Positions 1 to 64,000 of a stretch of 64,000 nucleotides of DNA are shown one piece after another. The notes under the pieces were generated by a model. The model saw only the letters and a list, made by a program, of their open reading frames with translations, had not been told where the DNA came from and searched no databases. The position numbers were made by a program, and so were the translations under genes. The stretch comes from Halorubrum salinarum (lineage in GTDB: Archaea > Halobacteriota > Halobacteria > Halobacteriales > Haloferacaceae): the NCBI RefSeq assembly GCF_013267195.1, contig NZ_CP053941.1, positions 1,240,001 to 1,304,000 on the forward strand, written 5' to 3'. Position 1 is the first letter of the stretch. Every line of letters starts with the position of its first letter.

Positions 1-36
1 CCGGGAGGCCTGATCCGGCGGCCGGTCCCGATTCCG

Positions 37-113
37 CCGCTGACGCCCGCCCTCCAATTCCCCGCTGACGTACCACCCTCCACTCCCCCGCTGACGCGCC
101 GCCCTCCCGACGC
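37..113. repeat. three imperfect ~25-bp tandem repeats
   Basis: Three head-to-tail copies start with CCGCTGACG at 37, 62 and 88, each followed by a C-rich tail ending in CCCTCC. The spacing is 25 and 26 bp. They lie upstream of the promoter of the DUF309 gene. No function can be assigned. Confidence 0.6.
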
Positions 114-123
114 GGAACTCGAC

Positions 124-131
124 ATTTATCA
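124..131 (+). promoter_or_regulatory. TATA-like box of the DUF309 gene
   Basis: A TTTATC block in otherwise GC-rich DNA is centred about 28 nt before the GTG at 155. That is the spacing of a leaderless haloarchaeal promoter, and it supports the GTG start. Confidence 0.5.
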
Positions 132-154
132 TTCGCCGTCGCCGACCGTGAGGC

Positions 155-820
155 GTGACCGACCGCCACCGCGGTCCGGATCGAGGCGGACGCGACGCGC
201 CCGGCGCGTCAGCCGCGCTCGGAGCCGGCGCCGCGCTGTTCAACGAGCGACGCTTCCTCGCGGCGCGCGACGCCTGGAACCGGGGACGGCGATCCGCCGG
301 CGACGACCGCGGCGACGACGACGAGCGACTGCTCCGGGCGCTCGCCGCGACCGCGGCGGCGACGCACCGCGCGGCCGACGGCGACCGCGCCGGCGCGGCG
401 GCGGAGGCGGACGACGCCGCGGCGGCGCTGAGGGGCGTCGCCGACGCGCGGTGCGTCGCGCTGGCTCCCGTCCGGGAGTGGGCCGAGCGGCTCGCGGCCG
501 ATCCGGGAGGAGCGGACCCCGCGAGCGCGCCGCGGATCCGCGTCGACGGCGAGGCGCCGATGGTCGACGGGCTGTCGCTCGCCGCGGCCGGGGTCGCGGC
601 GCCGGCGCTCGCGACGGCGGGCGAGCCGGGCGACCCGGAGACGCTCGCGACCGCGGCGGCCTTCGCCCGAGAGGAGCGCGGGACGGGCCGGACCGAGTTC
701 GCCGAGCTGCTGTTCGCGTACCTCCGGACGCCCGACGCCCGGCCGCAGGTGGCCGCGCGGCTCGGCGATCACGTCGACCGAGAAGAGCGGAAGCGCCGCG
801 ACGTCGACGGGCTGTTCTGA
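155..820 (+). CDS. DUF309 domain-containing protein
   Basis: 221-aa cytoplasmic protein of unknown biochemical role. The segment FNERRFLAARDAWNRG (about residues 29-44) matches the start of the DUF309 helical-hairpin domain, whose usual form is F-x-x-G-x-F-x-E-A-H-x-x-W-E. The rest is alanine-rich helix, and the C-terminus ends in a charged stretch with paired arginines. The GTG start is chosen because a TATA-like block sits 28 nt upstream, consistent with a leaderless mRNA. It is convergent with azf, 14 nt away. The DUF309 call rests on motif resemblance; no enzymatic function is known to me for this family. Confidence 0.75.
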   Translation: MTDRHRGPDRGGRDAPGASAALGAGAALFNERRFLAARDAWNRGRRSAGDDRGDDDERLLRALAATAAATHRAADGDRAGAAAEADDAAAALRGVADARCVALAPVREWAERLAADPGGADPASAPRIRVDGEAPMVDGLSLAAAGVAAPALATAGEPGDPETLATAAAFAREERGTGRTEFAELLFAYLRTPDARPQVAARLGDHVDREERKRRDVDGLF

Positions 821-834
821 GCGCGGCGGGCCGG

Positions 835-1737
835 TCAGGCGTCGTCCGGGTCGGCCGGGAAGTTCGGTTCGGCCGGCGACTCGTTGGCGGGGCGGTCGGC
901 GTCCGGCGCGAAGGACTCGGGCGCGTAGCGGTCGCCGTCGGCCTCGGCGTCGCGGTCGGACTTCGGCTCGCCCTCGAAGGTGTAGTCGGCGGAGTTGTCG
1001 GCGGGGTCGTAGCCGAGCGCCTCGCGGGCGCGCTCGATGGAGTAGTAGCGGCGGTCGTTGGCCGAGATGCCGTACACGATCTCGTAGCCGTACTCCGCGC
1101 GGAGACAGCGGTCGAACAGGTGCGCGCAGTCGCGGTGCGAGAGCCACATCGCCTGCCCGCGCTCGTACTCGCGGGGCGGGTGGTCCTTGGTGAGGTTCCC
1201 GATGCGGACGCAGACGACGCTCATGTCGAACTCGTCGTGGTAGAAGCGACCGAGCGACTCGCCGGCCGCCTTCGAGACCCCGTAGAGGTTGCCGGGGCGG
1301 GGCAGTTCGCTCCCGTCGAGCCGGTAGTCGTCCTCGGGGCGATACAGGTCCGGAGTCCGGTCCTCGGTCTCGTAGCCGCCGACGGCGTGGTTCGAGGAGG
1401 CGAACGTGAACTTCTCGACGCCGGCCTCGGCGGCGGCGCGCATCACGACCTGCGTCCCGTCGATGTTGTTCCGGAGGACCGAGTCCCACGGCGCCGTCTT
1501 CCGCGGGTCGCCGGCGAGGTGGATCACCGCGCCGACGTCGGCGACGGCCTCGCGGACGGCGCGCTCGTCGGTGATGTCGGCGACGTACCGGTCGGCGTCG
1601 GTGACCCCGTCGGGCACCTTCGCGGCCGGGAGCGGCTCGCGGTCGAGGAGCCGCCAGTCGTACTCGTCGCCGAGACCGCGGAGGATGGCCTGTCCCACCC
1701 GTCCGCCGGCGCCCGTCAGGAGGACCGGCTCGTCCAT
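835..1737 (-). CDS. azf: NAD-dependent glucose-6-phosphate dehydrogenase (archaeal zwischenferment, Azf)
   Basis: 300-aa extended short-chain dehydrogenase. The Rossmann motif TGAGGRVG is at residues 8-15, the NAD-ribose region LLDREPL follows, and the catalytic YGVSK (Tyr152, Lys156) is preceded by FASSNH. The N-terminus and the HPPREYERGQAMWLSHRDC region closely resemble the characterised Haloferax Azf, which oxidises glucose 6-phosphate with NAD+ in the haloarchaeal oxidative pentose phosphate pathway. Some relatives are annotated simply as NAD-dependent epimerases. A CATATATG promoter block lies at 1763-1772, about 31 nt upstream of the start. A ROK glucokinase at 59061 could supply the substrate. 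Confidence 0.85.
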   Translation of the reverse strand: MDEPVLLTGAGGRVGQAILRGLGDEYDWRLLDREPLPAAKVPDGVTDADRYVADITDERAVREAVADVGAVIHLAGDPRKTAPWDSVLRNNIDGTQVVMRAAAEAGVEKFTFASSNHAVGGYETEDRTPDLYRPEDDYRLDGSELPRPGNLYGVSKAAGESLGRFYHDEFDMSVVCVRIGNLTKDHPPREYERGQAMWLSHRDCAHLFDRCLRAEYGYEIVYGISANDRRYYSIERAREALGYDPADNSADYTFEGEPKSDRDAEADGDRYAPESFAPDADRPANESPAEPNFPADPDDA

Positions 1738-1762
1738 TCGACTCTACGTGGGCGGGAGAACG

Positions 1763-1772
1763 GCATATATGA
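1763..1772 (-). promoter_or_regulatory. TATA-like box of azf
   Basis: Reading leftwards, CATATATGCC is centred about 31 nt before the azf ATG at 1737. It is the only A/T-rich block in the 121-nt gap after sepF. Confidence 0.5.
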
Positions 1773-1858
1773 CACGGTTCGGCCGATACGGTGGAGTGCG
1801 GGCCGCAAAGGGGTGGCTGCGGGAGAATCGGAGGGAGAAAATCGCCGGAACGCGGCGC

Positions 1859-2209
1859 TTACAGCTTCTGCCGCGAGACCTTGACGCCGGTCGGGGTGAC
1901 GATGATCTGGTCGTCGCCCTTCTGGACGATGTCGCCGTCGACCTCCTGGACCACCTGGCGGAGCTCGTCGTAGACGTGTTCTATCGTCCGGTCCGACGTG
2001 GAGTGGCGGGTGATGTCCGCGATGACGAAGTCGCCGTCGTAGACGGCGTCTTTGATCGGGATGACGTCGCTCTGGTCGGCGATCTCGGCGAAGTGTACCT
2101 GCGTCCCCGTCTCCGCGTGCGCGTCGGCGAAGTCGTCCGAGTCGAGCTCGACGTAATCATCGACGGAGCGGCTCCCACTTCCGCCGAGGATCTTGCTCAT
2201 GATGCCCAT
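1859..2209 (-). CDS. sepF: archaeal cell-division protein SepF
   Basis: About 116 aa. The N-terminus MGIMSKILGG is the amphipathic membrane-targeting sequence typical of archaeal SepF. It is followed by the DUF552 fold (residues ~15-116) with VIPIKDAVYDGDFVIADI and DIVQKGDDQIIVTPTGV, the latter with the conserved glycines of the dimer core. SepF anchors FtsZ1 to the membrane in haloarchaea. The start at 2209 is chosen because MGIMSKIL begins there; an upstream GTG would add three unconserved residues, and an in-frame ATG nine nt further in also exists. It lies 49 nt after mutS on the same strand, so it may be partly co-transcribed. Confidence 0.9.
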   Translation of the reverse strand: MGIMSKILGGSGSRSVDDYVELDSDDFADAHAETGTQVHFAEIADQSDVIPIKDAVYDGDFVIADITRHSTSDRTIEHVYDELRQVVQEVDGDIVQKGDDQIIVTPTGVKVSRQKL

Positions 2210-2258
2210 ACACACCACACGACGAGGTCAGACATTAGTTCTTACGTCAGACGCACCC

Positions 2259-5057
2259 TCACTCCAGCCGCTCCTGCCACTCCTGGACGCGGGAGAGCAG
2301 CTCCACCGGCGCGGTCGCCGCGACGTCGACGTCGCTCAGCTCCTCGATCACGGCGCGGGTCTCGGGGTCGAGGCCGTCGGCGGTTGCGGAACTCTCGGAC
2401 TCGGCGCTGCCGGTCGCCGCCGACTCGGCCGCTTCCGTCGATTGGGATCCGGCGGTCGCGCCGTTGCGACCCGCCTCGGAGACCGAAGCGTCCGCGGTCG
2501 CTCCCTCGGCGTCGCCGCCGCCCGAGAACGACCCCGACGAGAGGTCGAACACGACCTGCTGGGTCTCGCCGTCGCCGCCGGGAGATCCTCCGGCGGCGCC
2601 TCCCCCGCTCCGCGAGCCGCGGGCCTCGATGGCCTTCTCCTCGCGGAGCCGGTCCAAGACCTCGTCCGCGCGGGAGACGACGGGGTCCGGCACGCCGGCG
2701 AGGTCGGCGACGTGGACCCCGTACGAGCGGTTCGTCGGGCCGTCGCGGACGGTCCGGAGGAAGGTCACTTCGCCGTCGCGCTCGTCGACGGCGACGTGAA
2801 CGTTCGCGACGCGCGGGAGGTGGTCGGCGAGCGTCGTCAGCTCGTGGTAGTGGGTGGCGAAGAGGGTCCGCGCGCGCACCTCGTTGTGGAGGTACTCGGT
2901 CGCGGCCCACGCGATGGAGATGCCGTCGTAGGTGGCGGTGCCGCGGCCGACCTCGTCTAAGATGACGAGCGACTCGTCGGTCGCCGAGTGGAGGATGTTC
3001 GACAGCTCCTGCATCTCGACCATGAACGTCGACCGGCCCTGCGCCAGCTCGTCGAGCGCGCCGACGCGGGTGTAGATGCCGTCGACGAGCCCGACCTCGG
3101 CCGCGCGGGCGGGGACGAACGAGCCCGCCTGCGCGAGCAGCTGGATCAGCGCGGCCTGTCGCATGTACGTCGACTTGCCGCTCATGTTCGGGCCGGTGAC
3201 GATGAGGAAGCCGCGCTCCTCGTCGAGCCGGAGGTCGTTCGGGACGAAGTCGGTCGTCCCCTCGACGACCGGGTGGCGCCCGGCATCCACGTCGAGCCGG
3301 CGCTCCGCGGTCAGCTCCGGGCGCGTCCAGTCGTTGCGGGCGGCGTGGGTCGCGAGCGAGGCGAGCGCGTCCAGCTCCGCGACCGCCCGGCCGGCGTCCT
3401 GGAGCAGCTCGGCGCGCTCGGCGACGCGCTCGCGCAGCTCCTCGAACAGCTCGTACTCCAGGTCGCCGCGGGCCTCTTCCAAGCGGAGGACCTCCCGCTC
3501 TTTCTCCGCCAGCTCGTCGGTGACGAACCGCTTCGAGTTCTTCAACGTCTTGATCTCGCGATAGCCCTCCGGGACCTGATCCGCCACCGACTTCCCGACC
3601 TGGATGTAGTAGCCGTCCGTCTTGTTGCGGTCGACGGTGACGTGGCTGAGCCCGTGCCGGCGCTTCTCGCGCTCCGCGAGCCCGTCGAGCCACGACTTCA
3701 CCGACTCGTGGCGCTCGATCAGCTCGTCGAGCTCCTCGTCGTAGCCGCGCTTGAGGAGTCCGCCCCCCGTCTTCGCCTTCGGCGGGTCCTCGGCGAGCGC
3801 CTCGGCGAGCTCGTCGCGGAGGGCGGCCGCGCGGTCGCGGTCGACGCGGTCGAGGACGGCGGCCGCGGGCGAGTCGGCGAGGGCGGTGTCGGCGACCGCG
3901 TCGGCCAGCTCCGGCAGGAGCGCGAGCGTGTCGCGGACCGAGAGGAGTTCGCGTGCGCCCGCGCTCCCGCTCGTCGTCCGCGCCGCGAGCCGTTCGAGGT
4001 CGTAGGCGTCGCCGAGCACCTCGCGGATCCGGTCGCGGGCGAGCGCCGCGGACGCCAGCGCCTCCACGGCGTCGAGGCGGTCGGCGAGCGTCTCGCGGTC
4101 GCGCCGGGGGCGAGTGAGCCACTCCCGGAGCAGCCGCCCGCCGGCGGCGGTGACGGTGTGGTCGACGGTGTCGAACAGCGAGCCGTCGGCGTCGCCCCGC
4201 ATCGTCTCCGTGATCTCGAGGTTGCGCTGGGTGGTCGCGTCCACGTCGACGCGGTCGTCGGCGCCGTAGGCGGTGAGGCGGGTCATCGACGCCAGCACGC
4301 CCGCGCCGGTCTCCTCGACGTACGAGAGGACCGCGCCCGCCGCGCGGACCGCCAGCTCCGAGTCCAGTCCGACGCTGTCGGTCGTCTCGCGGCCGAACTG
4401 CTCGCGCACGGCGTGCTTCGCGCGGCCCGCCGCGAACGCCTCCGCGTCGAAGGCGGTCACGCGCCCCGAGAGGTCCTCCCGGACCGCGCCGAGCAGGCCG
4501 TCGTCGTTGCGGACGCGCGGGCCGGGCAGCACCTCCGCGGGGTCGAACCGGTAGAGCTCGGCGCGCAGGTCGCCGCCGTCCTCGACCGTCGTCGCGAGGA
4601 ACCGCCCCGTCGTCACGTCGGCGAAGACGAGCCCGTAGGGGCCGTCAGCGGCGTCGGCCGCGCCCGTCTCGTCGCCGGCGTCTTCCTCCCGAACGACCGC
4701 CGCGAGGTAGCGCGCGTCGTCGTCGCTCGTCTCCAGGACCGTCCCGGGCGTGACGACGCGGACGACCTCGCGGGCGTGGTCGCCGCCCTCCGTCTCGTAC
4801 TGTTCGGCGACGGCGACCCGGTAGCCCCGCTCGACCAAGGCGTTCACGTACGGCGTCAGCTCCGAGAGCGGCACGCCCGCCATCGGGTACGACGAGCCGT
4901 GGGAGGACTTCTGCGAGATCGAGAGGTCCAGCTCGTCGGCGACCAGCTCCGCGTCGTCCGCGAAGAACTCGTAGAAGTCGCCGCACTGCATCGCGAGGAC
5001 GTCCGCGTCCGTCTCCGCCTTGAGATCGAGGAACTCCCCGACGATCCCCGTTGCCAT
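2259..5057 (-). CDS. mutS: DNA mismatch repair protein MutS (MutS1 family)
   Basis: 932 aa, slightly longer than bacterial MutS. Domain I holds the mismatch-reading Phe-x-Glu in GDFYEFF near residue 27. The ATPase has Walker A GPNMSGKST near residue 620, Walker B LVILDEVGRG and the FATHYHELT loop. A Ser/Gly/Ala/Glu-rich linker of about 75 residues separates the ATPase from the C-terminal helical end. The complete domain I and ATPase place it in MutS1 rather than MutS2/MutS5; haloarchaea have more than one MutS1, and which paralogue this is cannot be told here. A GTTTTAGCC block about 30 nt upstream supports the ATG at 5057. It is divergent from the gene at 5200 and followed by sepF. Confidence 0.95.
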   Translation of the reverse strand: MATGIVGEFLDLKAETDADVLAMQCGDFYEFFADDAELVADELDLSISQKSSHGSSYPMAGVPLSELTPYVNALVERGYRVAVAEQYETEGGDHAREVVRVVTPGTVLETSDDDARYLAAVVREEDAGDETGAADAADGPYGLVFADVTTGRFLATTVEDGGDLRAELYRFDPAEVLPGPRVRNDDGLLGAVREDLSGRVTAFDAEAFAAGRAKHAVREQFGRETTDSVGLDSELAVRAAGAVLSYVEETGAGVLASMTRLTAYGADDRVDVDATTQRNLEITETMRGDADGSLFDTVDHTVTAAGGRLLREWLTRPRRDRETLADRLDAVEALASAALARDRIREVLGDAYDLERLAARTTSGSAGARELLSVRDTLALLPELADAVADTALADSPAAAVLDRVDRDRAAALRDELAEALAEDPPKAKTGGGLLKRGYDEELDELIERHESVKSWLDGLAEREKRRHGLSHVTVDRNKTDGYYIQVGKSVADQVPEGYREIKTLKNSKRFVTDELAEKEREVLRLEEARGDLEYELFEELRERVAERAELLQDAGRAVAELDALASLATHAARNDWTRPELTAERRLDVDAGRHPVVEGTTDFVPNDLRLDEERGFLIVTGPNMSGKSTYMRQAALIQLLAQAGSFVPARAAEVGLVDGIYTRVGALDELAQGRSTFMVEMQELSNILHSATDESLVILDEVGRGTATYDGISIAWAATEYLHNEVRARTLFATHYHELTTLADHLPRVANVHVAVDERDGEVTFLRTVRDGPTNRSYGVHVADLAGVPDPVVSRADEVLDRLREEKAIEARGSRSGGGAAGGSPGGDGETQQVVFDLSSGSFSGGGDAEGATADASVSEAGRNGATAGSQSTEAAESAATGSAESESSATADGLDPETRAVIEELSDVDVAATAPVELLSRVQEWQERLE

Positions 5058-5165
5058 ATGTCCGTACTCCCGCCGTGTGAGGCTAAAACCCTGCGGGTGT
5101 TAGACGGGCGGTAGTGAGCGGCCGGACCACGACGGGCGGCGAGACTGGTCTGACCAAGAGCGTCC

Positions 5166-5175
5166 GTAATTACAA
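5166..5175 (+). promoter_or_regulatory. TATA-like box upstream of the zinc-ribbon membrane gene
   Basis: GTAATTACAAG is centred about 29 nt before the ATG at 5200, fitting a leaderless start. Confidence 0.45.
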
Positions 5176-5199
5176 GCATCCGCCCCGCGTAGGCGCGGT

Positions 5200-6093
5200 A
5201 TGGACGCGTCGGGCAGCGGGGTCGTTGATCGCCTCCGCCAACCGGAGTACACCGGCGAGAATCGCTGTACCCCCTGTACCGCCGTCAACGTCACGATCGG
5301 CGTCGCGCTCGGCGCGGCGGTCGCCGTCGCCGTCGATCCCGTGGTCGGCGCGGCCGCGACGGGGCTCTCGCTCGCGGCGGTCTGGCTGCGCGGCTACCTC
5401 GTCCCGGGCACGCCCGAGCTCACGAAGCGCTACCTCCCGGAGTCGGTGCTCCGGCTGTTCGGCAAGGCGCCGCCGGCGGCCGGGATGGAATCGGGGGCAT
5501 CGGCCGCGATCGGGACGCCGGCGAACGAGGCCGACCCGTCGGGCGAGTCGGCCGAGGGCGTCGCCGTCGACCCGCAGTCGTACCTGCTCGCCGCGGACGC
5601 GCTCGTCGAGACCGACGACGGGAGCGACCTGACGTACGCGCCGTGGTTCGCGTCCGCGTGGCGGAGCGAACTCGAAACCGCCCGGGAGACGGCCGACGGT
5701 CCGGCGGTGGCGCGGCTCGCCGACGTGCCCCCCGACGACGAGCCGAGGCTGTCGGTCGAGGAGCGCGGAAACGCGGTGGTCGCCGCCGTCGACGGCGAGC
5801 GGGTCGGCCACTGGGTGTCGCGGCCGGCGTTCCTCGCGGACGCCGCCGCCGACCGCGTGCTTCGCGCGAGCGACGACGAATGGACCGACCTCCCGCAGGC
5901 GGCGCGCAGCGAGGTGCTCGGTGGGCTCCGGCTGTTCGTCGAGGAGTGTCCGGCTTGCGGGGCCGAGGTGACGCTTAGCGAGGAGGTCGTCGCCTCCTGC
6001 TGTACCGCTCGGGACGTGGTCGTCGGGCGCTGTGACGGGTGCGAAGCGCGGGTCTTCGAGCTGGAGCCCGCCGCGCTCGACGGAGTCGAGTGA
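5200..6093 (+). CDS. haloarchaeal membrane-associated zinc-ribbon protein, copy 1
   Basis: 297 aa, function unknown. The N-terminus has VDRLRQPEYTGENRC with CTPC, then a hydrophobic stretch (about residues 27-67) that could form two membrane helices ending in WLRGYLVPGTPELTKRYLPE. The middle is acidic. The C-terminus carries CPAC, CC and CDGC cysteine groups (about residues 249-285), a likely zinc ribbon. The 6976 gene is a clear paralogue with the same block order. Each copy is followed on the opposite strand by a winged-helix membrane protein, so a functional pair is inferred. Confidence 0.8.
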   Translation: MDASGSGVVDRLRQPEYTGENRCTPCTAVNVTIGVALGAAVAVAVDPVVGAAATGLSLAAVWLRGYLVPGTPELTKRYLPESVLRLFGKAPPAAGMESGASAAIGTPANEADPSGESAEGVAVDPQSYLLAADALVETDDGSDLTYAPWFASAWRSELETARETADGPAVARLADVPPDDEPRLSVEERGNAVVAAVDGERVGHWVSRPAFLADAAADRVLRASDDEWTDLPQAARSEVLGGLRLFVEECPACGAEVTLSEEVVASCCTARDVVVGRCDGCEARVFELEPAALDGVE

Positions 6094-6121
6094 CGGGAGG
6101 CTGCGGACGCTCAGCCGCCGC

Positions 6122-6700
6122 CTACCCCAGTCGATTCCGCTTCGTCGACAATCGATGGAGCAGTCCGGACACGCCGAATATCCCGGCGAAAAGGACCGCG
6201 TACGCGTATCCGGAGACCGCGTCGAACGGAACCGTACCGGCCCACGCCGCGGCGGCCAGCAGTCCGCACACGACGGCGAGTCCGACGTAATACTCGCTCC
6301 AGAGGATGTCGTTTTCGGAGACGACTTCCAGGTACATCTCCAGCTGTCGGCTGTCTTCGGTGAGCGACACGAGCCCACGGTCGGCCTCGTAATCGATGAA
6401 GCCGCTGTCGGAAAGCTTCGGCAGGTGCGACTGATGGAGCGCGGTGTACACGCGCTTGCGCTGTTTGTACGTGACCTCGTTGATCCCGACGTCGTTCTCC
6501 CACGCCGCCAGCTGTTCCGCGATGTCGCGGACCCGCGCCTCCGAGCCGTTCCGCTTCAGGTACTTGATCACGTTCCGCCGCCGCGCGTTACTCAGCGCGG
6601 TGAACACCTCGTCGCGCGAGGGCCCGGCGTCGTCCTCGGCGCGTGGGCCGCCCTCACCGTCGGCGAGCGATACCTCCGGCCCCGTGGGTTGTGGTGTCAT
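6122..6700 (-). CDS. winged-helix membrane regulator (DUF7344-like), copy 1
   Basis: 192 aa. A winged helix-turn-helix (about residues 28-110) starts with DEVFTALSNARRRNVIKYL and ends with YTALHQSHLPKLSDSGFIDYE, the wHTH pattern common in haloarchaeal DUF7344 proteins. Two hydrophobic segments follow (about residues 135-155 and 162-180). This suggests a membrane-bound DNA-binding regulator. It is convergent with the copy-1 zinc-ribbon gene (28-nt gap) and its 5' side faces the AT-rich region 6701-6975. The protein at 7943 has the same architecture. Regulation of the neighbouring gene is inferred from arrangement only. Confidence 0.8.
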   Translation of the reverse strand: MTPQPTGPEVSLADGEGGPRAEDDAGPSRDEVFTALSNARRRNVIKYLKRNGSEARVRDIAEQLAAWENDVGINEVTYKQRKRVYTALHQSHLPKLSDSGFIDYEADRGLVSLTEDSRQLEMYLEVVSENDILWSEYYVGLAVVCGLLAAAAWAGTVPFDAVSGYAYAVLFAGIFGVSGLLHRLSTKRNRLG

Positions 6701-6975
6701 AGCATATTCAATTACTTGACGACCACATCAACGTGAGACGACTTATCATTTTCGCTTAACAAACTTCTGTCAGATAGCAATCTGATAGATCACAGAAATC
6801 GTCTCTTACAGACCCTCAAAATACCGCTAAGACTGATTAGTAAAATAATAATTCATTCAACCTCTTTTCTACACCCAATAATGTATCCTTTCTGTAACAT
6901 ACAATTCGAGAAATCGAGGTGCGACGGCGCGGTAGGCGGCGCATACATAGGTCGGTTCGGCGCCGTTCAGTGTGT
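6701..6975. other. AT-rich divergent intergenic region with a dyad
   Basis: This 275-bp gap is far more A/T-rich than its surroundings. It contains the perfect dyad TCAGAT-AGCA-ATCTGA at 6770-6785 and several TATA-like blocks serving the divergent genes at 6700 and 6976. No ORF is apparent. It may be a regulatory hub, or the trace of a duplication or insertion junction. Confidence 0.5.
6944..6951 (+). promoter_or_regulatory. TATA-like box of the 6976 gene
   Basis: CATACATA is centred 28 nt before the ATG at 6976. It supports that ATG over the longer in-frame extension, which would begin upstream of the promoter. Confidence 0.55.
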
Positions 6976-7851
6976 ATGAACGCGTCACGCACCGCGCTGT
7001 CGGCCAGACTCGGACGACCCGCCCGGACCGCCGTCGACCGCCTCCGGCAGCCCGAGTACACCGGCGAGAACCGTTGCCTGCCGTGTACGGTCGTCAACAT
7101 CGGGATCGCCGCGGTCGGCGCGGCGGCGGTGGGCGCGGTCGGTGCCCCGCTTCTCGGCGCGGCCGGGTTCGGACTCTCGCTCGCGGCGATCTGGCTGCGG
7201 GGCTACCTCGTCCCGGGGACGCCCGAGCTCACGAAGCGCTACCTCCCCGAGCGGGTCCTCGCGCTGTTCGGCAAGGCGCCCAACGGGGTGGGGCGCGGGA
7301 AGCCTCGGGCGGGCGATGTCGATCCGGAGGCGTACCTCCTCGACGCCGGCGTCCTCGTCGAGACGCCGGGGGGCGACGACTTCGCGTTCGCGCCCGACTT
7401 CGCCGCGGCGTGGCGGGCGGCGGTCGACGCCGACGCCGAGGGGGCGACCGACGACGACCTCGACGCGCTCGCGTCGCTCACCGGGGTCGACCGCGACGAG
7501 CTGGCGATCGACTGGTACGAGGGCGTCGGCTTCGCGTACGCGGGCGACGAGAAGATCGGCCACTGGGAGTCGCGCGCGGCGTTCCGGGCGGACGCCGCGG
7601 CCGACCGCGTGCTGACGGCGACCCGCGACGACTGGGCCGACATGCCGCTCGCGGACCAGAGCACCGTCCTCGGGGCCCTCCGGCTGTTCGTTGAGGAATG
7701 CCCCTCCTGCGCCGGGGACGTGGCGCTCGAAGAGCGGGTCGTCGAGTCCTGCTGTTCCAGCTACGATGTCGTCGCCGGGCGGTGCGCGGGCTGTGACGCG
7801 CGGCTGTTCGAGCTTCGGCTGCCGCCGTCGCTCGCGGCCGCGAGCGAGTAG
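6976..7851 (+). CDS. haloarchaeal membrane-associated zinc-ribbon protein, copy 2
   Basis: 291 aa, paralogue of the 5200 gene. Shared blocks are VDRLRQPEYTGENRC-x-PCT-x-VN near residue 20, the GLSLAA-x-WLRGYLVPGTPE segment, LFGKAP, the GHWESRAAF region and the C-terminal CPSC, CC, CAGC ribbon. Start chosen at the ATG matching the promoter at 6944-6951. The middle region differs most between copies, suggesting an old duplication that has since diverged. Function unknown; a membrane-tethered metal-binding or sensor role is one possibility. Confidence 0.8.
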   Translation: MNASRTALSARLGRPARTAVDRLRQPEYTGENRCLPCTVVNIGIAAVGAAAVGAVGAPLLGAAGFGLSLAAIWLRGYLVPGTPELTKRYLPERVLALFGKAPNGVGRGKPRAGDVDPEAYLLDAGVLVETPGGDDFAFAPDFAAAWRAAVDADAEGATDDDLDALASLTGVDRDELAIDWYEGVGFAYAGDEKIGHWESRAAFRADAAADRVLTATRDDWADMPLADQSTVLGALRLFVEECPSCAGDVALEERVVESCCSSYDVVAGRCAGCDARLFELRLPPSLAAASE

Positions 7852-7942
7852 GAAAAGCGAACGGGCGGCGGAGAACCGAAAGTGCGGCAAGAACCGAAGG
7901 AGAGCGGTCGAACCCCGAGCGGGGCTGTTTTTCCGAGCCGAG

Positions 7943-8473
7943 TCACCGCGGCCGTAGCTGTCGCAGCACCGAGAAGCGGTTGACCCACAGCTGGACGGCG
8001 CTCGCGGCGGCGAAGGCGCCGAGCGCGAGGCTGGTCCAGAGGACCGGGTCGACGGCCGACACGAGCGGGGCGTCGAGGAGCGCGGCGAGCACGACGAGCA
8101 GCGACGCCACCGCGAGCGCGCGGTAGATCTCCGACCACGTCGCGCCGCCGGGCGCGAGGATCTCCGTGTAGAGCCGGACGTCTCGCGCGCGTCGCGAGAG
8201 CTCGATGGTCTGTGAGTCCCGGTCGTACGTGATGACGCCCGCGTCCGCCAGCTTCGGGAGGTGCGTCTGGACGAGCGACGTGTACACGCTCTCGCGACAG
8301 CGCTTCGGCGGCGGGCTCTCGCCGGTCTCGCGGCCGGCGACGAGCGTCGACAGTTCGTTGACCGAGACGGGCCCGCCGACGGACCTGAGCTGTTCGATCG
8401 CGCGCCGTCGGCGCTCGTTCGCGAGGATGGCGTACACCTGTTCGGCCGGAAGCACGTCGTTTCGGAGTTTCAT
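7943..8473 (-). CDS. winged-helix membrane regulator (DUF7344-like), copy 2
   Basis: 176 aa. The N-terminal winged helix contains EQVYAILANERRRRAIEQL and SVYTSLVQTHLPKLADAGVITYD, aligned block for block with the 6122 protein. Two hydrophobic helices follow (about residues 117-135 and 142-163). It is convergent with the copy-2 zinc-ribbon gene and divergent from the TasA-like cluster at 8866, so it is a candidate regulator of either. A CATACATATA promoter block lies at 8541-8550 on this strand, giving a leader of about 45 nt. Confidence 0.8.
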   Translation of the reverse strand: MKLRNDVLPAEQVYAILANERRRRAIEQLRSVGGPVSVNELSTLVAGRETGESPPPKRCRESVYTSLVQTHLPKLADAGVITYDRDSQTIELSRRARDVRLYTEILAPGGATWSEIYRALAVASLLVVLAALLDAPLVSAVDPVLWTSLALGAFAAASAVQLWVNRFSVLRQLRPR

Positions 8474-8540
8474 GGGGTGGGGATCCGGAGACCGCGCTCG
8501 GCGGCGTCCGAGGTCTGTCGCCTACTGCGTCAGACGAGGG

Positions 8541-8550
8541 TATATGTATG
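8541..8550 (-). promoter_or_regulatory. TATA-like box of the 7943-8473 regulator gene
   Basis: On the minus strand this reads CATACATATA, the clearest TATA in the 392-bp gap between the regulator and the TasA-like cluster. The rest of the gap holds the operator-like site at 8619 and the dyad GGTAnGAnnnTCnTACC at 8653-8669, and no gene. Confidence 0.5.
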
Positions 8551-8618
8551 AACTCGCTACCCGGTGAGATCCCCCTTCGAGCGGCGGAAGTACGAGGTCC
8601 ATGTCGGATTCGACCCGA

Positions 8619-8638
8619 CGGGTACGGTCCCCGTGCCG
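8619..8638. promoter_or_regulatory. operator-like element, copy 1
   Basis: This 20-mer matches the site at 13654-13673 at 18 of 20 positions. It centres on the inverted repeat CGGGTAC-G-GTCCCCG (6 of 7 pairs). A second imperfect dyad follows at 8653-8669. The position is about 230 bp before the first TasA-like gene. A regulator site is inferred. Confidence 0.5.
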
Positions 8639-8865
8639 CGTTCCGAGGCGGCGGTACGAGTATCATACCGGCAACATCGCCCGGAGTAGGGGCGCCGGAC
8701 CGCCGGTCGAACGCTCCGTTTGACTCGGCGACTGAGACGTTCTATCGCGTGGAATCGGTCGTTCGACGGTGACATGGGAGCGCGTAACTACGTCGGTATC
8801 CCTCGGAGGGGGAAGTAACCGATTCGGCTGTCCAGCGCGGACGGGGGCGGGTCGGGGGAGAAAGC

Positions 8866-10320
8866 ATGAGCCAAGACACAAACGACAAAATCGGACTCTC
8901 GCGGCGCAAAGTCCTCGCCGGCCTCGGTGCCGTCGGCGTGGCCTCCGCGGGCGCTGGACTGGGAACCACCGCGTACTTCAACGACACCGAGTCGTTCGAG
9001 GGCAACACGCTCACCGCGGGCGAGCTGGACCTCAAGCTGGACTACAAGTCGACGTACCTCGGCGGTCCCGGGCGCCTCGACGACGTTATCGACATGGGCT
9101 ACCCGGACGCCGAGGACCTCGGCGAGGGACGCTACCTGCTCGGGCAGGCGCCCAGCCCCGCGGACATGCAGGCGTGGGAAGACCTCGTGATGGAGGACGA
9201 CTTCGACTTCTGTTCGCCCGAGGCGGACCAGTACCTCGTCAACGGCAGCGGGATCCCGGTGTTCACGCTCAGCGACGTGAAGCCCGGCGACTCTGGCGAA
9301 GTGACCATCAGCATCCACATCTGTGACAACCCTGCGTTCCTCTACCTCGCGGGCGAGCTGACGGAGAACAACGAGAACGGTCAGAGCGAGCCCGAGATGG
9401 AAGACGAGGGCGAGGACACCGACGGCGTCGGCGAGCTCGCCGACGCCATCGAGGTCTGCGTCTGGTACGACGAGGACTGCGACAACGTGTACGAGCCCAC
9501 GGGCACGGGCCAGCAGCAGGAACTGGAGGTCGCTCTGGTGAGCGACGTCTCCGGTTCGATGGGCGGCGCACCGCTCTCCGCGCTGAAGACGGCCGCGACC
9601 AGCTTCGTCGGCAACCTCTCGTCGCCCGACGAGGCCGCGGCGATCTCGTTCAACTCCGGCGCGACGACCGACCAGGAGCTGACGACGAACTACCAGCTCG
9701 TCCAGAACGCGATCAACAACTACAGCGCGGGCGGCGGCACCTCGATCGCCGCCGGCATCGTCGAGGGCGAAGACGAGCTCCTCAACGGCACCAACGCCAC
9801 GCCGGGCGCGTCGAAGGTGATGATCCTGCTGAGCGACGGCCAGTCCGACAGCGCCGCCGCGATCAGCGCCGCGGACGACGCCGAGAACAACGGGATCCGG
9901 ATCTTCACTATCGCGCTCGGGAACGCCGACACCAGTCTGTTGGAGAGCGTCGCCAGCTCCCCCGACGACGCGTTCGTCGCGCCCGATCCGGCCGACCTCG
10001 ACACCGTCTACGCCGAGATCGCGCAGATCGTCCTCGCGGGCGAACAGAAGATCATCGAGGGCACGATGGCGGAGGTCTTCGACGCGCTCGCCGAGGGCGT
10101 GGCGCTCGACGGCGACCGCCAGGAGGAGGGCCGCCAGCCGTACCCCGGCGCGACCACCCAGTGTATCGGCTTCGAGTGGACGCTCCCGGCGGAGGTCGAA
10201 AACGAGATCCAGACCGACTCGGTCATGTTCGACATCGGCCTCTACGCCGAGCAGTCGCGCCACAACGACAACCCCCAGGTGACGTTCAACGGCACGGAGG
10301 CGAACAGCACCAGCGTGTAA
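8866..10320 (+). CDS. TasA/camelysin-like secreted protein with inserted VWA domain
   Basis: 484 aa. The N-terminus has twin arginines (13-14), a hydrophobic core and then GTTAYFNDTESFEGNTLTAG, the hallmark of SipW-type signal peptides on TasA/camelysin fibre proteins. Blocks LSDVKPGDSGEVTISIHICDNPAFLYLAGELTENNENG and the late ENEIQTDSVMFDIGLYAEQSRHND are shared with the next two genes. A VWA domain occupies about residues 219-393, with MIDAS residues DVSGS (227-231), GGTS (290-293) and LSDG. A GGGGGAG Shine-Dalgarno-like run lies five nt before the ATG. Probable extracellular adhesive fibre subunit or tip; processing by the 15658 peptidase is inferred. Confidence 0.8.
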   Translation: MSQDTNDKIGLSRRKVLAGLGAVGVASAGAGLGTTAYFNDTESFEGNTLTAGELDLKLDYKSTYLGGPGRLDDVIDMGYPDAEDLGEGRYLLGQAPSPADMQAWEDLVMEDDFDFCSPEADQYLVNGSGIPVFTLSDVKPGDSGEVTISIHICDNPAFLYLAGELTENNENGQSEPEMEDEGEDTDGVGELADAIEVCVWYDEDCDNVYEPTGTGQQQELEVALVSDVSGSMGGAPLSALKTAATSFVGNLSSPDEAAAISFNSGATTDQELTTNYQLVQNAINNYSAGGGTSIAAGIVEGEDELLNGTNATPGASKVMILLSDGQSDSAAAISAADDAENNGIRIFTIALGNADTSLLESVASSPDDAFVAPDPADLDTVYAEIAQIVLAGEQKIIEGTMAEVFDALAEGVALDGDRQEEGRQPYPGATTQCIGFEWTLPAEVENEIQTDSVMFDIGLYAEQSRHNDNPQVTFNGTEANSTSV

Positions 10321-10392
10321 GCGGCGAAACAACGCTGTCCTCCGGACGACGAGACACGTCCGGTCCCGGTTCGGCGCCTTCGGGCGGCCGAC

Positions 10393-10441
10393 GCGGCGGT
10401 TCGCGACCGCCGCCGGGAGTTCCCTTCGGGGATGATACACA
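10393..10441 (+). promoter_or_regulatory. leader hairpins before the second TasA-like gene
   Basis: An 8-bp stem GCGGCGGT/ACCGCCGC (10393-10413) is followed by TCCC-TTCG-GGGA (10421-10432), a UUCG-tetraloop hairpin ending 9 nt before the ATG. The same arrangement with the same 9-nt spacing precedes the third paralogue. Confidence 0.5.
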
Positions 10442-11770
10442 ATGAACGACGACACTATCGGACTATCGCGGCGCAAGATGCTGGTCGGTCTCGGAGCGGT
10501 GGGCGTAGCCTCCGCCGGCGCGGGCCTCGGCACCACGGCGTATTTCAACGACACGGAGACGTTCGAGAACAACACGCTGACGGCGGGTTCGCTCGACCTG
10601 TTCGTTCACGTCGACTACTCCGAGGACCAGGGCAGCTACGCGCAGTACTCGACGCCCCCGGGGAGCTTCATCAACGGTAACGTCGTAGGACAGCTCGAAG
10701 ACGGCGAAGTCGTCACGCAGGAGGGAGAGGGCCTGAGCATCCAGGTCTCCGACCTGAAGCCCGGCGACTCCGGCGAGGGCGAGTTCTGCTTCTCGATCGT
10801 CGACAACCCCGCGTACATGTGGATGTGCGGCGAGCTGACCGCGAACGACGAGAACGGGATGACGGAGCCTGAGATGGACGACGACGAGACTTCCGGTGGA
10901 GACCTCGCTGACGCGATGGAGGTCACCGTCTCGTACTGTACGTCCGACGGCGAGGTCGGCGACGAGATCGTCTCCGGGTCGCTGGCGGAGGTCATGGACG
11001 CGCTCATTGAGGGCGTGCCCCTGTCCGGTGACGGTGACGCGAGCGCGGCGGTCGCAGACCGCCCCGCGTTCGAGGGCGTCACCGAGCCGTTCGTCGACGG
11101 AGCACCGAACGTCGCGGAGCAGTGCGTCTGCTTCGAGTGGGTCGTCCCCACCAGCGTCGAAAACGAGATCCAGACGGACTCGGTCATGTTCGACTTCGAG
11201 TTCTACGCCGTCCAGTCGCGGCACAACGACGGGACCCACAACCCCTGCGTCGAGAGCGTCGAGGGCGAGGGCTTCCCCGAGCTCGAGGACAGCGTCTGGC
11301 ACGCCCGCGGTATCTACGGTAACGGCGGCGGCGCGGCGAACCGCGAACTCGACATCCGGCTCCCCGACGACACGCCCGTCCACAGCGGGAACGAGAACGT
11401 CGCGTGGCCGAACGGCCAGCCCGTCCCCTTCGAACTCACCATCGACGGCGGCGACGCGAAGTGGACCGTCGACGGCTCCGAGGTGACCGTCTCGCCCGCG
11501 CCGCTCCCGACCAGCGACACGGTCGTGGTGATGGCGAAGGCGTCGAGCGCCGACTCCACCATCGAGGTCAACGACATCGCGTTCAACGGCACTTCGCCCA
11601 CGGGCGCCGACTCCGTCTCCGCCGACGGTAACGTCGGCGAGCAGCAGAAGGTGAGCCTGAGCACCGTCGCCTTCGGCGAGGGCGACACCATCACCGGCAC
11701 CGTCACCATGTCGTGGCCCGCCGGGTCGCCCCCGAACCGCGAGGGGCTGGGCTTCCGTATCGACGTGTAA
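10442..11770 (+). CDS. TasA/camelysin-like secreted protein with C-terminal extra domain
   Basis: 442 aa. It has the same twin-arginine plus TTAYFNDTETFENNTLTAG signal region as its neighbours and the same fibre-domain blocks (VSDLKPGDSGEGEFCFSI, ENEIQTDSVMFDFEFYAVQSRHND). Where the other two large paralogues carry a VWA domain, this one has only about 13 residues (near 167-178), so it shows the uninterrupted fold. Residues ~275-442 form an added beta-rich domain (WPNGQPVPFELTIDGG, TVVVMAKASS) resembling the 'choice-of-anchor W' family. Stem-loops precede the gene. A fibre major or spacer subunit is a reasonable guess. Confidence 0.75.
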   Translation: MNDDTIGLSRRKMLVGLGAVGVASAGAGLGTTAYFNDTETFENNTLTAGSLDLFVHVDYSEDQGSYAQYSTPPGSFINGNVVGQLEDGEVVTQEGEGLSIQVSDLKPGDSGEGEFCFSIVDNPAYMWMCGELTANDENGMTEPEMDDDETSGGDLADAMEVTVSYCTSDGEVGDEIVSGSLAEVMDALIEGVPLSGDGDASAAVADRPAFEGVTEPFVDGAPNVAEQCVCFEWVVPTSVENEIQTDSVMFDFEFYAVQSRHNDGTHNPCVESVEGEGFPELEDSVWHARGIYGNGGGAANRELDIRLPDDTPVHSGNENVAWPNGQPVPFELTIDGGDAKWTVDGSEVTVSPAPLPTSDTVVVMAKASSADSTIEVNDIAFNGTSPTGADSVSADGNVGEQQKVSLSTVAFGEGDTITGTVTMSWPAGSPPNREGLGFRIDV

Positions 11771-11821
11771 CGCCGCGACAGCGGCGCTTCTCCCACTCCG
11801 GACCCGCGCGGGCGGCCGGGA

Positions 11822-11868
11822 CGACGGTTCGACTCCGTCGGTGGGACTCCCTTCGGGGAATCACAATC
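11822..11868 (+). promoter_or_regulatory. leader hairpins before the third TasA-like gene
   Basis: The stem CGACGG/CCGTCG (11822-11840) is followed by TCCC-TTCG-GGGA at 11848-11859, nine nt before the ATG at 11869. It mirrors the leader of the 10442 gene and could set processing or translation within the transcript. Confidence 0.5.
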
Positions 11869-13578
11869 ATGAACGACAAGGAAAACATCGACACGATCGG
11901 ACTCTCGCGGCGCACCGTCCTGGCCGGCCTCGGCGCGGTCGGGATCGCCTCCGCGGGCGCGGGCCTCGGCACCACCGCGTACTTCAACGACACCGAGTCG
12001 TTCGAGGGCAACCAGCTGACCGCCGGGCAGCTCGACCTGCTCGTCGACTGGCAACAGACCTACGACTTCGGCGAGGGCCACCAGTTCGTCAGCGCGCACC
12101 CGGACCACGACGGCGACGGCGAGCAGTCGATCGAGATCGACGGCACGGTCTACAAGTACAGCGACTTCCCGGACGAGGAGGACGAGGACAGCAACGGCGC
12201 GAACATCCCGGTGCTGGACTGCGAGACCATCCCGCCGCTCTCGGAGGCGGACTTCGGCACCGACCCCGTCACGGGCGAGGAGATGGACACGCTGGTCCGG
12301 CTCACCGACGTGAAGCCCGGCGACTCCGGCGAGATCACCTTCTCGCTCCACCTCTGTGACAACCCCGGCTACATCTGGATGCAGGCGGGCAACATCTCCG
12401 AGTCCGGCGGCGCCGGCACCGAGCCGGAGCTCATCGTCGACCCGGACAACATGGGCGACCTCGGCGACGCGATCAACGCGCGGCTCTGGTACGACGAGGA
12501 CTGCGACAACGTCTACGACGCCGCGCGGCCGGTCGACATCATGCTGACGCTCGACTTCTCGGGCTCGATGCTGTACAACCAGTACGGCGGCGTGGTCAGC
12601 AGCGACCCGATCACGATCAATGGGACGACCTACAACGAGACGACGAAGATCGACCTCGTCGAGCTCGGCACCCGGCAGTTCATCGACTTCCTCCAGAACG
12701 CGGGCGCTGACGCGCAGGTGGGCGTGGCGTACTTCGACGGCGAAGGCAGCAACGACACCCAGCCCCGGACCGGCATCCTCCAGCCCCTGACCAGCAACCT
12801 CTCGGACGTCGACAACGCGCTGTCGAACCTCCGGCAGAAGCTGGCGGACGTGGTGACCGGCGGCGAGCCCTCGTCGCCCGGCGACGGCGACGGCAACCCC
12901 GACCCGTTCTCGAACGCGAGCGGCATCGCGACGGGCACCTACATCGGTGAGGGCGTCGACGACGCGCAGGGCGAGCTCGACGCGAACGGCCGCGCGAGCG
13001 CCGACAAGCGCAACATCGTCCTCTCGGACGGCCAGTCGTTCAACGGGACCGGCAGCACCCAGTTCTCCTCGCCCATCGACGCGGCCAACGACGCCCGCGC
13101 GGCGTCGCCGAGCCCCGCGACCGAGCTGTACACGATCAACGTGAACGGCAGCGCCAGCACGCTCCTCGCGATGGCCGGCCCCGCCGGCGGCGCGGGCGGC
13201 GACCCGGTGTTCTTCAACGACCTCGACGACCCGCTGAACATCCCGACGGTGTTCGGCAACCTCGCGGCGCAGGCCACGCAGGAGAAGGTCATCATGGACG
13301 ACACCCTCGCGAACGTCCTCGCCGCGCTGGCGGACGGGAACGGCGTCCCGCTCGACGGCAACCGCTCGACGCTGTACGACGAGCTCAACGACGCCCCCGA
13401 CGACGCGGACCGCGACGCGTTCCGCGGCGACGGCGTGATGCACTGCGTCGCGCTCTCGTGGGAGCTCCCCTTCGACGTGGGCAACGAGATCCAGGGCGAC
13501 ACGCTCGGCTTCGACCTGGGCTTCTACACCGAGCAGGAGCGCCACAACGACGGCGCCGGGCCGTCGGCGGCGGCCTGA
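11869..13578 (+). CDS. TasA/camelysin-like secreted protein with inserted VWA domain (second copy)
   Basis: 569 aa. The start is the ATG giving MNDKENIDTIGLSRRTVLAG, which aligns with the paralogues; upstream in-frame codons are unrelated. The signal region ends in TTAYFNDTESFEGNQLTAG. Fibre blocks are LTDVKPGDSGEITFSLHLCDNPGYIW and, near the end, GNEIQGDTLGFDLGFYTEQERHND. The VWA insertion spans about residues 222-474 with DFSGS (228-232) and LSDGQSF; it is longer than in the first paralogue. The DxSxS motif predicts divalent-cation binding and an adhesive role. It probably belongs with the two preceding genes in one transcript. Confidence 0.8.
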   Translation: MNDKENIDTIGLSRRTVLAGLGAVGIASAGAGLGTTAYFNDTESFEGNQLTAGQLDLLVDWQQTYDFGEGHQFVSAHPDHDGDGEQSIEIDGTVYKYSDFPDEEDEDSNGANIPVLDCETIPPLSEADFGTDPVTGEEMDTLVRLTDVKPGDSGEITFSLHLCDNPGYIWMQAGNISESGGAGTEPELIVDPDNMGDLGDAINARLWYDEDCDNVYDAARPVDIMLTLDFSGSMLYNQYGGVVSSDPITINGTTYNETTKIDLVELGTRQFIDFLQNAGADAQVGVAYFDGEGSNDTQPRTGILQPLTSNLSDVDNALSNLRQKLADVVTGGEPSSPGDGDGNPDPFSNASGIATGTYIGEGVDDAQGELDANGRASADKRNIVLSDGQSFNGTGSTQFSSPIDAANDARAASPSPATELYTINVNGSASTLLAMAGPAGGAGGDPVFFNDLDDPLNIPTVFGNLAAQATQEKVIMDDTLANVLAALADGNGVPLDGNRSTLYDELNDAPDDADRDAFRGDGVMHCVALSWELPFDVGNEIQGDTLGFDLGFYTEQERHNDGAGPSAAA

Positions 13579-13653
13579 TCCGGCGGTTCGGACCCCGCCG
13601 CGGCGCCGTCGAGCGAGACCGACCGACGGGCGAGCAGATCGAGCGACCGCGGG

Positions 13654-13674
13654 CGGGTACGGTACCCGTACCGT
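13654..13674. promoter_or_regulatory. operator-like palindrome, copy 2
   Basis: CGGGTAC-G-GTACCCG is a perfect 7-1-7 inverted repeat (13654-13668), overlapped by ACGGTAC-CC-GTACCGT (13659-13674). It is 18/20 identical to the site at 8619-8638 and lies about 40 bp upstream of a CATACATACG TATA block. A binding site for a shared dimeric regulator is inferred. Confidence 0.6.
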
Positions 13675-13709
13675 CGGGGTACGGAGCCCCGGCCGCACGG
13701 GTAGGACGC

Positions 13710-13719
13710 GCATACATAC
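13710..13719 (+). promoter_or_regulatory. TATA-like box of the 13782-17545 operon
   Basis: GCATACATAC in GC-rich DNA, about 65 nt before the ATG at 13782. It sits just downstream of the palindrome and implies a leader of roughly 40 nt. Confidence 0.5.
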
Positions 13720-13781
13720 GAGCACAGTGAGAGTAGGGAGGGTATCGACGACACGGCCGTTCGGAGCCGCGACGACAGATA

Positions 13782-14564
13782 ATGACACAGAAGGAATCAG
13801 GACTTACGCGGCGGGAGGCACTCGCGGGCGCCGGAGCCGTCGGCTTCGCCGCCCTCGGGGCCGCCTCCGGACGGCCGACGGGAACGGACAGCTGGGGTGA
13901 GTACACGGACTACACCTACGCGCAGACCGACCGGCCGTGGGACCTGCTCGTCGGCTGGCGGCGCACGGAGAACGGGACGGTCGTCGATTCGAGCCCGACC
14001 GGCGCCGAAGACGACGTCGAGGCGGCCGGAATCCGTCTCGTCGACGTCGACAACGCCCTCCCGCACGACACCGGGACCGCGAGCGTGGGGCTCCGCTTAG
14101 AGGACCCCGCGGGCGCGGCGCCCGACGGCGTCCGGGTGTGGCTGAAGATAGCCCCCGGGCTCGACGGCGCGGACGCCGCGAGCCGCGCGCTCGCCGAGCG
14201 CATCCGGCTGGAGGTCCGGTACGACACTGGCCTCCTCGGCGTCGGCGCGTGCGCGGGCGCCGAGAGCGACTTCGCCGGCTACGGCGAGCTGATCGCCGCC
14301 GGCACGCTCGCGGAACTCAGCGCCGACCCGGTGGCGACGGGGATCGAACTCGATCCCACGCTGCTCGGGAACGGCTGCCTCACGACCGAGGAGCGCCGCT
14401 GTCTGACCTTCACCTGGGAGTTCGACGGCGAGGGCGGCAACGCCGGACAGGGCGGCGCCGTCGACTTCGACGTGCGGTTCGCCGCCGACGACTGCTCGGC
14501 CGAGGGGAACCCCTTCGTCATGAGCGACGTGAGCGACGGCGACGCCACCGAGGTGGGACAATGA
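13782..14564 (+). CDS. small TasA-related secreted protein, atypical signal
   Basis: 260 aa. The N-terminus LTRREALAGAGAVGFAALGAASG is a Tat-type signal, but the TxAYFND motif of its neighbours is missing. The body has AERIRLEVRYDTG, GTLAEL and LTFTWEFDGEGG...AVDFDVRFAADDC, matching the late beta-strand order of the TasA-like proteins. The stop overlaps the next start as ATGA, so the two are translationally coupled. It may be a minor subunit, cap or chaperone of the fibre. It heads the operon driven by the promoter at 13710. Confidence 0.65.
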   Translation: MTQKESGLTRREALAGAGAVGFAALGAASGRPTGTDSWGEYTDYTYAQTDRPWDLLVGWRRTENGTVVDSSPTGAEDDVEAAGIRLVDVDNALPHDTGTASVGLRLEDPAGAAPDGVRVWLKIAPGLDGADAASRALAERIRLEVRYDTGLLGVGACAGAESDFAGYGELIAAGTLAELSADPVATGIELDPTLLGNGCLTTEERRCLTFTWEFDGEGGNAGQGGAVDFDVRFAADDCSAEGNPFVMSDVSDGDATEVGQ

Positions 14565-15658
14565 CCCCCGGAGGCGACGGTGGACGGCGCCCGAGCGGGC
14601 TGAGCCGCCGCCGGCTGCTCGCCGGGATCGGCGGCGTCGGCGCGGTCGGGATGGCGAGCGGGATCGGCACGGGCGCGTACCTCTCGGACCGCGAGACGTT
14701 CCCGAGCAACGTCTTCGGCGCCGGCGAGGTCGGGCTGACGGTCGACGGCGACCCCACGAGCGGGACCGTCACCGTCGGGCCGCTCGCGGTCGACCGGACG
14801 ACGTTCGACGACCGCCCCGCCCCCGAGCGGTTCGAGGTGGGGGCGTCGGCGAACCCCGTGCGGGTGTGGCTCGCGACGGAGTGTCCGGACGGCGACCGGC
14901 TCGGGAACGCCTTGGAGGTCGAGATCGTCGTCGACGGCGCGTCGGTGACGGGGGGCTACCGCCCTTTCGCGGCGGTCGAGCGCGACCTCGCGACCGGGGT
15001 GCGGATCGACGACGGCTGCCTCGACCCGGACGGCGGCCCGATCGTCGTCGAGGTCGCCCCGTACCTCCCGGCGGACTCGCCCGACGTGGGCGGGGAGGCG
15101 ACGGACCTGACCTTCCGGCTCTACGCCGAGCAGTGCCGCCACGTCTCGGAGGAGCAGGCGAACGCGCCGGGGGCGAACCCCTTCGCGGGCGTCGTCTGCG
15201 AGCCGACGTGCGTCCCCTGCGAGGACGAGAACGGCGTCAAGATCGGATCGCTCACGCTCCGGTACCTCGGTGACGACCCGGCGACCGTCGTCGTCGTCGC
15301 CACGGGCGGCGGCCGCGGCGGCGTGGGCGCGGGCGGGACGACGGTGTTCGACGCCGAGGTGGCGCCGAACGAGACCTTCGTGGTCGACGGGAGCGCCTCC
15401 CCGACCAACGGCGACCCGAACTGGATCGGCCCGAACATCCGCCTCGACGACGGCAGCGGAGCCGGCGGCGACAACGGAGGCGGAAGCAACGGGAACGGGA
15501 ACGGCGGCAACGGTGGCGGTCAGGACCGCACGGGCGTCGACATCCACACGAGCTGTTCGGTTCCGCTCCGGGTCGGCGACGTCTACGGCGGGCTGTACGA
15601 GATCGTCGCGGCCGCGACCACGGACGGCGAGCCGCTGTGCGGCTCGGAGGCGAACTGA
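14561..15658 (+). CDS. TasA/camelysin-like secreted protein, Gly/Asn-rich linker
   Basis: 365 aa. The signal region is LSRRRLLAGIGGVGAVG, then GTGAYLSDRETFPSNVFGAGEVGL, a SipW-type motif. The core domain (about residues 60-200) ends with DLTFRLYAEQCRH, as in the neighbours. Cysteine-rich CEPTCVPCEDENG follows, then a beta domain, a Gly/Asn linker near residues 308-324 and a C-terminal domain with two further cysteines. The ATGA overlap with the gene before and TGATG overlap with the peptidase after make this one operon. The anchor or minor-subunit role is a guess. Confidence 0.7.
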   Translation: MTPGGDGGRRPSGLSRRRLLAGIGGVGAVGMASGIGTGAYLSDRETFPSNVFGAGEVGLTVDGDPTSGTVTVGPLAVDRTTFDDRPAPERFEVGASANPVRVWLATECPDGDRLGNALEVEIVVDGASVTGGYRPFAAVERDLATGVRIDDGCLDPDGGPIVVEVAPYLPADSPDVGGEATDLTFRLYAEQCRHVSEEQANAPGANPFAGVVCEPTCVPCEDENGVKIGSLTLRYLGDDPATVVVVATGGGRGGVGAGGTTVFDAEVAPNETFVVDGSASPTNGDPNWIGPNIRLDDGSGAGGDNGGGSNGNGNGGNGGGQDRTGVDIHTSCSVPLRVGDVYGGLYEIVAAATTDGEPLCGSEAN

Positions 15659-16674
15659 TGACCAAACTACTCACATCACCACGGACGAAGCGCGCGGCGA
15701 ACGTACTCGGGATCGTCCTGCTGATCGCGGTCGTCGCGCCGTTCGCGGTGTTCGCGGTCCCCGAGGTCGTCGGCGCCGACGAGAGCTTCGTGGTGCTCAC
15801 GGCGAGCATGACGCCCGCCATCGCGCCGGGCGACGTGGTCATCGTCGCCGAGCGCGACCCGACCGCGATCGCCGAGGGCGACGTGATCACGTTCGTCCGC
15901 GGCACGAGCGACGTGCCGGTGACGCATCGGGTGATCGGCGTGAGCGGCGAGGGAGCGGCGCTCGCGTTCGAGACGATGGGCGACGCCAACGAGGGGCCGG
16001 ATCCGGGGCTCGTCCCGGCCGGGAACCTCGTCGGCGTGGTGACGCTGACGATCCCGTGGATCGGCTACGTGATCCAGTTCGCGGGCACGCGCGCCGGGTT
16101 CGTCGCGCTGGTCATGCTCCCCTTCGGCCTGCTCGCGGCCACCGAGGTTTGGTCGATCGTCCGCGACCGCGGCGAGTCCGGAGGACAGGCCCCGGCGACC
16201 GTCGAGCCGGTCGAGTCGACCGACGGAGCGGGCGCCGAGGTAGCGGCCGCGACCGACGCCGAGCCCGCCTCGACGGCCGACGCCGCGGGCGGGTCCGGCG
16301 GCGTCTCGGTGGACGCGGTCGGGGGCGCGGCGGCGGTGCTGGCCGCGGTCACCCCGTACGCGGTCTACGTCGCGTTCGAGCTGCGCACCGCCGTCGCCAT
16401 CGCGGTGGCGGTCGCGGCCGCGACGCTCCTGCTGGGCGCGCTCGCGGCGTGGATCCCGGCGAGCGGCGTCCTCGACCGGAGCGGTCCGAGCGCGGCGGAG
16501 ACCGACGCGCCGGCCGCGGCCGCCGACGGCGGCGTGTCCGAGACCGACGGGGGCGCTGACGCGCCGGCGACCGACGCCGGCGAGCGCGAGGTCGACGCGG
16601 TCGACCACCCGGATCGGGAGATTCCAGCGACGACGCCAGCGCCGGCGGACGGCGCCGCGGAGGCGGACAGATGA
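15658..16674 (+). CDS. SipW-like signal peptidase I (S26 family)
   Basis: 338 aa integral membrane protein. After an N-terminal membrane helix (about residues 17-36) come the catalytic serine in LTASMTPAI (Ser50), the histidine in VTHRVIGV (His90) and the conserved GDAN (108-111). His in place of the bacterial lysine marks the archaeal/ER/SipW type. A second membrane segment lies near residue 135-165; the C-terminus adds two more hydrophobic segments and an acidic tail that ordinary signal peptidases lack. Its start overlaps the stop of a probable substrate gene, so a dedicated role in maturing this cluster's proteins is likely. Confidence 0.85.
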   Translation: MTKLLTSPRTKRAANVLGIVLLIAVVAPFAVFAVPEVVGADESFVVLTASMTPAIAPGDVVIVAERDPTAIAEGDVITFVRGTSDVPVTHRVIGVSGEGAALAFETMGDANEGPDPGLVPAGNLVGVVTLTIPWIGYVIQFAGTRAGFVALVMLPFGLLAATEVWSIVRDRGESGGQAPATVEPVESTDGAGAEVAAATDAEPASTADAAGGSGGVSVDAVGGAAAVLAAVTPYAVYVAFELRTAVAIAVAVAAATLLLGALAAWIPASGVLDRSGPSAAETDAPAAAADGGVSETDGGADAPATDAGEREVDAVDHPDREIPATTPAPADGAAEADR

Positions 16675-17384
16675 CCGCGAACCGCGGGCTCGTCGCGCTC
16701 GTCGCCCTCGCCGTGTTGGTGTGGGGCGTCGCGTTCGCCGGGGGGGCAACGATCGCGGTCCTCACCGCGAACGCCACCGTGACGACGACGTTCGAGACGC
16801 CGGACGAACTCCGGCAGATAGACGAGTCCGCCGGCGAGGGGTTCGCCGTCGCGGCCGTCGCGAACGGAACGACCGAGGTGAACGGAACCGCGCCGGCGGC
16901 GACCGCCGCCGGACCGGGCGAGAACGTCTCGGCGCCCGCAGGCGGCAACGCCTCGGCGCCTCCCGACGGTAACGCCTCGGCACCGACCGACGGCAACGTC
17001 TCGGATCCCGCCGGTGAGAACGTCTCGGCGCCCGCAGACGGCAACGTCTCGGCACCGACCGAGGGCAACACGTCGAGCCCGAGCGAAACGGCACCGGCCG
17101 CCGACGGCAACGCCTCGGCGCCCGAGGGTGACGGCGCTTCGGCGCCCGCCGACGGCAATACATCGAGCCCGACCGAAACGGCACCGACCGCGGGCGGTAA
17201 CGCCCCGGCGCCCGCGGACGGCGGCGAGTCGAGCCCGACCGAAACGGGCACGGAACCGTCGGAGACCGGCGAACCGTCGACGAACGAGTCGAGCGGCGCG
17301 GAGAACTCGACGGCGGTCTCGGCCCCGGCGAACGCGTTCGACGCCGATCTGCGGCCCGCGTCCGACCGGCCGAACGGCACGTGA
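16671..17384 (+). CDS. membrane-anchored, N-glycosequon-rich repetitive protein
   Basis: 237 aa. One N-terminal hydrophobic segment (about residues 7-31) is followed by a short ordered stretch and then a low-complexity region of degenerate GN-x-SAP units. About fifteen N-x-S/T sequons are present, so heavy N-glycosylation outside the cell is likely. The start overlaps the signal peptidase stop (ATGA). No enzymatic domain is visible. It could be a mucin-like stalk linking fibres to the surface; that is inference from composition and context. Confidence 0.65.
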   Translation: MTANRGLVALVALAVLVWGVAFAGGATIAVLTANATVTTTFETPDELRQIDESAGEGFAVAAVANGTTEVNGTAPAATAAGPGENVSAPAGGNASAPPDGNASAPTDGNVSDPAGENVSAPADGNVSAPTEGNTSSPSETAPAADGNASAPEGDGASAPADGNTSSPTETAPTAGGNAPAPADGGESSPTETGTEPSETGEPSTNESSGAENSTAVSAPANAFDADLRPASDRPNGT

Positions 17385-17386
17385 TC

Positions 17387-17545
17387 ATGGACGCGCCGAT
17401 CGGCTCGCAGCAGTCCGGAGAGGGGCGCGGGAGGAGTCCGTGCGCGCGGCGGTCGGCCCTCGGGATCAAGCTCACCGCGCTGCTGCTCTTCGTCGCGCTG
17501 CTGCTGCTCGCGTTCCTCGTCGCCATGATCCGCGGCCTCGGGTGA
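17387..17545 (+). CDS. 52-aa single-pass membrane protein
   Basis: A short ORF starts 2 nt after the preceding stop. It encodes a polar, arginine-rich N-terminus (MDAPIGSQQSGEGRGR...) and one strong transmembrane helix LTALLLFVALLLLAFLVAM near the C-terminus. The tight spacing and clear membrane segment suggest a real last gene of the TasA-like operon rather than chance. It might be a small membrane partner of the peptidase or fibre assembly. No homologue is recognised. Confidence 0.5.
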   Translation: MDAPIGSQQSGEGRGRSPCARRSALGIKLTALLLFVALLLLAFLVAMIRGLG

Positions 17546-17633
17546 TCGGACCGGGCCCGGATGGCGACCGATTCCCGGATCGTGGGGGCGTCCCGCGGAA
17601 TTATCACCGGGAGCGTCGTAGCCTCGCCAACGA

Positions 17634-18431
17634 ATGGTCGCTATCGACGCCTACGCGTTCGTGTTCGTCGCCGGACTGATCACGGCGCTGGCGACCGGGA
17701 TCGGCGCGCTCCCGTTCTTCTTCTTCGAGACGATCAGCGACCGCGGGAACGTGGCGCTGTGGGGCTTCGCGTCGGGGATCATGCTCGCGGCGTCGCTGTT
17801 CGGCCTCGTCCAGGAGGGACTCGCGGAGGGGACGGTCGTCGAGATCGGCGTCGGGATGCTGGCGGGGGTCGTCCTCGTCGTCATCGCCCACGAGGTGCTG
17901 CTGGACGCCGACATCGATCCGAGGGAGTACGCCGAGGCGGACTTCAAGAAGCTGATCCTGATCCTCGGCGTGCTGACGGTCCACAGCTTCCCCGAGGGGA
18001 TCGCTGTCGGCGTCTCCTTCGCCGACCTCGGGCTCGAGGGCGGCACCACGCTGTTCGGCTTCACCGTCCCGCTGTTGGCCGTGTTCATGACCGTCGCCAT
18101 CTCGATCCACAACGTCCCCGAGGGGACGGCCATCTCGATCCCGCTGCGGTCGATGGGCGTCTCGAAGTGGAAGATGGTGTGGTGGTCGGTGTTCTCCAGC
18201 CTCCCGCAGCCGATCGGGGCGGTGATGGCGTTCGCGTTCGTGCGGTACGCCCGCGAGGTCCTCCCGTACGGCTTCGGCTTCGCGGCGGGCGCGATGATCT
18301 ACCTCGTGCTCACCGAGTTCGTCCCCGAGGCGCTCGAAACGGGCGCCGACCTCCCGCGGGGCGGCAAGCCGGTCCTCGTCGGCGGGATCGCGCTCGGCGT
18401 CGCGCTGATGGTCCCGCTGGCGTACCTGTGA
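17634..18431 (+). CDS. ZIP-family metal transporter
   Basis: 265 aa with about eight membrane segments. The two signature helices carry HSFPEGIAVG (near residue 119) and HNVPEGTAISIP (near residue 158), the metal-coordinating His and Glu motifs of ZIP permeases, which import zinc or other divalent metals into the cytoplasm. The substrate is not determined by sequence. A GGAATTATC block about 31 nt upstream of the ATG supports its own promoter. Downstream thiD is convergent. Confidence 0.9.
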   Translation: MVAIDAYAFVFVAGLITALATGIGALPFFFFETISDRGNVALWGFASGIMLAASLFGLVQEGLAEGTVVEIGVGMLAGVVLVVIAHEVLLDADIDPREYAEADFKKLILILGVLTVHSFPEGIAVGVSFADLGLEGGTTLFGFTVPLLAVFMTVAISIHNVPEGTAISIPLRSMGVSKWKMVWWSVFSSLPQPIGAVMAFAFVRYAREVLPYGFGFAAGAMIYLVLTEFVPEALETGADLPRGGKPVLVGGIALGVALMVPLAYL

Positions 18432-18456
18432 TCGCCCGGGGCCGAGCGGGCGGCCC

Positions 18457-19305
18457 TCACTCAGCACCCAGCACGGTCGGGTTGACCGCGCCGGGCCCCT
18501 CGCCCACGTCGTAGCCGCGCCGGACCGCCTCGGTCATCCCCTCGACCGCGGCCTCGACCGCCTCGCGAACCGATTCGCCCCGCGCCAGCCGCGCCGCGAT
18601 CGCGCTCGACAGCGCGCAGCCGGAGCCGTGCGTCGCGTCGGTGTCGACCCGCGGCGTCTCGAAGCGGTCGACCGCGGGGGCGGACTCGGAGTCTCCCGCC
18701 TCTTCGGCCCGCACGAGCGTGTCGACGACGGCGTCGTCGCCGGCCTTCCCGCCCGTCAGGTGTCCGCCCTTCACCAGCGCCGCCTCCGCGCCGAGCGTGA
18801 CCAGCTCGCGCCCGGCCGCCTCGGCGTCGGCGGGCGTCTCGACCGGGTCGCCGGTCAGCACCGCGGCCTCGTCCGCGTTCGGCGTGACGAGCGTCGCGGC
18901 CGCGACCAGGCCCTCGTAGGCCGCCTCGGCCGCGGGCGAGAGCAGGCGGTCGCCGGTCGCCGCGACCATTACGGGGTCGACGACGAGGGGAGCGTCGGCG
19001 TCCGCGACCGCCTCGGTCACCGTCTCGACGATCTCGGCGGTCGCGAGCATCCCCGTCTTGACCGCGCGCACGTCGAAGTCGTCGGCGACCGCCGCGTACT
19101 GGGCCGCGACGTGGTCGGCCGGGAGCGGGTTCACGTCCTCGACGCCGCGGGTGTTCTGGGCGGTCGTCGCCGTCACGACCGACGCGCCGAAGACGCCGTG
19201 GGCGGTCATCGCGGTCAGGTCGGCCTGGATTCCGGCGCCGCCGCCGCTGTCGCTGCCGGCGACCGTCAGCGCGACCGGCGGGTCGACCGGGTCGTACTCG
19301 GGCAT
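18457..19305 (-). CDS. thiD: hydroxymethylpyrimidine/phosphomethylpyrimidine kinase ThiD
   Basis: 282-aa ribokinase-fold enzyme that phosphorylates HMP and HMP-phosphate in thiamine synthesis. Visible motifs are AGSDSGGGAGIQADL (residues 16-30), KTGML, VVDPVMVA, TPNADEAAVLTG, KGGH and the ATP/anion-hole DTDATHGSGCALSSAIA. The ThiN domain found fused in some archaeal ThiD proteins is absent. The AATTAATATC block at 19328-19337 is 27 nt upstream, giving a leaderless mRNA, so a 5' TPP riboswitch is unlikely. Confidence 0.95.
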   Translation of the reverse strand: MPEYDPVDPPVALTVAGSDSGGGAGIQADLTAMTAHGVFGASVVTATTAQNTRGVEDVNPLPADHVAAQYAAVADDFDVRAVKTGMLATAEIVETVTEAVADADAPLVVDPVMVAATGDRLLSPAAEAAYEGLVAAATLVTPNADEAAVLTGDPVETPADAEAAGRELVTLGAEAALVKGGHLTGGKAGDDAVVDTLVRAEEAGDSESAPAVDRFETPRVDTDATHGSGCALSSAIAARLARGESVREAVEAAVEGMTEAVRRGYDVGEGPGAVNPTVLGAE

Positions 19306-19327
19306 ACGCGGTGGTACAACTTAGTGA

Positions 19328-19337
19328 TATTAATTGG
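19328..19337 (-). promoter_or_regulatory. TATA-like box of thiD
   Basis: AATTAATATC on the minus strand is centred 27 nt before the thiD ATG at 19305. It leaves essentially no 5' leader. Confidence 0.6.
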
Positions 19338-19414
19338 TGGTGATTCGATCGCGCGCTCGGACGGCGCCTGCCGTCGCCGAACGACCTTTTCGGCTCCGCG
19401 GCGTACCGGCGGGC

Positions 19415-20074
19415 ATGGCAACCGACTCCGACGCCGCGACCGGCGCCGACGAGCGCGAGGCGATCACCGTCTACTCCGACTACGTCTGTCCGTTCTGCTA
19501 CCTCGGGCGGCGGTCGCTCTCGAACTACCAGGAGGCGCGCGAGGAGCCGCTCGCGATCGACTGGCACCCGTTCGACCTCCGCGCCGGGCAGCGCGGCCCG
19601 GACGGCGAGATCGACCACGACGCCGACACCGGGAAGGACGACGAGTACTACGAGCAGGCCCGCGAGAACGTCCGGCGGCTCCAGGAGGAGTACGGCGCCG
19701 ACGAGATGGCGCTCGAACTCGCGACCGACGTGGACTCGCTGCCCGCGCAGGTCGTCTCGGTCCGCGTCCGCGAGACGGCTCCGGACGCGTGGCTCGCGTT
19801 CGACGAGGCCGTCTTCGACGCGCTGTGGCTGGAGGGCCGGGACATCGGCGACCGCGACGTGCTGGCCGACATCGCGGCGGAGGTCGACGGGCTCGACGCG
19901 GGCGTCGTCGACGAGGCGCTCGGCGACGACGACCTCCGCGAGCGCGTGACCGAGATGTTCGACGCCGCGCGGCGGCGGGGCGTCACCGGCGTCCCGACGT
20001 TCGCGTACGACGGCCACGCCGCCCGGGGCGCGGTCCCGCCCGAACAGCTCGGACGGCTCGTCGAGGGCGTCTGA
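19415..20074 (+). CDS. DsbA-family (FrnE-like) thiol oxidoreductase
   Basis: 219 aa, no signal peptide, so cytoplasmic. Thioredoxin fold with the active site SDYVCPFCYLGRRSL near residue 25 (C-P-F-C), a helical insertion, and cis-proline loop GVTGVPTFAYDG near the C-terminus, as in the 2-hydroxychromene-2-carboxylate isomerase/FrnE branch. It probably performs disulfide exchange; the substrate is unknown. The ATG at 19415 is chosen over an upstream in-frame start because an ACCTTTTC block is 28 nt before it and the alignment begins there. Confidence 0.9.
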   Translation: MATDSDAATGADEREAITVYSDYVCPFCYLGRRSLSNYQEAREEPLAIDWHPFDLRAGQRGPDGEIDHDADTGKDDEYYEQARENVRRLQEEYGADEMALELATDVDSLPAQVVSVRVRETAPDAWLAFDEAVFDALWLEGRDIGDRDVLADIAAEVDGLDAGVVDEALGDDDLRERVTEMFDAARRRGVTGVPTFAYDGHAARGAVPPEQLGRLVEGV

Positions 20075-20117
20075 TCGGGGCGAGAGCGCCGCGCCGACGG
20101 GACGCCGGGACCGGCGG

Positions 20118-20978
20118 TCAGTCGTCCGCGCCGGCCTCGGACCGCTCCTCGGCCGCGTCGCTCCGCGACCCGACGGGGTCGCTCCGCGGGTCCACGAGCC
20201 GGTACGCGAGCGCGACGCAGCCGAACGCGAGCGCGAACCCGGCGACGACGTCGGTGAGCCAGTGGATCCCGAGGTACATGGTCGCGACGACGACCGACAG
20301 CGAGAGCGGGACCGCAAGCGGCGTCCACCGCGGGAACGCCTCGCGGGTCAGGACCGCGAACGTCCCCACGGTGACCGCCAGCGAGGTGTGGAGCGACGGG
20401 AAGACGTTCGTGTTCACGTTCACCTCGCTCGCGAGGAGCATCACGTCCGGCTGGTTGGTGAAGAGGAGCGGCGTCACCATGTCGGGCATCACGTTCCGCG
20501 GGCCGTAGGCGAACACGAGCGTGTACAGCGCCAGCCCGATTCCGTAGTTGAGCGCGTAGGCGACGAGGAGCCGCCTGAGCGCCGTCGTCCGCGGGAGCGC
20601 GAGGTACGCGATCACCGGGAACGAGAGGAGGAAGGCGTAGCCGTACACGTACACCCACGAGAAGTACGCGGTCAGCGCGGGGGCCGCGAACGTCGCCTGG
20701 ACCCACGCGACGAACCCGCCCTCCAGCGCGTAGATGAGCGCCGTCGCCTGAACGCCGAACAGCCTGGAGACGGTCTGGAGCGAGCCCCGACCGACGGCGC
20801 TGGCGAGCAGCACCACGCAGAGGAGCGCGATCGCCCGACGGGCGTCCCAGATCCGGCCGCGGAGCCCGCGCCACGCCGCCCGGAGCCGGGCGGGACCGAC
20901 CACCGCGAGCGACGCGGCGGCGAGCATCGCCCCGACCCACGCGACGACCGACGCGACGACCGAGAGGAACGGCGTCAT
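20118..20978 (-). CDS. PAP2-family (Aur1-like) membrane phosphatase/phosphotransferase
   Basis: 286 aa with about six membrane helices. Motifs VFPSLHTSLAVT and MYLGIHWLTDVVAG supply the two histidines and the aspartate of the PAP2 active site; the S-L-H-T-S form is typical of the inositol-phosphoceramide-synthase-like (PAP2_3) branch. The substrate is probably a lipid phosphate or prenyl phosphate. The start overlaps the stop of the upstream solute-binding gene by 4 nt (ATGA), so the two are co-translated, an odd pairing. Confidence 0.85.
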   Translation of the reverse strand: MTPFLSVVASVVAWVGAMLAAASLAVVGPARLRAAWRGLRGRIWDARRAIALLCVVLLASAVGRGSLQTVSRLFGVQATALIYALEGGFVAWVQATFAAPALTAYFSWVYVYGYAFLLSFPVIAYLALPRTTALRRLLVAYALNYGIGLALYTLVFAYGPRNVMPDMVTPLLFTNQPDVMLLASEVNVNTNVFPSLHTSLAVTVGTFAVLTREAFPRWTPLAVPLSLSVVVATMYLGIHWLTDVVAGFALAFGCVALAYRLVDPRSDPVGSRSDAAEERSEAGADD

Positions 20979-22843
20979 CGGCCCCGGGAGAGCAACCGCC
21001 CCTCGTCGTCGAAGCGATACCCGATCTCGCGGAACGCCTCGCGGGCGGCCGCGACGTCCAGCGACCCGTCGTCGTCGAAGAACGGGTGGACCGGGTCGCG
21101 CCCGTCGGTCCACGCGAGCGACGACGGCACCGCGTCGGGCGACGCCGCCAGCGGCGACGCGGCCGCCTTCGCGTACCCGTCGAACGCCTCGTCGACGAGC
21201 GCGGCCTTGTCGATCAGCCGGGCGACGACCGCCCGGAAGCGGGGGTTCGACAGCGGGCTCCGCCGGGTGTTGTAGCCGACGTGGTAGAACGCCGCCGACC
21301 GACCGCTCACGAGCCTGGCGGCGTCCGAGCGGCCGATCCGCGGGACGGAGGCCGGGCCGAGGTTCGCGGCGGTCGCGTCCGCGAGCCCCTCGGCGACCGC
21401 CTCCACGGCCGAGATGTCCGACGGCAGCACCTCGACGCGGAGCCGGTCGAAGGCCGGCTTCCCGTGGTACCGCGGCGGGATCCCCGCGCGGGGGTCCGCC
21501 GTCTCGTCGTCGGCGTCCGGCGCCGGGCGGACGAGGAAGTGGTCGGGGTTCCGCTCGAAGACGACCGACTCCTCCGCGGTCGCCTCGACGAAGCGGAGCG
21601 GGCCGCTCCCGACCGGGTCGGGGTTGTTCGAGACCACCGCCTCCGTCGTCTCGAAGTCGAACTCGAAGCCGGCGATCGTCGCCGCCTCGGTCCGGTCGGC
21701 CCAGACGTGTTCCGGGAGGACCGGCACCTGGAGCGCCCGGGCGGCGACCCGGTCGTTGACGTCGGGCAGCGTGAGTCGGACGGTCGCGTCGTCGAGGGCG
21801 CGCTCGTCCTCGACGAGGGAGCTCCGCCCGCGGAACCGCGGCGTCGGCACCGAGGTCTCGACGCTCCCCAGCGAGGTGTCGCGGAGGAACCGGTAGGTGA
21901 ACGCGACGTCGTCCGCCGTCACGGGCTCGCCGTCGTGCCACCGGGCGTCGCGGAGCGTGACGTCGACGGCGGTCGCGTCGACCCGCTCCCAGTCGGCCGC
22001 CAGCCACGGGACGATCGACTCCCCGTCCGCGCGGACGAGCGGGTCGTACAGGAGTCCGGTGAACGTGCCGTGCCGCCGGAACTCGGCGGCGATCGGGTTC
22101 CAGTTCTGCGTGATCCGGTCGTCGGTCGTCACGAGTCTGAGCACGCGCCCGGACTCGTCGTCGGCGTCCGCGGCCGTCGCGTTGCCGCCGGGCGCGTCGC
22201 CGTCGTCGGCCGATTCGCCCTCCGGGGTCGCGCGGTCGAGGCCGAGCAGTCCGGAGACCGACACCGGCTGGCGGTCCTCCGTCCAGCCCTCGAAGCGGTT
22301 CTCCTGGACGGCGGTGAGGGCGTCGGGGAACGCGACGACGGAGAACGGCTGGAGGTCGCACACCGTCTCCTGGAGCGCGGCGACGGCGTCGGTCCGTTCG
22401 CCGGCGGTCGCTCGGCGCTGTCGCTCCAACAGGTCGTCGACCGCGATCTCCGTGAGCCCGAAGGGGTTCTGCCATCCCGGCTCCGCGACGAACTGCGAGT
22501 GGGTCAGCCCGTACAGCGCGTCCGGGTCGAAGGGGTCCGTCTCCACGAACTGCCCGACGTAGACGTCGAAGTTCTGGTTTATCAGCACCTTCCGCCAGAG
22601 GTCGGTCTGTCCGACGGTGTTGAGTCGGACGTCGACGCCGACGGCGGTCAGGTGCTCCTCGAGCTGCCTCGCGATGCGGATGCCGTTCGGGTCCGCGTCC
22701 GCGGGCGTGGTGTTGATCTCCAGGGTCAGCTGGGAGTGGGGGTCCCGCCCGGCGATGTTCTCCGTGCGACCGAGACAGCCGGCGCTGGCGGCCGCGAGGC
22801 CGAGTCCGGTGAGCGCGGCTCGTCGGCTGATCGGTCGGGCCAT
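20975..22843 (-). CDS. circularly permuted family-5 extracellular solute-binding protein (lipoprotein)
   Basis: 622 aa. It has an RR signal and lipobox SAGCLG (lipid-Cys23). The order of the SBP_bac_5 parts is rearranged. Residues 38-187 (from LTLEINTTPADADPNGIRIA to NRFEGW) match the C-terminal part of ordinary binding proteins. After a 45-residue acidic linker, residues 234-622 begin with the ordinary N-terminus (LRLVTTDDRITQNWNPIAA..., FTGLLYDPLV) and stop at GYRFDDEGRLLSRGR, just where the first segment would follow. No permease or ATPase lies beside it. Likely substrate: oligopeptide or similar. It overlaps the PAP2 gene. Confidence 0.85.
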   Translation of the reverse strand: MARPISRRAALTGLGLAAASAGCLGRTENIAGRDPHSQLTLEINTTPADADPNGIRIARQLEEHLTAVGVDVRLNTVGQTDLWRKVLINQNFDVYVGQFVETDPFDPDALYGLTHSQFVAEPGWQNPFGLTEIAVDDLLERQRRATAGERTDAVAALQETVCDLQPFSVVAFPDALTAVQENRFEGWTEDRQPVSVSGLLGLDRATPEGESADDGDAPGGNATAADADDESGRVLRLVTTDDRITQNWNPIAAEFRRHGTFTGLLYDPLVRADGESIVPWLAADWERVDATAVDVTLRDARWHDGEPVTADDVAFTYRFLRDTSLGSVETSVPTPRFRGRSSLVEDERALDDATVRLTLPDVNDRVAARALQVPVLPEHVWADRTEAATIAGFEFDFETTEAVVSNNPDPVGSGPLRFVEATAEESVVFERNPDHFLVRPAPDADDETADPRAGIPPRYHGKPAFDRLRVEVLPSDISAVEAVAEGLADATAANLGPASVPRIGRSDAARLVSGRSAAFYHVGYNTRRSPLSNPRFRAVVARLIDKAALVDEAFDGYAKAAASPLAASPDAVPSSLAWTDGRDPVHPFFDDDGSLDVAAAREAFREIGYRFDDEGRLLSRGR

Positions 22844-22951
22844 CGGTTCGTCTCCCCCTGTTTTCCGCCACCGGATATATCTCTTCTGTGCTGTCGGCGC
22901 GCCGAGAGGTCGCGTCGGGAGCGCTGGTCGCCGCGAGCGTCCGTTCCGCCG

Positions 22952-24145
22952 TCAGATCAGGTCCGCCAGCGGGAGCGCCAGGCCGACGGCCCACGCCAAC
23001 AGCCCGGCGACGGCGACGGGTCGGTCGGCCGTCGCCCGCCCGATCGCGACCACGGCGAGCGCGGCCAGCAGCGCCACCCGGTGGACGATGAGGTCGGGGG
23101 GAACGGTCACCCCGAGCGCCGCGAAGTCGGCGAGGAAGCCGGCGCCGAGGCCGACGACGACGGCCGCGGCGGCGGCCACCGGGTCGGACCGCGGCGCGCG
23201 CCAGGCGACCAGGGCGGGCAGCCCGGCCGCGAGGACGACGTACAGCGGGGCCGCGATGGCCTTCGGCGACACGGCCGGGAGCGCCGTCTCCAGCGCCACG
23301 CCCGCGACGCGGACGCCGACGAGGACGGCGCCGAGCGCGACCCCGAGCGTCGCGGCCGCGGCGTGTCGCCGCGCGTCGGTCCGCAGTCGGCCGAGGAGGT
23401 CGACGGCCGCCTCGCGAGTGCGCCGGCGGAGCAGCGCCCCGGCGAGCGCCGCGGTCGCCGCCAGTTCGATCACGGAGAGCCAGCCGTCGCTGCGCCCGCC
23501 GTCGATGCCGCGGTACTCGCGGCGCACGTCGGTCGCGCGGCCCGACTCGATGAAGTCGTCCTCCAGCCGCGTCGCGGGCGCGTCGATGTCGGGGACCGTG
23601 TGGCGGAGCCGGAACCAGTCGTAGTACTCCTCGTGGGCCTGGATCGCGGTGTAGGCGCCGTCGGGCGACTCGTACGCGCGGAGGTGGTCGCGGACGCCGA
23701 GGTACCGCCCGTCGTGGAGCTCGAACGTCTCGGCGAGCCACGCGCCGCCGTCCGGGCCCTCGACGTAGGAGTAGCGGAGCGAGCTGCGGGCGTCCCGCCA
23801 GTCGCGCCCGACGACCTCGCGGAGCTGGTCGTCGTCGCCGGCGGTCGCCGTGGCCTCGTCGGGGGGCGTCGCCTCCCAGTCGGTGCCCGGGTCGCCCTCG
23901 ATGGCGGCCCGGGTCGCCTCGGCGTCGGCGTGGAAGACGACGTTGATCGCGAGGGTGCGCCCCTCGACCGTCCGGCTCCGGCTCGTGTACGGCCAGAGCC
24001 GGTAGTCGCCGTCGACCTCGATGAGCCGGTCGTCCGCGACGTCGTCCGCCCGCGGCTCCTCGGCGACGCCCGCGAAGGCCCCGGAGAGGGCGAGCCCGAC
24101 CCCGACGACGGCGAGGAGCGCGACGACCGCGCCGAGCCGGTTCAT
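22952..24145 (-). CDS. multi-pass membrane protein with large exported domain
   Basis: 397 aa, not recognised. An N-terminal signal-anchor (MNRLGAVVALLAVVGVGLALSG) is followed by a soluble domain of about 200 residues rich in acidic and aromatic residues (RLIEVDGDYRLWPYTSRSRT...). The C-terminal half has about six hydrophobic segments. The domain order suggests a sensory or processing protein facing the outside. The ATG at 24145 places the hydrophobic segment at the N-terminus. It runs in the same direction as the gene at 24228. Confidence 0.75.
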   Translation of the reverse strand: MNRLGAVVALLAVVGVGLALSGAFAGVAEEPRADDVADDRLIEVDGDYRLWPYTSRSRTVEGRTLAINVVFHADAEATRAAIEGDPGTDWEATPPDEATATAGDDDQLREVVGRDWRDARSSLRYSYVEGPDGGAWLAETFELHDGRYLGVRDHLRAYESPDGAYTAIQAHEEYYDWFRLRHTVPDIDAPATRLEDDFIESGRATDVRREYRGIDGGRSDGWLSVIELAATAALAGALLRRRTREAAVDLLGRLRTDARRHAAAATLGVALGAVLVGVRVAGVALETALPAVSPKAIAAPLYVVLAAGLPALVAWRAPRSDPVAAAAAVVVGLGAGFLADFAALGVTVPPDLIVHRVALLAALAVVAIGRATADRPVAVAGLLAWAVGLALPLADLI

Positions 24146-24227
24146 GCGCCGCACCACAGCGCCGGAGAACAAACCAGTTCGGGTGGGGCGCGGCGCGACC
24201 GCCCGGGCGCCTCGCGGCCCGCGGCGC

Positions 24228-24530
24228 TCACCACGTCTCGACGAACCCGTCGCGGACGTCCTCCGCGCAGCCCTCGCAGTCGGGGTGCCCGGACTCGAAG
24301 CAGGCGGGACGCCCCTCGTCGTCGACCGGCACGGTCCGGCGCTCGGCGTGGCGGCGGCAGACGATGCGAGCGCGCCCGGCGTCGTCGGTCGGGAGGTCGA
24401 ACCGCGCCGCGGCGGCCGCGCTGCCCTCCGGGTCGTCGCGCCCCTCGGCGTAGGCGCGTTTGGCCTCCTCGAACTGCTTGCCCGCCTTCCGGAGCTGCTG
24501 GCGGATGACGCGTTCGAGCCGGTCGTCCAT
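24228..24530 (-). CDS. small conserved haloarchaeal zinc-binding protein (DUF7091-like)
   Basis: 100 aa. A helical N-terminus LERVIRQQLRKAGKQFEEAKRAYAEG is followed by a compact part with four cysteines and histidines (CRRHAERR, C-FESGHPDCEGC) that look like a zinc site. It may be a small nucleic-acid- or protein-binding factor. Family name from memory; function unknown. It is followed by the 22952 membrane gene with an 82-nt gap. Confidence 0.7.
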   Translation of the reverse strand: MDDRLERVIRQQLRKAGKQFEEAKRAYAEGRDDPEGSAAAAARFDLPTDDAGRARIVCRRHAERRTVPVDDEGRPACFESGHPDCEGCAEDVRDGFVETW

Positions 24531-24658
24531 ACCAACCGTACCGGGCGCGGCGGATATAGGTCCGTTGGCGGAGCGCGCCGCGGTCGCGACGCGCTCCGGG
24601 TCGGCGAGGACCGTCGCCGCGGGAAACCTTGATGAGAGCGCCGAGCGATCGGTCGGCC

Positions 24659-25090
24659 ATGTCCGACGACTGTATTTTCTGTTCGATCGTCGCCGGCGAC
24701 ATCCCGTCGCGGACCGTCCACGAGACCGACTCGGTGCTGGCGTTCCTCGACGCGAACCCGCTCGCTCGCGGCCACACGCTGGTGATCCCCAAGTCGCACG
24801 CCCAGCACGTCGGCGACCTCGACGCCGACCTCGCGAGCGACCTGTTCGACGCGGTCGCGGCGCTCACGCCCCGGATCGAGGAGGCGGTCGACGCGGACGG
24901 CGCCAACGTCGGCGTCAACGACGGCGAGGCGGCCGGCCAGGAGGTCCCGCACGTCCACGTCCACGTCGTCCCGCGGTTCGAGGGCGACGGCGGCGCGCCG
25001 ATCCACGCGGTCGCCGGCGCCCGGCCCGACCTCTCGGACGACGAGCTCGACGCCGTCGCCGACGAGGTCGCGGCCGCGATAGCGGAGTAA
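24659..25090 (+). CDS. HIT-family nucleotide hydrolase
   Basis: 143 aa. Starts MSDDCIFCSIVAGDIPS with the paired cysteines common in the Hint branch, continues with RGHTLVIPKSHAQHVGDL and ends with the histidine triad HVHVHVVPRF (near residue 98). Such proteins hydrolyse AMP-linked substrates such as adenosine 5'-phosphoramidates. The ATG at 24659 rather than the in-frame ATG 30 nt earlier is used because a GAAACCTTGAT block is centred about 31 nt upstream and homology begins here. Confidence 0.92.
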   Translation: MSDDCIFCSIVAGDIPSRTVHETDSVLAFLDANPLARGHTLVIPKSHAQHVGDLDADLASDLFDAVAALTPRIEEAVDADGANVGVNDGEAAGQEVPHVHVHVVPRFEGDGGAPIHAVAGARPDLSDDELDAVADEVAAAIAE

Positions 25091-25170
25091 GGGGACGGGC
25101 CGGGCCGCGGCCCGACGAACCGCGACGCGGCTTCGCGATTTTTACAAGCGACCTCCGGCGAGGCCGGCGT

Positions 25171-25989
25171 ATGAACGCGACGACGCTCGCGCTGGTCGGG
25201 GCGACCGGCGGCGCGGGGACGACGCGGACCGCTGTCGAGCTGGCGGCGATGGGCGCGCGCGACGGGGCCGAGGTCGCGGTCGTCGACGCCGCGTTCACCA
25301 CGCAGGGGCTCTCAGAGTACGTGACCGGGCGGATCGACCCCGACCTCACCGCGCTCCTCACCGACGACCCGGACGCGGCGCTGTCGGCGGCGGCGTACCC
25401 GATCGCCGGCGCCGGTTCGGGCGCCGGGCGCCCCGGAGTCGGCGACTCCGGCGACGACGAGGGGGACGCGACGGACCTCCCCGGGCGCGTCGACGCGGTG
25501 CCGGCGCGGGCCCCCTTCGAGCGGGTCGCGCGGGCGAAGACGGCGGAGGCGGCCCGGAAGCTGGAGCGGCGGATCGACGAGGCGGCGACGACGTACGACG
25601 CGGTGGTCGTCGACGCCGCCCCGGTCGGGTCGAACGAGGCCGTCGCGGCCGCGACGACCGCCGACCGCGCGGTCGCGGTCAGGCCGGCGACGGCCCACGG
25701 GCGCGACGCGGCCCAGCGGCTCCGCGGGCGCGTCGCCGACGTGGGCGGGGGACTCGACGCGACGCTCGCCGTCGAACGGGCGGGCTCCGGGGACGGCGAG
25801 GACGACGGGAGCGAGTCCGGCGCCGTCCGCGTGCCGGCGACCGACCCGGACGTGGCGGCCGCGCCGACGGCGGCGACGGGGGACGGCGCGTACGCGCGAG
25901 CGATCGCGACCGCCTACGAGGCGGCGTTCGACGCGTCGCTCGGCGTGGAGTTCCCGGAGCCGGGGCTCGTCGAGCGGTTCACGCCCTGA
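25171..25989 (+). CDS. MinD/ParA-like protein with degenerate P-loop
   Basis: 272 aa. The N-terminus LALVGATGGAGTTRTAVELA occupies the place of the deviant Walker A (KGGxGKT), but both lysines are missing. The AEVAVVDAAF strand and TYDAVVVDAAPVGSNEAVAAATTADRAVAV Walker-B/switch region are retained. A low-complexity acidic insertion lies near residues 78-100. ATP hydrolysis is therefore doubtful; it may be a structural or regulatory relative of MinD homologues in haloarchaea. The ATG follows a TTTTTACAAG promoter block by 30 nt. Confidence 0.75.
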   Translation: MNATTLALVGATGGAGTTRTAVELAAMGARDGAEVAVVDAAFTTQGLSEYVTGRIDPDLTALLTDDPDAALSAAAYPIAGAGSGAGRPGVGDSGDDEGDATDLPGRVDAVPARAPFERVARAKTAEAARKLERRIDEAATTYDAVVVDAAPVGSNEAVAAATTADRAVAVRPATAHGRDAAQRLRGRVADVGGGLDATLAVERAGSGDGEDDGSESGAVRVPATDPDVAAAPTAATGDGAYARAIATAYEAAFDASLGVEFPEPGLVERFTP

Positions 25990-26013
25990 GACGAGTTGAG
26001 GAAGAGCCGCGAT

Positions 26014-26535
26014 TCACCGCAGTCCGTCGGTGGAGCCGAGCGCGTCGCCGAGGGGGTCGTCGGCGCCGAGGCCGTCGCCGAGCGGCGCCGACCCGGCGAC
26101 CTGCGCGTCGACCGCCTCCGCGAGGGGCTCGACGGGGTCGTGGGTCTCGACGTACGTCGCCAGCGCGAAGTCCGCCTCGTCGCCGCCGGCGAGTTCGACG
26201 GCCTCGCTGCGCGAGGTCCGGCCGGCGAGCCAGTCGCGGACCACGTCGCGCCCGGTCGGCGAGAGCGGGCAGACCCCGGCGACGCCGCACCGGTGGAGCG
26301 CCTTCGCGGCGGTCATCGGGGAGACGCCCGCCTCGCGGGCCGCGTCGCCGACGCTCCGGCCGGCGGTGTAGGCGTCGACGAGCGTGGCGGTCGCCTCGGG
26401 CGTACACGGGAGCGCGTCGGCGTGGGCCGACAGGCGGTCGACGAGCGGCGTCTCCGTGTCGTCCGCGAGGGCCACGCCCCGGTCGCGCTGGCGGGAGGTG
26501 ACTTCGACCCCCGCCGCGATCTCCGACAGCGTCAT
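26014..26535 (-). CDS. conserved haloarchaeal protein with helix-turn-helix
   Basis: 173 aa. An HTH-like stretch TAGRSVGDAAREAGVSPMTAAKALHRCG lies near the middle, followed by LSPTGRDVVRDWLAGRTSRSEAVELAGGDEADF, which looks like a second short helical unit. The C-terminus is acidic and glycine-rich. Probably a DNA-binding protein; targets unknown. The start at 26535 is chosen because a GGTTTTAACC block is centred 30 nt upstream. Divergent from tfb across 163 nt. Confidence 0.7.
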   Translation of the reverse strand: MTLSEIAAGVEVTSRQRDRGVALADDTETPLVDRLSAHADALPCTPEATATLVDAYTAGRSVGDAAREAGVSPMTAAKALHRCGVAGVCPLSPTGRDVVRDWLAGRTSRSEAVELAGGDEADFALATYVETHDPVEPLAEAVDAQVAGSAPLGDGLGADDPLGDALGSTDGLR

Positions 26536-26663
26536 GCGAGGCGATGGCGCGGGCGGCGGGTTAAAACCACCGTACTGCGGCGCCGTCGGCCGCGCGATCA
26601 CCGACCGGTAACCGGTCGGTTCGGCGGCGCCGATCCGGCCGATCGACCGCCGATTCGCCCGGG

Positions 26664-26672
26664 TTTAAGTAA
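26664..26672 (+). promoter_or_regulatory. TATA-like box of tfb
   Basis: TTTAAGTAA, preceded by a purine/G run that could be a BRE, is centred about 31 nt before the ATG at 26699. Confidence 0.55.
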
Positions 26673-26698
26673 GGCATCGGGCCCGAGTTCGACGTGTG

Positions 26699-27703
26699 AT
26701 GAGTGACGCACGCTCTACCCGCGTTCGTTCGCCCCGGACCGAGACCGACGACGCCGCGACGACGGACCGCGCGGCGACCGCCGACCGCGCCGCCGTCGCG
26801 GAGCGGAGCCCGACCGGCGACGAGAGCCGGACGGCCGACGAGGCCGGCGACCGCGAGACGTGCCCGGAGTGCGGCGGCCGCACGCGCGTCGAGGACGCGG
26901 AGCGCGTCTGCGCCGACTGCGGGCTGGTCGTCGAGGCCGACCGGATCGACCACGGCCCCGAGTGGCGGTCGTTCGACGACGAGGACACGGACCCGAAACG
27001 CACCGGCGCCCCGCTGACGCGGTCGCGCCACGACCGCGGCCTCTCGACGGAGATCGGTCGGTCGACGAAGGTGAAGGGGCGCAAGCGCCGGCGGCTCGCC
27101 CGGATGCGGACCCAGCACAACCGCGCGCAGATCTCGACGAAGCGCGACCGCAACAAGGTGTACGCCTACACCGAGATCCGCCGGCTCACCGGCGTCTTGG
27201 AGCTGCCCGACAGCGTCCGCGACAGCGCCTGCGCGCTGTTCGACTCCGCACAGGAGGAGAGCCTGCTCCGCGGCCGCTCGCTCGAGGGGTTCGCCGCGGC
27301 CTGCGTCTACGTCGCCTGCCGCACCGCCGACGTGGCCCGCACCGTCGGCGAGGTGTGCGCCGAGGCGAAGGCGACGGAGGCCGAGCACCGGGCCGCCTTC
27401 GACGCGATGAACCGCGAGCTCGGCCTCCCCATCGCGCCGAGCGGCCCCGCGGAGTACCTCCCGCGGTTCGCCAGCGACCTCGGCTGCGACCCGGCCGTCG
27501 AGCGCCGCGCCGGCGAGCTGGCCGAGCGCGCCGTCGAGGAGGGGATCGCGAACGGCCGCAACCCGGTCGGCGTCGCGGCCGCCTGCCTCTACACCGCGGC
27601 CCGCGAGCTCGACGCCGAGTGTACCCAGCAGGAGGCCGCCGACGCGGCCGGCGTGACGCCGGTGACCGTCCGGCGGACGTACGTCGACCTGACGGAGGAG
27701 TGA
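26699..27703 (+). CDS. tfb: transcription initiation factor IIB (TFB)
   Basis: 334 aa. A variable acidic N-terminal tail of about 55 residues is followed by the zinc ribbon CPECGG...CADCGLVVEADRID, the B-reader/linker GPEWRSFDDEDTDPKRTGAPLT, and two cyclin-like repeats (about residues 130-225 and 235-330) that bind TBP-TATA DNA and BRE. The C-terminal recognition helix is CTQQEAADAAGVTPVTVRRTYVDL. Haloarchaea carry several tfb genes and the paralogue number cannot be assigned. The ATG at 26699 is preferred to the adjacent GTG. Confidence 0.95.
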   Translation: MSDARSTRVRSPRTETDDAATTDRAATADRAAVAERSPTGDESRTADEAGDRETCPECGGRTRVEDAERVCADCGLVVEADRIDHGPEWRSFDDEDTDPKRTGAPLTRSRHDRGLSTEIGRSTKVKGRKRRRLARMRTQHNRAQISTKRDRNKVYAYTEIRRLTGVLELPDSVRDSACALFDSAQEESLLRGRSLEGFAAACVYVACRTADVARTVGEVCAEAKATEAEHRAAFDAMNRELGLPIAPSGPAEYLPRFASDLGCDPAVERRAGELAERAVEEGIANGRNPVGVAAACLYTAARELDAECTQQEAADAAGVTPVTVRRTYVDLTEE

Positions 27704-28039
27704 GGGCGCGGCGGAGAACGGCGACGGCGGCGCCGTCGCCTCGTGACGATCCGTCGGACGGCCGCGGCGGCGTCAGCGGGGACCGTCGCCGACCGGAAGC
27801 CGGCGGCGACCGACCGCCGCCGGTTGGGGGCGGCGACCGACCGCTGATAGCGGACAGGCGGTGTGGAGGGCAGGGAGGGCGCCCCGACCGCCCGGCGGGC
27901 GTCACGCAACTAAATCGAAGTGCGGGGGATAATTCTACGTTAGCCGTCGACAGTACGGATGGACCGAACAACGCGGTCGAATCGGACCGCTCGCGTCGTG
28001 CGTGTCGAAGTCACCGTTCGGGGAGCGAGCGCGGCCCAG
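27704..28039. other. 336-bp convergent intergenic region
   Basis: No gene is visible. A perfect hairpin GGCGACGGC-GGC-GCCGTCGCC lies at 27720-27740 just after tfb, without a following T-run. Two A/T blocks (ACTAAATCG near 27908 and GATAATTCTACG near 27928) look like promoters but lead into DNA antisense to the convergent CARF-type gene. A short antisense RNA from there is possible but unsupported. Confidence 0.4.
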
Positions 28040-28885
28040 TCACCCGTCGATCTTGTGTTTGAACGCGAAGAAGACGCGGCGACCGATCTCGGTGAGCCGG
28101 ACGGTGTCCGACCGGCCGATGTCCTCCAACTCGACGTAGCCGCGCTCGCGCAGCGGCGAGAGCACGTGCGTCTCCAGCGCGCGGTACTTCGCGGTCCGGC
28201 TCTCGCCGGCCTCGCGCAGGAACGTGAGGTCGCGCTCGCGCGCCCACTCGATCAGGTTCCACTTGTCGGTGGTGACGTTCTCCTCGGCGCGCTCGTGGAG
28301 CCGACCGAGGACGGCCACCTGATCGGTGGTGGGAGCGTCCATCGGGTAGATCGGGAGGTCGACGGTTCGGGCGACGCCCTCGGTGAGCGGCTCCTCGCGC
28401 CGGTCGTGCCGGTGGCGCTCGGGCTCGACGCTGTACGGGCGCGCGCCGACGATCATACAGGCCAGCGCGACGCCGACCGCGGCGATCCGCGGCCCGGTCG
28501 AGACGTTCCCGAAGAGGCGGTCGCCGTCCTCGGCGCCCGCGCGGTGGCGGGCGGCGACCGTCGTCGTCACGCCGAGCACGTCGTACACGTCCGCGAGCGC
28601 GACGGGGATCGGCCGGACCTCGGCGAACTCGGCGGCGGCCGTCCACGCCTCGCGCTGGTAGTCGGTGAGCCCGTCGGGGTCGACGCGGGTGTCCGCGGGG
28701 TCGGCGGCGCCGGCCGCGTCGAAGTCCACGTCGCCGCGGTCCCCGTCGCGGTCGGGGGCGTCGACGAGGAGGTAGGCGACATCGGCGCCGTGGCGCCGGA
28801 GGGGTTCGACGATCCGGTCGCGCTCGTAGCCGAGCGGGACCACGTGGACGCGGCGTTCGGCGACGCTGGGGACCGAGGTGTCCAT
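28040..28885 (-). CDS. CARF-like/winged-helix regulator (HFX_2341 family, DUF6293)
   Basis: 281 aa. The N-terminal half (RRVHVVPLGYERDRIVEPLRRHGADVAYLLV) has the strand-loop-helix opening of a CARF-type Rossmann fold, with GNVSTGPRIAAVGVALAC matching the nucleotide-site region of that family. The C-terminal third is a winged helix (AKYRALETHVLSPLRERGYVELEDIG...TVRLTEIGRRVF). No CRISPR array or cas gene is near, so it is probably a cyclic-nucleotide-responsive or orphan transcription factor. A CTATTTAACC block 27 nt upstream supports the ATG. Confidence 0.82.
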   Translation of the reverse strand: MDTSVPSVAERRVHVVPLGYERDRIVEPLRRHGADVAYLLVDAPDRDGDRGDVDFDAAGAADPADTRVDPDGLTDYQREAWTAAAEFAEVRPIPVALADVYDVLGVTTTVAARHRAGAEDGDRLFGNVSTGPRIAAVGVALACMIVGARPYSVEPERHRHDRREEPLTEGVARTVDLPIYPMDAPTTDQVAVLGRLHERAEENVTTDKWNLIEWARERDLTFLREAGESRTAKYRALETHVLSPLRERGYVELEDIGRSDTVRLTEIGRRVFFAFKHKIDG

Positions 28886-29013
28886 ACCGTCGTTGTCCGC
28901 GGCGGTCGGTTAAATAGCTCGCCGGAGCGCTCCCGACCGATTGGGGCCGATCACGTGTCGTGGGGGCACGTACCACGAAAACCGTTAAGCCCGGCCCTCG
29001 CCTACGAGCGGAC

Positions 29014-30663
29014 ATGAGCGCTGACCGGTCCGCCCTCAGGCGGGCCATCGAGCGCGGCGAGCGGGACGGCGGCGCGATCGAGTTCAAGGAGCGGCTTACG
29101 CGGGAGGTCCACCTCGCGGACGGGCGCATGGAGTCGCTCGTGGCCCAGCTCCGCCACCGCGTCCTCTCCGGGGACGGCGAGGCGACCTACGTCCTCGGCG
29201 TGACCGACGACGGGGGGCTCGCCGGGATCTCCCCGGAGGCCTTCTCCGAGACGATGGACGTGCTCTCCCTCCTGGCCGACGAGGCGGACGCCCACATCGC
29301 CGACGCCGAGACGTGGAGCGCCGGCGACGGCGGCGACGGCGACGAGGCGGGGCTCGTCGGTCTCGCGACGCTCCGCGACGGCGGCGTGTTCGAGGCCGAC
29401 GAGGACCACCTCGTGGTCGGCACCGCGGGCCACGTCGACCACGGGAAGTCGACGCTGGTCGGCACGCTGGTCACCGGGCGCGCCGACGACGGCGAGGGCG
29501 GGACGCGCGGCTTCCTCGACGTCCAGCCCCACGAGGTCGAGCGCGGCCTCTCGGCGGACCTCTCGTACGCCGTGTACGGGTTCGCCGACGACGCCGACGA
29601 GCCGGTGCGGATGGACAACCCGCACCGGAAGGCCGACCGCGCGGGCGTCGTGGAGGCGGCCGACCGGCTCGTCTCCTTCGTCGACACCGTCGGGCACGAG
29701 CCGTGGCTCCGGACGACGATCCGCGGGCTGGTGGGACAGAAGCTCGACTACGGGCTCTTAGTCGTCGCCGCCGACGACGGCCCGACGAAGACGACCCGCG
29801 AGCACCTCGGGATCCTCCTCGCCACCGAGCTCCCGACCGTCGTCGCGGTCACGAAGGCGGACGCCGTGAGCGAAGACCGGCTCGCCGAGGTGGAACGCGA
29901 GGTCGAGTCGATGCTGCGCGACGCCGGGCAGACGCCGCTGCTCGTCGGCCGGCACGGGGTCGACACCGCGGTCGCGGAGGTGGGCGACGGCGTCGTCCCC
30001 CTGCTGCGGACCAGCGCGGTGACGAAGGACGGGATCGAGACGCTCGACCGCCTGTTCGAGCGGCTGCCGAAGCGGGCGACGCCCGACCGCGAGACGTTCC
30101 GGATGTACGTCGACCGCAGCTACAAGGTGACGGGCGTGGGCGCGGTGGCGTCGGGCACGGTGAACTCGGGGACCGTCGAGACCGGCGACGAGCTCCTGCT
30201 CGGTCCCATGCCAGACGGCTCCTTCCGCGAGGTCGAGGCGCGGTCGATCGAGATGCACTACCACCGGGTCGACAAGGCGACCGCCGGGCGGATCGTCGGC
30301 ATCGCGCTGAAGGGCGTCGACGAGGCCGAGATCGAGCGCGGGATGGCCCTGGTCCCTCGCGACGCGGAGCCGGACCCGGTCCGCGAGTTCGACGCCGAGG
30401 TGATGGTGCTCAACCACCCGACCCGGATCCAGGAGGGGTACGAGCCCGTGGTCCACCTGGAGACCGTCTCCGAGGCGGCGGCGTTCTTCCCGGAGGAGGG
30501 CCGCCTGCTCCCGGGCGATACGGGCGAGGCGCGCGTCCGCTTCAAGTTCCGCCCGTACCTGATCGAGGAGGGGCAGCGGTTCGTCTTCCGCGAGGGGTCG
30601 AGCAAGGGGGTCGGGACCGTGACGGACACCGGCGGCGACGGGCCGTCGTCGGGCGGGCGCTGA
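29014..30663 (+). CDS. GTPBP1-type translational GTPase
   Basis: 549 aa. An N-terminal domain of about 130 residues (AIEFKERLTREVHL...GEATYVLGVTDDGG) precedes the G domain with G1 GHVDHGKST (near 139-147), FVDTVGHEPWLRTT (G3) and AVTKAD (G4). Two beta-barrel domains follow (from TFRMYVDRSYKVTGVGAVASGTVNSG). This is the GTPBP1/GTPBP2 layout, related to EF-Tu/SelB; animal members act in ribosome-associated surveillance. The archaeal role is not known to me. A CGTTAAGCC block is 28 nt upstream. Confidence 0.9.
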   Translation: MSADRSALRRAIERGERDGGAIEFKERLTREVHLADGRMESLVAQLRHRVLSGDGEATYVLGVTDDGGLAGISPEAFSETMDVLSLLADEADAHIADAETWSAGDGGDGDEAGLVGLATLRDGGVFEADEDHLVVGTAGHVDHGKSTLVGTLVTGRADDGEGGTRGFLDVQPHEVERGLSADLSYAVYGFADDADEPVRMDNPHRKADRAGVVEAADRLVSFVDTVGHEPWLRTTIRGLVGQKLDYGLLVVAADDGPTKTTREHLGILLATELPTVVAVTKADAVSEDRLAEVEREVESMLRDAGQTPLLVGRHGVDTAVAEVGDGVVPLLRTSAVTKDGIETLDRLFERLPKRATPDRETFRMYVDRSYKVTGVGAVASGTVNSGTVETGDELLLGPMPDGSFREVEARSIEMHYHRVDKATAGRIVGIALKGVDEAEIERGMALVPRDAEPDPVREFDAEVMVLNHPTRIQEGYEPVVHLETVSEAAAFFPEEGRLLPGDTGEARVRFKFRPYLIEEGQRFVFREGSSKGVGTVTDTGGDGPSSGGR

Positions 30664-30850
30664 GCGGCGCCGATCGCGCTGCGCGCGAGGGCCGGACGCC
30701 TCGACCGAGGCGTTCGACCGGGCGGACCGACCGGCGTGGTTCGGATCCCGGCAGTCGTTTCTTCCTGATTCGGACGACGTTCGCGGGGAAGAATACGCAC
30801 AAAATGATGACGAATCGACCGGAGATGACCGTATGGGCAGGACGACCCAA

Positions 30851-30860
30851 AATACTTATT
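30851..30860 (+). promoter_or_regulatory. TATA-like box of the peptide ABC operon
   Basis: AATACTTATT is centred about 29 nt before the ATG at 30885. It drives the binding-protein gene and probably the whole operon to 37209. Confidence 0.6.
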
Positions 30861-30884
30861 AGAGTGAAACAAGACGACCGCTGT

Positions 30885-32537
30885 ATGCGTCGACAACGCA
30901 CACAACGAATTTCGCGACGAAAGGTCCTCGCCGGCAGCGCGGCCGGCACCTCGCTCCTGCTCGCCGGGTGTGCCGGCGGCGGAGACGGCGGCGACGGGTC
31001 CGGCGGCGACGGCAGTGACGGGTCCGACGGCAGCGACGGGTCCGACGGCGGCGACGGCGGCGACGGCGGCAGCGCCCCGACCCTGTACTTCGCGCAGGCG
31101 AAGGGCCCGCTCGACATGGACCCCGTGGTCATGAACGACGTGCCGTCCGCGCAGATCGCCGGGCGGATCTTCGACGGCCTCTACGAGTACGGCGACGGCG
31201 TCAGCCTGGAGCCGAAGATTGCCGCGGACATGCCCACCGTCGAGCGCGACGGCACGCGGTTCATCGTCCCGATCCGCGAGGACGCCCAGTTCCAGAACGG
31301 CGACCCGGTCACCGCCGAGGACGTCGTTCACACGATGATGGCGCCCATCGAGGAGGAGACGCAGAACGCCTCCGAGGTGGACATGATCGACACCGGCGAG
31401 GTCGTCGACGAGACCACCGCGCAGTTCGACCTCAAGTACCCGTACGGCGCGTTCACGATCGCCATGGCGCGGAGCGTCGTCAACGCCTCCGTGCGCCAGG
31501 AGGACACCGAGGCGTACAACATGGACCCGGTCACCTCCGGGCCGTTCAAGCTCAGCGAGTGGGAGCCGGAGAGCTACGCGACGCTCGAACGGTGGGACGA
31601 CTACTGGGACAGCGAGAACCTGCCGGAGATCGGTACGGTCGAGTTCGAGCCGATCGTCGAGCAGACGACGCGCGTCACCGAGCTCGAGACCGGGAACGTC
31701 GACATCATCGAGTCGATCCCGCCGCAGCTGTACGAGACGGTCGAGGCGAACCAGAGCGCGACGCTGACCGAGGAGCCGGGCATCGGGTACTTCTACCTCG
31801 CGTTCAACTGCGGCGAGGGACCGACGAGCGACCCGCTCGTCCGCGAGGCGGTCGACTACTGCGTCTCGATGGACCAGGCGGTCGAGAACTTCGTCGAGCC
31901 GGCCGGCGTCCGTCAGAACAGCCCGTTCCCGTCCTCGATCTCCGAGGAGTGGGACTTCCCGACCGACGAGTGGTCCGACATCCAGCACGAGCAGGACCTC
32001 GAGGAGGCGCAGGCGCTGTTCGAGGAGGCCGGCGTCCCGATGGACTACAACTGGCGGATCATCGTGCCGCCGGACGACAAGCGCGAACAGATCGGCATCT
32101 CCATCGGCGACGGGCTCCAGAACGCTGGCTTCCAGAACGTCGAAGTCCAGCGCCTCGACTGGGGCACCTTCCTCGACGCGTACGTCACCGGCAACGAGGA
32201 CGACTACAACATGTACACCCTCGGTTGGTCCGGCTCGCCGGACCCGGACACGTTCGCGTACAACCTGCTGAGCAAGGAGACGGAGGGCGTGACGAACGGG
32301 ACGTTCCACGACTACGAGGAGGCCTCGCAGAAGCTGACGCAGGCCCGCGAGTCGGCCGACCGCGAGGAGCGGCGGCAGCTCTACATCGAGGCGACGACCT
32401 CGCTGCTCGAAGGGCGCGTCCACCTCCCGGCGTACAACCTGAACAACTCCTACGGCGTGCGCAACGTCGTGGAGGGCTTCAGCTCGCACCCGATCTCGAC
32501 GGAGATCCAGCTGGACGGCGTCACCGTGACCCGGTAA
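30885..32537 (+). CDS. peptide/nickel-type ABC transporter substrate-binding lipoprotein
   Basis: 550 aa. Tat motif SRRKVLAG and lipobox LLAGCAGG (lipid-Cys29), then a Gly/Asp/Ser spacer of about 35 residues to hold the protein off the membrane. The SBP_bac_5 fold is in normal order: TLYFAQAKGPLDMDPV, FDGLYEYG, FQNGDPVTAEDVVHT, FYLAFNCGEGPTSDPLVREAV, and finally YNMYTLGWSGSPDPDTFAYNLL. It captures oligopeptides or similar solutes at the cell surface. It is first in the operon, 206 nt before the permease, a gap that may hold processing signals for higher expression. Confidence 0.92.
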   Translation: MRRQRTQRISRRKVLAGSAAGTSLLLAGCAGGGDGGDGSGGDGSDGSDGSDGSDGGDGGDGGSAPTLYFAQAKGPLDMDPVVMNDVPSAQIAGRIFDGLYEYGDGVSLEPKIAADMPTVERDGTRFIVPIREDAQFQNGDPVTAEDVVHTMMAPIEEETQNASEVDMIDTGEVVDETTAQFDLKYPYGAFTIAMARSVVNASVRQEDTEAYNMDPVTSGPFKLSEWEPESYATLERWDDYWDSENLPEIGTVEFEPIVEQTTRVTELETGNVDIIESIPPQLYETVEANQSATLTEEPGIGYFYLAFNCGEGPTSDPLVREAVDYCVSMDQAVENFVEPAGVRQNSPFPSSISEEWDFPTDEWSDIQHEQDLEEAQALFEEAGVPMDYNWRIIVPPDDKREQIGISIGDGLQNAGFQNVEVQRLDWGTFLDAYVTGNEDDYNMYTLGWSGSPDPDTFAYNLLSKETEGVTNGTFHDYEEASQKLTQARESADREERRQLYIEATTSLLEGRVHLPAYNLNNSYGVRNVVEGFSSHPISTEIQLDGVTVTR

Positions 32538-32743
32538 TCGGACGCGCCGACCGAGAGATCGGATTCACGGAGCGACCCCGGGCGGTCCGTGCTCGGGTCG
32601 GAATCGAGTCGTAAACGCGGCCCTTCCGGGCGGTCGGCGACGGGGCCGGCCGCCCGCTCGCGGCGCCGAATTGGTGCGTCGGCGGGAGCGAAACGGATAA
32701 GCGACAGCAAAAACCGAATCGAAGCAACGAGGAATCCACGACA

Positions 32744-33739
32744 GTGAGTTTACTTCGGTACACACTCCGGCGGTTCGCACAGGCGATACCCGTACTGATA
32801 GGTATCGTGACGATAACCTTTTTCCTGGCAAACCAGATCCCCGGCGACCCGGTCGACATCATGCTCGGGCCGACGCCGGCCCAAGAGCAGGTCGAGGCGA
32901 TCCGCGCCCAGTACGGCCTCGACCGGCCGATACACGTGCGGTACTTCGCGTACCTCAGCAGCGTCGCGACGGGCGATCTCGGCCTCAGTATCTACTACGA
33001 CCGCCCCGTCCTCGAGATGATCATCCTCCGGCTCCCGGTCACGCTGCTGCTCATGCTGTCCGCGTTCGCGTTCGCCATCGTCACCGCCATCCCGCTCGGC
33101 GTGATCTCGGCGAAGCGGCGGAACGAGCCGGCCGACCACGTCTCCCGTATCATCTCGCTGATCGGCGTCTCGACCCCGTCGTTCTGGATCGGGCTGGTGT
33201 TGATCATCGTCTTCGCGTTCCACCTCGGGTGGTTCCCCGCGCGGGGGCTCGTCCTCCCGTGGGAGAGCCCGGCGAACGTCCGCGGGGCGGCGACGCAGGT
33301 GGAGGTGATACGCCAGTCGGCGCACCACCTCTTCCTGCCGATGATCGGGCTCGGAACGCTTCAGATGGCCCAGATCACCAGGATCGAGCGCTCGTCGATG
33401 GTCGACTCGCTCCAAGGCGAGTACGTGAAACTCGCCCGCGCGTACGGCGTGCCCGAGTCGACGATCGTCCGCAAGCACGCGTTCCAGGTGGCGCAGCTGC
33501 CGGTGATCACCATCATCGGGCTCGGGCTCTCGACCGCGCTCGGCGGCGCCGTCCTCACGGAGACCGTCTTCGGGATCCAGGGGATGGGGAGGCTGATCAT
33601 CACGGCGATCCAGAATCAGGACTACCAGCTGATCATGGGGACGACGCTCGTGTTCGGGTTCGTCTACGTGGTCGGCGTGATCATCACGGACATCACGTAC
33701 AGCTACCTCGACCCGCGGGTCACCTACGGTGACGAGTAA
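32744..33739 (+). CDS. ABC transporter permease, DppB/OppB type
   Basis: 331 aa with about six membrane helices. N-terminal LLRYTLRRFAQAIPVLIGIVTITFFLANQIPGDPVD is the classic DppB opening; the EAA loop reads EYVKLARAYGVPESTIVRKHAFQ. It forms half of the membrane channel. GTG start supported by homology to this opening. The stop overlaps the next start (TAATG). Confidence 0.95.
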   Translation: MSLLRYTLRRFAQAIPVLIGIVTITFFLANQIPGDPVDIMLGPTPAQEQVEAIRAQYGLDRPIHVRYFAYLSSVATGDLGLSIYYDRPVLEMIILRLPVTLLLMLSAFAFAIVTAIPLGVISAKRRNEPADHVSRIISLIGVSTPSFWIGLVLIIVFAFHLGWFPARGLVLPWESPANVRGAATQVEVIRQSAHHLFLPMIGLGTLQMAQITRIERSSMVDSLQGEYVKLARAYGVPESTIVRKHAFQVAQLPVITIIGLGLSTALGGAVLTETVFGIQGMGRLIITAIQNQDYQLIMGTTLVFGFVYVVGVIITDITYSYLDPRVTYGDE

Positions 33740-34725
33740 TGTCTGTTAACAGCGCGACTTCGGACGACGACACGCCGGACGACGGCGACGGGAGCGGCGG
33801 GCCCGAGGAGGTCGAGGCCCGCGTCGGCCTGCGGTACACGCTCAAGCAGGTCAGACAGGACACGACGGCGCGGATCGGGACCTACATCGTCGGGTTCATG
33901 ACGTTCGTCGCGATCTTCGCCGCGTTCGACTACTACGTCCTCGATTACGCGATCGCGGAGGCGGTCCTGTACAACCCCGAGACCGACCCGGGGAACGTCC
34001 GGCGGCTCCTCCCGCCGGTCGGCATGGAGAACCAGTTCGGGCAGGGGGTCATCGAACACCCGCTCGGCACCGACCACCGCGGTCGCGACCTGCTCTCCCG
34101 GACCATCTACGGGACGCGGATCGCGATGACGGTCGGGTTCCTCGCGACCGCCATCGGCCTCGGCGGCGGCACCGTCATCGGCGCCGTCTCCGGCTACTAC
34201 GGCGGCTGGATCGACGACGTGCTCCAGCGCGTCACCGAGACCATCTACGCGATCCCGTTCCTCGTGCTGGTCATCGCGTTCATGACCGCGTTCGGGCGGA
34301 ACCTCACGTTCGCGATGATCGGCGTCGGGATCACGGCGGTCCCGGTGTTCAACCGGCTCATCCGGTCTCGCGTCGTCTCCATCCGCGAGGAGGACTACGT
34401 CGAGGCCGCCCGGGCCGCCGGGGTGAAAGACCGGAACATCATCTTCCGGCACATCATCCCCAACAGCTTCGCGCCGGTGCTGGTCCAGGCGACGCTCCAG
34501 GTCGGCGTGAGCATCCTCATCGTCGCCGGCCTCTCGTTCCTCGGCTTCGGCGCGCAGCCGCCGACGCCGTCGTGGGGGCAGATGCTGTCCGCCTCGCGCG
34601 GCTACATGCTCCCCGCGCCGACGTTCAGCATCTTCCCCGGCATCGCCATTCTGATCACCGTCATCGGCTTCAACATTCTCGGCGACGGCCTCCAGGACGC
34701 CCTCGATCCGCGGATCAACAACTGA
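33739..34725 (+). CDS. ABC transporter permease, DppC/OppC type
   Basis: 328 aa. A polar acidic N-terminus of about 40 residues precedes the first helix; LGTDHRGRDLLSRTIYGTRIAM is the conserved DppC motif, and the EAA loop is DYVEAARAAGVKDRNIIFRHIIPN. It pairs with the preceding permease. Overlap by one base upstream and a 1-nt gap downstream indicate translational coupling in the operon. Confidence 0.95.
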   Translation: MSVNSATSDDDTPDDGDGSGGPEEVEARVGLRYTLKQVRQDTTARIGTYIVGFMTFVAIFAAFDYYVLDYAIAEAVLYNPETDPGNVRRLLPPVGMENQFGQGVIEHPLGTDHRGRDLLSRTIYGTRIAMTVGFLATAIGLGGGTVIGAVSGYYGGWIDDVLQRVTETIYAIPFLVLVIAFMTAFGRNLTFAMIGVGITAVPVFNRLIRSRVVSIREEDYVEAARAAGVKDRNIIFRHIIPNSFAPVLVQATLQVGVSILIVAGLSFLGFGAQPPTPSWGQMLSASRGYMLPAPTFSIFPGIAILITVIGFNILGDGLQDALDPRINN

Positions 34726-34726
34726 T

Positions 34727-35848
34727 ATGAGCGAACCACTACTCAGCGTACGCGATCTCAAGACACAGTTCTTCACCGAGGACGGGACGGTCCGCGCCGT
34801 CGACGGCATCTCCTTCGACGTCAACGAGGGGGAGATCGTCGGGCTCGTCGGCGAGTCGGGCGCGGGCAAGTCCGTCGCGACCTCCAGTATCCTCCGGCTC
34901 GTGGACAGCCCCGGCGAGATCGTCGGCGGCGAGATCGAGTTCAAAGGCGAGACGATCTTCGGCCTCGAAGAGGGCGACGACGGCGAGTTGCGCCCGCGCG
35001 ACGAGATGCTCACCGAAGAGGAGATGCGGAAGCGGATCCGCGGCCGCGAGATCGCGATCATCTTCCAGGACCCGATGGAGTCGCTGAACCCCGTGTTCAC
35101 GGTCGGGGGACAGCTCCGGGAGTTCATCGAGATCAACCGCGACCTGGGGGCCCAGGAGGCGAAGGAAGAGGCGATCGACATGCTCAGAGAGGTGGGGATC
35201 CCGGCGCCGGAGTCCCGGTACGACGAGTACCCCCACCAGTTCTCCGGCGGGATGCGACAGCGCGTGCTGATCGCGATGGCGCTGGCCTGCCAGCCCGACC
35301 TGATCATCGCCGACGAGCCGACGACCGCGCTCGACGTGACGGTCGAAGGCGAGATCCTAGAGATGGTCAAGGAGCTCCAGGAGAAGTACGACACCTCGTT
35401 CATCTGGGTCACCCACGACATGAGCGTCGTCGCGGAGATCTGCGACCGGGTGAACGTGATGTACCTCGGCGAGATCATCGAGCAGGCGGAGGTCGACGAC
35501 CTGTTCTACGACACGAAACACCCGTACACCTCGGCGCTGCTCGACTCGATGCCGCGCCCCGACCGGACGGTCGACGAACTCAGACCGATCCAGGGGGTGA
35601 TGCCGGAGGCGATCGACCCGCCCTCGGGCTGTCGGTTCCACTCGCGGTGTCCCGAGGCCAGGGAGGTGTGCCGGGAGGTCCACCCCGAGCCGCGGGACCT
35701 GAGCGAGGCGGGCGAGCCGCCCCACACCGCGGCGTGCGTGAAACACGACGCGTTCGAGGTCGGCTACGACGAGAGCCCGGCGATCGAGACGGAGGCCACC
35801 GGCGGGTTCTCCGCCGGCCTCACCGAGACCGGGGGTGAGGCGGAATGA
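34727..35848 (+). CDS. ABC transporter ATP-binding protein, DppD/OppD type
   Basis: 373 aa. Walker [12 protein letters not shown]-loop [10 protein letters not shown], signature FSGGMRQRV, Walker [13 protein letters not shown], and H-loop WVTHDM. The C-terminal oligo-HPY domain has four cysteines (CRFHSRC, REVC, AAC) that in related proteins can ligate an iron-sulfur cluster. It powers the importer with the next gene, which it overlaps by ATGA. Confidence 0.95.
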
Positions 35849-37209
35849 GCCGGGTCGGCCCGCCGGAGTCGGACCCCGAGGCGCTGTTACAGGTCCGCGA
35901 CCTCTGTAAGTACTTCGACAACGAGAGCGGCCTGCTGGCCGGCGTCGAGCTCGACGACGAGTTCCCGTACGTCTCGCGGTCGACCTCCGACGTGCGCGCC
36001 GTCGACGGCGTGAGCTTCGACATCAAGGAGGGGGAGACCCTCGGGCTCGTCGGCGAGTCCGGCTGCGGGAAGTCGACGCTGGCGCGCACCGTCCTCCGGC
36101 TGCTCGAACCGACCAGCGGGAGCGTCTACTTCCAGGGCGAGGACCTCGCCGAGCTGTCCGGCGAGCCGCTGCGGCGGATGCGGAAGGACATGCAGATGAT
36201 CTTCCAGGACCCGCAGTCCTCGCTCGACCCCCGGATGAAGGTCGGGCCCATCGTCGAAGAGCCGATGAAGGCCCACGACATGCTCGACGAGGAGGGCCGT
36301 GAGGCCCGCGCCAAGGAGCTGTTAGAGAAGGTCGGGCTCGACCCGCAACACTACAACCGGTACCCGCACGCGTTCTCCGGCGGGCAGCGCCAGCGCGTGA
36401 ACCTCGCGCGGGCGCTGTCGGTGAATCCGGACTTCATCGTCTGCGACGAGCCCGTGTCGGCGCTCGACGTGTCGATCCAGGCGCAGGTGCTGAACACGAT
36501 GGAGGAGCTCCAAGAGGAGTTCGACCTGACGTACCTGTTCATCGCGCACGACCTGAGCGTCATCCGCCACATCTCCGACCGCGTGGCGGTGATGTACCTC
36601 GGGAACATCGTCGAGCTGGCCGACAAAGAGGAGCTGTTCGAGAACCCGAAGCACCCGTACACCCGGGCGCTGCTGGACGCCATCCCCGTCCCGGACCCGC
36701 GGAGCGGCGGGCGGACCGCGCTTCTCTCCGGCGACGTGCCGTCGCCGATCGACCCGCCCTCCGGCTGCCGGTTCCGGACGCGGTGTCCGGAGGTGATCCA
36801 GCCGGACGAGTACGACATGAGCGACGACGCCTGGCGGAACGTCGTGGCGTTCCAGCGGGCGGTCGACCGCCGGGAGTTCGAGGAGACCGACCCCGACGCG
36901 CTCCGGTCGCGGTACTTCGGGGACGCGGCGCCGAGCGGCGAGGCCGGCACCCTGCTCGACGAGGCGCTCGGGCACATCGAGCGCGACGAGTTCGACGAGG
37001 CCGAGCGGATCCTCGTCGAACGGTTCGCGGACCGGAGCGTCTGCGCGACGACGACGCCGGCCTACGAGGTGCCGTCCGACCTCACCGACGGCCGTCACTA
37101 CGCCGCGTGTCACCTGCGTCGCGACGAGGCGCTCGCGAGCGACGTGGACGAGGCCGCGGCGGACGCCGCGGCCCGCCGCGGCGCGGAAGCGCCCGAAGCG
37201 GACGACTGA
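35845..37209 (+). CDS. ABC transporter ATP-binding protein, DppF/OppF type, with insertion
   Basis: 454 aa, about 100 longer than usual. Walker [10 protein letters not shown], signature [15 protein letters not shown], Walker [14 protein letters not shown] short insertion ([24 protein letters not shown]) lies between the first strand and Walker A. The C-terminal domain starts CRFRTRC (Cys308) but its second cysteine pair (Cys400 and the AACH cysteine near 422) comes only after about 80 extra residues, an acidic helical insertion. The tail is Ala/Glu-rich. Last gene of the operon. Confidence 0.92.
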
Positions 37210-37273
37210 GCGCCGGCAGTTTTCGCAGGCCGCTGCGGTAGGGAATCTTCTTCCGGGAGCGTGAGTCGCCCGG

Positions 37274-37771
37274 CTATCGGATCCGGATCTGCGTGGCGTC
37301 CTCGTGGCGCTCGTCGGCGCCCGGGACCGGCACGAACACGGAGACCGTGTGGTCCCCGCGCTCGGCCCGGACGGACCGGTCGAGCCCGTCGTCGTCGGTG
37401 CGGCGGAACCGGCCGTTCCACGTGGCCGTCGCGCGCTTCGTCTCGCCGGCCCGGAGCGACAGCGACGAGCCCTCGCCGCGGACGTAGCGCCGCTCGTCGG
37501 TGGCCTCGACGACGCCGTCGACCGCCCACCCCCACAGGCGGCCGGTCGACGTGGGGACCTCGACCGGGACCGGGAGGCGGTTGCGGATCGCGACGGTGAT
37601 CGCGACCGGCTCGTCGGGCGCGTACTCGGCGGCGTCGGTGCTGACCGTCACCTCGATCGCTCGCCGCGCCACCGACCGCGGCACGACGCGGCCGACGGCC
37701 TCGGAGAGGTAGTTCTTCGTCTCGTCGAAGCCGGTTCGGTCCGACTGGCTGTCGTGTCGTCTGTCGACCAT
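37274..37771 (-). CDS. BsuPI-like beta-sandwich protein
   Basis: 165 aa. After a polar N-terminus, residues ~40-165 hold strands typical of BsuPI (intracellular proteinase inhibitor-like) domains: EYAPDEPVAITVAIRNRLPVPVEVPTSTG, LWGWAVDG, LRAGETKRATATWNGRF and GDHTVSVFVPV. No signal peptide is seen, so it is probably cytoplasmic. Biological role unknown. The gene ends 64 nt from the ABC operon end (convergent). Confidence 0.65.
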   Translation of the reverse strand: MVDRRHDSQSDRTGFDETKNYLSEAVGRVVPRSVARRAIEVTVSTDAAEYAPDEPVAITVAIRNRLPVPVEVPTSTGRLWGWAVDGVVEATDERRYVRGEGSSLSLRAGETKRATATWNGRFRRTDDDGLDRSVRAERGDHTVSVFVPVPGADERHEDATQIRIR

Positions 37772-37839
37772 GTGCGTCTCTGAAGGCTGGAACCCGGCGA
37801 TGCCGGCTGCGTTCGGGTCGCGATAGGCGCGTCGCGGTA

Positions 37840-38217
37840 CTAAGCGTTCGGGTCGGCGGCTCCCGGCGACCCGCCGCCGTCGACCACTTCGACCAGTTTC
37901 ATTAGAGGGTAGCCGTCCTCCATCTCCATCCGGGTGCGGACGGTGACGCCTGCGTACTCGATCCGCATCCGGACGTCCATCAGCGAGCCGGTGAGTTCGG
38001 TGTAGCCGTTCTCGTGGTCGATGGCGTCGGCGACGCGGTCGTCGTGGACCGTCACGTCGACGGCCGCGCAGTGCGGCTGGTTCTCGATGGCCTCCGCCAT
38101 CGCCGCCTCCAGGCTCCGCGTGCTCGACGTGCTGACGGGCGTGCCGGCGAACTGGTGGTACAGCGAGCCGAACTTGATCCCCGCCTCGAAACACGCCTGC
38201 TGGGCGTCGGTTGCCAT
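37840..38217 (-). CDS. mptD: archaeal dihydroneopterin aldolase MptD
   Basis: 125 aa. Residues CFEAGIKFGSLYHQFAGTPVS at the N-terminus, QPHCAAVDV and the late NGYTELTGSLMDVRMRIEYAGVTVRTRMEMEDGYPLMKLVEV match the archaeal MptD family (DUF372), which releases glycolaldehyde from dihydroneopterin on the way to tetrahydrofolate or methanopterin-type cofactors. No partner gene of the pathway is adjacent. Assignment from motif memory. Confidence 0.8.
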   Translation of the reverse strand: MATDAQQACFEAGIKFGSLYHQFAGTPVSTSSTRSLEAAMAEAIENQPHCAAVDVTVHDDRVADAIDHENGYTELTGSLMDVRMRIEYAGVTVRTRMEMEDGYPLMKLVEVVDGGGSPGAADPNA

Positions 38218-38291
38218 GGCGGAACGCGGCCGCGGGCGGGCAAGAAGGTTCGGACGGCGGACGGAGGCGGAGTCGGGACCGCGGACCGCGG

Positions 38292-39509
38292 CTATCCGCC
38301 GGCGCGCAGCGGGAGCAGGCCGTCGTCGTCCCCGGATCCGTCGTCGCTGGTGTTGTCTCCGGTCGTGTCGTCGCCGGAACCGCCGTCAGTCGTGTCGTCG
38401 CCGCTCGTGTCGTCCCCGGAGCCGTCGTCGGTCGTGGTTCCCCCGTCGCCTGAGTCGTCGGAATCGGTCGAGCCCTCGGAGTCGGTCGAGCCGCCGTCAC
38501 CGGACGTCCCGTCGGCGCTCGTTCCGTTCCCCTGATGGAGCCCCTCGTCGAAGATGTCGGTCTCGACCGTTTCCTCGTACGTCAGCGCGTCCAGCGGGAC
38601 GGTGAGCTCCTCGCCACCGGGGAGTTCGACCACCGCGTAGAACTCGATCCGGAGGTCGCTCACCTGGTGGCCGTTGACGGACTCGTCGAGGTGGGTGACC
38701 CACCACTCGTCGAGGCGCTCGTTGCGGAGCGCGGCCGTGAGTTCGATCGTCTCGGAGCCGTACGAGGGGATGACGTACTCCTCCTCGGTCGACCCGGAGC
38801 CCATCGCGACGCCGTTCATCGTCACGTCGTAGCCGATCTCGGTGACGACGTACGGTTCGAGGTTGGGGTTGTAGGCGTCGAACTCCATCTCGATCGGCGT
38901 CTCGGCCTCGCTCACCGTCCCCCAGCGGCCGCGCGTCTCGTTGACGTAGAGGACCGGGTCGTCCACGAGCGGCGCGTCGGCGTTCACCGGGCGCGTCTCG
39001 TCGGACGTGAACGCGCCGATGAGGTCCGTCTCGATCTCGCGGGTTCGGGTGAGGTCCGCGCTCCGGCCGAGGAGGTCGGAGGTGACCGTCGCGTCGATCG
39101 CGACCGTCGTCCGCTCGCCGTTCCGGACGTGGCTGGTCCACCACGGCGGGATCGCGTCGTTGTCCAGGTCGGTCTCGAAGGCGATAGAGGAGTTGCCGGA
39201 GCCGACGCTGACCCCCTCGCGGCCGCCGCGCGCCATCTCGACGTCGTTCATCGAGACGGTGTAGTTCATCGAGACGCCGTCGAGGCCGACGCCGATCGGG
39301 TTCGGGTTCGAGACGACGAGGTCGGTCTCGACGACCGTCGTCTCGTTCGTCACGTCGCCGAAGGAGTTGTTCACGGCGGCGACGCTCGGGACGCCGAGGA
39401 CGCCGAGCGCGACCGCCCCGCCGACGGCGGCGACGACGACCGCCACGCCGACGACCGCGGCCCGAAGTTTGCTCGCGGTGAGCGCCGAGGCGACGCGGTC
39501 CAGAGCCAT
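38292..39509 (-). CDS. LEA14-type (WHy domain) membrane-anchored protein
   Basis: 405 aa. An N-terminal membrane helix (about residues 17-40) is followed by two LEA type-2/WHy beta domains: the first around VVETDLVVSNPNPIGVGLDGVSMNYTVSMNDV, the second around TPIEMEFDAYNPNLEPYVVTEIGYDVTMNG. The C-terminal 75 residues are Ser/Asp/Gly/Thr low complexity. Exported face predicted. WHy domains are linked with desiccation and stress in plants; the haloarchaeal role is inferred to be cell-envelope related. A CCTTTATCGG block is 27 nt upstream. Confidence 0.85.
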   Translation of the reverse strand: MALDRVASALTASKLRAAVVGVAVVVAAVGGAVALGVLGVPSVAAVNNSFGDVTNETTVVETDLVVSNPNPIGVGLDGVSMNYTVSMNDVEMARGGREGVSVGSGNSSIAFETDLDNDAIPPWWTSHVRNGERTTVAIDATVTSDLLGRSADLTRTREIETDLIGAFTSDETRPVNADAPLVDDPVLYVNETRGRWGTVSEAETPIEMEFDAYNPNLEPYVVTEIGYDVTMNGVAMGSGSTEEEYVIPSYGSETIELTAALRNERLDEWWVTHLDESVNGHQVSDLRIEFYAVVELPGGEELTVPLDALTYEETVETDIFDEGLHQGNGTSADGTSGDGGSTDSEGSTDSDDSGDGGTTTDDGSGDDTSGDDTTDGGSGDDTTGDNTSDDGSGDDDGLLPLRAGG

Positions 39510-39622
39510 ACCGGCCCGTTTCGATCGGCCGATAAAGGCGTGTCGCTCGGGGGAGGAGGCGAGGGTCGGCGGGCGGGGAGTCGAACCGAAGGCGTTTGGT
39601 GCGGCGGGCGGAACAGGCGGAC

Positions 39623-40942
39623 ATGAACTACCTCCGCGTGCGCGGCGGACGAGTGCTCCGGCCCGACGGCCGAGTCGAGCGGGCGGACGTCGCGGTCGAC
39701 CGCGACGAGGGAACGGTCCGGGCCGTGGGGTCGCCGGACGAGGTGGACGAGGCGCTCGGCGGGGCGGCCGCCGAGACGCTCGACGCGTCGGGGTCGCTGG
39801 TGATGCCGGGGCTCGTCAACGCGCACACGCACGTCGCGATGACGCTGCTCCGCGGGTACGCGGACGACAAGCCGCTCGACCCGTGGCTCCGCGAGGACAT
39901 CTGGCCGGCGGAGGCCGAGCTGACGCCCGACGACATCGAGGCGGGCGCCGAGCTGGGCGCCGTAGAGATGATCCGGTCCGGGACGACCGCGTTCGCGGAC
40001 ATGTACTTCGCGATGGACCGCGTCGCCGACGTCGTCGACCGCGCCGGGCTGCGCGCGCGGCTCGGCCACGGCGTCGTGACCGTGGGGAAGGACGACGCGG
40101 ACGCACGCGCGGACGTCGAGGAGAGCCTCGCGGTCGCGCGCGACCTCGACGGCGCCGCGGACGGGCGGATCCGCACCGCGTTCATGCCGCACTCGCTGAC
40201 GACGGTCGGCGAGGAGTTCCTCCGCGAGGGGGTCGCCGAGGCCAGGGCGGCGGGGGTTCCCGTCCACCTCCACGCGAACGAGACGACAGACGAGGTGGAC
40301 CCCATCGTCGACGAGCGCGGCGAGCGACCGATCGCGTACGCCGACGACCTCGACGCGCTCGGCCCGGAGGACTTCTTCGCGCACGGCGTCCACGTCGACG
40401 GGTCGGAGATCGACCGGCTCGCCGAGGCGGGGACCGCGGTGGTCCACTGCCCGGCCTCGAACATGAAGCTCGCCAGCGGGATGGCGCCGGTCCGGCGCCT
40501 GCGCGAGGCCGGCGTGACGGTCGCGCTCGGCACGGACGGGGCGGCCTCGAACAACGACCTCGACGTGTTCGACGAGATGCGCGACGCCGCGATGCTCGGG
40601 AAACTGGCCGCTGACGACGCGAGCGCGGTCCCCGCGGCGGCGGTCGTGGAGATGGCGACGGCCGGCGGCGCGGACGCCCTGGGCCTCCCGGGCGGCCGGA
40701 TCGAGGCGGGGGCGGCGGCCGACCTCGCGGTGGTCGACCTCGACGCCCCGCACCTGACGCCGGTCCACGACCCCGTCTCGCACCTCGCGTACGCGGCCCG
40801 CGGGAGCGACGTGCGCCACACCGTCTGCGACGGCGAGGTCCTCATGCGCGACCGCGAGGTGCTGACGCTGGACGCCGACGCGGTCCAAGAGCGCGCCGCG
40901 GCCGCCGCGAGCGACCTCGTCGACCGGGTCGAGGGGAACTGA
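39623..40942 (+). CDS. dadD: 5'-deoxyadenosine/SAH/MTA deaminase (DadD/MtaD-like amidohydrolase)
   Basis: 439 aa amidohydrolase. Metal ligands NAHTHV near residue 69, HLHANET near residue 219, HGVHVDGSE near 256 and GTDGAASNN near 302. Archaeal enzymes of this group deaminate 5'-deoxyadenosine, S-adenosylhomocysteine and methylthioadenosine. S-adenosylhomocysteine hydrolase is encoded 2.2 kb downstream, consistent with SAM by-product salvage. The ATG at 39623 aligns with family N-termini; the earlier GTG adds nine residues. Exact substrate preference cannot be read from sequence. Confidence 0.88.
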   Translation: MNYLRVRGGRVLRPDGRVERADVAVDRDEGTVRAVGSPDEVDEALGGAAAETLDASGSLVMPGLVNAHTHVAMTLLRGYADDKPLDPWLREDIWPAEAELTPDDIEAGAELGAVEMIRSGTTAFADMYFAMDRVADVVDRAGLRARLGHGVVTVGKDDADARADVEESLAVARDLDGAADGRIRTAFMPHSLTTVGEEFLREGVAEARAAGVPVHLHANETTDEVDPIVDERGERPIAYADDLDALGPEDFFAHGVHVDGSEIDRLAEAGTAVVHCPASNMKLASGMAPVRRLREAGVTVALGTDGAASNNDLDVFDEMRDAAMLGKLAADDASAVPAAAVVEMATAGGADALGLPGGRIEAGAAADLAVVDLDAPHLTPVHDPVSHLAYAARGSDVRHTVCDGEVLMRDREVLTLDADAVQERAAAAASDLVDRVEGN

Positions 40943-40977
40943 AACGGGCGACACCCGCGCGAGAACGACACGGAGAC

Positions 40978-41355
40978 GGTGGCGCGTGCCTGCGAGCGGC
41001 CGCCGACGGCGGCCGCGAGACAGCACGCGCGAGGGAGTCGCGAACGAAGTGAGCGACGAGGCTGGGGAGGCGTGAGGTGCGGTCGCTGTGCGTTCCCGCG
41101 AGCGCAGCGAGCGGGAGCACGGAAGTCGCAGCCCGCGCAGCGAACGGAGTGAGCGAGCAGGACCGTCTTCCGGAGGGGCGGGACTCAAAGGGGCAGTCGC
41201 CGGCGGCTTCGCCGCCGGCTGCCCGTGGCGCTACGCGCCACGCTGCCGTGAGGGCGGCGCAGGTGACGCAAGGACCGCAGCGAGGGAGCGAACGTAGTGA
41301 GCGACCGACTGCGGACCGCAGCGAGCGTGCGCCGCCCTCACGGCTGGGGCTTTGG
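40978..41355. repeat. structured repeat element, copy A (possible ncRNA)
   Basis: Shares several blocks with 48474-48719: GGTGGCGCGTGCC at 40978, 18 nt at 41023-41040, 33 identical nt at 41054-41086, GGGACTCAAAGGGGCAGTCG at 41180-41199 and CGGCTGGGGCTTTGG at 41341-41355. Stems visible here: GCGCGTGC/GCACGCGC (40982-40989 with 41023-41030) around a 9-bp hairpin, a 5-bp stem with 11-nt loop (41037-41057), a 9-bp hairpin at 41199-41219, one at 41225-41241, and a 16-bp long-range pairing 41246-41261 with 41328-41343. No convincing ORF. RNA strand undetermined. Confidence 0.75.
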
Positions 41356-41655
41356 AGGTGTTTTCCGCCGATCGTCAGTCGGTGACTTATAAATGGGCCG
41401 TGAAGGCTCCGTCGGTAGTCACCACGCTGACAGAGGCTGCGCGAACAGACGATACGGAAACGACGTAGTGCGCGCGAGCGGCGACCGACGCGCGTCCGGG
41501 ACCGAAACGGGGTCCGATCGCGCCCGAAACCGGTCCCGACTCCCCGATATCCCAAAACAAACGCCTCAGCGCCGTTAACCCGAATACAAACCGAATTAAA
41601 CCGCGTTAAGGGAGTTCGCTCTTTATGTGTGAACAGGGGCAGGACCCGAGTGGAC
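41356..41655 (+). promoter_or_regulatory. upstream region of the Ig-repeat surface protein
   Basis: A 300-bp stretch without a gene. It has ACTTATAAATG at about 41384-41394 (TATA-like on both strands), then an A-rich direct repeat CCGAATACAAA/CCGAATTAAA at 41580-41600 flanked by GTTAACC and GTTAAGG, and a CTTTATG block near 41620 about 34 nt before the ATG. The repeats could be activator sites. Confidence 0.45.
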
Positions 41656-42978
41656 ATGAGCGAACGCACGACAGCCATCCTACTGATCGCGGTCGTCGCG
41701 CTCGGCGCGATGACCGGCGTCGCGGCCGCCGACGGCGACCTCGAAGTGGCGGTCGACGACGCGGACGGCGAACCGACGGTCACGGTGACAGAGAACGGCA
41801 CCGCGGTCGAGAACGCGACGGTCCTCGTCGAGGTGGTCGACGAAGAGAACGAGTCGTACGCGGGAGCGGGCGAGTACGAGACGGACGCGAACGGCAGCGT
41901 CCAGCTCCCCGCCGCCGAGGAGGACGTGACCGTCGAGGTGACGGCCGCCTCCGGTAACGACACCGCCTCGGCGACGGTCGACCTCGAGGCGCCCGACGGC
42001 CTCGAACTGGAGGTCGACGACGAGGACGGCGAGCCCGTCGTCACGGTGACGGACGACGACGAGGCGGTCGCGAACGCCTCGGTGAACGTGACGGTGGCCG
42101 ACGGCGAGAACGCCACCTACGCCGGCGCCGGCGACTACGAGACCGACGCGAACGGCACGGTGACGCTGCCGGCCGCCGAGGAGGACGTGACCGTCGAGGT
42201 CACCGCCGGGTACGAGAACGACTCGGTCTCCGAGACCGTCGAGCTGGAGGCGCCCGACGGCCTCGAACTGGAGGTCGAGGACACCGACGAGGAGCCCGTC
42301 GTCACGGTGACGAACGACGACGAGGCGGTCGCGAACGCGACGGTCGTCGTCGCGCTCGCCGACGACGCGGGCGAGAACGCCTCGTACGCGGGCACGGGCG
42401 AGTACGAGACGGACGCGGACGGCACCGTCGAGCTGCCCGCCGCCGAGGAGAACGTCACGGTCGACGTGACCGCCGAGTACGAGAACGAGACCGTCTCGGA
42501 GACGGTCGAGCTGACCGTCGGCGAGGAGGACGAGGACGACGAGGCCGACGCGGGCACGCCGTTCGGCCAGCTGGTCCGCGAGTTCATCCAGGGGCTCAAG
42601 GACCGGAACAGCGACATCGGCGGCGCCGTCTCGGACTTCGTGACGGAGAACAACCCCGGCAACGCGCCGGACCACGCGGGCGGCCCCGGCGGCCCGGACG
42701 AGGCTGACGACGACGAGGCCGACAACGAGACCGACGCGCCCGGCAACGGCAACGCGCCCGAGGGCGTCGGCAACGGTCAGGGCGGCCCGCCGGACCACGC
42801 CGGGAACGGCGACGACGCGGACGACGAGGACGGCGCGGACGACGAGGACGCGGAGGAAGACGAGGCCGAGGAGGACGAGGATGACGGCGACGACGACGAG
42901 GAGGACGACGAAGAAGAAGACGACGAGGATGACGACGACGCCGGCCCCGGTAACGGGAACGGCAACGGCCCGCCGTAA
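41656..42978 (+). CDS. secreted protein with three Ig-like repeats and acidic tail
   Basis: 440 aa. Signal peptide MSERTTAILLIAVVALGAMTGVAAAD. Three tandem repeats of roughly 85 residues (about 22-107, 108-193, 194-285), each built as LEVAVDDADGEPTVTVTENG ... YAGAGEYETDANGSVQLPAAEEDVTVEV, resemble bacterial Ig-like/carboxypeptidase-regulatory beta domains. Many N-x-S/T sites occur in them. A short helical segment (FGQLVREFIQGLKDRNSDIGGAVSDF) follows, then a Gly/Pro/Asn region and about 60 nearly all-acidic residues ending GNGNGNGPP. No membrane anchor is visible at the C-terminus. Surface or matrix protein inferred. Confidence 0.8.
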   Translation: MSERTTAILLIAVVALGAMTGVAAADGDLEVAVDDADGEPTVTVTENGTAVENATVLVEVVDEENESYAGAGEYETDANGSVQLPAAEEDVTVEVTAASGNDTASATVDLEAPDGLELEVDDEDGEPVVTVTDDDEAVANASVNVTVADGENATYAGAGDYETDANGTVTLPAAEEDVTVEVTAGYENDSVSETVELEAPDGLELEVEDTDEEPVVTVTNDDEAVANATVVVALADDAGENASYAGTGEYETDADGTVELPAAEENVTVDVTAEYENETVSETVELTVGEEDEDDEADAGTPFGQLVREFIQGLKDRNSDIGGAVSDFVTENNPGNAPDHAGGPGGPDEADDDEADNETDAPGNGNAPEGVGNGQGGPPDHAGNGDDADDEDGADDEDAEEDEAEEDEDDGDDDEEDDEEEDDEDDDDAGPGNGNGNGPP

Positions 42979-43025
42979 CTGACGCGCGGGCGACGCGGTC
43001 CCCGAGGCGCGAGCGGTTCGGTCCC

Positions 43026-43061
43026 GTTTCTCTCTTTCTCCTCGTCGACCCCTCGACGAGG
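43026..43061 (+). terminator. pyrimidine tract plus hairpin after the Ig-repeat gene
   Basis: The run TTTCTCTCTTTCTC is followed by the 9-bp hairpin CCTCGTCGA-CCCC-TCGACGAGG at 43040-43061. T-rich tracts end archaeal transcripts, so this is a plausible terminator. It also separates the next promoter. Confidence 0.5.
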
Positions 43062-43118
43062 ACCGTCGACGCGATCGGTGTCGGCAGGGTTTAGTGCGCC
43101 GTGAGCGAACCGAGAGGT

Positions 43119-44408
43119 ATGAGCGAGACCGCGTATCCGCCGGTGTCACAGCACCTCTCGGACGTCGATACGGCCCGAGAGGAGGGGCGCCGGAAGATGG
43201 ACTGGGCGCTCCAGCACATGCCGATCTTGAACGCCCTCCGCGAGGAGTTCGTCGACGAGCAGCCGCTCGAAGGCGAGACGATCGCGATGGCGATGCACGT
43301 CGAGGCGAAGACGGCGAACCTCGTCGAACTGCTCGCCGAGGGCGGCGCCGAGGTCGCGATCACCGGCTGTAACCCCCTCTCGACGCACGACGACGTGTCG
43401 GCCGCGCTCGACGCCCACGAGTCGATCACCTCCTACGCCGTGCGCGGCGTGGACGACGACGAGTACTACGACGCGATGCACGCCTGCATCGCCCACGAGC
43501 CGACCATCACCGTCGACGACGGGATGGACATGGTGAAGCTCGTCCACGAGGAGTACCCCGACCTGATCGACTCCATCGTCGGCGGCGCCGAGGAGACGAC
43601 CACGGGCGTCGACCGCCTGCGCGCGATGGACGCCGACGGCGAGCTCCACTACCCCGTCTTCGCGGTGAACGACACGCCGATGAAGCAGCTGTTCGACAAC
43701 GTCCACGGCACGGGCGAGTCGTCGCTCGCGACCATCGCGATGACGACGAACCTCTCGTGGGCCGGGAAGAACGTCGTCGTCGGCGGCTACGGCCAGTGCG
43801 GGAAGGGCGTCGCCAAGAAGGCCGCCGGACAGAACGCGAACGTCATCGTCTGCGAGGTCGACCCGCGGAAGGCCCTGGAGGCGCACATGGAGGGGTACGA
43901 GGTGCTCCCCATGGCGGAGGCCGCGAAGAAGGGCGACGTGTTCATCACGACCACGGGCAACCGCGACGTGATCACCCGCGAGCACTTCGAGGCGATGGAC
44001 GACGGCGTCCTGCTCGCGAACGCCGGCCACTTCGACGTTGAAGTAAACCTCGACGACCTCGACGACCTCGCCGTCGACCGCTACGAGGTCCGCGACGGCG
44101 TCGAGGGGTTCGAGATGGAGGACGGCCGCGTCCTGAACGTCATCGCGGAGGGGCGGCTCGTCAACCTCGCCGCGCCCATCGCTCTCGGCCACCCGGTCGA
44201 GGTGATGGACCAGAGCTTCGGCGTCCAGGCGGTCGTCGTCCGCGAACTGGCCGCCAACGGCGACGCGTACGACGCCGGCGTCCACGACGTGCCCGACGAG
44301 CTCGACCGCGAGGTCGCGGACATCAAGCTGGCCGCCGAGGGCGTCGAGTACGACGACCTCACCGACGAGCAGCGCGAGTACATGGGCAGCTGGGAGCACG
44401 GGACCTGA
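43119..44408 (+). CDS. ahcY: adenosylhomocysteinase (SAH hydrolase)
   Basis: 429 aa cytoplasmic NAD-bound enzyme splitting S-adenosylhomocysteine to homocysteine and adenosine. Substrate half has MHVEAKTANLVELLAEGGAEV, GGAEETTTGV and FAVNDTPMKQLFDNVHGTGESS; NAD site VVGGYGQCGKGVAKKA; then ITTTGNRDVI, NAGHFDVEV and the C-terminal LGHPVEVMDQSFGVQ. Start at the ATG 28 nt after a GGGTTTAGTG block; a GTG six codons earlier is less likely. It removes the product of methyltransferases such as the one at 48815. Confidence 0.96.
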   Translation: MSETAYPPVSQHLSDVDTAREEGRRKMDWALQHMPILNALREEFVDEQPLEGETIAMAMHVEAKTANLVELLAEGGAEVAITGCNPLSTHDDVSAALDAHESITSYAVRGVDDDEYYDAMHACIAHEPTITVDDGMDMVKLVHEEYPDLIDSIVGGAEETTTGVDRLRAMDADGELHYPVFAVNDTPMKQLFDNVHGTGESSLATIAMTTNLSWAGKNVVVGGYGQCGKGVAKKAAGQNANVIVCEVDPRKALEAHMEGYEVLPMAEAAKKGDVFITTTGNRDVITREHFEAMDDGVLLANAGHFDVEVNLDDLDDLAVDRYEVRDGVEGFEMEDGRVLNVIAEGRLVNLAAPIALGHPVEVMDQSFGVQAVVVRELAANGDAYDAGVHDVPDELDREVADIKLAAEGVEYDDLTDEQREYMGSWEHGT

Positions 44409-44481
44409 GACGGCGCGGGACTCCCGGCGGTCGCCCGGCCGCCTTCGACCCGTTTTTGTGCCGCCCGACCGTACCGATCCC

Positions 44482-44631
44482 ATGAACCTGACCGCGGTGT
44501 TACACGCCGGATTCGGCGTCTCGGTGCTGGCCGGAATCCTCGTCTCGGACACGACGCTTCGGATCGCCGCCTTCGCGCTCGGCGTCGTCCTCTTCGTCGC
44601 CGGTATCGCCGTGTCGCGGCGCGGCGACTGA
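44482..44631 (+). CDS. 49-aa two-helix membrane protein
   Basis: MNLTAVLHAGFGVSVLAGIL starts the first hydrophobic helix; a short loop VSDTTLR separates it from IAAFALGVVLFVAGIAV, ending in RRGD. A GTTTTTGTG block 27 nt upstream of the ATG looks like its own promoter, which supports it being a real gene. Function unknown. Confidence 0.6.
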   Translation: MNLTAVLHAGFGVSVLAGILVSDTTLRIAAFALGVVLFVAGIAVSRRGD

Positions 44632-44685
44632 GGGAGGCGGTCCGGCTCGCGCCCTTTTTCAGCGGCGACCGCCTACGACGCGCCA

Positions 44686-45438
44686 GTGACAGTCACGAGC
44701 GTCCACGACCCGAGCCACCGCGAGGCCCTCTGGGAGCTGGAGGACGCCTTCGGCCGCGGCGACCTCGTCAGCCTCTTCGGCCGCTGTACCGTCACCTACG
44801 AGGGGCGCGCGGCCTCGGACCTCGGCGCCGGCGACCGGCTGCTCGTGTTGAAGCCCGACGGCGCCGCCCTGGTCCACACGGACGAGGGGCGCCAGCCGGT
44901 CAACTGGCAGCCGCCGGGGTCGGAACACCACGCCGCCGTCCGGGAGGGGCGGCTCCGCGTGCGCTCGACCAGGAGCAACCCGGACGAGACCCTGACGGTC
45001 CGCTTCTCCGACGTCCACCAGCTCTCTGCGATGGCCGTCACGGGCGGCCGCGACCTCGACCTCCACGGCAGCGAGGAGGACCTCCGAACCCGGATCTTGG
45101 AGCGCCCCGAGCTCGTCGAACCCGGGTTCGAGCCCCGCGAGACCGAGCGCCCCTCCAGCGCCGGGCCGATGGACGTCTTCGGCGTGGACGCCGACGGGAC
45201 GCCGGTCGTCGTCGAGCTGAAGCGCCGGCGGGTCGGCCCGGACGCCGTGGGACAGCTGGCGCGGTACGTGCGGGCGCTCCGGGAGGAACTCGGAGTCGCC
45301 GACGAGGGCGAGACCGACGACGACTCCCCCGCGGTCCGCGGCATCCTGGTCGCGCCGTCGGTCACCGACCGGGCCGCGGAGCGGCTCGCGGACCGCGGGT
45401 TCGACCACGTCGCGCTCGAACCGACGCCGGAGGGGTGA
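44686..45438 (+). CDS. nucS: endonuclease NucS
   Basis: 250 aa. The N-terminal DNA-binding domain (about 1-125) includes GRCTVTYEGRA and LVLKPDGAALVHTDEGRQPVNWQPPGS; the C-terminal RecB-like nuclease has MDVFGVDADGTPVVVELKRRRVGPDAVGQLARYV with the D-(x)n-E-x-K catalytic set. NucS cuts branched or mismatched DNA and underlies non-canonical mismatch repair in archaea and actinobacteria. GTG start with a GCCCTTTTTC block 30 nt upstream. MutS is also encoded in this window. Confidence 0.93.
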   Translation: MTVTSVHDPSHREALWELEDAFGRGDLVSLFGRCTVTYEGRAASDLGAGDRLLVLKPDGAALVHTDEGRQPVNWQPPGSEHHAAVREGRLRVRSTRSNPDETLTVRFSDVHQLSAMAVTGGRDLDLHGSEEDLRTRILERPELVEPGFEPRETERPSSAGPMDVFGVDADGTPVVVELKRRRVGPDAVGQLARYVRALREELGVADEGETDDDSPAVRGILVAPSVTDRAAERLADRGFDHVALEPTPEG

Positions 45439-45567
45439 GCCGAGCGGAATGCCAACGCGGGACGCGATCGGGCCGAACGGCGGGCGCTCAGGGCCGCGAG
45501 GCCGACGAGGACGCCTCGCTATCGAAGGGTTTATCGCCGCAGCGAGGGCTACATCGGACAAGTAGCC

Positions 45568-46098
45568 ATGTCTGACAAACCCGCCTCCATGTATCGGACG
45601 ATCGACAAGCCGTCGTACACCCGCCGCGAGTACATCACGGGCATCCCCGGCTCGAAGATCGCCCAGCACAACATGGGCGACCTCTCCGCGGAGCCGGACG
45701 ACTACCCCGTCCAGATCAGCCTCCGCGTCGAGGAGGAGCTTCAGGTCCGACACGGCTCGCTCGAGAGCGCGCGCCTGTCGGCGAACCGCCACCTGATCAA
45801 GGAGCTCGGCGAGGGCAACTACAAGATGACCCTCCGCAAGTTCCCCCACCAGGTCATCCGGGAGAACAAGCAGGCGACCGGCGCCGGCGCGGACCGCGTC
45901 TCCGACGGCATGCGCCAAGCGTTCGGGAAGCCGGTCGGCACCGCCGCGCGGCTCGACAAGGACGACGTGATCTTCACCGCGTACTGCGACGTCGACCAGG
46001 CGCCCGTCGTGAAGGAGGCGTTCCGCCGCGCGTACAACAAGCTCTCCCCGCCGTGCCGGATCACGGTCGACCGCGGCGAGAAGCTGCTCGTCTCGTAA
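45568..46098 (+). CDS. rpl10e: 50S ribosomal protein L10e/uL16
   Basis: 176 aa, normal length for the archaeal family. [30 protein letters not shown] at the start, [61 protein letters not shown], and [15 protein letters not shown] at the end. It sits near the tRNA 3' ends in the large subunit. A GGGTTTATCG promoter block is about 37 nt upstream. Single gene, not in a ribosomal operon here. Confidence 0.97.
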
Positions 46099-46215
46099 CG
46101 ACCGCCGACCGCCCCGTCCGTGAGGCGGGTTTTCTTCGCGCGTTCGCGTGACGTAGCCGCGGCACCGCGCGGCGAGCCGAACTCCTGAAATACCTCGCTC
46201 GCGTACCGCACGGCA

Positions 46216-48270
46216 GTGTCACAGCAGTTGGCCGATGTCGAGACGCTGTTCCTCCACGAGTCGCGGAGCGACTACACCGTGGTCGCGAACCGCGACGGCA
46301 AGCGTGTGCTCCGGGGGCGGCTCGAACTCAAGGAGACCTCCGCGGGCCCCCGCCCGGGGAAGTTCCGAGTGATCCGCGACGGCGAGGACCACCCCCGCCA
46401 ACCGGACGAGTTCGTCGACCTCGCGCGGGCGGCCGGCCGGATCCGCATCTCCGAGCAGACGACGCCCGAGAACCGGGCGCGGCTGAAGGAGATGCTGGAC
46501 GGCTACCAGCTGGAGGCGACGGCGGTCCGGACCTGCCGGCGCTGCGCGAGCGACGGGCGGTACGGACCGATCACGAGCGAGGACGCGATCGAACACAACG
46601 GCGAGCTGATCTGCCGGGACTGCGCCCGCCGGGAGCTAGAGCGGGAGCTGTCGTACAAAGGCGAGTTCACCGGCGCGGCCGAAGAGCGCCTCGAAGAGCT
46701 GCTGTACGAGTCGGGCGACTTAGACCGGATCGTGAGCCTACTCCAGGGCGGGCTCGACCCCGACCTCACGAAGTACGACGAGGTCTCCGCGAACGTCGAC
46801 GACATCTCGCCGGTGCGGACCGAGGACTTGGACCTCCATCCGGACCTTTCCGCGCACCTCCAGGGCCGGTTCGAGGAGCTGCTTCCGGTCCAGAGCCTCT
46901 CGGTGCGGAACGGGCTCTTGGACGGCGACGACCAGCTGGTCGTGAGCGCGACCGCGACGGGGAAGACCCTCGTCGGCGAGCTGACCGGGATCGACCGCGC
47001 GCTGAAGGGCGACGGGAAGCTGCTCTTCCTCGTGCCGCTCGTCGCGCTCGCGAACCAGAAGCACGAGGACTTCGAGGACCGCTACGGCGACCTGCTCGAC
47101 GTGTCGATCCGCGTCGGCTCCTCGCGGGTGAACGACGACGGCAACCGCTTCGACCCGAACGCGGACGTGATCGTCGGCACCTACGAGGGGATCGACCACG
47201 CGCTCCGAACGGGGAAGGACCTCGGCGACGTGGGCACGGTCGTCATCGACGAGGTCCACACGCTGAAGGAGGGCGAGCGCGGCCACCGGCTCGACGGGCT
47301 CATCTCGCGGCTGAAGTACTACAGCGAAGAGCGGATGCGGACGCACTCGGGGTACGACGGCACGCAGTTCGTCTACCTCTCGGCGACCGTCGGGAACCCC
47401 GAGTGGCTCGCGGAGAAGCTCCGGGCGACGCTGATCGAGTACGAGGAGCGTCCCGTCCCCATCGAGCGCCACGTCACGTTCGCGGACGGCCGCGAGAAGG
47501 CGCAGATCGCCGACAAGCTCGTGAAACACGAGTTCGACACGAAGTCCTCGAAGGGGTACCGCGGGCAGACGATCATCTTCACGAACTCGCGGCGGCGCTG
47601 CCACGAGATCAGCCGCAAGCTGCGGTACGACTCCGCGCCGTACCACGCCGGCCTCGACTACGGGCGCCGGAAGAAGGTCGAGCGCCAGTTCGGGAACCAG
47701 GACCTCTCCGCGGTCGTCACCACCGCGGCGCTGGCGGCCGGCGTCGACTTCCCCGCCTCGCAGGTGATCTTCGACTCGCTGGCGATGGGGATCGAGTGGC
47801 TCTCCGTCCAGGAGTTCTCGCAGATGCTCGGGCGCGCCGGGCGCCCCGACTACCACGACCGCGGGCGCGTCTACCTCCTCGTCGAGCCCGACGGCGTCTA
47901 CCACGGCTCGATGGACCGCACCGAGGACGAGGTGGCCTTTACCCTCCTGAAAGGCGAGATGGAGGACGTGGCGACCCACTACGACGAGACCGCCGCGGCC
48001 GAGGAGACGCTCGCGAACGTCGTCGTCGCCGGCAAGAAGGCCAAGCGCCTCAACGACCGCATGATCGGCGAGGTCCCCACCAAGCACGCGCTCGGCAAGC
48101 TGTTGGAGTGGAACTTCATCGACGGCTTCGAGCCCACGCCGCTGGGTCGAGGCGTCACCAGACACTTCCTCGCGCCCGACGAGGCGTTCTTCATCCTCGA
48201 CTCGGTCCGGAAGGGGACCGACCCCTACGACATCGTGGCCGACCTCGAACTGCGCGACGACGAGGAGTGA
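46216..48270 (+). CDS. Ski2-like DEAD/DEAH-box helicase with N-terminal DUF5814 region
   Basis: 684 aa. An N-terminal domain of about 200 residues includes a zinc knuckle (CRRC...ICRDC, about 107-140). The helicase core has Walker A SATATGKT (~244-251), IDEVHTL (~343-349), LSATVGN, TIIFTNSRRRCHEISRKL, VTTAALAAGVDFPASQVIF and QMLGRAGRP. This is the archaeal Ski2-like group, probably acting on RNA or DNA structures. GTG start; TGAAATACC block 26 nt upstream. It lies between L10e and tRNA-Pro. Confidence 0.9.
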   Translation: MSQQLADVETLFLHESRSDYTVVANRDGKRVLRGRLELKETSAGPRPGKFRVIRDGEDHPRQPDEFVDLARAAGRIRISEQTTPENRARLKEMLDGYQLEATAVRTCRRCASDGRYGPITSEDAIEHNGELICRDCARRELERELSYKGEFTGAAEERLEELLYESGDLDRIVSLLQGGLDPDLTKYDEVSANVDDISPVRTEDLDLHPDLSAHLQGRFEELLPVQSLSVRNGLLDGDDQLVVSATATGKTLVGELTGIDRALKGDGKLLFLVPLVALANQKHEDFEDRYGDLLDVSIRVGSSRVNDDGNRFDPNADVIVGTYEGIDHALRTGKDLGDVGTVVIDEVHTLKEGERGHRLDGLISRLKYYSEERMRTHSGYDGTQFVYLSATVGNPEWLAEKLRATLIEYEERPVPIERHVTFADGREKAQIADKLVKHEFDTKSSKGYRGQTIIFTNSRRRCHEISRKLRYDSAPYHAGLDYGRRKKVERQFGNQDLSAVVTTAALAAGVDFPASQVIFDSLAMGIEWLSVQEFSQMLGRAGRPDYHDRGRVYLLVEPDGVYHGSMDRTEDEVAFTLLKGEMEDVATHYDETAAAEETLANVVVAGKKAKRLNDRMIGEVPTKHALGKLLEWNFIDGFEPTPLGRGVTRHFLAPDEAFFILDSVRKGTDPYDIVADLELRDDEE

Positions 48271-48343
48271 GGGCGGCCGCGGTCGACCCCGGTGCGGAGC
48301 GCAACGAAACCCTTTAGCGGCCGATGCGGGTAGGTATAGGCGC

Positions 48344-48414
48344 GGGACCGTGGGTTAGTGGTATACTCCGGGCCTTGGGTGCCCGTGACCCCGGTTCGAA
48401 TCCGGGCGGTCCCA
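48344..48414 (+). tRNA. tRNA-Pro (anticodon TGG)
   Basis: 71-nt cloverleaf. Acceptor stem GGGACCG (48344-48350) pairs with CGGTCCC (48407-48413), discriminator A. Anticodon stem CGGGC/GCCCG with loop CTTGGGT gives TGG. T-arm CCCCGGTTCGAATCCGGGC region is standard. No intron and no encoded CCA. Confidence 0.95.
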
Positions 48415-48473
48415 CTCCTGCGGCGCGAGCAACTCCGCGAGCGACGGCGATGAGTAGTTATAACCAGAACCGC

Positions 48474-48719
48474 GGTGGCGCGTGCCGATGAGCGCCCGGA
48501 GGGCGCGAATCGCACGCGCGAGGGAGTCGGTCGCCCGAGCGACGCGAGGGCGACCGACGAGGCTGGGGAGGCGTGAGGTGCGGTCGCGGTGCTGTGGGGT
48601 GGGACTCAAAGGGGCAGTCGGGAGGACGAAGCACGGCGCAGTAAGCACCGCAGGGAGCGAGTGTAACGAGCGACCGAGGAGCGCAGCGAGCCGCGCGAGT
48701 CGTCCCGGCTGGGGCTTTG
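48474..48719. repeat. structured repeat element, copy B (possible ncRNA)
   Basis: Second copy of the 40978 element, 246 bp, same orientation. It keeps GGTGGCGCGTGCC (48474), the outer stem 48478-48485/48512-48519, an inner hairpin GCGCCC-GGA-GGGCGC (48492-48506), a 9-bp stem with 11-nt loop (48528-48556), the 33-nt block at 48555-48587, GGGACTCAAAGGGGCAGTCG (48601-48620) and CGGCTGGGGCTTTGG (48705-48719). An AGTTATAACC TATA-like block lies at 48456-48465. The rest of the 48415-48814 gap shows no gene. Confidence 0.75.
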
Positions 48720-48814
48720 GTCGTCGTCGCCGTGGCAGCAGCAGCGACGCGCAAGCGCGCGCCGAGAGCTCTGAAAATCTACACGCCACCGCCAACCACT
48801 GTTTAAAAACGATT

Positions 48815-50071
48815 TCAGGCCAAGTCGGTCAGCGACTGCTGCTCGTACACGTCGGGGTCGGCGGGGGGCGCGTCCCGGATCTCGGGAAAATACTCCAAGA
48901 GCTGATTCGCCAGCTCCTCGCCGAGCCGGACCGGGACCGCGTTGCCGATCTGTTTCAGCACGTCGGTCTTCGTCCCCTCGAAGGCGAACTCGTCGGGGAA
49001 CGTCTGGAGCCGCGCCATCTCGCGGGGCGTGAGGTAGCGGTCCTCGGTCGGGTGGATAAAGACGTTCGTGCTCACCGTCAGGGATGGCTCGTCGGGGTCG
49101 AGCCGCCGGAGGTACGTCCCGTAGCGCTTGACGATCTCCGGCTCGTGGGGACAGGTGTCGGTGTCCTCGCAGTCGCAGCGGTACTTCTTCGTCTTCAGGC
49201 GGTCGGGGAGGTCGCGGTAGTAGCCGCCCGGCGGGACGTGGCGGATGCGTTCGAGCGTCTTCTCGCCGGTGTCCGCGTACGTCATGTTCGGGATGTCGTC
49301 GGTCGCGTCGGCGAGCGCCTCGCCCGCGGTGCGCCAGTGGCCCTCGGGCGTCGTCGGCTCGGGGAAGCGGATCGGCACGTCGCGGTCGGTGCCGACGAAG
49401 AAGATCCGGCGGCGCTTCTGGGGGACGCCGTACTGCTCGGCCTCCAGCACCCGGTACTCGCACTTGTAGCCGTGGGCCGCGAACTCGTCGACGATGAGGT
49501 CTTTCACGTACCGGTCGTCGCTGGTCTGCCGGTTGATCAGGTCGCGGACGTTCTCCATCAACACCAGCTGCGGTTCGAGGACGGAGACGACCCGGAGGAA
49601 CTCCTCGAAGAGGGTGTTCCGGCGGTCCTTCTCCATCTCGTCGAGCTCGATCTGCTCGTTGTTGAGCCGGCTGAAGCCCTGACACGGCGGGCCGCCGATC
49701 ACCACGTCGACGCCGTCGGGGTCGTAGCCGGCGCCGGCGACGGCCTCGCGGATCGCCGGGGCGTCGAGTTCGCGGACGTCGCCGTCGAGGAACTCGGTGT
49801 CGTCGAAGTTGCGGCGGTACGTCTCCGCGGCCGGCTCCCACTGGTCGCTCCCGAGGGCGACGTCGAAGCCGGCCCGCTCGAAGCCCAGGTCGAGGCCGCC
49901 GCAGCCGGAGAAGAAGCCGGCGACGACCGGCGCGTCGGCGTCGTCGCTCGCGGCGTCCGATCCGGAGCCGGCGTCGCCGTCAGCGCCCACCGACACCACC
50001 TCGGCCGACCGCGAGCGCGCGTGCTCGGTCCATTCGTGACGGGATTCGCCGCGGTCGCATAAAAACGTCAC
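48815..50071 (-). CDS. C5-cytosine DNA methyltransferase (orphan)
   Basis: 418 aa from the first GTG. Motif I AGFFSGCGGLDLG, IV GGPPCQGFS with catalytic Cys, VI MENVRD, VIII QYGVPQKRRRIFF, IX YLTPREMARLQTFPDEF and X QIGNAVP are all intact. A Cys/His insertion (YRCDCEDTDTCPHE) lies in the target-recognition region. No restriction gene is next to it. The start is uncertain: a TTTTTATG promoter block (50058-50066) lies inside the 5' end, and a 17-codon out-of-frame ATG ORF (50033-49980) comes next, so translation may begin at GTG 49999. Confidence 0.92.
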   Translation of the reverse strand: MTFLCDRGESRHEWTEHARSRSAEVVSVGADGDAGSGSDAASDDADAPVVAGFFSGCGGLDLGFERAGFDVALGSDQWEPAAETYRRNFDDTEFLDGDVRELDAPAIREAVAGAGYDPDGVDVVIGGPPCQGFSRLNNEQIELDEMEKDRRNTLFEEFLRVVSVLEPQLVLMENVRDLINRQTSDDRYVKDLIVDEFAAHGYKCEYRVLEAEQYGVPQKRRRIFFVGTDRDVPIRFPEPTTPEGHWRTAGEALADATDDIPNMTYADTGEKTLERIRHVPPGGYYRDLPDRLKTKKYRCDCEDTDTCPHEPEIVKRYGTYLRRLDPDEPSLTVSTNVFIHPTEDRYLTPREMARLQTFPDEFAFEGTKTDVLKQIGNAVPVRLGEELANQLLEYFPEIRDAPPADPDVYEQQSLTDLA

Positions 50072-50113
50072 ACCTCGGGCGAGGGGACGCGGAGCCTCGC
50101 CGGAGTCCGGCGG

Positions 50114-50728
50114 TCAGGCCCGTCGCTCGCTGATCGCTTCGGCGATCCGCTCGTCGGGGCGGCGGAGCTCGCCGGACTCGACCTCGTAGACGTAGCCGGA
50201 GACGGTCGTGTCGTCGGGGATGAACTCGGACTCGCGGAGGTACTCGACCTGCGCGGCGCAGGCGGCGTCGATGTCGTCGGTCATCTTCACCCAGTCGAGG
50301 AGGTCGGCGTCGCCAATGTTCAGCTCCGGGAGGGAGGGGTCGAGGTCGGCGTCGTCGAGGTCGCCGGCCTGCGCTTCGAGCCCCTCGCGGATCGCCTCGT
50401 CGGGCGCGCTCATCATCCCGCAGTCGGTGTGGTTGATCACGACGATCTCGTCGGTGTCGAAGAAGTTCGTCGTGAGCGCGGCCGACCGGATCACGTCGTC
50501 GGTCACCTTGCCGCCGGCGTTGCGGAACACCTGCGCGTCGCCGAGGTCGATGCCGAGCGCCTCCTCGATGGGGATGCGCTCGTCCATACAGGCGACGACG
50601 AGGAGGTTCTCGTCGGTCGGGATCCCCTTGCGGCGGCGGCGCGCCCAGTCGTCGCGCGCGTCGACCGCGGCGTCGAGCGCCTCGTGGTGAGCGTCGTGGT
50701 CGTGACCGTCGTGGTCGTGCGAGGTCAT
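50114..50728 (-). CDS. beta-class carbonic anhydrase
   Basis: 204 aa. Zinc and catalytic residues in VVACMDERIPIEEALG (Cys, Asp, Arg) and INHTDCGMM (His, Cys), with VFRNAGGKVTDDVIRS between. The N-terminus is rich in His/Asp (MTSHDHDGHDHDAHHE), a possible metal buffer. It interconverts CO2 and bicarbonate in the cytoplasm. It follows the methyltransferase promoter region, same strand, so it is transcribed toward that gene with a 42-nt gap. Confidence 0.9.
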   Translation of the reverse strand: MTSHDHDGHDHDAHHEALDAAVDARDDWARRRRKGIPTDENLLVVACMDERIPIEEALGIDLGDAQVFRNAGGKVTDDVIRSAALTTNFFDTDEIVVINHTDCGMMSAPDEAIREGLEAQAGDLDDADLDPSLPELNIGDADLLDWVKMTDDIDAACAAQVEYLRESEFIPDDTTVSGYVYEVESGELRRPDERIAEAISERRA

Positions 50729-50939
50729 CGATCGATCGAAGGGGCGCGAACAAGGGGGCGATTGCGGAAACCACGATCCGCGCCGTCGCCCCGGATCGGC
50801 GGCGATATCGTCCGACGCCTGAGACGCGAAGCGGACCCGGACCGAGTCGGACCCGACCGAGGGACGCGCGACCGGATGCCGATCGGGGCGCCGCCTTTCG
50901 AAATCCTTTTGTCTCGAATCGGCGTTGGTCCGAGTGCGA

Positions 50940-51013
50940 GCCGCCTTAGCTCAGACTGGGAGAGCACTCGACTGAAGATCGAGCTGTCCCCCGTTCAAAT
51001 CGGGGAGGCGGCA
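50940..51013 (+). tRNA. tRNA-Phe (anticodon GAA)
   Basis: 74-nt cloverleaf. Acceptor GCCGCCT (50940-50946) pairs with AGGCGGC (51006-51012), discriminator A. Anticodon stem CTCGA/TCGAG with loop CTGAAGA gives GAA. T-loop GTTCAAATC. No intron. Partial copies of its anticodon and 3' regions follow at 51105 and 51163. Confidence 0.96.
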
Positions 51014-51104
51014 TATTCTGACCCCGCGAGCGACAGCGAGCGGGTGAAGAAACGACGCCGAGCCGATTCGAGCAGACGAGTCGCGAGGGCGAGCGTCTCG
51101 GCGA

Positions 51105-51178
51105 GTTCAAATCGAGGGGGCGGCGTGGCTTTTCAGCGCGATCCGAATTCGTTAGCTGTGGTTGAAGATCGAGCTGTC
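51105..51178 (+). repeat. partial tRNA-Phe copies (possible attachment-site remnants)
   Basis: 51105-51125 matches the tRNA-Phe 3' end (50993-51013) at 18 of 21 positions; 51163-51178 is 16/16 identical to tRNA positions 50973-50988, covering the anticodon-stem side. They are in the same orientation. Such trailing fragments are typical of integrase-mediated insertion at tRNA genes, although no integrase is present in this window. Confidence 0.55.
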
Positions 51179-51198
51179 ACGCGACGGCGCCGACCGGC

Positions 51199-52482
51199 TC
51201 AGCGGCGACGGCGCGAGGACCGCCCACCGCGGGAGGATCGCCCGCCGCCCGGGAAGCGCTCCAGCGCCTCGGTCGCGGCCGCCTCGGTACAGTAGAACGC
51301 CACGAAGCTGATCGCGAACTTCTCGCCGTTGGCGGTGCCGACGGTGACGCTCCCGTCGGTCGCTTGGAGGGACTGGACCTCCAGCTCCCGGCCGCTCTTG
51401 ACCAGGGCGTAGAGGTCGCAGTACTCCGTCTCGAAGGTGGCGCCCATCGGCTCGAACGCTTCGCCCGCCTTGCTGGTGAAGGACCCGGCGGCGTACGCGA
51501 CGTCGTCAGCGGAGCCCGATTCCAGGACGAAGTCGGCCGCGATACACTCGCCGGTGTCGGGGTCGGTCTCGACGCAGGCGAACTCGTACTTCGCGAGCCG
51601 GCCGTCGGCGGTACAGTCGGTACACTCCGCACAGACCTCGCTGATGAGCGATTCCAGCTCCGCGCCCAAGTTCGACGCCTCCTGGACGGCGACGAAGTCG
51701 TCGGGGGTGCTAGCGATCTCGTCTCGGAGGTAGTCGTCGAAGCCGGCGACGTTCTCGCCGATGCCGACGGCGATAATGCGGCGCCCGGCGGCCGTGATCG
51801 CGGTCGCGGTGGCGGCGGTCTCGTCCAGCTCGCCGGGTTCGCCGGCGACGCCGTTCTCGCCGCCGCTCGATCCGCCCGTGTACGCGAACGTGCCGTAGGG
51901 GAACGTCGTGTCGTCGGCCGGCGGCGAGGCGCCGTCGCCGACGACCCCGTTCTCGTAGTTCGGCCCGCCGTCGGTGATCAGGACGACGATCTCTTTCCCG
52001 CCGCGGCCCTCCTGGTCGAGGATCGCGTTCGAGAAGTCCAAGGCGCCGGGCATGTGCGTCGCGTTCTCTTGCGGCGGGGCGCTCGCGGGCACGCCGCCCC
52101 GGACGGCCGAGACGTTGCTCGCGGTCGCGGGGGCGAGGAGGGTCCCCGGCCCGTACGCGAACGCTGCGGGCGCGTCGCCGAACGTGACGAGACCCAGCTG
52201 AACGTCGTCCGGCACGACGCCGAGGAAGCTGTCCACGCCGCTCTGGATGTCGCCCCAGGTGCCGGCGGACCGTATCGAGCCCGAATAGTCGAGCGCGACG
52301 ACGACGTCGACCTCGCCGCCGCAGGTCTCGATAAGGTGGTCGTCCGCGGCGGCGGATCCGGTGGCGAACGGCAGACCGGCTCCGCCGATGGTGAGCGCGC
52401 CGACCGCGCCCGTCGTGCGGAGGAGGCTGCGTCGCGAGATGGGAGCGGTCCGGGTCGGTTCGGTTGTGGCTTCGGGTGTCAT
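51199..52482 (-). CDS. Tat-exported VWA-domain protein
   Basis: 427 aa. Tat signal ISRRSLLRTTGAVGALTIGGAGLPFATGSAAA; VWA domain about residues 56-285 with MIDAS ALDYSGS and VLITDGG. The remainder carries paired cysteines (ECTDCTADG, CVETDPDTGEC) and a beta-rich portion ending in FCTE-like FYCTEAAATEAL; the last 15 residues are Gly/Ser/Arg. It lacks the TasA-like motif of the 8866 cluster, so it is a separate surface VWA protein. The clearest TATA block is far upstream (about 52628-52637), implying a long leader. Adjacent to the tRNA-Phe remnants, so possibly acquired. Confidence 0.82.
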   Translation of the reverse strand: MTPEATTEPTRTAPISRRSLLRTTGAVGALTIGGAGLPFATGSAAADDHLIETCGGEVDVVVALDYSGSIRSAGTWGDIQSGVDSFLGVVPDDVQLGLVTFGDAPAAFAYGPGTLLAPATASNVSAVRGGVPASAPPQENATHMPGALDFSNAILDQEGRGGKEIVVLITDGGPNYENGVVGDGASPPADDTTFPYGTFAYTGGSSGGENGVAGEPGELDETAATATAITAAGRRIIAVGIGENVAGFDDYLRDEIASTPDDFVAVQEASNLGAELESLISEVCAECTDCTADGRLAKYEFACVETDPDTGECIAADFVLESGSADDVAYAAGSFTSKAGEAFEPMGATFETEYCDLYALVKSGRELEVQSLQATDGSVTVGTANGEKFAISFVAFYCTEAAATEALERFPGGGRSSRGGRSSRRRR

Positions 52483-52778
52483 GATGGGTGCGTACCGGGT
52501 CCGGACTGCGTGATCGGGGCGAACCGCGAGATCGGGCGAAATATCGAGTCACAGGCGCGTAACGGTCGATCTCGGTCGCACCGCGGCCGGGAGCCAGGTA
52601 GTCGCAGGTACGTACGTCTCGCGATGTCGTAAGTATGGTTCGCCGACCCGCTTCGCCCGCCCACCGGCGGTCCGGTCGCGAAACAGCGACACCCGAGCCC
52701 GGTAGGAGGGTACTACTTGGTCGCCGCCGGCGCGGTCGGCGCGTGCCGGACGGCGCCGGGACGGCGACGAGAGCGAAG

Positions 52779-53066
52779 TTACGCCCCGGGACCGAGCGGC
52801 GCCGCGCACTCGCGACAGAACGCGAACGACGCGTCGTTCTCGGCGCCGCACTGCGGACAGGTCGACCGCGACGCGGCCTCGGGGTCGGGGGGCTCGCGGT
52901 CGTACTCCGGGTCCTTGGTGTACCGGTCGAGTTCCCCCTCGCGTCGCTTGCGGCGGCGCTCGCGCCCCTCGCGGAAGATCCGGACGAGGGCGCGGACGCC
53001 GACGGCGAGCGCGACGAGCAGCAGCGCGCCGGCCGCGACGAGGTAGACCGTCCCGACGTCGAGCAT
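52779..53066 (-). CDS. single-pass membrane protein with zinc ribbon
   Basis: 95 aa. N-terminal helix YLVAAGALLLVALAVGVRALVRIF, then a very basic stretch (EGRERRRKRREG), and C-terminal zinc ribbon CPQCGAENDASFAFCRECAAPLG. The basic region would lie in the cytoplasm. A small membrane adaptor is likely; function unknown. Confidence 0.75.
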   Translation of the reverse strand: MLDVGTVYLVAAGALLLVALAVGVRALVRIFREGRERRRKRREGELDRYTKDPEYDREPPDPEAASRSTCPQCGAENDASFAFCRECAAPLGPGA

Positions 53067-53153
53067 GGGACGGCTACGGACCGGAGACGTAGATATTGTG
53101 GGGTGTCACCACGGAGCGTGGCGAGCACAGACCCGGGCGGCGTCGACCGGGGC

Positions 53154-53324
53154 TCACTCGTCGCCCACGAAGACGGTCGCGAGCCGGGCGCCGCAGTCCG
53201 GGCAGTCCAGCGTCTGCCACGTCTCGGGGTCGAGGTCGCCGAACGGTTCGGAGCGGCGGGCGTCCGCGGCGGCGACGCGCGCGCCGCACGTCTCGCAGTC
53301 GTAGGTGTCCTCGGAGTCGGCCAT
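53154..53324 (-). CDS. 56-aa zinc-ribbon protein
   Basis: Two CxxC pairs, YDCETCGARV and LDCPDCGARL, flank a short acidic loop (EPFGDLDPETWQT). The ATG at 53324 is the first giving a compact ribbon; an upstream in-frame start adds unconserved residues. Small zinc-finger proteins like this are common in haloarchaea; the function is unknown. Same strand as the gene at 52779. Confidence 0.7.
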   Translation of the reverse strand: MADSEDTYDCETCGARVAAADARRSEPFGDLDPETWQTLDCPDCGARLATVFVGDE

Positions 53325-53383
53325 CGTCGGGGGTACGGGCCGGTCGCCGAAACCGACTTCGCCGCGCGGCGCCACCTCCGCCC

Positions 53384-54103
53384 ATGAGCCGGTTCGCGGC
53401 GGTCGCGTTCGACCTCGACGACACGCTGTGCCGCCACGACCACGACGTGGACGCCCTCTACCGACGGGCGTTCGAGCGGGCGGGCGTCGAGCCGTTCGGG
53501 GAGCCGTCGGAGCTGTGGCCTCTCCTCGACGGGCCGCCGGACCCCGACGACCGGGTCGGGTACCTCGGCGCGGGGTTCGCGCGGCTGGCGGCCCAGCACG
53601 GCCGGGACGTGGACCCCGTCGCGCTCGCGGCGGCGTTCGAGGCGGTCGCGGACGAGTCGCGGGTGGCGTACCTCCCGGGCGCCGCCGACGCGCTGGCGGC
53701 CGCGGCGGCCGCGGGCCCCGTGGGCGTGCTCACGAACGGGCCCGAGGCGCGCCAGCGGGCGAAGGTGGAAGCGCTCGGGCTGGCCGACCGCGTCGACGCG
53801 ATCGTGTACGCCGGGGACCTCCCGCGCCGGAAGCCCCACGCGGAGCCGTTCGAGCGGCTGGCGGCGGCGCTGTCGGTCGACCGGCGAGAGATGCTGTACG
53901 TCGGGAACTCGCTGGCGTACGACGTCGCCGGCGCGCACAACGCCGGCCTCCGGTCCGCGTGGCTCCGGGGGGACCCCGACGACGCGGCGGCCCCGTACCG
54001 CCCGGACTACGTCGTCGACTCGCTGGACGAGGTGGCCGCGCTGCTGACGGCGGACGACAGGTCGGGAGACGAGGCGGCGACCCGGACGGAGGGAGACGGG
54101 TGA
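53384..54103 (+). CDS. HAD-superfamily hydrolase
   Basis: 239 aa. Motif I VAFDLDDTLCRHDHD with both catalytic aspartates (residues 9-13), motif II GVLTNGPEARQR, motif III lysine in GDLPRRKPHAEPF and motif IV YVGNSLAYDVAGAHNAGLRSAWL. Sugar- or nucleotide-phosphatase activity is likely; the exact substrate is unknown. Its stop overlaps the GTG of the next gene (GTGA), so they are co-translated. Confidence 0.9.
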   Translation: MSRFAAVAFDLDDTLCRHDHDVDALYRRAFERAGVEPFGEPSELWPLLDGPPDPDDRVGYLGAGFARLAAQHGRDVDPVALAAAFEAVADESRVAYLPGAADALAAAAAAGPVGVLTNGPEARQRAKVEALGLADRVDAIVYAGDLPRRKPHAEPFERLAAALSVDRREMLYVGNSLAYDVAGAHNAGLRSAWLRGDPDDAAAPYRPDYVVDSLDEVAALLTADDRSGDEAATRTEGDG

Positions 54104-55095
54104 GCGACGCCGTCCGGGAGCGAGCCCTCGCGGCGACGCGACCGGGAGCGACGCCCGTGAGCGTCGAGCCGTTGGGGCGAGGGAACCGCAAGCGGACGGA
54201 GGTGGTGCGGTTCGCGGCCGAGCCGCCGGTCGTCGTCCAGTGCTCGGCGGCGCCGGGGGCGACCAAGACCGAGGCGGCGCTGCTGGCGGCGATCGACGCG
54301 CAGACCGACGTGCCCGTCCCCCGACCGCTCGGCGACGGCGTCGTCGACGGCACCGGGTGGCTGGTCACGCCGCTGATCGAGGGGCGCGACCTCCACGAGG
54401 CGTTCGTCGACCTCGACCCGGCCGACCGGCGCGGGGTCGCGCGGGCCTTCGGTCGGTTCCTCGCGACGCTCCACGAGGCGTTCCGGTTCCGCGGATGCGG
54501 GGCGCTGACGGCCGACGAATCCCCGGCCGACGAAGCGACGGGAACGGAGTCGACCCCCGGGCGCGGCCCGTCGCTGTCCGTCGTCGACCCCGCGGACGCC
54601 GCGGAGTGGGTGCGGCGGTTCGGCGAGCGGCACGCGGCGCGGCTGCCGGCGGACTTCGACGACCTCCGGGAGCGGATCCGCGACGCGCTCCGGGGGCCGA
54701 TCGGGGCCGACGGCGCCCCGCGCCTCTTCCCGTGGGACTTCCGCCCCGGGAACGCCCTCGTCGCGGACGGCGCGGTGACGGCCGTCCTCGACTGGGAGGC
54801 GCCGCTCGCGGCCCCGCGGGGCGTGTCGGTCGCCAAGGCGGAACACCTCGTCGTCGACTGGTACGTGCCCGCGGGCGAGACCGGACCGCTCCGCCGGGCC
54901 TTCCGCGAGGGGTACGAGTCGGTCGCCCCGCTGCCGGCGGTCGAGCGCGCGCACCGCGCGGCCGCCGTCGCGAGCGCGGTCGTCGACGGCGGGGGCGCGG
55001 TGACGAACCCGCGGTACCCGCCGGTCGACCGCGACGCGGCCGTCGAGTTCCACCGCGCGGCGCTCCGTCGGGCGCTCGATGGGAGCGACGACTGA
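54100..55095 (+). CDS. aminoglycoside-phosphotransferase-family kinase
   Basis: 331 aa. APH fold: PVSVEPLGRGNRKRTEVVRF opening, VVVQCSAAPGATKTEAAL, then the catalytic region; the usual HGD is replaced by RLFPWDFRPGNALV (D-x-R-x-x-N) and the metal-binding DWE is kept in VTAVLDWEAPLAA. An acidic loop lies in the middle (ADESPADEATGTES). It probably phosphorylates a small metabolite rather than an antibiotic. GTG start in overlap with the HAD gene suggests a linked kinase/phosphatase pair. Confidence 0.82.
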   Translation: MSDAVRERALAATRPGATPVSVEPLGRGNRKRTEVVRFAAEPPVVVQCSAAPGATKTEAALLAAIDAQTDVPVPRPLGDGVVDGTGWLVTPLIEGRDLHEAFVDLDPADRRGVARAFGRFLATLHEAFRFRGCGALTADESPADEATGTESTPGRGPSLSVVDPADAAEWVRRFGERHAARLPADFDDLRERIRDALRGPIGADGAPRLFPWDFRPGNALVADGAVTAVLDWEAPLAAPRGVSVAKAEHLVVDWYVPAGETGPLRRAFREGYESVAPLPAVERAHRAAAVASAVVDGGGAVTNPRYPPVDRDAAVEFHRAALRRALDGSDD

Positions 55096-55157
55096 GCGGG
55101 GAAGGGAGGCGCGGCCGTCGGGGCGGAGAGACGAAGGCAGGCCGAGAGGGCGGGGAG

Positions 55158-55721
55158 TCAGTACAGCGCCGTCGCCGCGAGGATCCCCGCGGTCTGCCCG
55201 AGGCCGACGAGCGCGATGCCCGCGACGACGCCCGCCGGAGTGCCCGCGAGGGCGGCGACGGCGGCGCCCGCGACCGAACAGGCGGCGGCGACGCCGTGGA
55301 CCGCCGACCGCCGGCCGTCCGGGTCGCGCAGGGCCGTGTAGCCGAACGCGGGCGCCGGCAGCAGCATCCAGCCGTAGAAGGCGACGGCGAGGAGCGCGTC
55401 GGCCGGCACCGCGGCCGCGAGCGTCGGCGCGGCGCCGTCGCGGGCGAGGAACCCGGCGACGCCCGCGACCGTGACCGGCGTGCCGGCGAGGATCACGAGC
55501 TTCCACGCGCGGAGGACCCCCGCCGCCATGTCGCGCCACGAGGCGGCGACGAAGGCGACGAGCAGGACGCTCATGATGACGTGCGCGACGAACAGCGCGT
55601 GCGCGGAGACGAGGCCGACGACCGCCCCCGCGGCGACCCCCCACGCCGCCGGGACCAGCAGGGCGGGGCCGTTCTCGCGGAGGAGCAGGCCGGGGCCGTC
55701 CGCTCGGTGCGCGTGAGACAC
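55158..55721 (-). CDS. multi-pass membrane protein, unknown
   Basis: 187 aa from the GTG at 55721, with about five hydrophobic segments (GPALLVPAAWGVAAGAVVGLV, ALFVAHVIMSVLLVAFVAA, and others). A His-rich start VSHAHRADG. GTG 55721 is chosen because CGTTTATG at 55745-55752 is centred about 27 nt upstream and would give a leaderless mRNA; the ATG at 55748 lies inside that block. No family recognised. Confidence 0.65.
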   Translation of the reverse strand: MSHAHRADGPGLLLRENGPALLVPAAWGVAAGAVVGLVSAHALFVAHVIMSVLLVAFVAASWRDMAAGVLRAWKLVILAGTPVTVAGVAGFLARDGAAPTLAAAVPADALLAVAFYGWMLLPAPAFGYTALRDPDGRRSAVHGVAAACSVAGAAVAALAGTPAGVVAGIALVGLGQTAGILAATALY

Positions 55722-55933
55722 ACGCGGCGCTTTCGCGGCCGGACGCATAAACGTCCGCGTCGGAGGGGCCGTCGGAGAACTCGACGGATCGACCGGCGTC
55801 GGAGCGAGAATCCGTCGTGCGGTCAAGATACGCCCCGGAAAGTGGGGCTTTTCGAAAACGAACGTTCAGCGAGCGTCGTGGTAACTGTACACTCGAAATT
55901 CTTATCCCGTGGCGGGGCCTCTCTATATTCGCA

Positions 55934-56128
55934 ATGGCGACCGGAAAGGTTGATTTCTTCAACGACACTGGCGGCTACGGATTTATTGAGACTGACGACG
56001 CGGACGACGACGTGTTCTTCCACATGGAAGACGTCGGCGGCCCGGACCTCGAAGAGGGCCAGGAGCTCGAGTTCGACATCGAGTCCTCCGAGAAGGGCCC
56101 CCGCGCGACCAACGTCGTTCGGCAGTAA
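55934..56128 (+). CDS. cspA: cold-shock domain protein
   Basis: 64 aa, a single CSD. RNP1-like TGGYGFIETDD and RNP2-like DDDVFFHMEDV are present, and acidic residues replace the basic ones of bacterial forms, as in halophiles. It binds single-stranded RNA or DNA and acts as an RNA chaperone. An ATTCTTATCCC promoter block lies about 31 nt upstream. Confidence 0.95.
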   Translation: MATGKVDFFNDTGGYGFIETDDADDDVFFHMEDVGGPDLEEGQELEFDIESSEKGPRATNVVRQ

Positions 56129-56314
56129 GCCGATCCGAAGGGTGGGTCGGTCCGGCTGACGCCGAACGCGACTCTGACACACGGTACCAAACGTTTTCGT
56201 CCGCGTCGCGGGCTCACGTCCGCCGCGGCCGTATTTTAGCCTCCACCAGCGCGCCGCTCGTCGCGCTCGCCGTCGAAACCGCGAAAACGGTCCGTGAGAG
56301 CGGCGCGTCCGCGC

Positions 56315-56629
56315 TCAGATGTGCTGTCCGAAGAGCCCGCGGCCCTTCGTCACGGTCACGTCGCCCTCGACTTTCGTCTGACAGGCGAGGCGGACATCGT
56401 GGTTCGGGTGGTGCGGCGGGAGCCAGAGGCGGGCGCGCTCCTTCTTGCTCGGCTCGCTGACCTCCCCCTCGACCTGGACCGCGCAGGAGCCGCACGACCC
56501 GGCGCCGCGGCAGTTGAGCTGTTCCATCTTGCCGTTGTAGACGGAGAGACCGGCCTCTTTGAGTACGTCGCGGAGGTTGGCGCCCTCCTCGCATTCGATT
56601 TCCTCGCCCTTGTAGGATACAGTAGGCAT
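56315..56629 (-). CDS. 2Fe-2S ferredoxin
   Basis: 104 aa. Cluster ligands CRGAGSCGSC (C-x5-C-x2-C) and the later LACQT cysteine. It starts MPTVSYKGEEIECEEGANLRDVLKEAG, a beta-grasp opening. Shorter than the ~128-residue main haloarchaeal ferredoxin and without its acidic insertion, so it is a separate electron carrier. Partner unknown; no oxidoreductase adjacent. Confidence 0.9.
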   Translation of the reverse strand: MPTVSYKGEEIECEEGANLRDVLKEAGLSVYNGKMEQLNCRGAGSCGSCAVQVEGEVSEPSKKERARLWLPPHHPNHDVRLACQTKVEGDVTVTKGRGLFGQHI

Positions 56630-56789
56630 GTCGACGGAGGGTACGCGAGCGATCCACAAAGAGTCTGTGTCCGCGGGCCGCGACGCCGGACTCAGGGACC
56701 GGGGCCGCGTAGTCCCGCGATACCGGTCGTGTGCCGAGCGTCGGACGCCGACGGGGCGTTTTTTACCCTCGGCACCGCAGGGTGGCACA

Positions 56790-57857
56790 ATGGGACTCAG
56801 GTGTCTGCTCGGACACGACTTCGGCGAACCCGAACTCCGGCGCGAGCGCGAGGAGGAGGGCGACGAGGTCGTCACGACCGTCAAGGAGGTGAAGACCTGC
56901 GCTCGCTGCGGCGAGACGCAGATCGTCAGCGAAAACACCGAGGTGACGACGATGGAGCAACTGGCGGACGAGGCCGCCGCGAACGCGGACGCCGGGAGCG
57001 ACGCGGGCGCGACCGCGACGGCGGCGAGCGGCCCCGCGCCGGACGCCGACGACGGGGCGGCGCCGGGGACCGTCGACGGGGACGACGCCGCGGCCGGCGC
57101 CGAGGGGCTGACGCTCGACGAGGAGCCCGGCGCCGGGAGCGACGACGCGGTGATCATCGACGACGGCGCGGCGGGCGACGAGGGGGCCGAGGCGCCGCCG
57201 CGGGGCGAGGACGGCCCGGCCGATCCGAGCGCCGCGGGCGCATCGGACGCGGCGGCGGAGTCGGATCCGGCGGACGAGGACGCGGAGCTGTTGGACGCCG
57301 GCGGGGAGTCGGCGGCCGCGTCCTCGCCCGCGGCCGACGCCGAACCGGACGGCCGGCCGACCGACGAGGCGGACGCCGAGAGCGACGACGGCGTGATCCT
57401 CGACGAGGAGGCGGCGGACGCCGACGACAGGGAGCGGGGCGCGTGGCCGTCCGTCGACGAGGCGGACGCCGAGGCGGGCGAGTCGACCGCCTGGCCCGAC
57501 CACGGCGGCGAGGACGAGGGGTTCAGCGCGGAGGTCGGCGAGGGCGGCGACGCCGGGGTGGAGTTCGGCGGCGGGCTCACCCCGGAGGCCGCGGACCAGC
57601 CCGAAGACGGGGAGCAGACGGAGTACGTCGAGGCCCCGGACGACGGCGAGGCCGTCTCGTTCGACGCCGGCGACGCGGGAGAGACGGGCATCACGCGCGG
57701 CGAGAGCCCGGACCTAGAGACGATGGGGGACGACGAGCCGACGGAGTACTACTGCCCCGAGTGCGGGATGGTCCGGGCCGCCGACGGGAGTTCGATGCGC
57801 GCGGGCGACATCTGCCCGGAGTGCAAGCGCGGGTACGTCGACGAGCGGCCGCGGTAG
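56790..57857 (+). CDS. two-zinc-ribbon acidic protein (DUF7093-like)
   Basis: 355 aa. The N-terminus MGLRCLLGHDFGEPELRREREEEGDEVVTT leads to a CARCGETQIVSEN half-ribbon with an earlier cysteine. A disordered Asp/Glu/Ala/Gly linker of about 250 residues follows, then a C-terminal ribbon YYCPECGMVRAADGSSMRAGDICPECKRGYV. The gene is found in many haloarchaea with variable linker. GTTTTTTACCC is centred 27 nt upstream. Function unknown. Confidence 0.8.
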   Translation: MGLRCLLGHDFGEPELRREREEEGDEVVTTVKEVKTCARCGETQIVSENTEVTTMEQLADEAAANADAGSDAGATATAASGPAPDADDGAAPGTVDGDDAAAGAEGLTLDEEPGAGSDDAVIIDDGAAGDEGAEAPPRGEDGPADPSAAGASDAAAESDPADEDAELLDAGGESAAASSPAADAEPDGRPTDEADAESDDGVILDEEAADADDRERGAWPSVDEADAEAGESTAWPDHGGEDEGFSAEVGEGGDAGVEFGGGLTPEAADQPEDGEQTEYVEAPDDGEAVSFDAGDAGETGITRGESPDLETMGDDEPTEYYCPECGMVRAADGSSMRAGDICPECKRGYVDERPR

Positions 57858-57947
57858 CCGAGCGTTAAAAGGCGCCGCGTTGCCGGTCGAACCGGCCGAG
57901 CGGCCGTGACGAAACTGGTTTACGCCGGCCTGTCGAACGGTCGCGGC

Positions 57948-58331
57948 ATGAAGGAGTACAAGATGCGACGCGGCGAGCATCTGGACGACCGCATGCCGGA
58001 CCTGAAGGGCTCGATCGAGGAGTACTTCGGCGAGGTCACGGGCACCGAGGAGTGGGAGGGCCACGAGCTGTACGTCGTCTCGGACCCCGACAACCCCGTC
58101 TTCGACCGGATCGTCGCGGGCGCCGCCGAGTACGGGAGCAAGAAGGACAAGCTGGCGGTCCACTTCGAGGAGCGGCCCGCCGAGGACGTCATCGCCGAGG
58201 GCAACGCCGACGCCGCCGCCGACGCCGTCGACGCGAAAAACGAGTTCCTCCTGGAGGCGACCGGCCGCGACGCGAAGTCCCGCCGCGACTCGCTGAAGCG
58301 CGAAGTCGAGGACGACGCCCCCGACTACTGA
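57948..58331 (+). CDS. DUF5611 family protein
   Basis: 127 aa. MKEYKMRRGEHLDDRMPDLKGSIEEYFGEV is the family opening; DPDNPVFDRIVAGAAEYGSKKDKLAVHFEERPAEDV follows, then a charged tail. The ATG at 57948 is chosen because a GGTTTACG block is 27 nt upstream and the family sequence starts here; a GTG 42 nt earlier is in frame. Conserved in haloarchaea, function unknown. Confidence 0.82.
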   Translation: MKEYKMRRGEHLDDRMPDLKGSIEEYFGEVTGTEEWEGHELYVVSDPDNPVFDRIVAGAAEYGSKKDKLAVHFEERPAEDVIAEGNADAAADAVDAKNEFLLEATGRDAKSRRDSLKREVEDDAPDY

Positions 58332-58514
58332 CCGGACCCCGCCGCCGTTTCTCGTCGACGCCCCGCTCCGAGAGCCGACGGCTTCGCGTTCGGTCGACCG
58401 TCGGAGACCGGCGGCGCGCGCCGGGGAGAGTGTCAGGATCGATCGATTAAATGTTTATTCAGATTTGAGTTAAAACTCCGCCAATCTTAACTCGGTCGGG
58501 GACGAAAGGCCTGT

Positions 58515-58973
58515 ATGAGCATCGAGACGGTCGTGCTGGCGGTCGGGAGCGCAGACGAGAAACGGACCGAGCGGCTCGCGAACGAGCTCATCGCGCTCGC
58601 GGGGCCGGCGGACGCCGAGGTCGTGTTGACCCACGTGTTCGACGAGGAGGAGTTCGACGAGACGCGCGCGAGGCTCGGCTTCGACGCGGACGCGGAGAAC
58701 GCGACGCCCGACGCGGTCGCGGGGCGACACAGGACCACCCGGGAGCTCTCGAACCTCCTCTCGGCGGCCGGCGTGCGACACTCGATCCGCGGCGCGGTCG
58801 GCGACCTCGCGACCGAGGTCGTCGAGACCGCAGAGGGGGTCGAGGCCGACCGCGTCGTCGTCGGCGGGCGCCGACGCTCGCCGACCGGGAAGGCCGTCTT
58901 CGGCAGCGCGGCCCAGGAGGTCATGCTCTCGGCCCCGTGTCCGGTGACGTTCGTCCGCGAGACCGCCTCGTAA
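58515..58973 (+). CDS. universal stress protein (UspA family)
   Basis: 152 aa. Single Usp domain: VVLAVGSADEKRTERLANELIALA start and the ATP-loop VVGGRRRSPTGKAVFGSAAQEVMLSAPCPVTFV (G-2x-G-9x-G-S/T pattern). Nucleotide-binding stress protein of the cytoplasm. The A/T-rich gap before it has an ATCTTAACTC block 27 nt upstream. Confidence 0.92.
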   Translation: MSIETVVLAVGSADEKRTERLANELIALAGPADAEVVLTHVFDEEEFDETRARLGFDADAENATPDAVAGRHRTTRELSNLLSAAGVRHSIRGAVGDLATEVVETAEGVEADRVVVGGRRRSPTGKAVFGSAAQEVMLSAPCPVTFVRETAS

Positions 58974-59060
58974 CGCGGCGTCGCGGGGGCGGTCGTCGGT
59001 ACCCCCGGTCGACCGCCCGAAGCGTCCCTGTTAAGTGAGACGGGGTCGCGGTTACACCCG

Positions 59061-60038
59061 ATGTACTACGTGGGCGTCGATCTCGGGGCGACGAACGTCC
59101 GAGCGGTCGTCGGCGACGAGACCGCGGCCGTCCTCGGCGCCGCGTCGCGAGGCACCCCGCGGGGACCGAACGGCATCGCCGTCACGGAGGCCGTCCTGGA
59201 GGTGGTCCGCGGAGCCTGTACCGACGCGGGGATCGCGCCGAGCGAGGCGGTCGCGGCGGGGATCGGCTCGATCGGCCCGCTCGACCTGGCCGAGGGGGTC
59301 GTCCAGGGGCCCGCGAACCTCCCGGACACCGTCGAGCGCATCCCCCTCGTCGGCCCCGTGGGCCGGCTGCTCGACACCGACGAGGTGTACCTCCACAACG
59401 ACACCATCGCGGGCGTCATCGGCGAGCGGTTCCACTCCGAGCGCAACCCCGACGACATGGTGTATCTCACCATCTCCTCGGGGATCGGCGCCGGGGTGGC
59501 CGTCGACGGCAACGTGCTCTCCGGGTGGGACGGCAACGCCGGCGAGGTCGGCCACATGACCGTCGACCCGCACGGGTTCATGACCTGCGGCTGCGGGCTC
59601 GACGGCCACTGGGAGGGGTACTGCTCGGGGAACAACATCCCGAACTACGCCCGGGAGCTGTACGAGGAGGACCCGATCGAGACGAGCCTCCCGATCGAGG
59701 ACCCGGACTTCTCCGCGGTCGACGTGTTCGAGGCCGCGGGCGAGGACACCTTCGCCGACCACGTGATCGACCAGGTCGCCCACTGGAACGCCATGGGGAT
59801 CGCCAACGTCATCCACGCGTACGCCCCGCTCGTCGTGAGCGTCGGCGGCGCGGTCGCGCTCAACAACCCCGACCGCGTCCTCGACCCCATCCGCGAGAAG
59901 CTCCCGGAGATGGTGTTCATCAACGTCCCGGAGGTCCGGCTCACCGACCTCGGCGACGACGTCGTGGTGAAGGGGGCGCTCGCGAGCGCCCTGACGGACG
60001 GCACCGGCGACCGCTCTCGCGTCGAGACGCCGCCCTGA
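59061..60038 (+). CDS. ROK-family glucokinase
   Basis: 325 aa. Phosphate-1 loop VGVDLGATNVRAVVGD, sugar-site HNDTIAGVIGE, then GIGAGVAVDGNVLSGWDGNAGEVGHMTVDP, whose E-x-G-H plus the CGCGLDGHWE zinc-type motif define ROK kinases; C-terminal VVSVGGAVALNN. In haloarchaea this group makes glucose 6-phosphate, the substrate of Azf. Substrate specificity not proven. CTGTTAAGTG block 28 nt upstream. Confidence 0.88.
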   Translation: MYYVGVDLGATNVRAVVGDETAAVLGAASRGTPRGPNGIAVTEAVLEVVRGACTDAGIAPSEAVAAGIGSIGPLDLAEGVVQGPANLPDTVERIPLVGPVGRLLDTDEVYLHNDTIAGVIGERFHSERNPDDMVYLTISSGIGAGVAVDGNVLSGWDGNAGEVGHMTVDPHGFMTCGCGLDGHWEGYCSGNNIPNYARELYEEDPIETSLPIEDPDFSAVDVFEAAGEDTFADHVIDQVAHWNAMGIANVIHAYAPLVVSVGGAVALNNPDRVLDPIREKLPEMVFINVPEVRLTDLGDDVVVKGALASALTDGTGDRSRVETPP

Positions 60039-60065
60039 CGGCGGCGAGCAGTTCGGACCGGGGGG

Positions 60066-61076
60066 CTACTGCTCGAACTCGTCGAGCTCCGGCGCCACGT
60101 CCTCGCCCACCGCGTCGCGCGTGTCGAGGTACGCGTCGCGGTACCGCCAGATCTTCCGGAGGAGGACGTACCCGAAGGTGCTCTGGAACACGAGGACGAA
60201 GCCGAACAGCGCGACGACCTGCGGGAGGCCGAGCAGCCCGGAGGCGACGCCGGTGACTGGGCCGACGAGCGTGTTGTACAGCGCGTGGATCGCCGCCGCG
60301 AGGACGAGCCCCTTGACGATGATCGGGCCGCGGTTCTCGGGGTTGAACTTCGCGAGCCCGAGGTAGTAGCCCGCGAACGCCGAGTAGACGACGTGACCCG
60401 GGCCCGCGAGCGCCCGGAGCGCGGCGATGCCGTCGCCCGCGCCGAGCGTCGCGATGCCCACCGACAGCTCCGCCATGTCGACGTTCTGGGCGATGTAGAC
60501 GAAGTTCTCGATGACGACGAAGCCGAGGCCCGCGAGGGCGCCGTAGACGGCCCCGTCGATGACGGCGTCGAAGCGCTCGTCAGTGTAGGCGTACAGCCGC
60601 ACCGCGAGCAGCTTCACCGTCTCCTCTATCGGGCCGACGACGACGAAGAAGAACACGACGAGCCCGGGGAAGCCGAACGGCCGGAAGTACGGCTGGAGCA
60701 CGCTGTTCAGTATCGCCGCGAAGGTGGCGGTGAGGATGGAAAGCAGGAACGTCGCGACGAGCAGCGACAGCGGCTCGGCGGTCGTCACGTCGGACCGGTA
60801 CACGTACGCGGCCAGGCCGAGGGCCGGGACGGCGGAGAGCCCGAGGAGGATGGCGATGGCCGGATCGAAGATGAGCCCCAGCCCGAACGAGCCGAGGATC
60901 GCCAGCAGTCCGACGAAGGCGACGAAGACGACCCCGGCCTTCGCCGACCGCGTCAGCAGCCAGTACAGGGCGACCGACAGCCCGTCGAGGGAGGTCCGCT
61001 CCTCCCACGTCGCGACGTCGTAGAGGTCGCGGTCGTCGTCGGCCCGGGACGCGATCGGGTCCTCCTCGGATGGCAT
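60066..61076 (-). CDS. prsW: PrsW-family intramembrane protease
   Basis: 336 aa with about eight membrane helices. The active-site pattern PIEETVKLLAV (E-E-x-x-K), FVVIENFVY and the later HALYNTLVG histidine match PrsW, a glutamyl-type membrane protease that cleaves anti-sigma factors in Bacillus. Archaeal targets are unknown. A CGATTAAGTC block is centred 28 nt upstream of the ATG. Convergent with the glucokinase gene. Confidence 0.88.
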   Translation of the reverse strand: MPSEEDPIASRADDDRDLYDVATWEERTSLDGLSVALYWLLTRSAKAGVVFVAFVGLLAILGSFGLGLIFDPAIAILLGLSAVPALGLAAYVYRSDVTTAEPLSLLVATFLLSILTATFAAILNSVLQPYFRPFGFPGLVVFFFVVVGPIEETVKLLAVRLYAYTDERFDAVIDGAVYGALAGLGFVVIENFVYIAQNVDMAELSVGIATLGAGDGIAALRALAGPGHVVYSAFAGYYLGLAKFNPENRGPIIVKGLVLAAAIHALYNTLVGPVTGVASGLLGLPQVVALFGFVLVFQSTFGYVLLRKIWRYRDAYLDTRDAVGEDVAPELDEFEQ

Positions 61077-61240
61077 GCGAGCGGATTACCCCCGCGGTGA
61101 CTTAATCGTCGGTGTCGGCGGAAGACTCGCGGAGAGCCGAACGCGGCGCCGGCCCGGACCGCGCGGCGGCGGTCCCTCGGAGCGGTCGACGGAGCGGACG
61201 CGGCCGACAGGATTGAAACGACGGCGCCCGAAGGCGGAGT

Positions 61241-61633
61241 ATGCACTTCGATCCTCGGGTCCAGCGCGCCCTCCGCGAGGCCGGGCTGGACGCGGACGCC
61301 GTCGCGGACGCCTCGGACCGCGTCGCCGAACTCGTCGCGCGGGACGCCGACCGCCTCCGGTCGTTCTTCGGCGCGGAGGGCCCCTACTACTCGGACATGG
61401 AGATGGCCCACAGCGCGGACGCGATCCAGGAGCACACGACCGCCGAGGTCGACCTGTTCACTCACGGGAGCGACCTCCGCGGCTACCTCTCGCTCGACGG
61501 CTGGGGCGTTCCGGTCGAGGACGGGCGGGTCCTCCGGGAGGACGACGGCGGCGAGTCGGTCGTCGTCGAGCTCTCGCTCGGCGACACGGTGAACGACCGG
61601 GTGCGGTTCGCGCGCGAGCGCGAGGAGCTGTGA
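61241..61633 (+). CDS. conserved haloarchaeal protein (DUF7532-like)
   Basis: 130 aa. MHFDPRVQRALREAGLDADAVADASDRVAELVARDADRLRSFF start is helical; AEGPYYSDMEMAHSADAIQEHTTAEVDLFTHGSDLRGYLSLDGWGVPVEDG follows. No motif for enzymatic activity. It is followed after two bases by fau-1, so it may share its transcript. GATTGAAAC block 27 nt upstream. Function unknown. Confidence 0.75.
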   Translation: MHFDPRVQRALREAGLDADAVADASDRVAELVARDADRLRSFFGAEGPYYSDMEMAHSADAIQEHTTAEVDLFTHGSDLRGYLSLDGWGVPVEDGRVLREDDGGESVVVELSLGDTVNDRVRFAREREEL

Positions 61634-61635
61634 CG

Positions 61636-63138
61636 ATGGCGCGGGCCCGCGTCCGCGGCATCTACGCGACGGCGCTCACCGCGCGCCTGCTCGACGCCGG
61701 CCACGAGGTGGTCGACGCCTCGCCGCCGATCCGCCGGCGGTTCGACGCCGCGTTCGGGACCGACTCGCCGGACGTTCGGGTCGAGACGAGCGGCGACCGG
61801 CAGGGCGTCGGCGCGCACGGCGACCCGGACGCGCTCGACGCGGTCCGCGACCTCTTGGTCGACGCCGGCCGCGACGCGCTCGCGTGGGCGGACCCGACGC
61901 CGCCCGGCGCGGTCCTCGACGGCGAGGTGACGGAGACGCTCGGCGGCGGCGCCGTCGTCGACCTCCGGGTCGGCGGCGAGGGGGGAGAGAGCGGCGGCAG
62001 CGGCGGGGCGGCCGACCCGCCCGCCACCGCCGCCGAGGGGTACCTCCCGTACGGCGCGGTCGACGCCCGGGTGGAGACGGGGGACGCGGTCCGCGTCCAG
62101 GTGCGCGAGTCCGCGGCGCCGTGGACCGACCGCCGCCCGGAGCTCGCCGGGGAGCTTCGGGTCGGCGGCGACCTCGTCGCGCTCGAACCGGGCTCCGGGA
62201 CGCGGGTCGACGTCCGGGACGACGAGGCAGCCCGCGAGCTGTCGGGGATGCTCGACCTGCTCGACCTCGACCCGCCGGACGGGTGGCGCGCGGTGTGGCG
62301 ACCCCCCGCGGTCGACGCCGACACCGAGGCGCTGAGCGCGGGCCTCGACGCGGCGGTCGACGCCGCCGAGGAACTGCGCGACGTGGTCGCGCCGGCGGAC
62401 GCGGACGAGTCGGGGCTCGGCGTGCTCGACGACCGAGGGCGGCTCCGCGACGCGTCGGTCGCCGCGCCGAACGCCGGCGTCTGGGTCTGGTTCGGCCGCG
62501 AGAGCCGGTTCGGGCTGGACGACGCGCGCCGGGGCGCGACCGCGACGATGCCGGGCCACCACCGCGTGAAGGCGGGCTCGGCGGACGCCTCGGCCGGGGT
62601 CGACCTCGCGGAGGCGCTCTGTGACCCCGACCCCGACGCCGAGTTCCCGTTCGCGGTCGTGAGCGACGCGTTCGGGCCACGGGAGGGCGACGCGCTCCGG
62701 ATCGACCACGGCAAGCCCGACGGGCGGCTGATCACCCTCGGCGAGGCGACCGTCACGGGGGTCGATCCCGACGGGACCGTCACCGTCGAGCGGGAGATGA
62801 GCGGCGGCGGCACCTACGACGGGCTCGGGGTCGACCGCGTGGCCGGCGACGTCGCCGAGACGAGCCTGAAGGAGGGGCGCTGGTGGTACCCGACGACGTA
62901 CCGCGGCCGCGACGGGAGCGTCCGCGGGACGTACGTCAACGTCTGTACGCCCGTCGAGGTGTTCCCCGACGCGGCCCGCTACGTGGACCTCCACGTGGAC
63001 GTGGTGAAGCGGCCGGACGGGACGGTCGAGCGCGTCGACGACGACGAGCTCGACGAGTCGGTCGCCGCCGGGCGCACGCCGGAGCCGCTGGCCGAGAAGG
63101 CGCGGCGCGTCGCGTCGGCGCTGGAGAACGCGCTGTAG
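61636..63138 (+). CDS. fau-1: probable ribonuclease FAU-1 (RNA-binding, DUF402 domain)
   Basis: 500 aa. N-terminal RVRGIYATALTARLLDAGHEVVDASPPIRRRF is the RNase E/G-like opening, followed by an S1-like barrel (LDGEVTETLGGGAVVDL with a Gly/Ser insertion) and LPYGAVDARVETGDAVRVQV. The C-terminal DUF402 half has MPGHHRVKAGS and GRWWYPTTYRGRDGSVRGTYVNVCTPVEVFPDAARYVDLHVDVVKRPDG. FAU-1 binds AU-rich RNA and trims rRNA precursors in Pyrococcus. Coupled to the small gene upstream. Confidence 0.88.
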   Translation: MARARVRGIYATALTARLLDAGHEVVDASPPIRRRFDAAFGTDSPDVRVETSGDRQGVGAHGDPDALDAVRDLLVDAGRDALAWADPTPPGAVLDGEVTETLGGGAVVDLRVGGEGGESGGSGGAADPPATAAEGYLPYGAVDARVETGDAVRVQVRESAAPWTDRRPELAGELRVGGDLVALEPGSGTRVDVRDDEAARELSGMLDLLDLDPPDGWRAVWRPPAVDADTEALSAGLDAAVDAAEELRDVVAPADADESGLGVLDDRGRLRDASVAAPNAGVWVWFGRESRFGLDDARRGATATMPGHHRVKAGSADASAGVDLAEALCDPDPDAEFPFAVVSDAFGPREGDALRIDHGKPDGRLITLGEATVTGVDPDGTVTVEREMSGGGTYDGLGVDRVAGDVAETSLKEGRWWYPTTYRGRDGSVRGTYVNVCTPVEVFPDAARYVDLHVDVVKRPDGTVERVDDDELDESVAAGRTPEPLAEKARRVASALENAL

Positions 63139-63223
63139 CGACCGACCTGCGGACGGCACGGCGATCGACGGGGGCGTCTACTCGGTCGTTTCGAAATCCA
63201 ATCACTTCGATTCGTTACAATAG

Positions 63224-63234
63224 CATTATTATTC
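63224..63234 (+). promoter_or_regulatory. TATA-like box of the GH97 gene
   Basis: CATTATTATTC in an A/T-rich stretch is centred about 29 nt before the ATG at 63258, between fau-1 and the glycosidase gene. Confidence 0.55.
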
Positions 63235-63257
63235 ATCGTATACACGGTGCTGACGGA

Positions 63258-64000
63258 ATGCGTGAGAAACGATCACAGCAAACGTTGAGCGGGACGACGC
63301 GCCGCGGCTTCCTCGGGAGCGTGGGGGCGCTGGTGGCGGCGGCCGCCTACTCGCGGGACGTGTCGGCCGGCGACGCCGCGCCGGTGGCCAACGACGCCGA
63401 CGACCCGGTTCAGACGATCGAGTCGCCGGACGGGTCGATCGCGGTGACGGTCGACGTCTCGGACGGCGTCCCGACCTACGAGGTCGCGCGGAACGGGACG
63501 ACCTACGTCGGCCCGTCGCGGCTCGGGTTCGACTTCCGGAACCAGTCGGCGTTCGGCGCGAGCGCCGAGGGGTCGGACGGCCCGGTCGCGGTCACCGGGA
63601 CGCTCCGCGCGGTCTCGACCGAGGAGTGGGAGCCGGTGTGGGGCGCCTACGACGAGGTTTCGGCCGAGTACAACGCCCTCAGCGTCGGGCTCGCGGACGC
63701 GGCCGCCGACGGCTCCCCCGCCGAGGACGGCCGCACCGCCACCCTCCAGGTCCGCGTGTTCGACGACGGGATCGGGTTCCGGACGGTGCTGCGCGAGGAG
63801 TTCGCGAGCAACTCCGAGAAGGCGGTGATCGACGCGGAGAACACCGGGGTCGACTTCGCGGACGACTACGACGCCTGGTGGATCGCGAACGCGGTGACGA
63901 ACCCCCGGTTCGAGCAGGAGTACGCCGAGACGCCGCTGTCTGAGATCCCGGGCGGGGTCGAGAACCGGCGACCGAACGGCACGCCGATGCGAGAGGGCGC
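63258..64000 (+). CDS. GH97 family glycoside hydrolase, N-terminal part (cut by window end)
   Basis: 247 residues visible, open to the window edge. Tat-type signal TTRRGFLGSVGALVAAAAYSR, then the GH97 N-terminal beta-domain: QTIESPDGSIAVTVDVSDGVPTYEVARNG...GPSRLGFDF and the later LQVRVFDDGIGFRTVLREEF. GH97 enzymes are alpha-glucosidases or alpha-galactosidases; the catalytic barrel lies beyond the window. Probably secreted folded via Tat. This adds to the sugar-use genes (glucokinase, Azf). Confidence 0.85.
   Translation, partial: MREKRSQQTLSGTTRRGFLGSVGALVAAAAYSRDVSAGDAAPVANDADDPVQTIESPDGSIAVTVDVSDGVPTYEVARNGTTYVGPSRLGFDFRNQSAFGASAEGSDGPVAVTGTLRAVSTEEWEPVWGAYDEVSAEYNALSVGLADAAADGSPAEDGRTATLQVRVFDDGIGFRTVLREEFASNSEKAVIDAENTGVDFADDYDAWWIANAVTNPRFEQEYAETPLSEIPGGVENRRPNGTPMREG

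Follow-up and report, generated by a model that had tools for sequence, protein, structure and literature searches.

The 64,000 nt window analysed here (Halorubrum salinarum, contig NZ_CP053941.1, positions 1,240,001 to 1,304,000) contains eight co-directional plus-strand genes between 8866 and 17545, those from 13782 to 17384 each overlapping the next end to end, and every ORF named in an earlier note on this DNA is present (8866, 10442, 11869, 13782, 14561, 15658, 16671 and 17387-17545). The first five genes encode P0001 (8866-10320), P0002 (10442-11770), P0003 (11869-13578), P0004 (13782-14564) and P0005 (14561-15658), all with a Tat or Tat-type signal ahead of a predicted TasA-like core. 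They are followed by an S26 signal peptidase, P0006 (15658-16674), by P0007 (16671-17384) and by a 52-residue protein with a single membrane span (17387-17545), which is found in the same place behind P0007 in at least 13 Halorubrum loci. The gene order is kept in Halorubrum and more loosely in Halobellus, Halobacterium, Haloglomus, Halospeciosus, Halolamina, Halomicroarcula, Saliphagus and Halorientalis, and the gene set is common to several haloarchaeal genera.

The operon is preceded, between 5200 and 8473, by two DUF7344 proteins encoded on the minus strand and two paralogous membrane proteins with Cys motifs. The first membrane protein (5200-6093, plus strand) carries the motifs NRCxPC and CxxC, matched no Pfam family and has homologues near TasA-like clusters at many loci; its paralogue (6973-7851, plus strand), whose similarity was judged by eye, is also linked to such loci. 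The two DUF7344 winged-helix proteins score 101 bits (6122-6700, hydrophobic C-terminus, linked in many loci) and 94 bits (7943-8473, divergent from the first TasA-like gene) against PF24035. The DUF7344 pair and the Cys-motif paralogues are conserved beside TasA-like clusters at many haloarchaeal loci. DUF7344 is a common haloarchaeal domain and the argument for its linkage is therefore one of position: by our own count, a divergent DUF7344 gene directly precedes the first TasA-like gene in 15/19 loci that do not belong to the main Halorubrum operon type, the exceptions being L057, where it is on the far side, L069 and L070, which have single TasA-like genes and no DUF7344 gene, and L065, a contig of 5.2 kb. 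The DUF7344 proteins are likely to be regulators of the operon, and since they are conserved with the locus the unit is larger than the earlier note had drawn it; two of that note's supposed subunits are hybrids that bear vWA domains.

SipW-type signals had been attributed to four of the proteins, and all four reach the 19-bit cut-off of TIGR04088, the model of the SipW-dependent-type signal peptide: P0001 with 33.1 bits, P0002 with 32.8, P0003 with 31.0 and P0005 exactly at the cut-off (19.0 bits in the protein search, 22.9 in the genome search). P0004 and P0007 did not match this model. The clustering of these signals is not due to chance, as the four are the only matches in the 3.34 Mb genome and all sit here; Haloferax volcanii, a control in the genome search, also scores. 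A twin-arginine motif, which the earlier note overlooked, is found in 110/112 of the SipW-type motif matches across the loci, a few of these not being cluster members, and suggests that the substrates are exported by Tat, probably in a folded state. A folded subunit exported in this way would need to open for strand exchange, which would matter for assembly. In B. subtilis TasA is exported via Sec. The SipW-type signal class is also present in other archaeal families, and in one with genomes of ~2 Mb (L079-L081) strong signals occur in short proteins arranged in tandem arrays.

The peptidase that had been recognised in the same gene string by Ser50 and His90 scores 100 bits against TIGR02228 (cut-off 51.85), which places P0006 with the archaeal/ER-type signal peptidase I enzymes (S26B). 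It scores 90 bits against the Bacillus SipW equivalog NF046067, below the cut-off of 190, and is thus classed by sequence as an archaeal SPase I, not as that equivalog, although it is predicted to work like SipW. Ser50, His90, Asp109 and Asp115 are invariant in 18/18 homologues, and P0006 carries extra C-terminal membrane segments. No other S26 peptidase of the genome passes the cut-off for archaeal SPase I; there are three weaker S26-like matches, and the two that were compared differ in the surroundings of the catalytic His. Across 148 genomes of the family, strong S26 genes (TIGR02228 of at least 81 bits, a threshold set after a gap in the scores was seen) are found in 84/85 SipW-positive and 0/63 SipW-negative genomes, the best score among the latter being 75 bits and the lone SipW-positive genome without such a gene being 70% complete. 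Furthermore, a strong peptidase gene lies within 10 kb of 127/150 listed SipW-type loci, whereas for a single gene the expectation is ~0.6% per locus. Linkage and co-occurrence thus support P0006 as the dedicated SipW-type peptidase for the cluster substrates. Two near-full-length S26 matches of 73-75 bits (G077:C1:452109-452525 and G101:C1:1678436-1678855) occur in genomes without SipW-type signals, and are possibly orphan SipW-type peptidases or remnants of decayed clusters.

The TasA-like fold was followed up by structure prediction. The AlphaFold models of mature P0002 (pLDDT 79) and of P0004 (pLDDT 75) both have the cryo-EM TasA fibre 8aur as their best PDB fold match, each with probability 1.00 and with E of 5.6e-5 and 1.7e-3 respectively, the TM-scores being moderate (0.41-0.42) and the rmsd large. 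No match was found for P0002 among PDB sequences. The cores of P0002, P0004 and P0005, compared through orthologues from named loci, are homologous (hhalign 97.9-99.7%), with 99.5% (E 2.6e-23) for P0004 against the P0002 core and 99.7% for P0005, which joins the fold by profile homology. P0004 is thus related to the other four in its body, as had been proposed, and the motif is absent from it. P0001 and P0003 share the P0002 core, divided by an inserted domain, and there is real support, from models and profiles, for a single TasA-like fold in P0001 to P0005. The cores conserve a K-P-G-D box, and in TasA relatives the most conserved site is of the same kind as this position (PMC10151520); the strand motif and the proline box are kept in nearly all copies. 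Residues 1-19 of mature P0002 are unplaced and of low confidence in the single-chain model, hence donor-strand exchange is not predicted by such models; the unplaced N-terminus would fit a strand that awaits its neighbour, although low model confidence alone would look identical.

The earlier note also overlooked the domains inserted in P0001 (Pfam VWA, 2.8e-23, residues ~214-395) and, with a weak VWA_2 match and a DxSxS motif, in P0003 (residues ~219-470), where the vWA or vWA-like insert splits two core parts that are continuous in P0002. A long insert is present in 53/93 SipW-type cores from the loci, and the DxSxS metal-site motif is found in 40/53 cores with an insert versus 1/40 without; uninterrupted, plain subunits are present in most clusters. 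The C-termini also differ, P0002 ending in a choice-of-anchor W domain (NF041928, 82 bits) and P0005 in a DUF7467 tail (PF24269, 2.6e-7). The cores of P0002 orthologues are ~75-85% identical, yet many matches end at residue 271. Orthologues of the 10442-11770 gene (L046-L050, L055 and L056) swap the C-terminal domain, so that the tail resembles an exchangeable cassette.

The gene behind the peptidase encodes a glycoprotein-like partner, as had been suggested. P0007 has a Sec-type leader, then the short strand segment AVLTANATVTTTFET, then a low-complexity stalk with 15 N-x-S/T glycosylation sequons (shuffled mean 3.4, maximum 9), and no Pfam domain, and hence no Ig domain, was found in it. A P0007-like gene lies behind the peptidase in many genera, reading ALLSDREDVSVEVSV, ATLSDTETVSVTVSA, ALLSDEESVSLGFSA and similar before a Ser/Thr/Asn/Asp-rich stalk; in Halobellus a P0005-like gene intervenes. 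The proteins of other genera carry A-L-L-S-D-x-E, the motif being degenerate in P0007, and the leader region of P0007 is linked weakly to SipW-type signals (hhalign 73%). TapA of B. subtilis begins with AFHDI, nearly like TasA, and initiates TasA filaments by donating this strand (PMC10151520). Because the Ig domain is absent and the motif degenerate, P0007 is likened to TapA in its possible function, as a candidate strand donor or anchor, and is not filed as TapA. The claim of a complete system with an assembly gene was an overreach, as the peptidase is a processing enzyme and the candidate polymerisation factor is the gene behind it.

Taken together we consider it rather probable that this haloarchaeal operon encodes surface filaments of the TasA (camelysin) type. 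In the proposal of a fibre system the fold, the dedicated peptidase and the gene set have held, and it is fibre assembly that we infer. A possible reading, to which we give less credence, is that the TasA-fold proteins are cut by the peptidase without polymerising and serve as surface or S-layer-associated adhesins, for which the SipW route would provide export and maturation only. The large variable inserts and exchangeable C-terminal domains (vWA heads, choice-of-anchor W, DUF7467 tails) would suit such proteins, as would the opening required of Tat-folded subunits and the single-chain model in which strand exchange is not predicted, but it speaks against this reading that TasA is matched best in its fibre form, that nearly all copies keep both the strand motif and the proline box, and that most clusters hold plain uninterrupted subunits.

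Two gaps of the operon contain an element that resembles a tRNA T-arm. Before P0002 (10364-10432, plus strand, loop TTCGCGA) and P0003 (11791-11859, plus strand, loop TTCGACT) a hairpin that resembles a T-arm, with a stem of 5-6 bp and the loop TTCGANN, is followed by a 3' strand such as GTGGG or CCGGG and by a C-rich hairpin ahead of the start codon, and in the gap before P0003 a UUCG hairpin accompanies the element; the copy at 11791-11859 folds as a closed three-way junction, and a T-arm with a 7-nt loop is combined with an acceptor-like stem as in tRNA-like elements. Taken singly, the elements have folding energies that do not stand out significantly in DNA so rich in GC (z -1.5 and -0.6), and the case for them therefore rests on comparison. 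GGTTCG was found upstream of 67/110 SipW-type genes with enough upstream DNA, and in 48/67 copies the loop lies 40-49 nt before the start codon. The elements are always in the sense orientation in the loci analysed and are often absent before the first gene of the operon. At least 5/6 Watson-Crick T-stem pairs are formed in 61/67 unselected copies and a matching 5' partner strand is found in 44/59 elements (permuted mean 26, maximum 36), figures which are both weakened by relatedness and are nevertheless fairer than T-stem covariation, inflated by the selection of those sequences for a perfect 5-bp stem. In the gaps between tandem TasA-like genes (L043-L077) the stem shows compensatory changes, and the 5' partner strand tracks its 3' partner.

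A strict version of the pattern has 110 copies in 46/148 genomes and its reverse has none; 95/110 have a listed SipW-type gene or a strong peptidase gene no more than 12 kb away, and the pattern is present in 44/85 SipW-positive genomes versus 2/63 others, counts which are lower bounds because the window's own copies escape so strict a pattern. Of the copies left over, several stand before genes for DUF1102 secreted proteins or before additional SipW-type genes. The same element stands before DUF1102 (PF06510) secreted-protein genes far from SipW clusters (L082, L083, L084 and L088), and may thus characterise a broader group of tandem genes for secreted proteins. At the locus ARAGORN called no tRNA, and Rfam at E<=1 returned only chance miRNA models and no family for the gap element; a longest-complement test gave no separation from shuffled upstream DNA. 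The UUCG tetraloop alone, considered as the shared signal, accounts for 21/110 upstream regions, and the T-arm element was adopted in its place.

The RNase P and tRNase Z of H. volcanii cleave RNAs where these carry tRNA-like elements, or t-elements (PMC4946936), and it is for this reason that RNA processing is the leading idea for the gap elements. The likeness extends to an acceptor-like stem beside a T-arm with a 7-nt TTCGANN loop, the difference being that the elements here lie between protein genes of one operon and are not called by ARAGORN or Rfam. They would probably determine how individual subunit messages are processed, stabilised or translated. It seems unlikely that they act instead as DNA, in the form of recombination sites through which subunit genes are spread or amplified, much as integrases use the T-arm ends of tRNA genes. 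Such sites would accord with the differing number of subunit genes among genomes, with the position of the elements in the gaps of tandem arrays and their frequent absence before the first gene, and with the copies before DUF1102 genes elsewhere, but not readily with the constant sense orientation and mostly fixed distance from the start codon, with a 5' partner that tracks the 3' partner beyond the permuted maximum, or with the three-way junction of the window copy. Finally, it is highly improbable that the proteins are camelysin-type secreted metallopeptidases (Pfam M73), as their weak Peptidase_M73 matches span residues ~20-60 only, that is the leader and first strand, with no full-length family match and no catalytic domain indicated.

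The preferred filament operon shares with the tapA-sipW-tasA operon of B. subtilis and the sipW-tasA/calY/capP genes of B. cereus a co-encoded ER-type signal peptidase, several substrates with a mature start of the A-F/Y-x-N/D-D type, the TasA fold by fold search and a stalk-like accessory gene. It differs from them in its Tat-type leaders, the vWA domains nested in subunits, the larger number of subunits, an accessory gene of different build with no homologue of the Ig-domain TapA or of CapP, and its archaeal candidate regulators and gap elements. The archaeal bundling pili of Pyrobaculum calidifontis are, as cited in PMC9674648 and PMC10151520, filaments of TasA-related AbpA subunits joined by strand donation; AbpA was absent among the 50 fold matches listed for each of the P0002 and P0004 models. 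By score the four substrates are members of NCBIfam TIGR04088, which defines a signal class only and is silent on the fold, the inserts, P0004, P0007, the regulators and the RNA. P0006 belongs with Sec11a and Sec11b of Haloferax volcanii to the S26B family with Ser/His/Asp (PMC4343526), and is a separate paralogue. In the open-access literature, to which any claim that the system is undescribed is confined, we found no paper that pairs SipW with Haloferax or that names DUF1102.

A possible course of assembly would begin with export of the subunits by Tat, probably folded to judge from the twin-arginine signals. The co-encoded SipW/Sec11-type peptidase would cut just before A-Y-F-N-D and free an N-terminal strand, which, by the example of TasA, would complete the beta-sandwich of the next subunit as the filament grows. 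P0002-type proteins, whose C-terminal domain can be exchanged, would serve as the plain subunits, P0001 and P0003 may provide adhesive heads through their nested vWA domains with a metal-site motif, and P0004, which has the fold without the SipW site, may be a cap or base. P0007, with its short strand on a glycosylated stalk, may begin the filament or anchor it, in the role that TapA has for TasA, the DUF7344 proteins would regulate the operon and the gap elements would tune single subunit messages. The complete combination, in which folded subunits exported by Tat, some of them bearing vWA heads, are cleaved in the SipW manner and then polymerise on an anchor made of a strand and a glycosylated stalk, while recognition of the gap elements by RNase P or tRNase Z yields separately metered subunit messages from one operon, is offered tentatively and as a whole we think it doubtful.

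Archaeal fibres that resemble TasA and signals of the SipW type had been described before, and what surprises most in this locus are the vWA domains set inside subunit cores, the probable export by Tat, the gene for a strand on a stalk and the gap elements with their likeness to a T-arm. Such a vWA domain within the core of a subunit provides a concrete adhesin hypothesis, and the T-arm-like gap elements would be a testable new kind of operon-internal signal. If the proposal is true, Tat-exported subunits would already be folded when strand exchange begins, in which they would differ from TasA, a Sec substrate, and from chaperone-usher pili, and haloarchaea, a group with good genetics that includes Haloferax volcanii, would possess TasA-type surface or matrix fibres that link archaeal and bacterial biofilm scaffolds.
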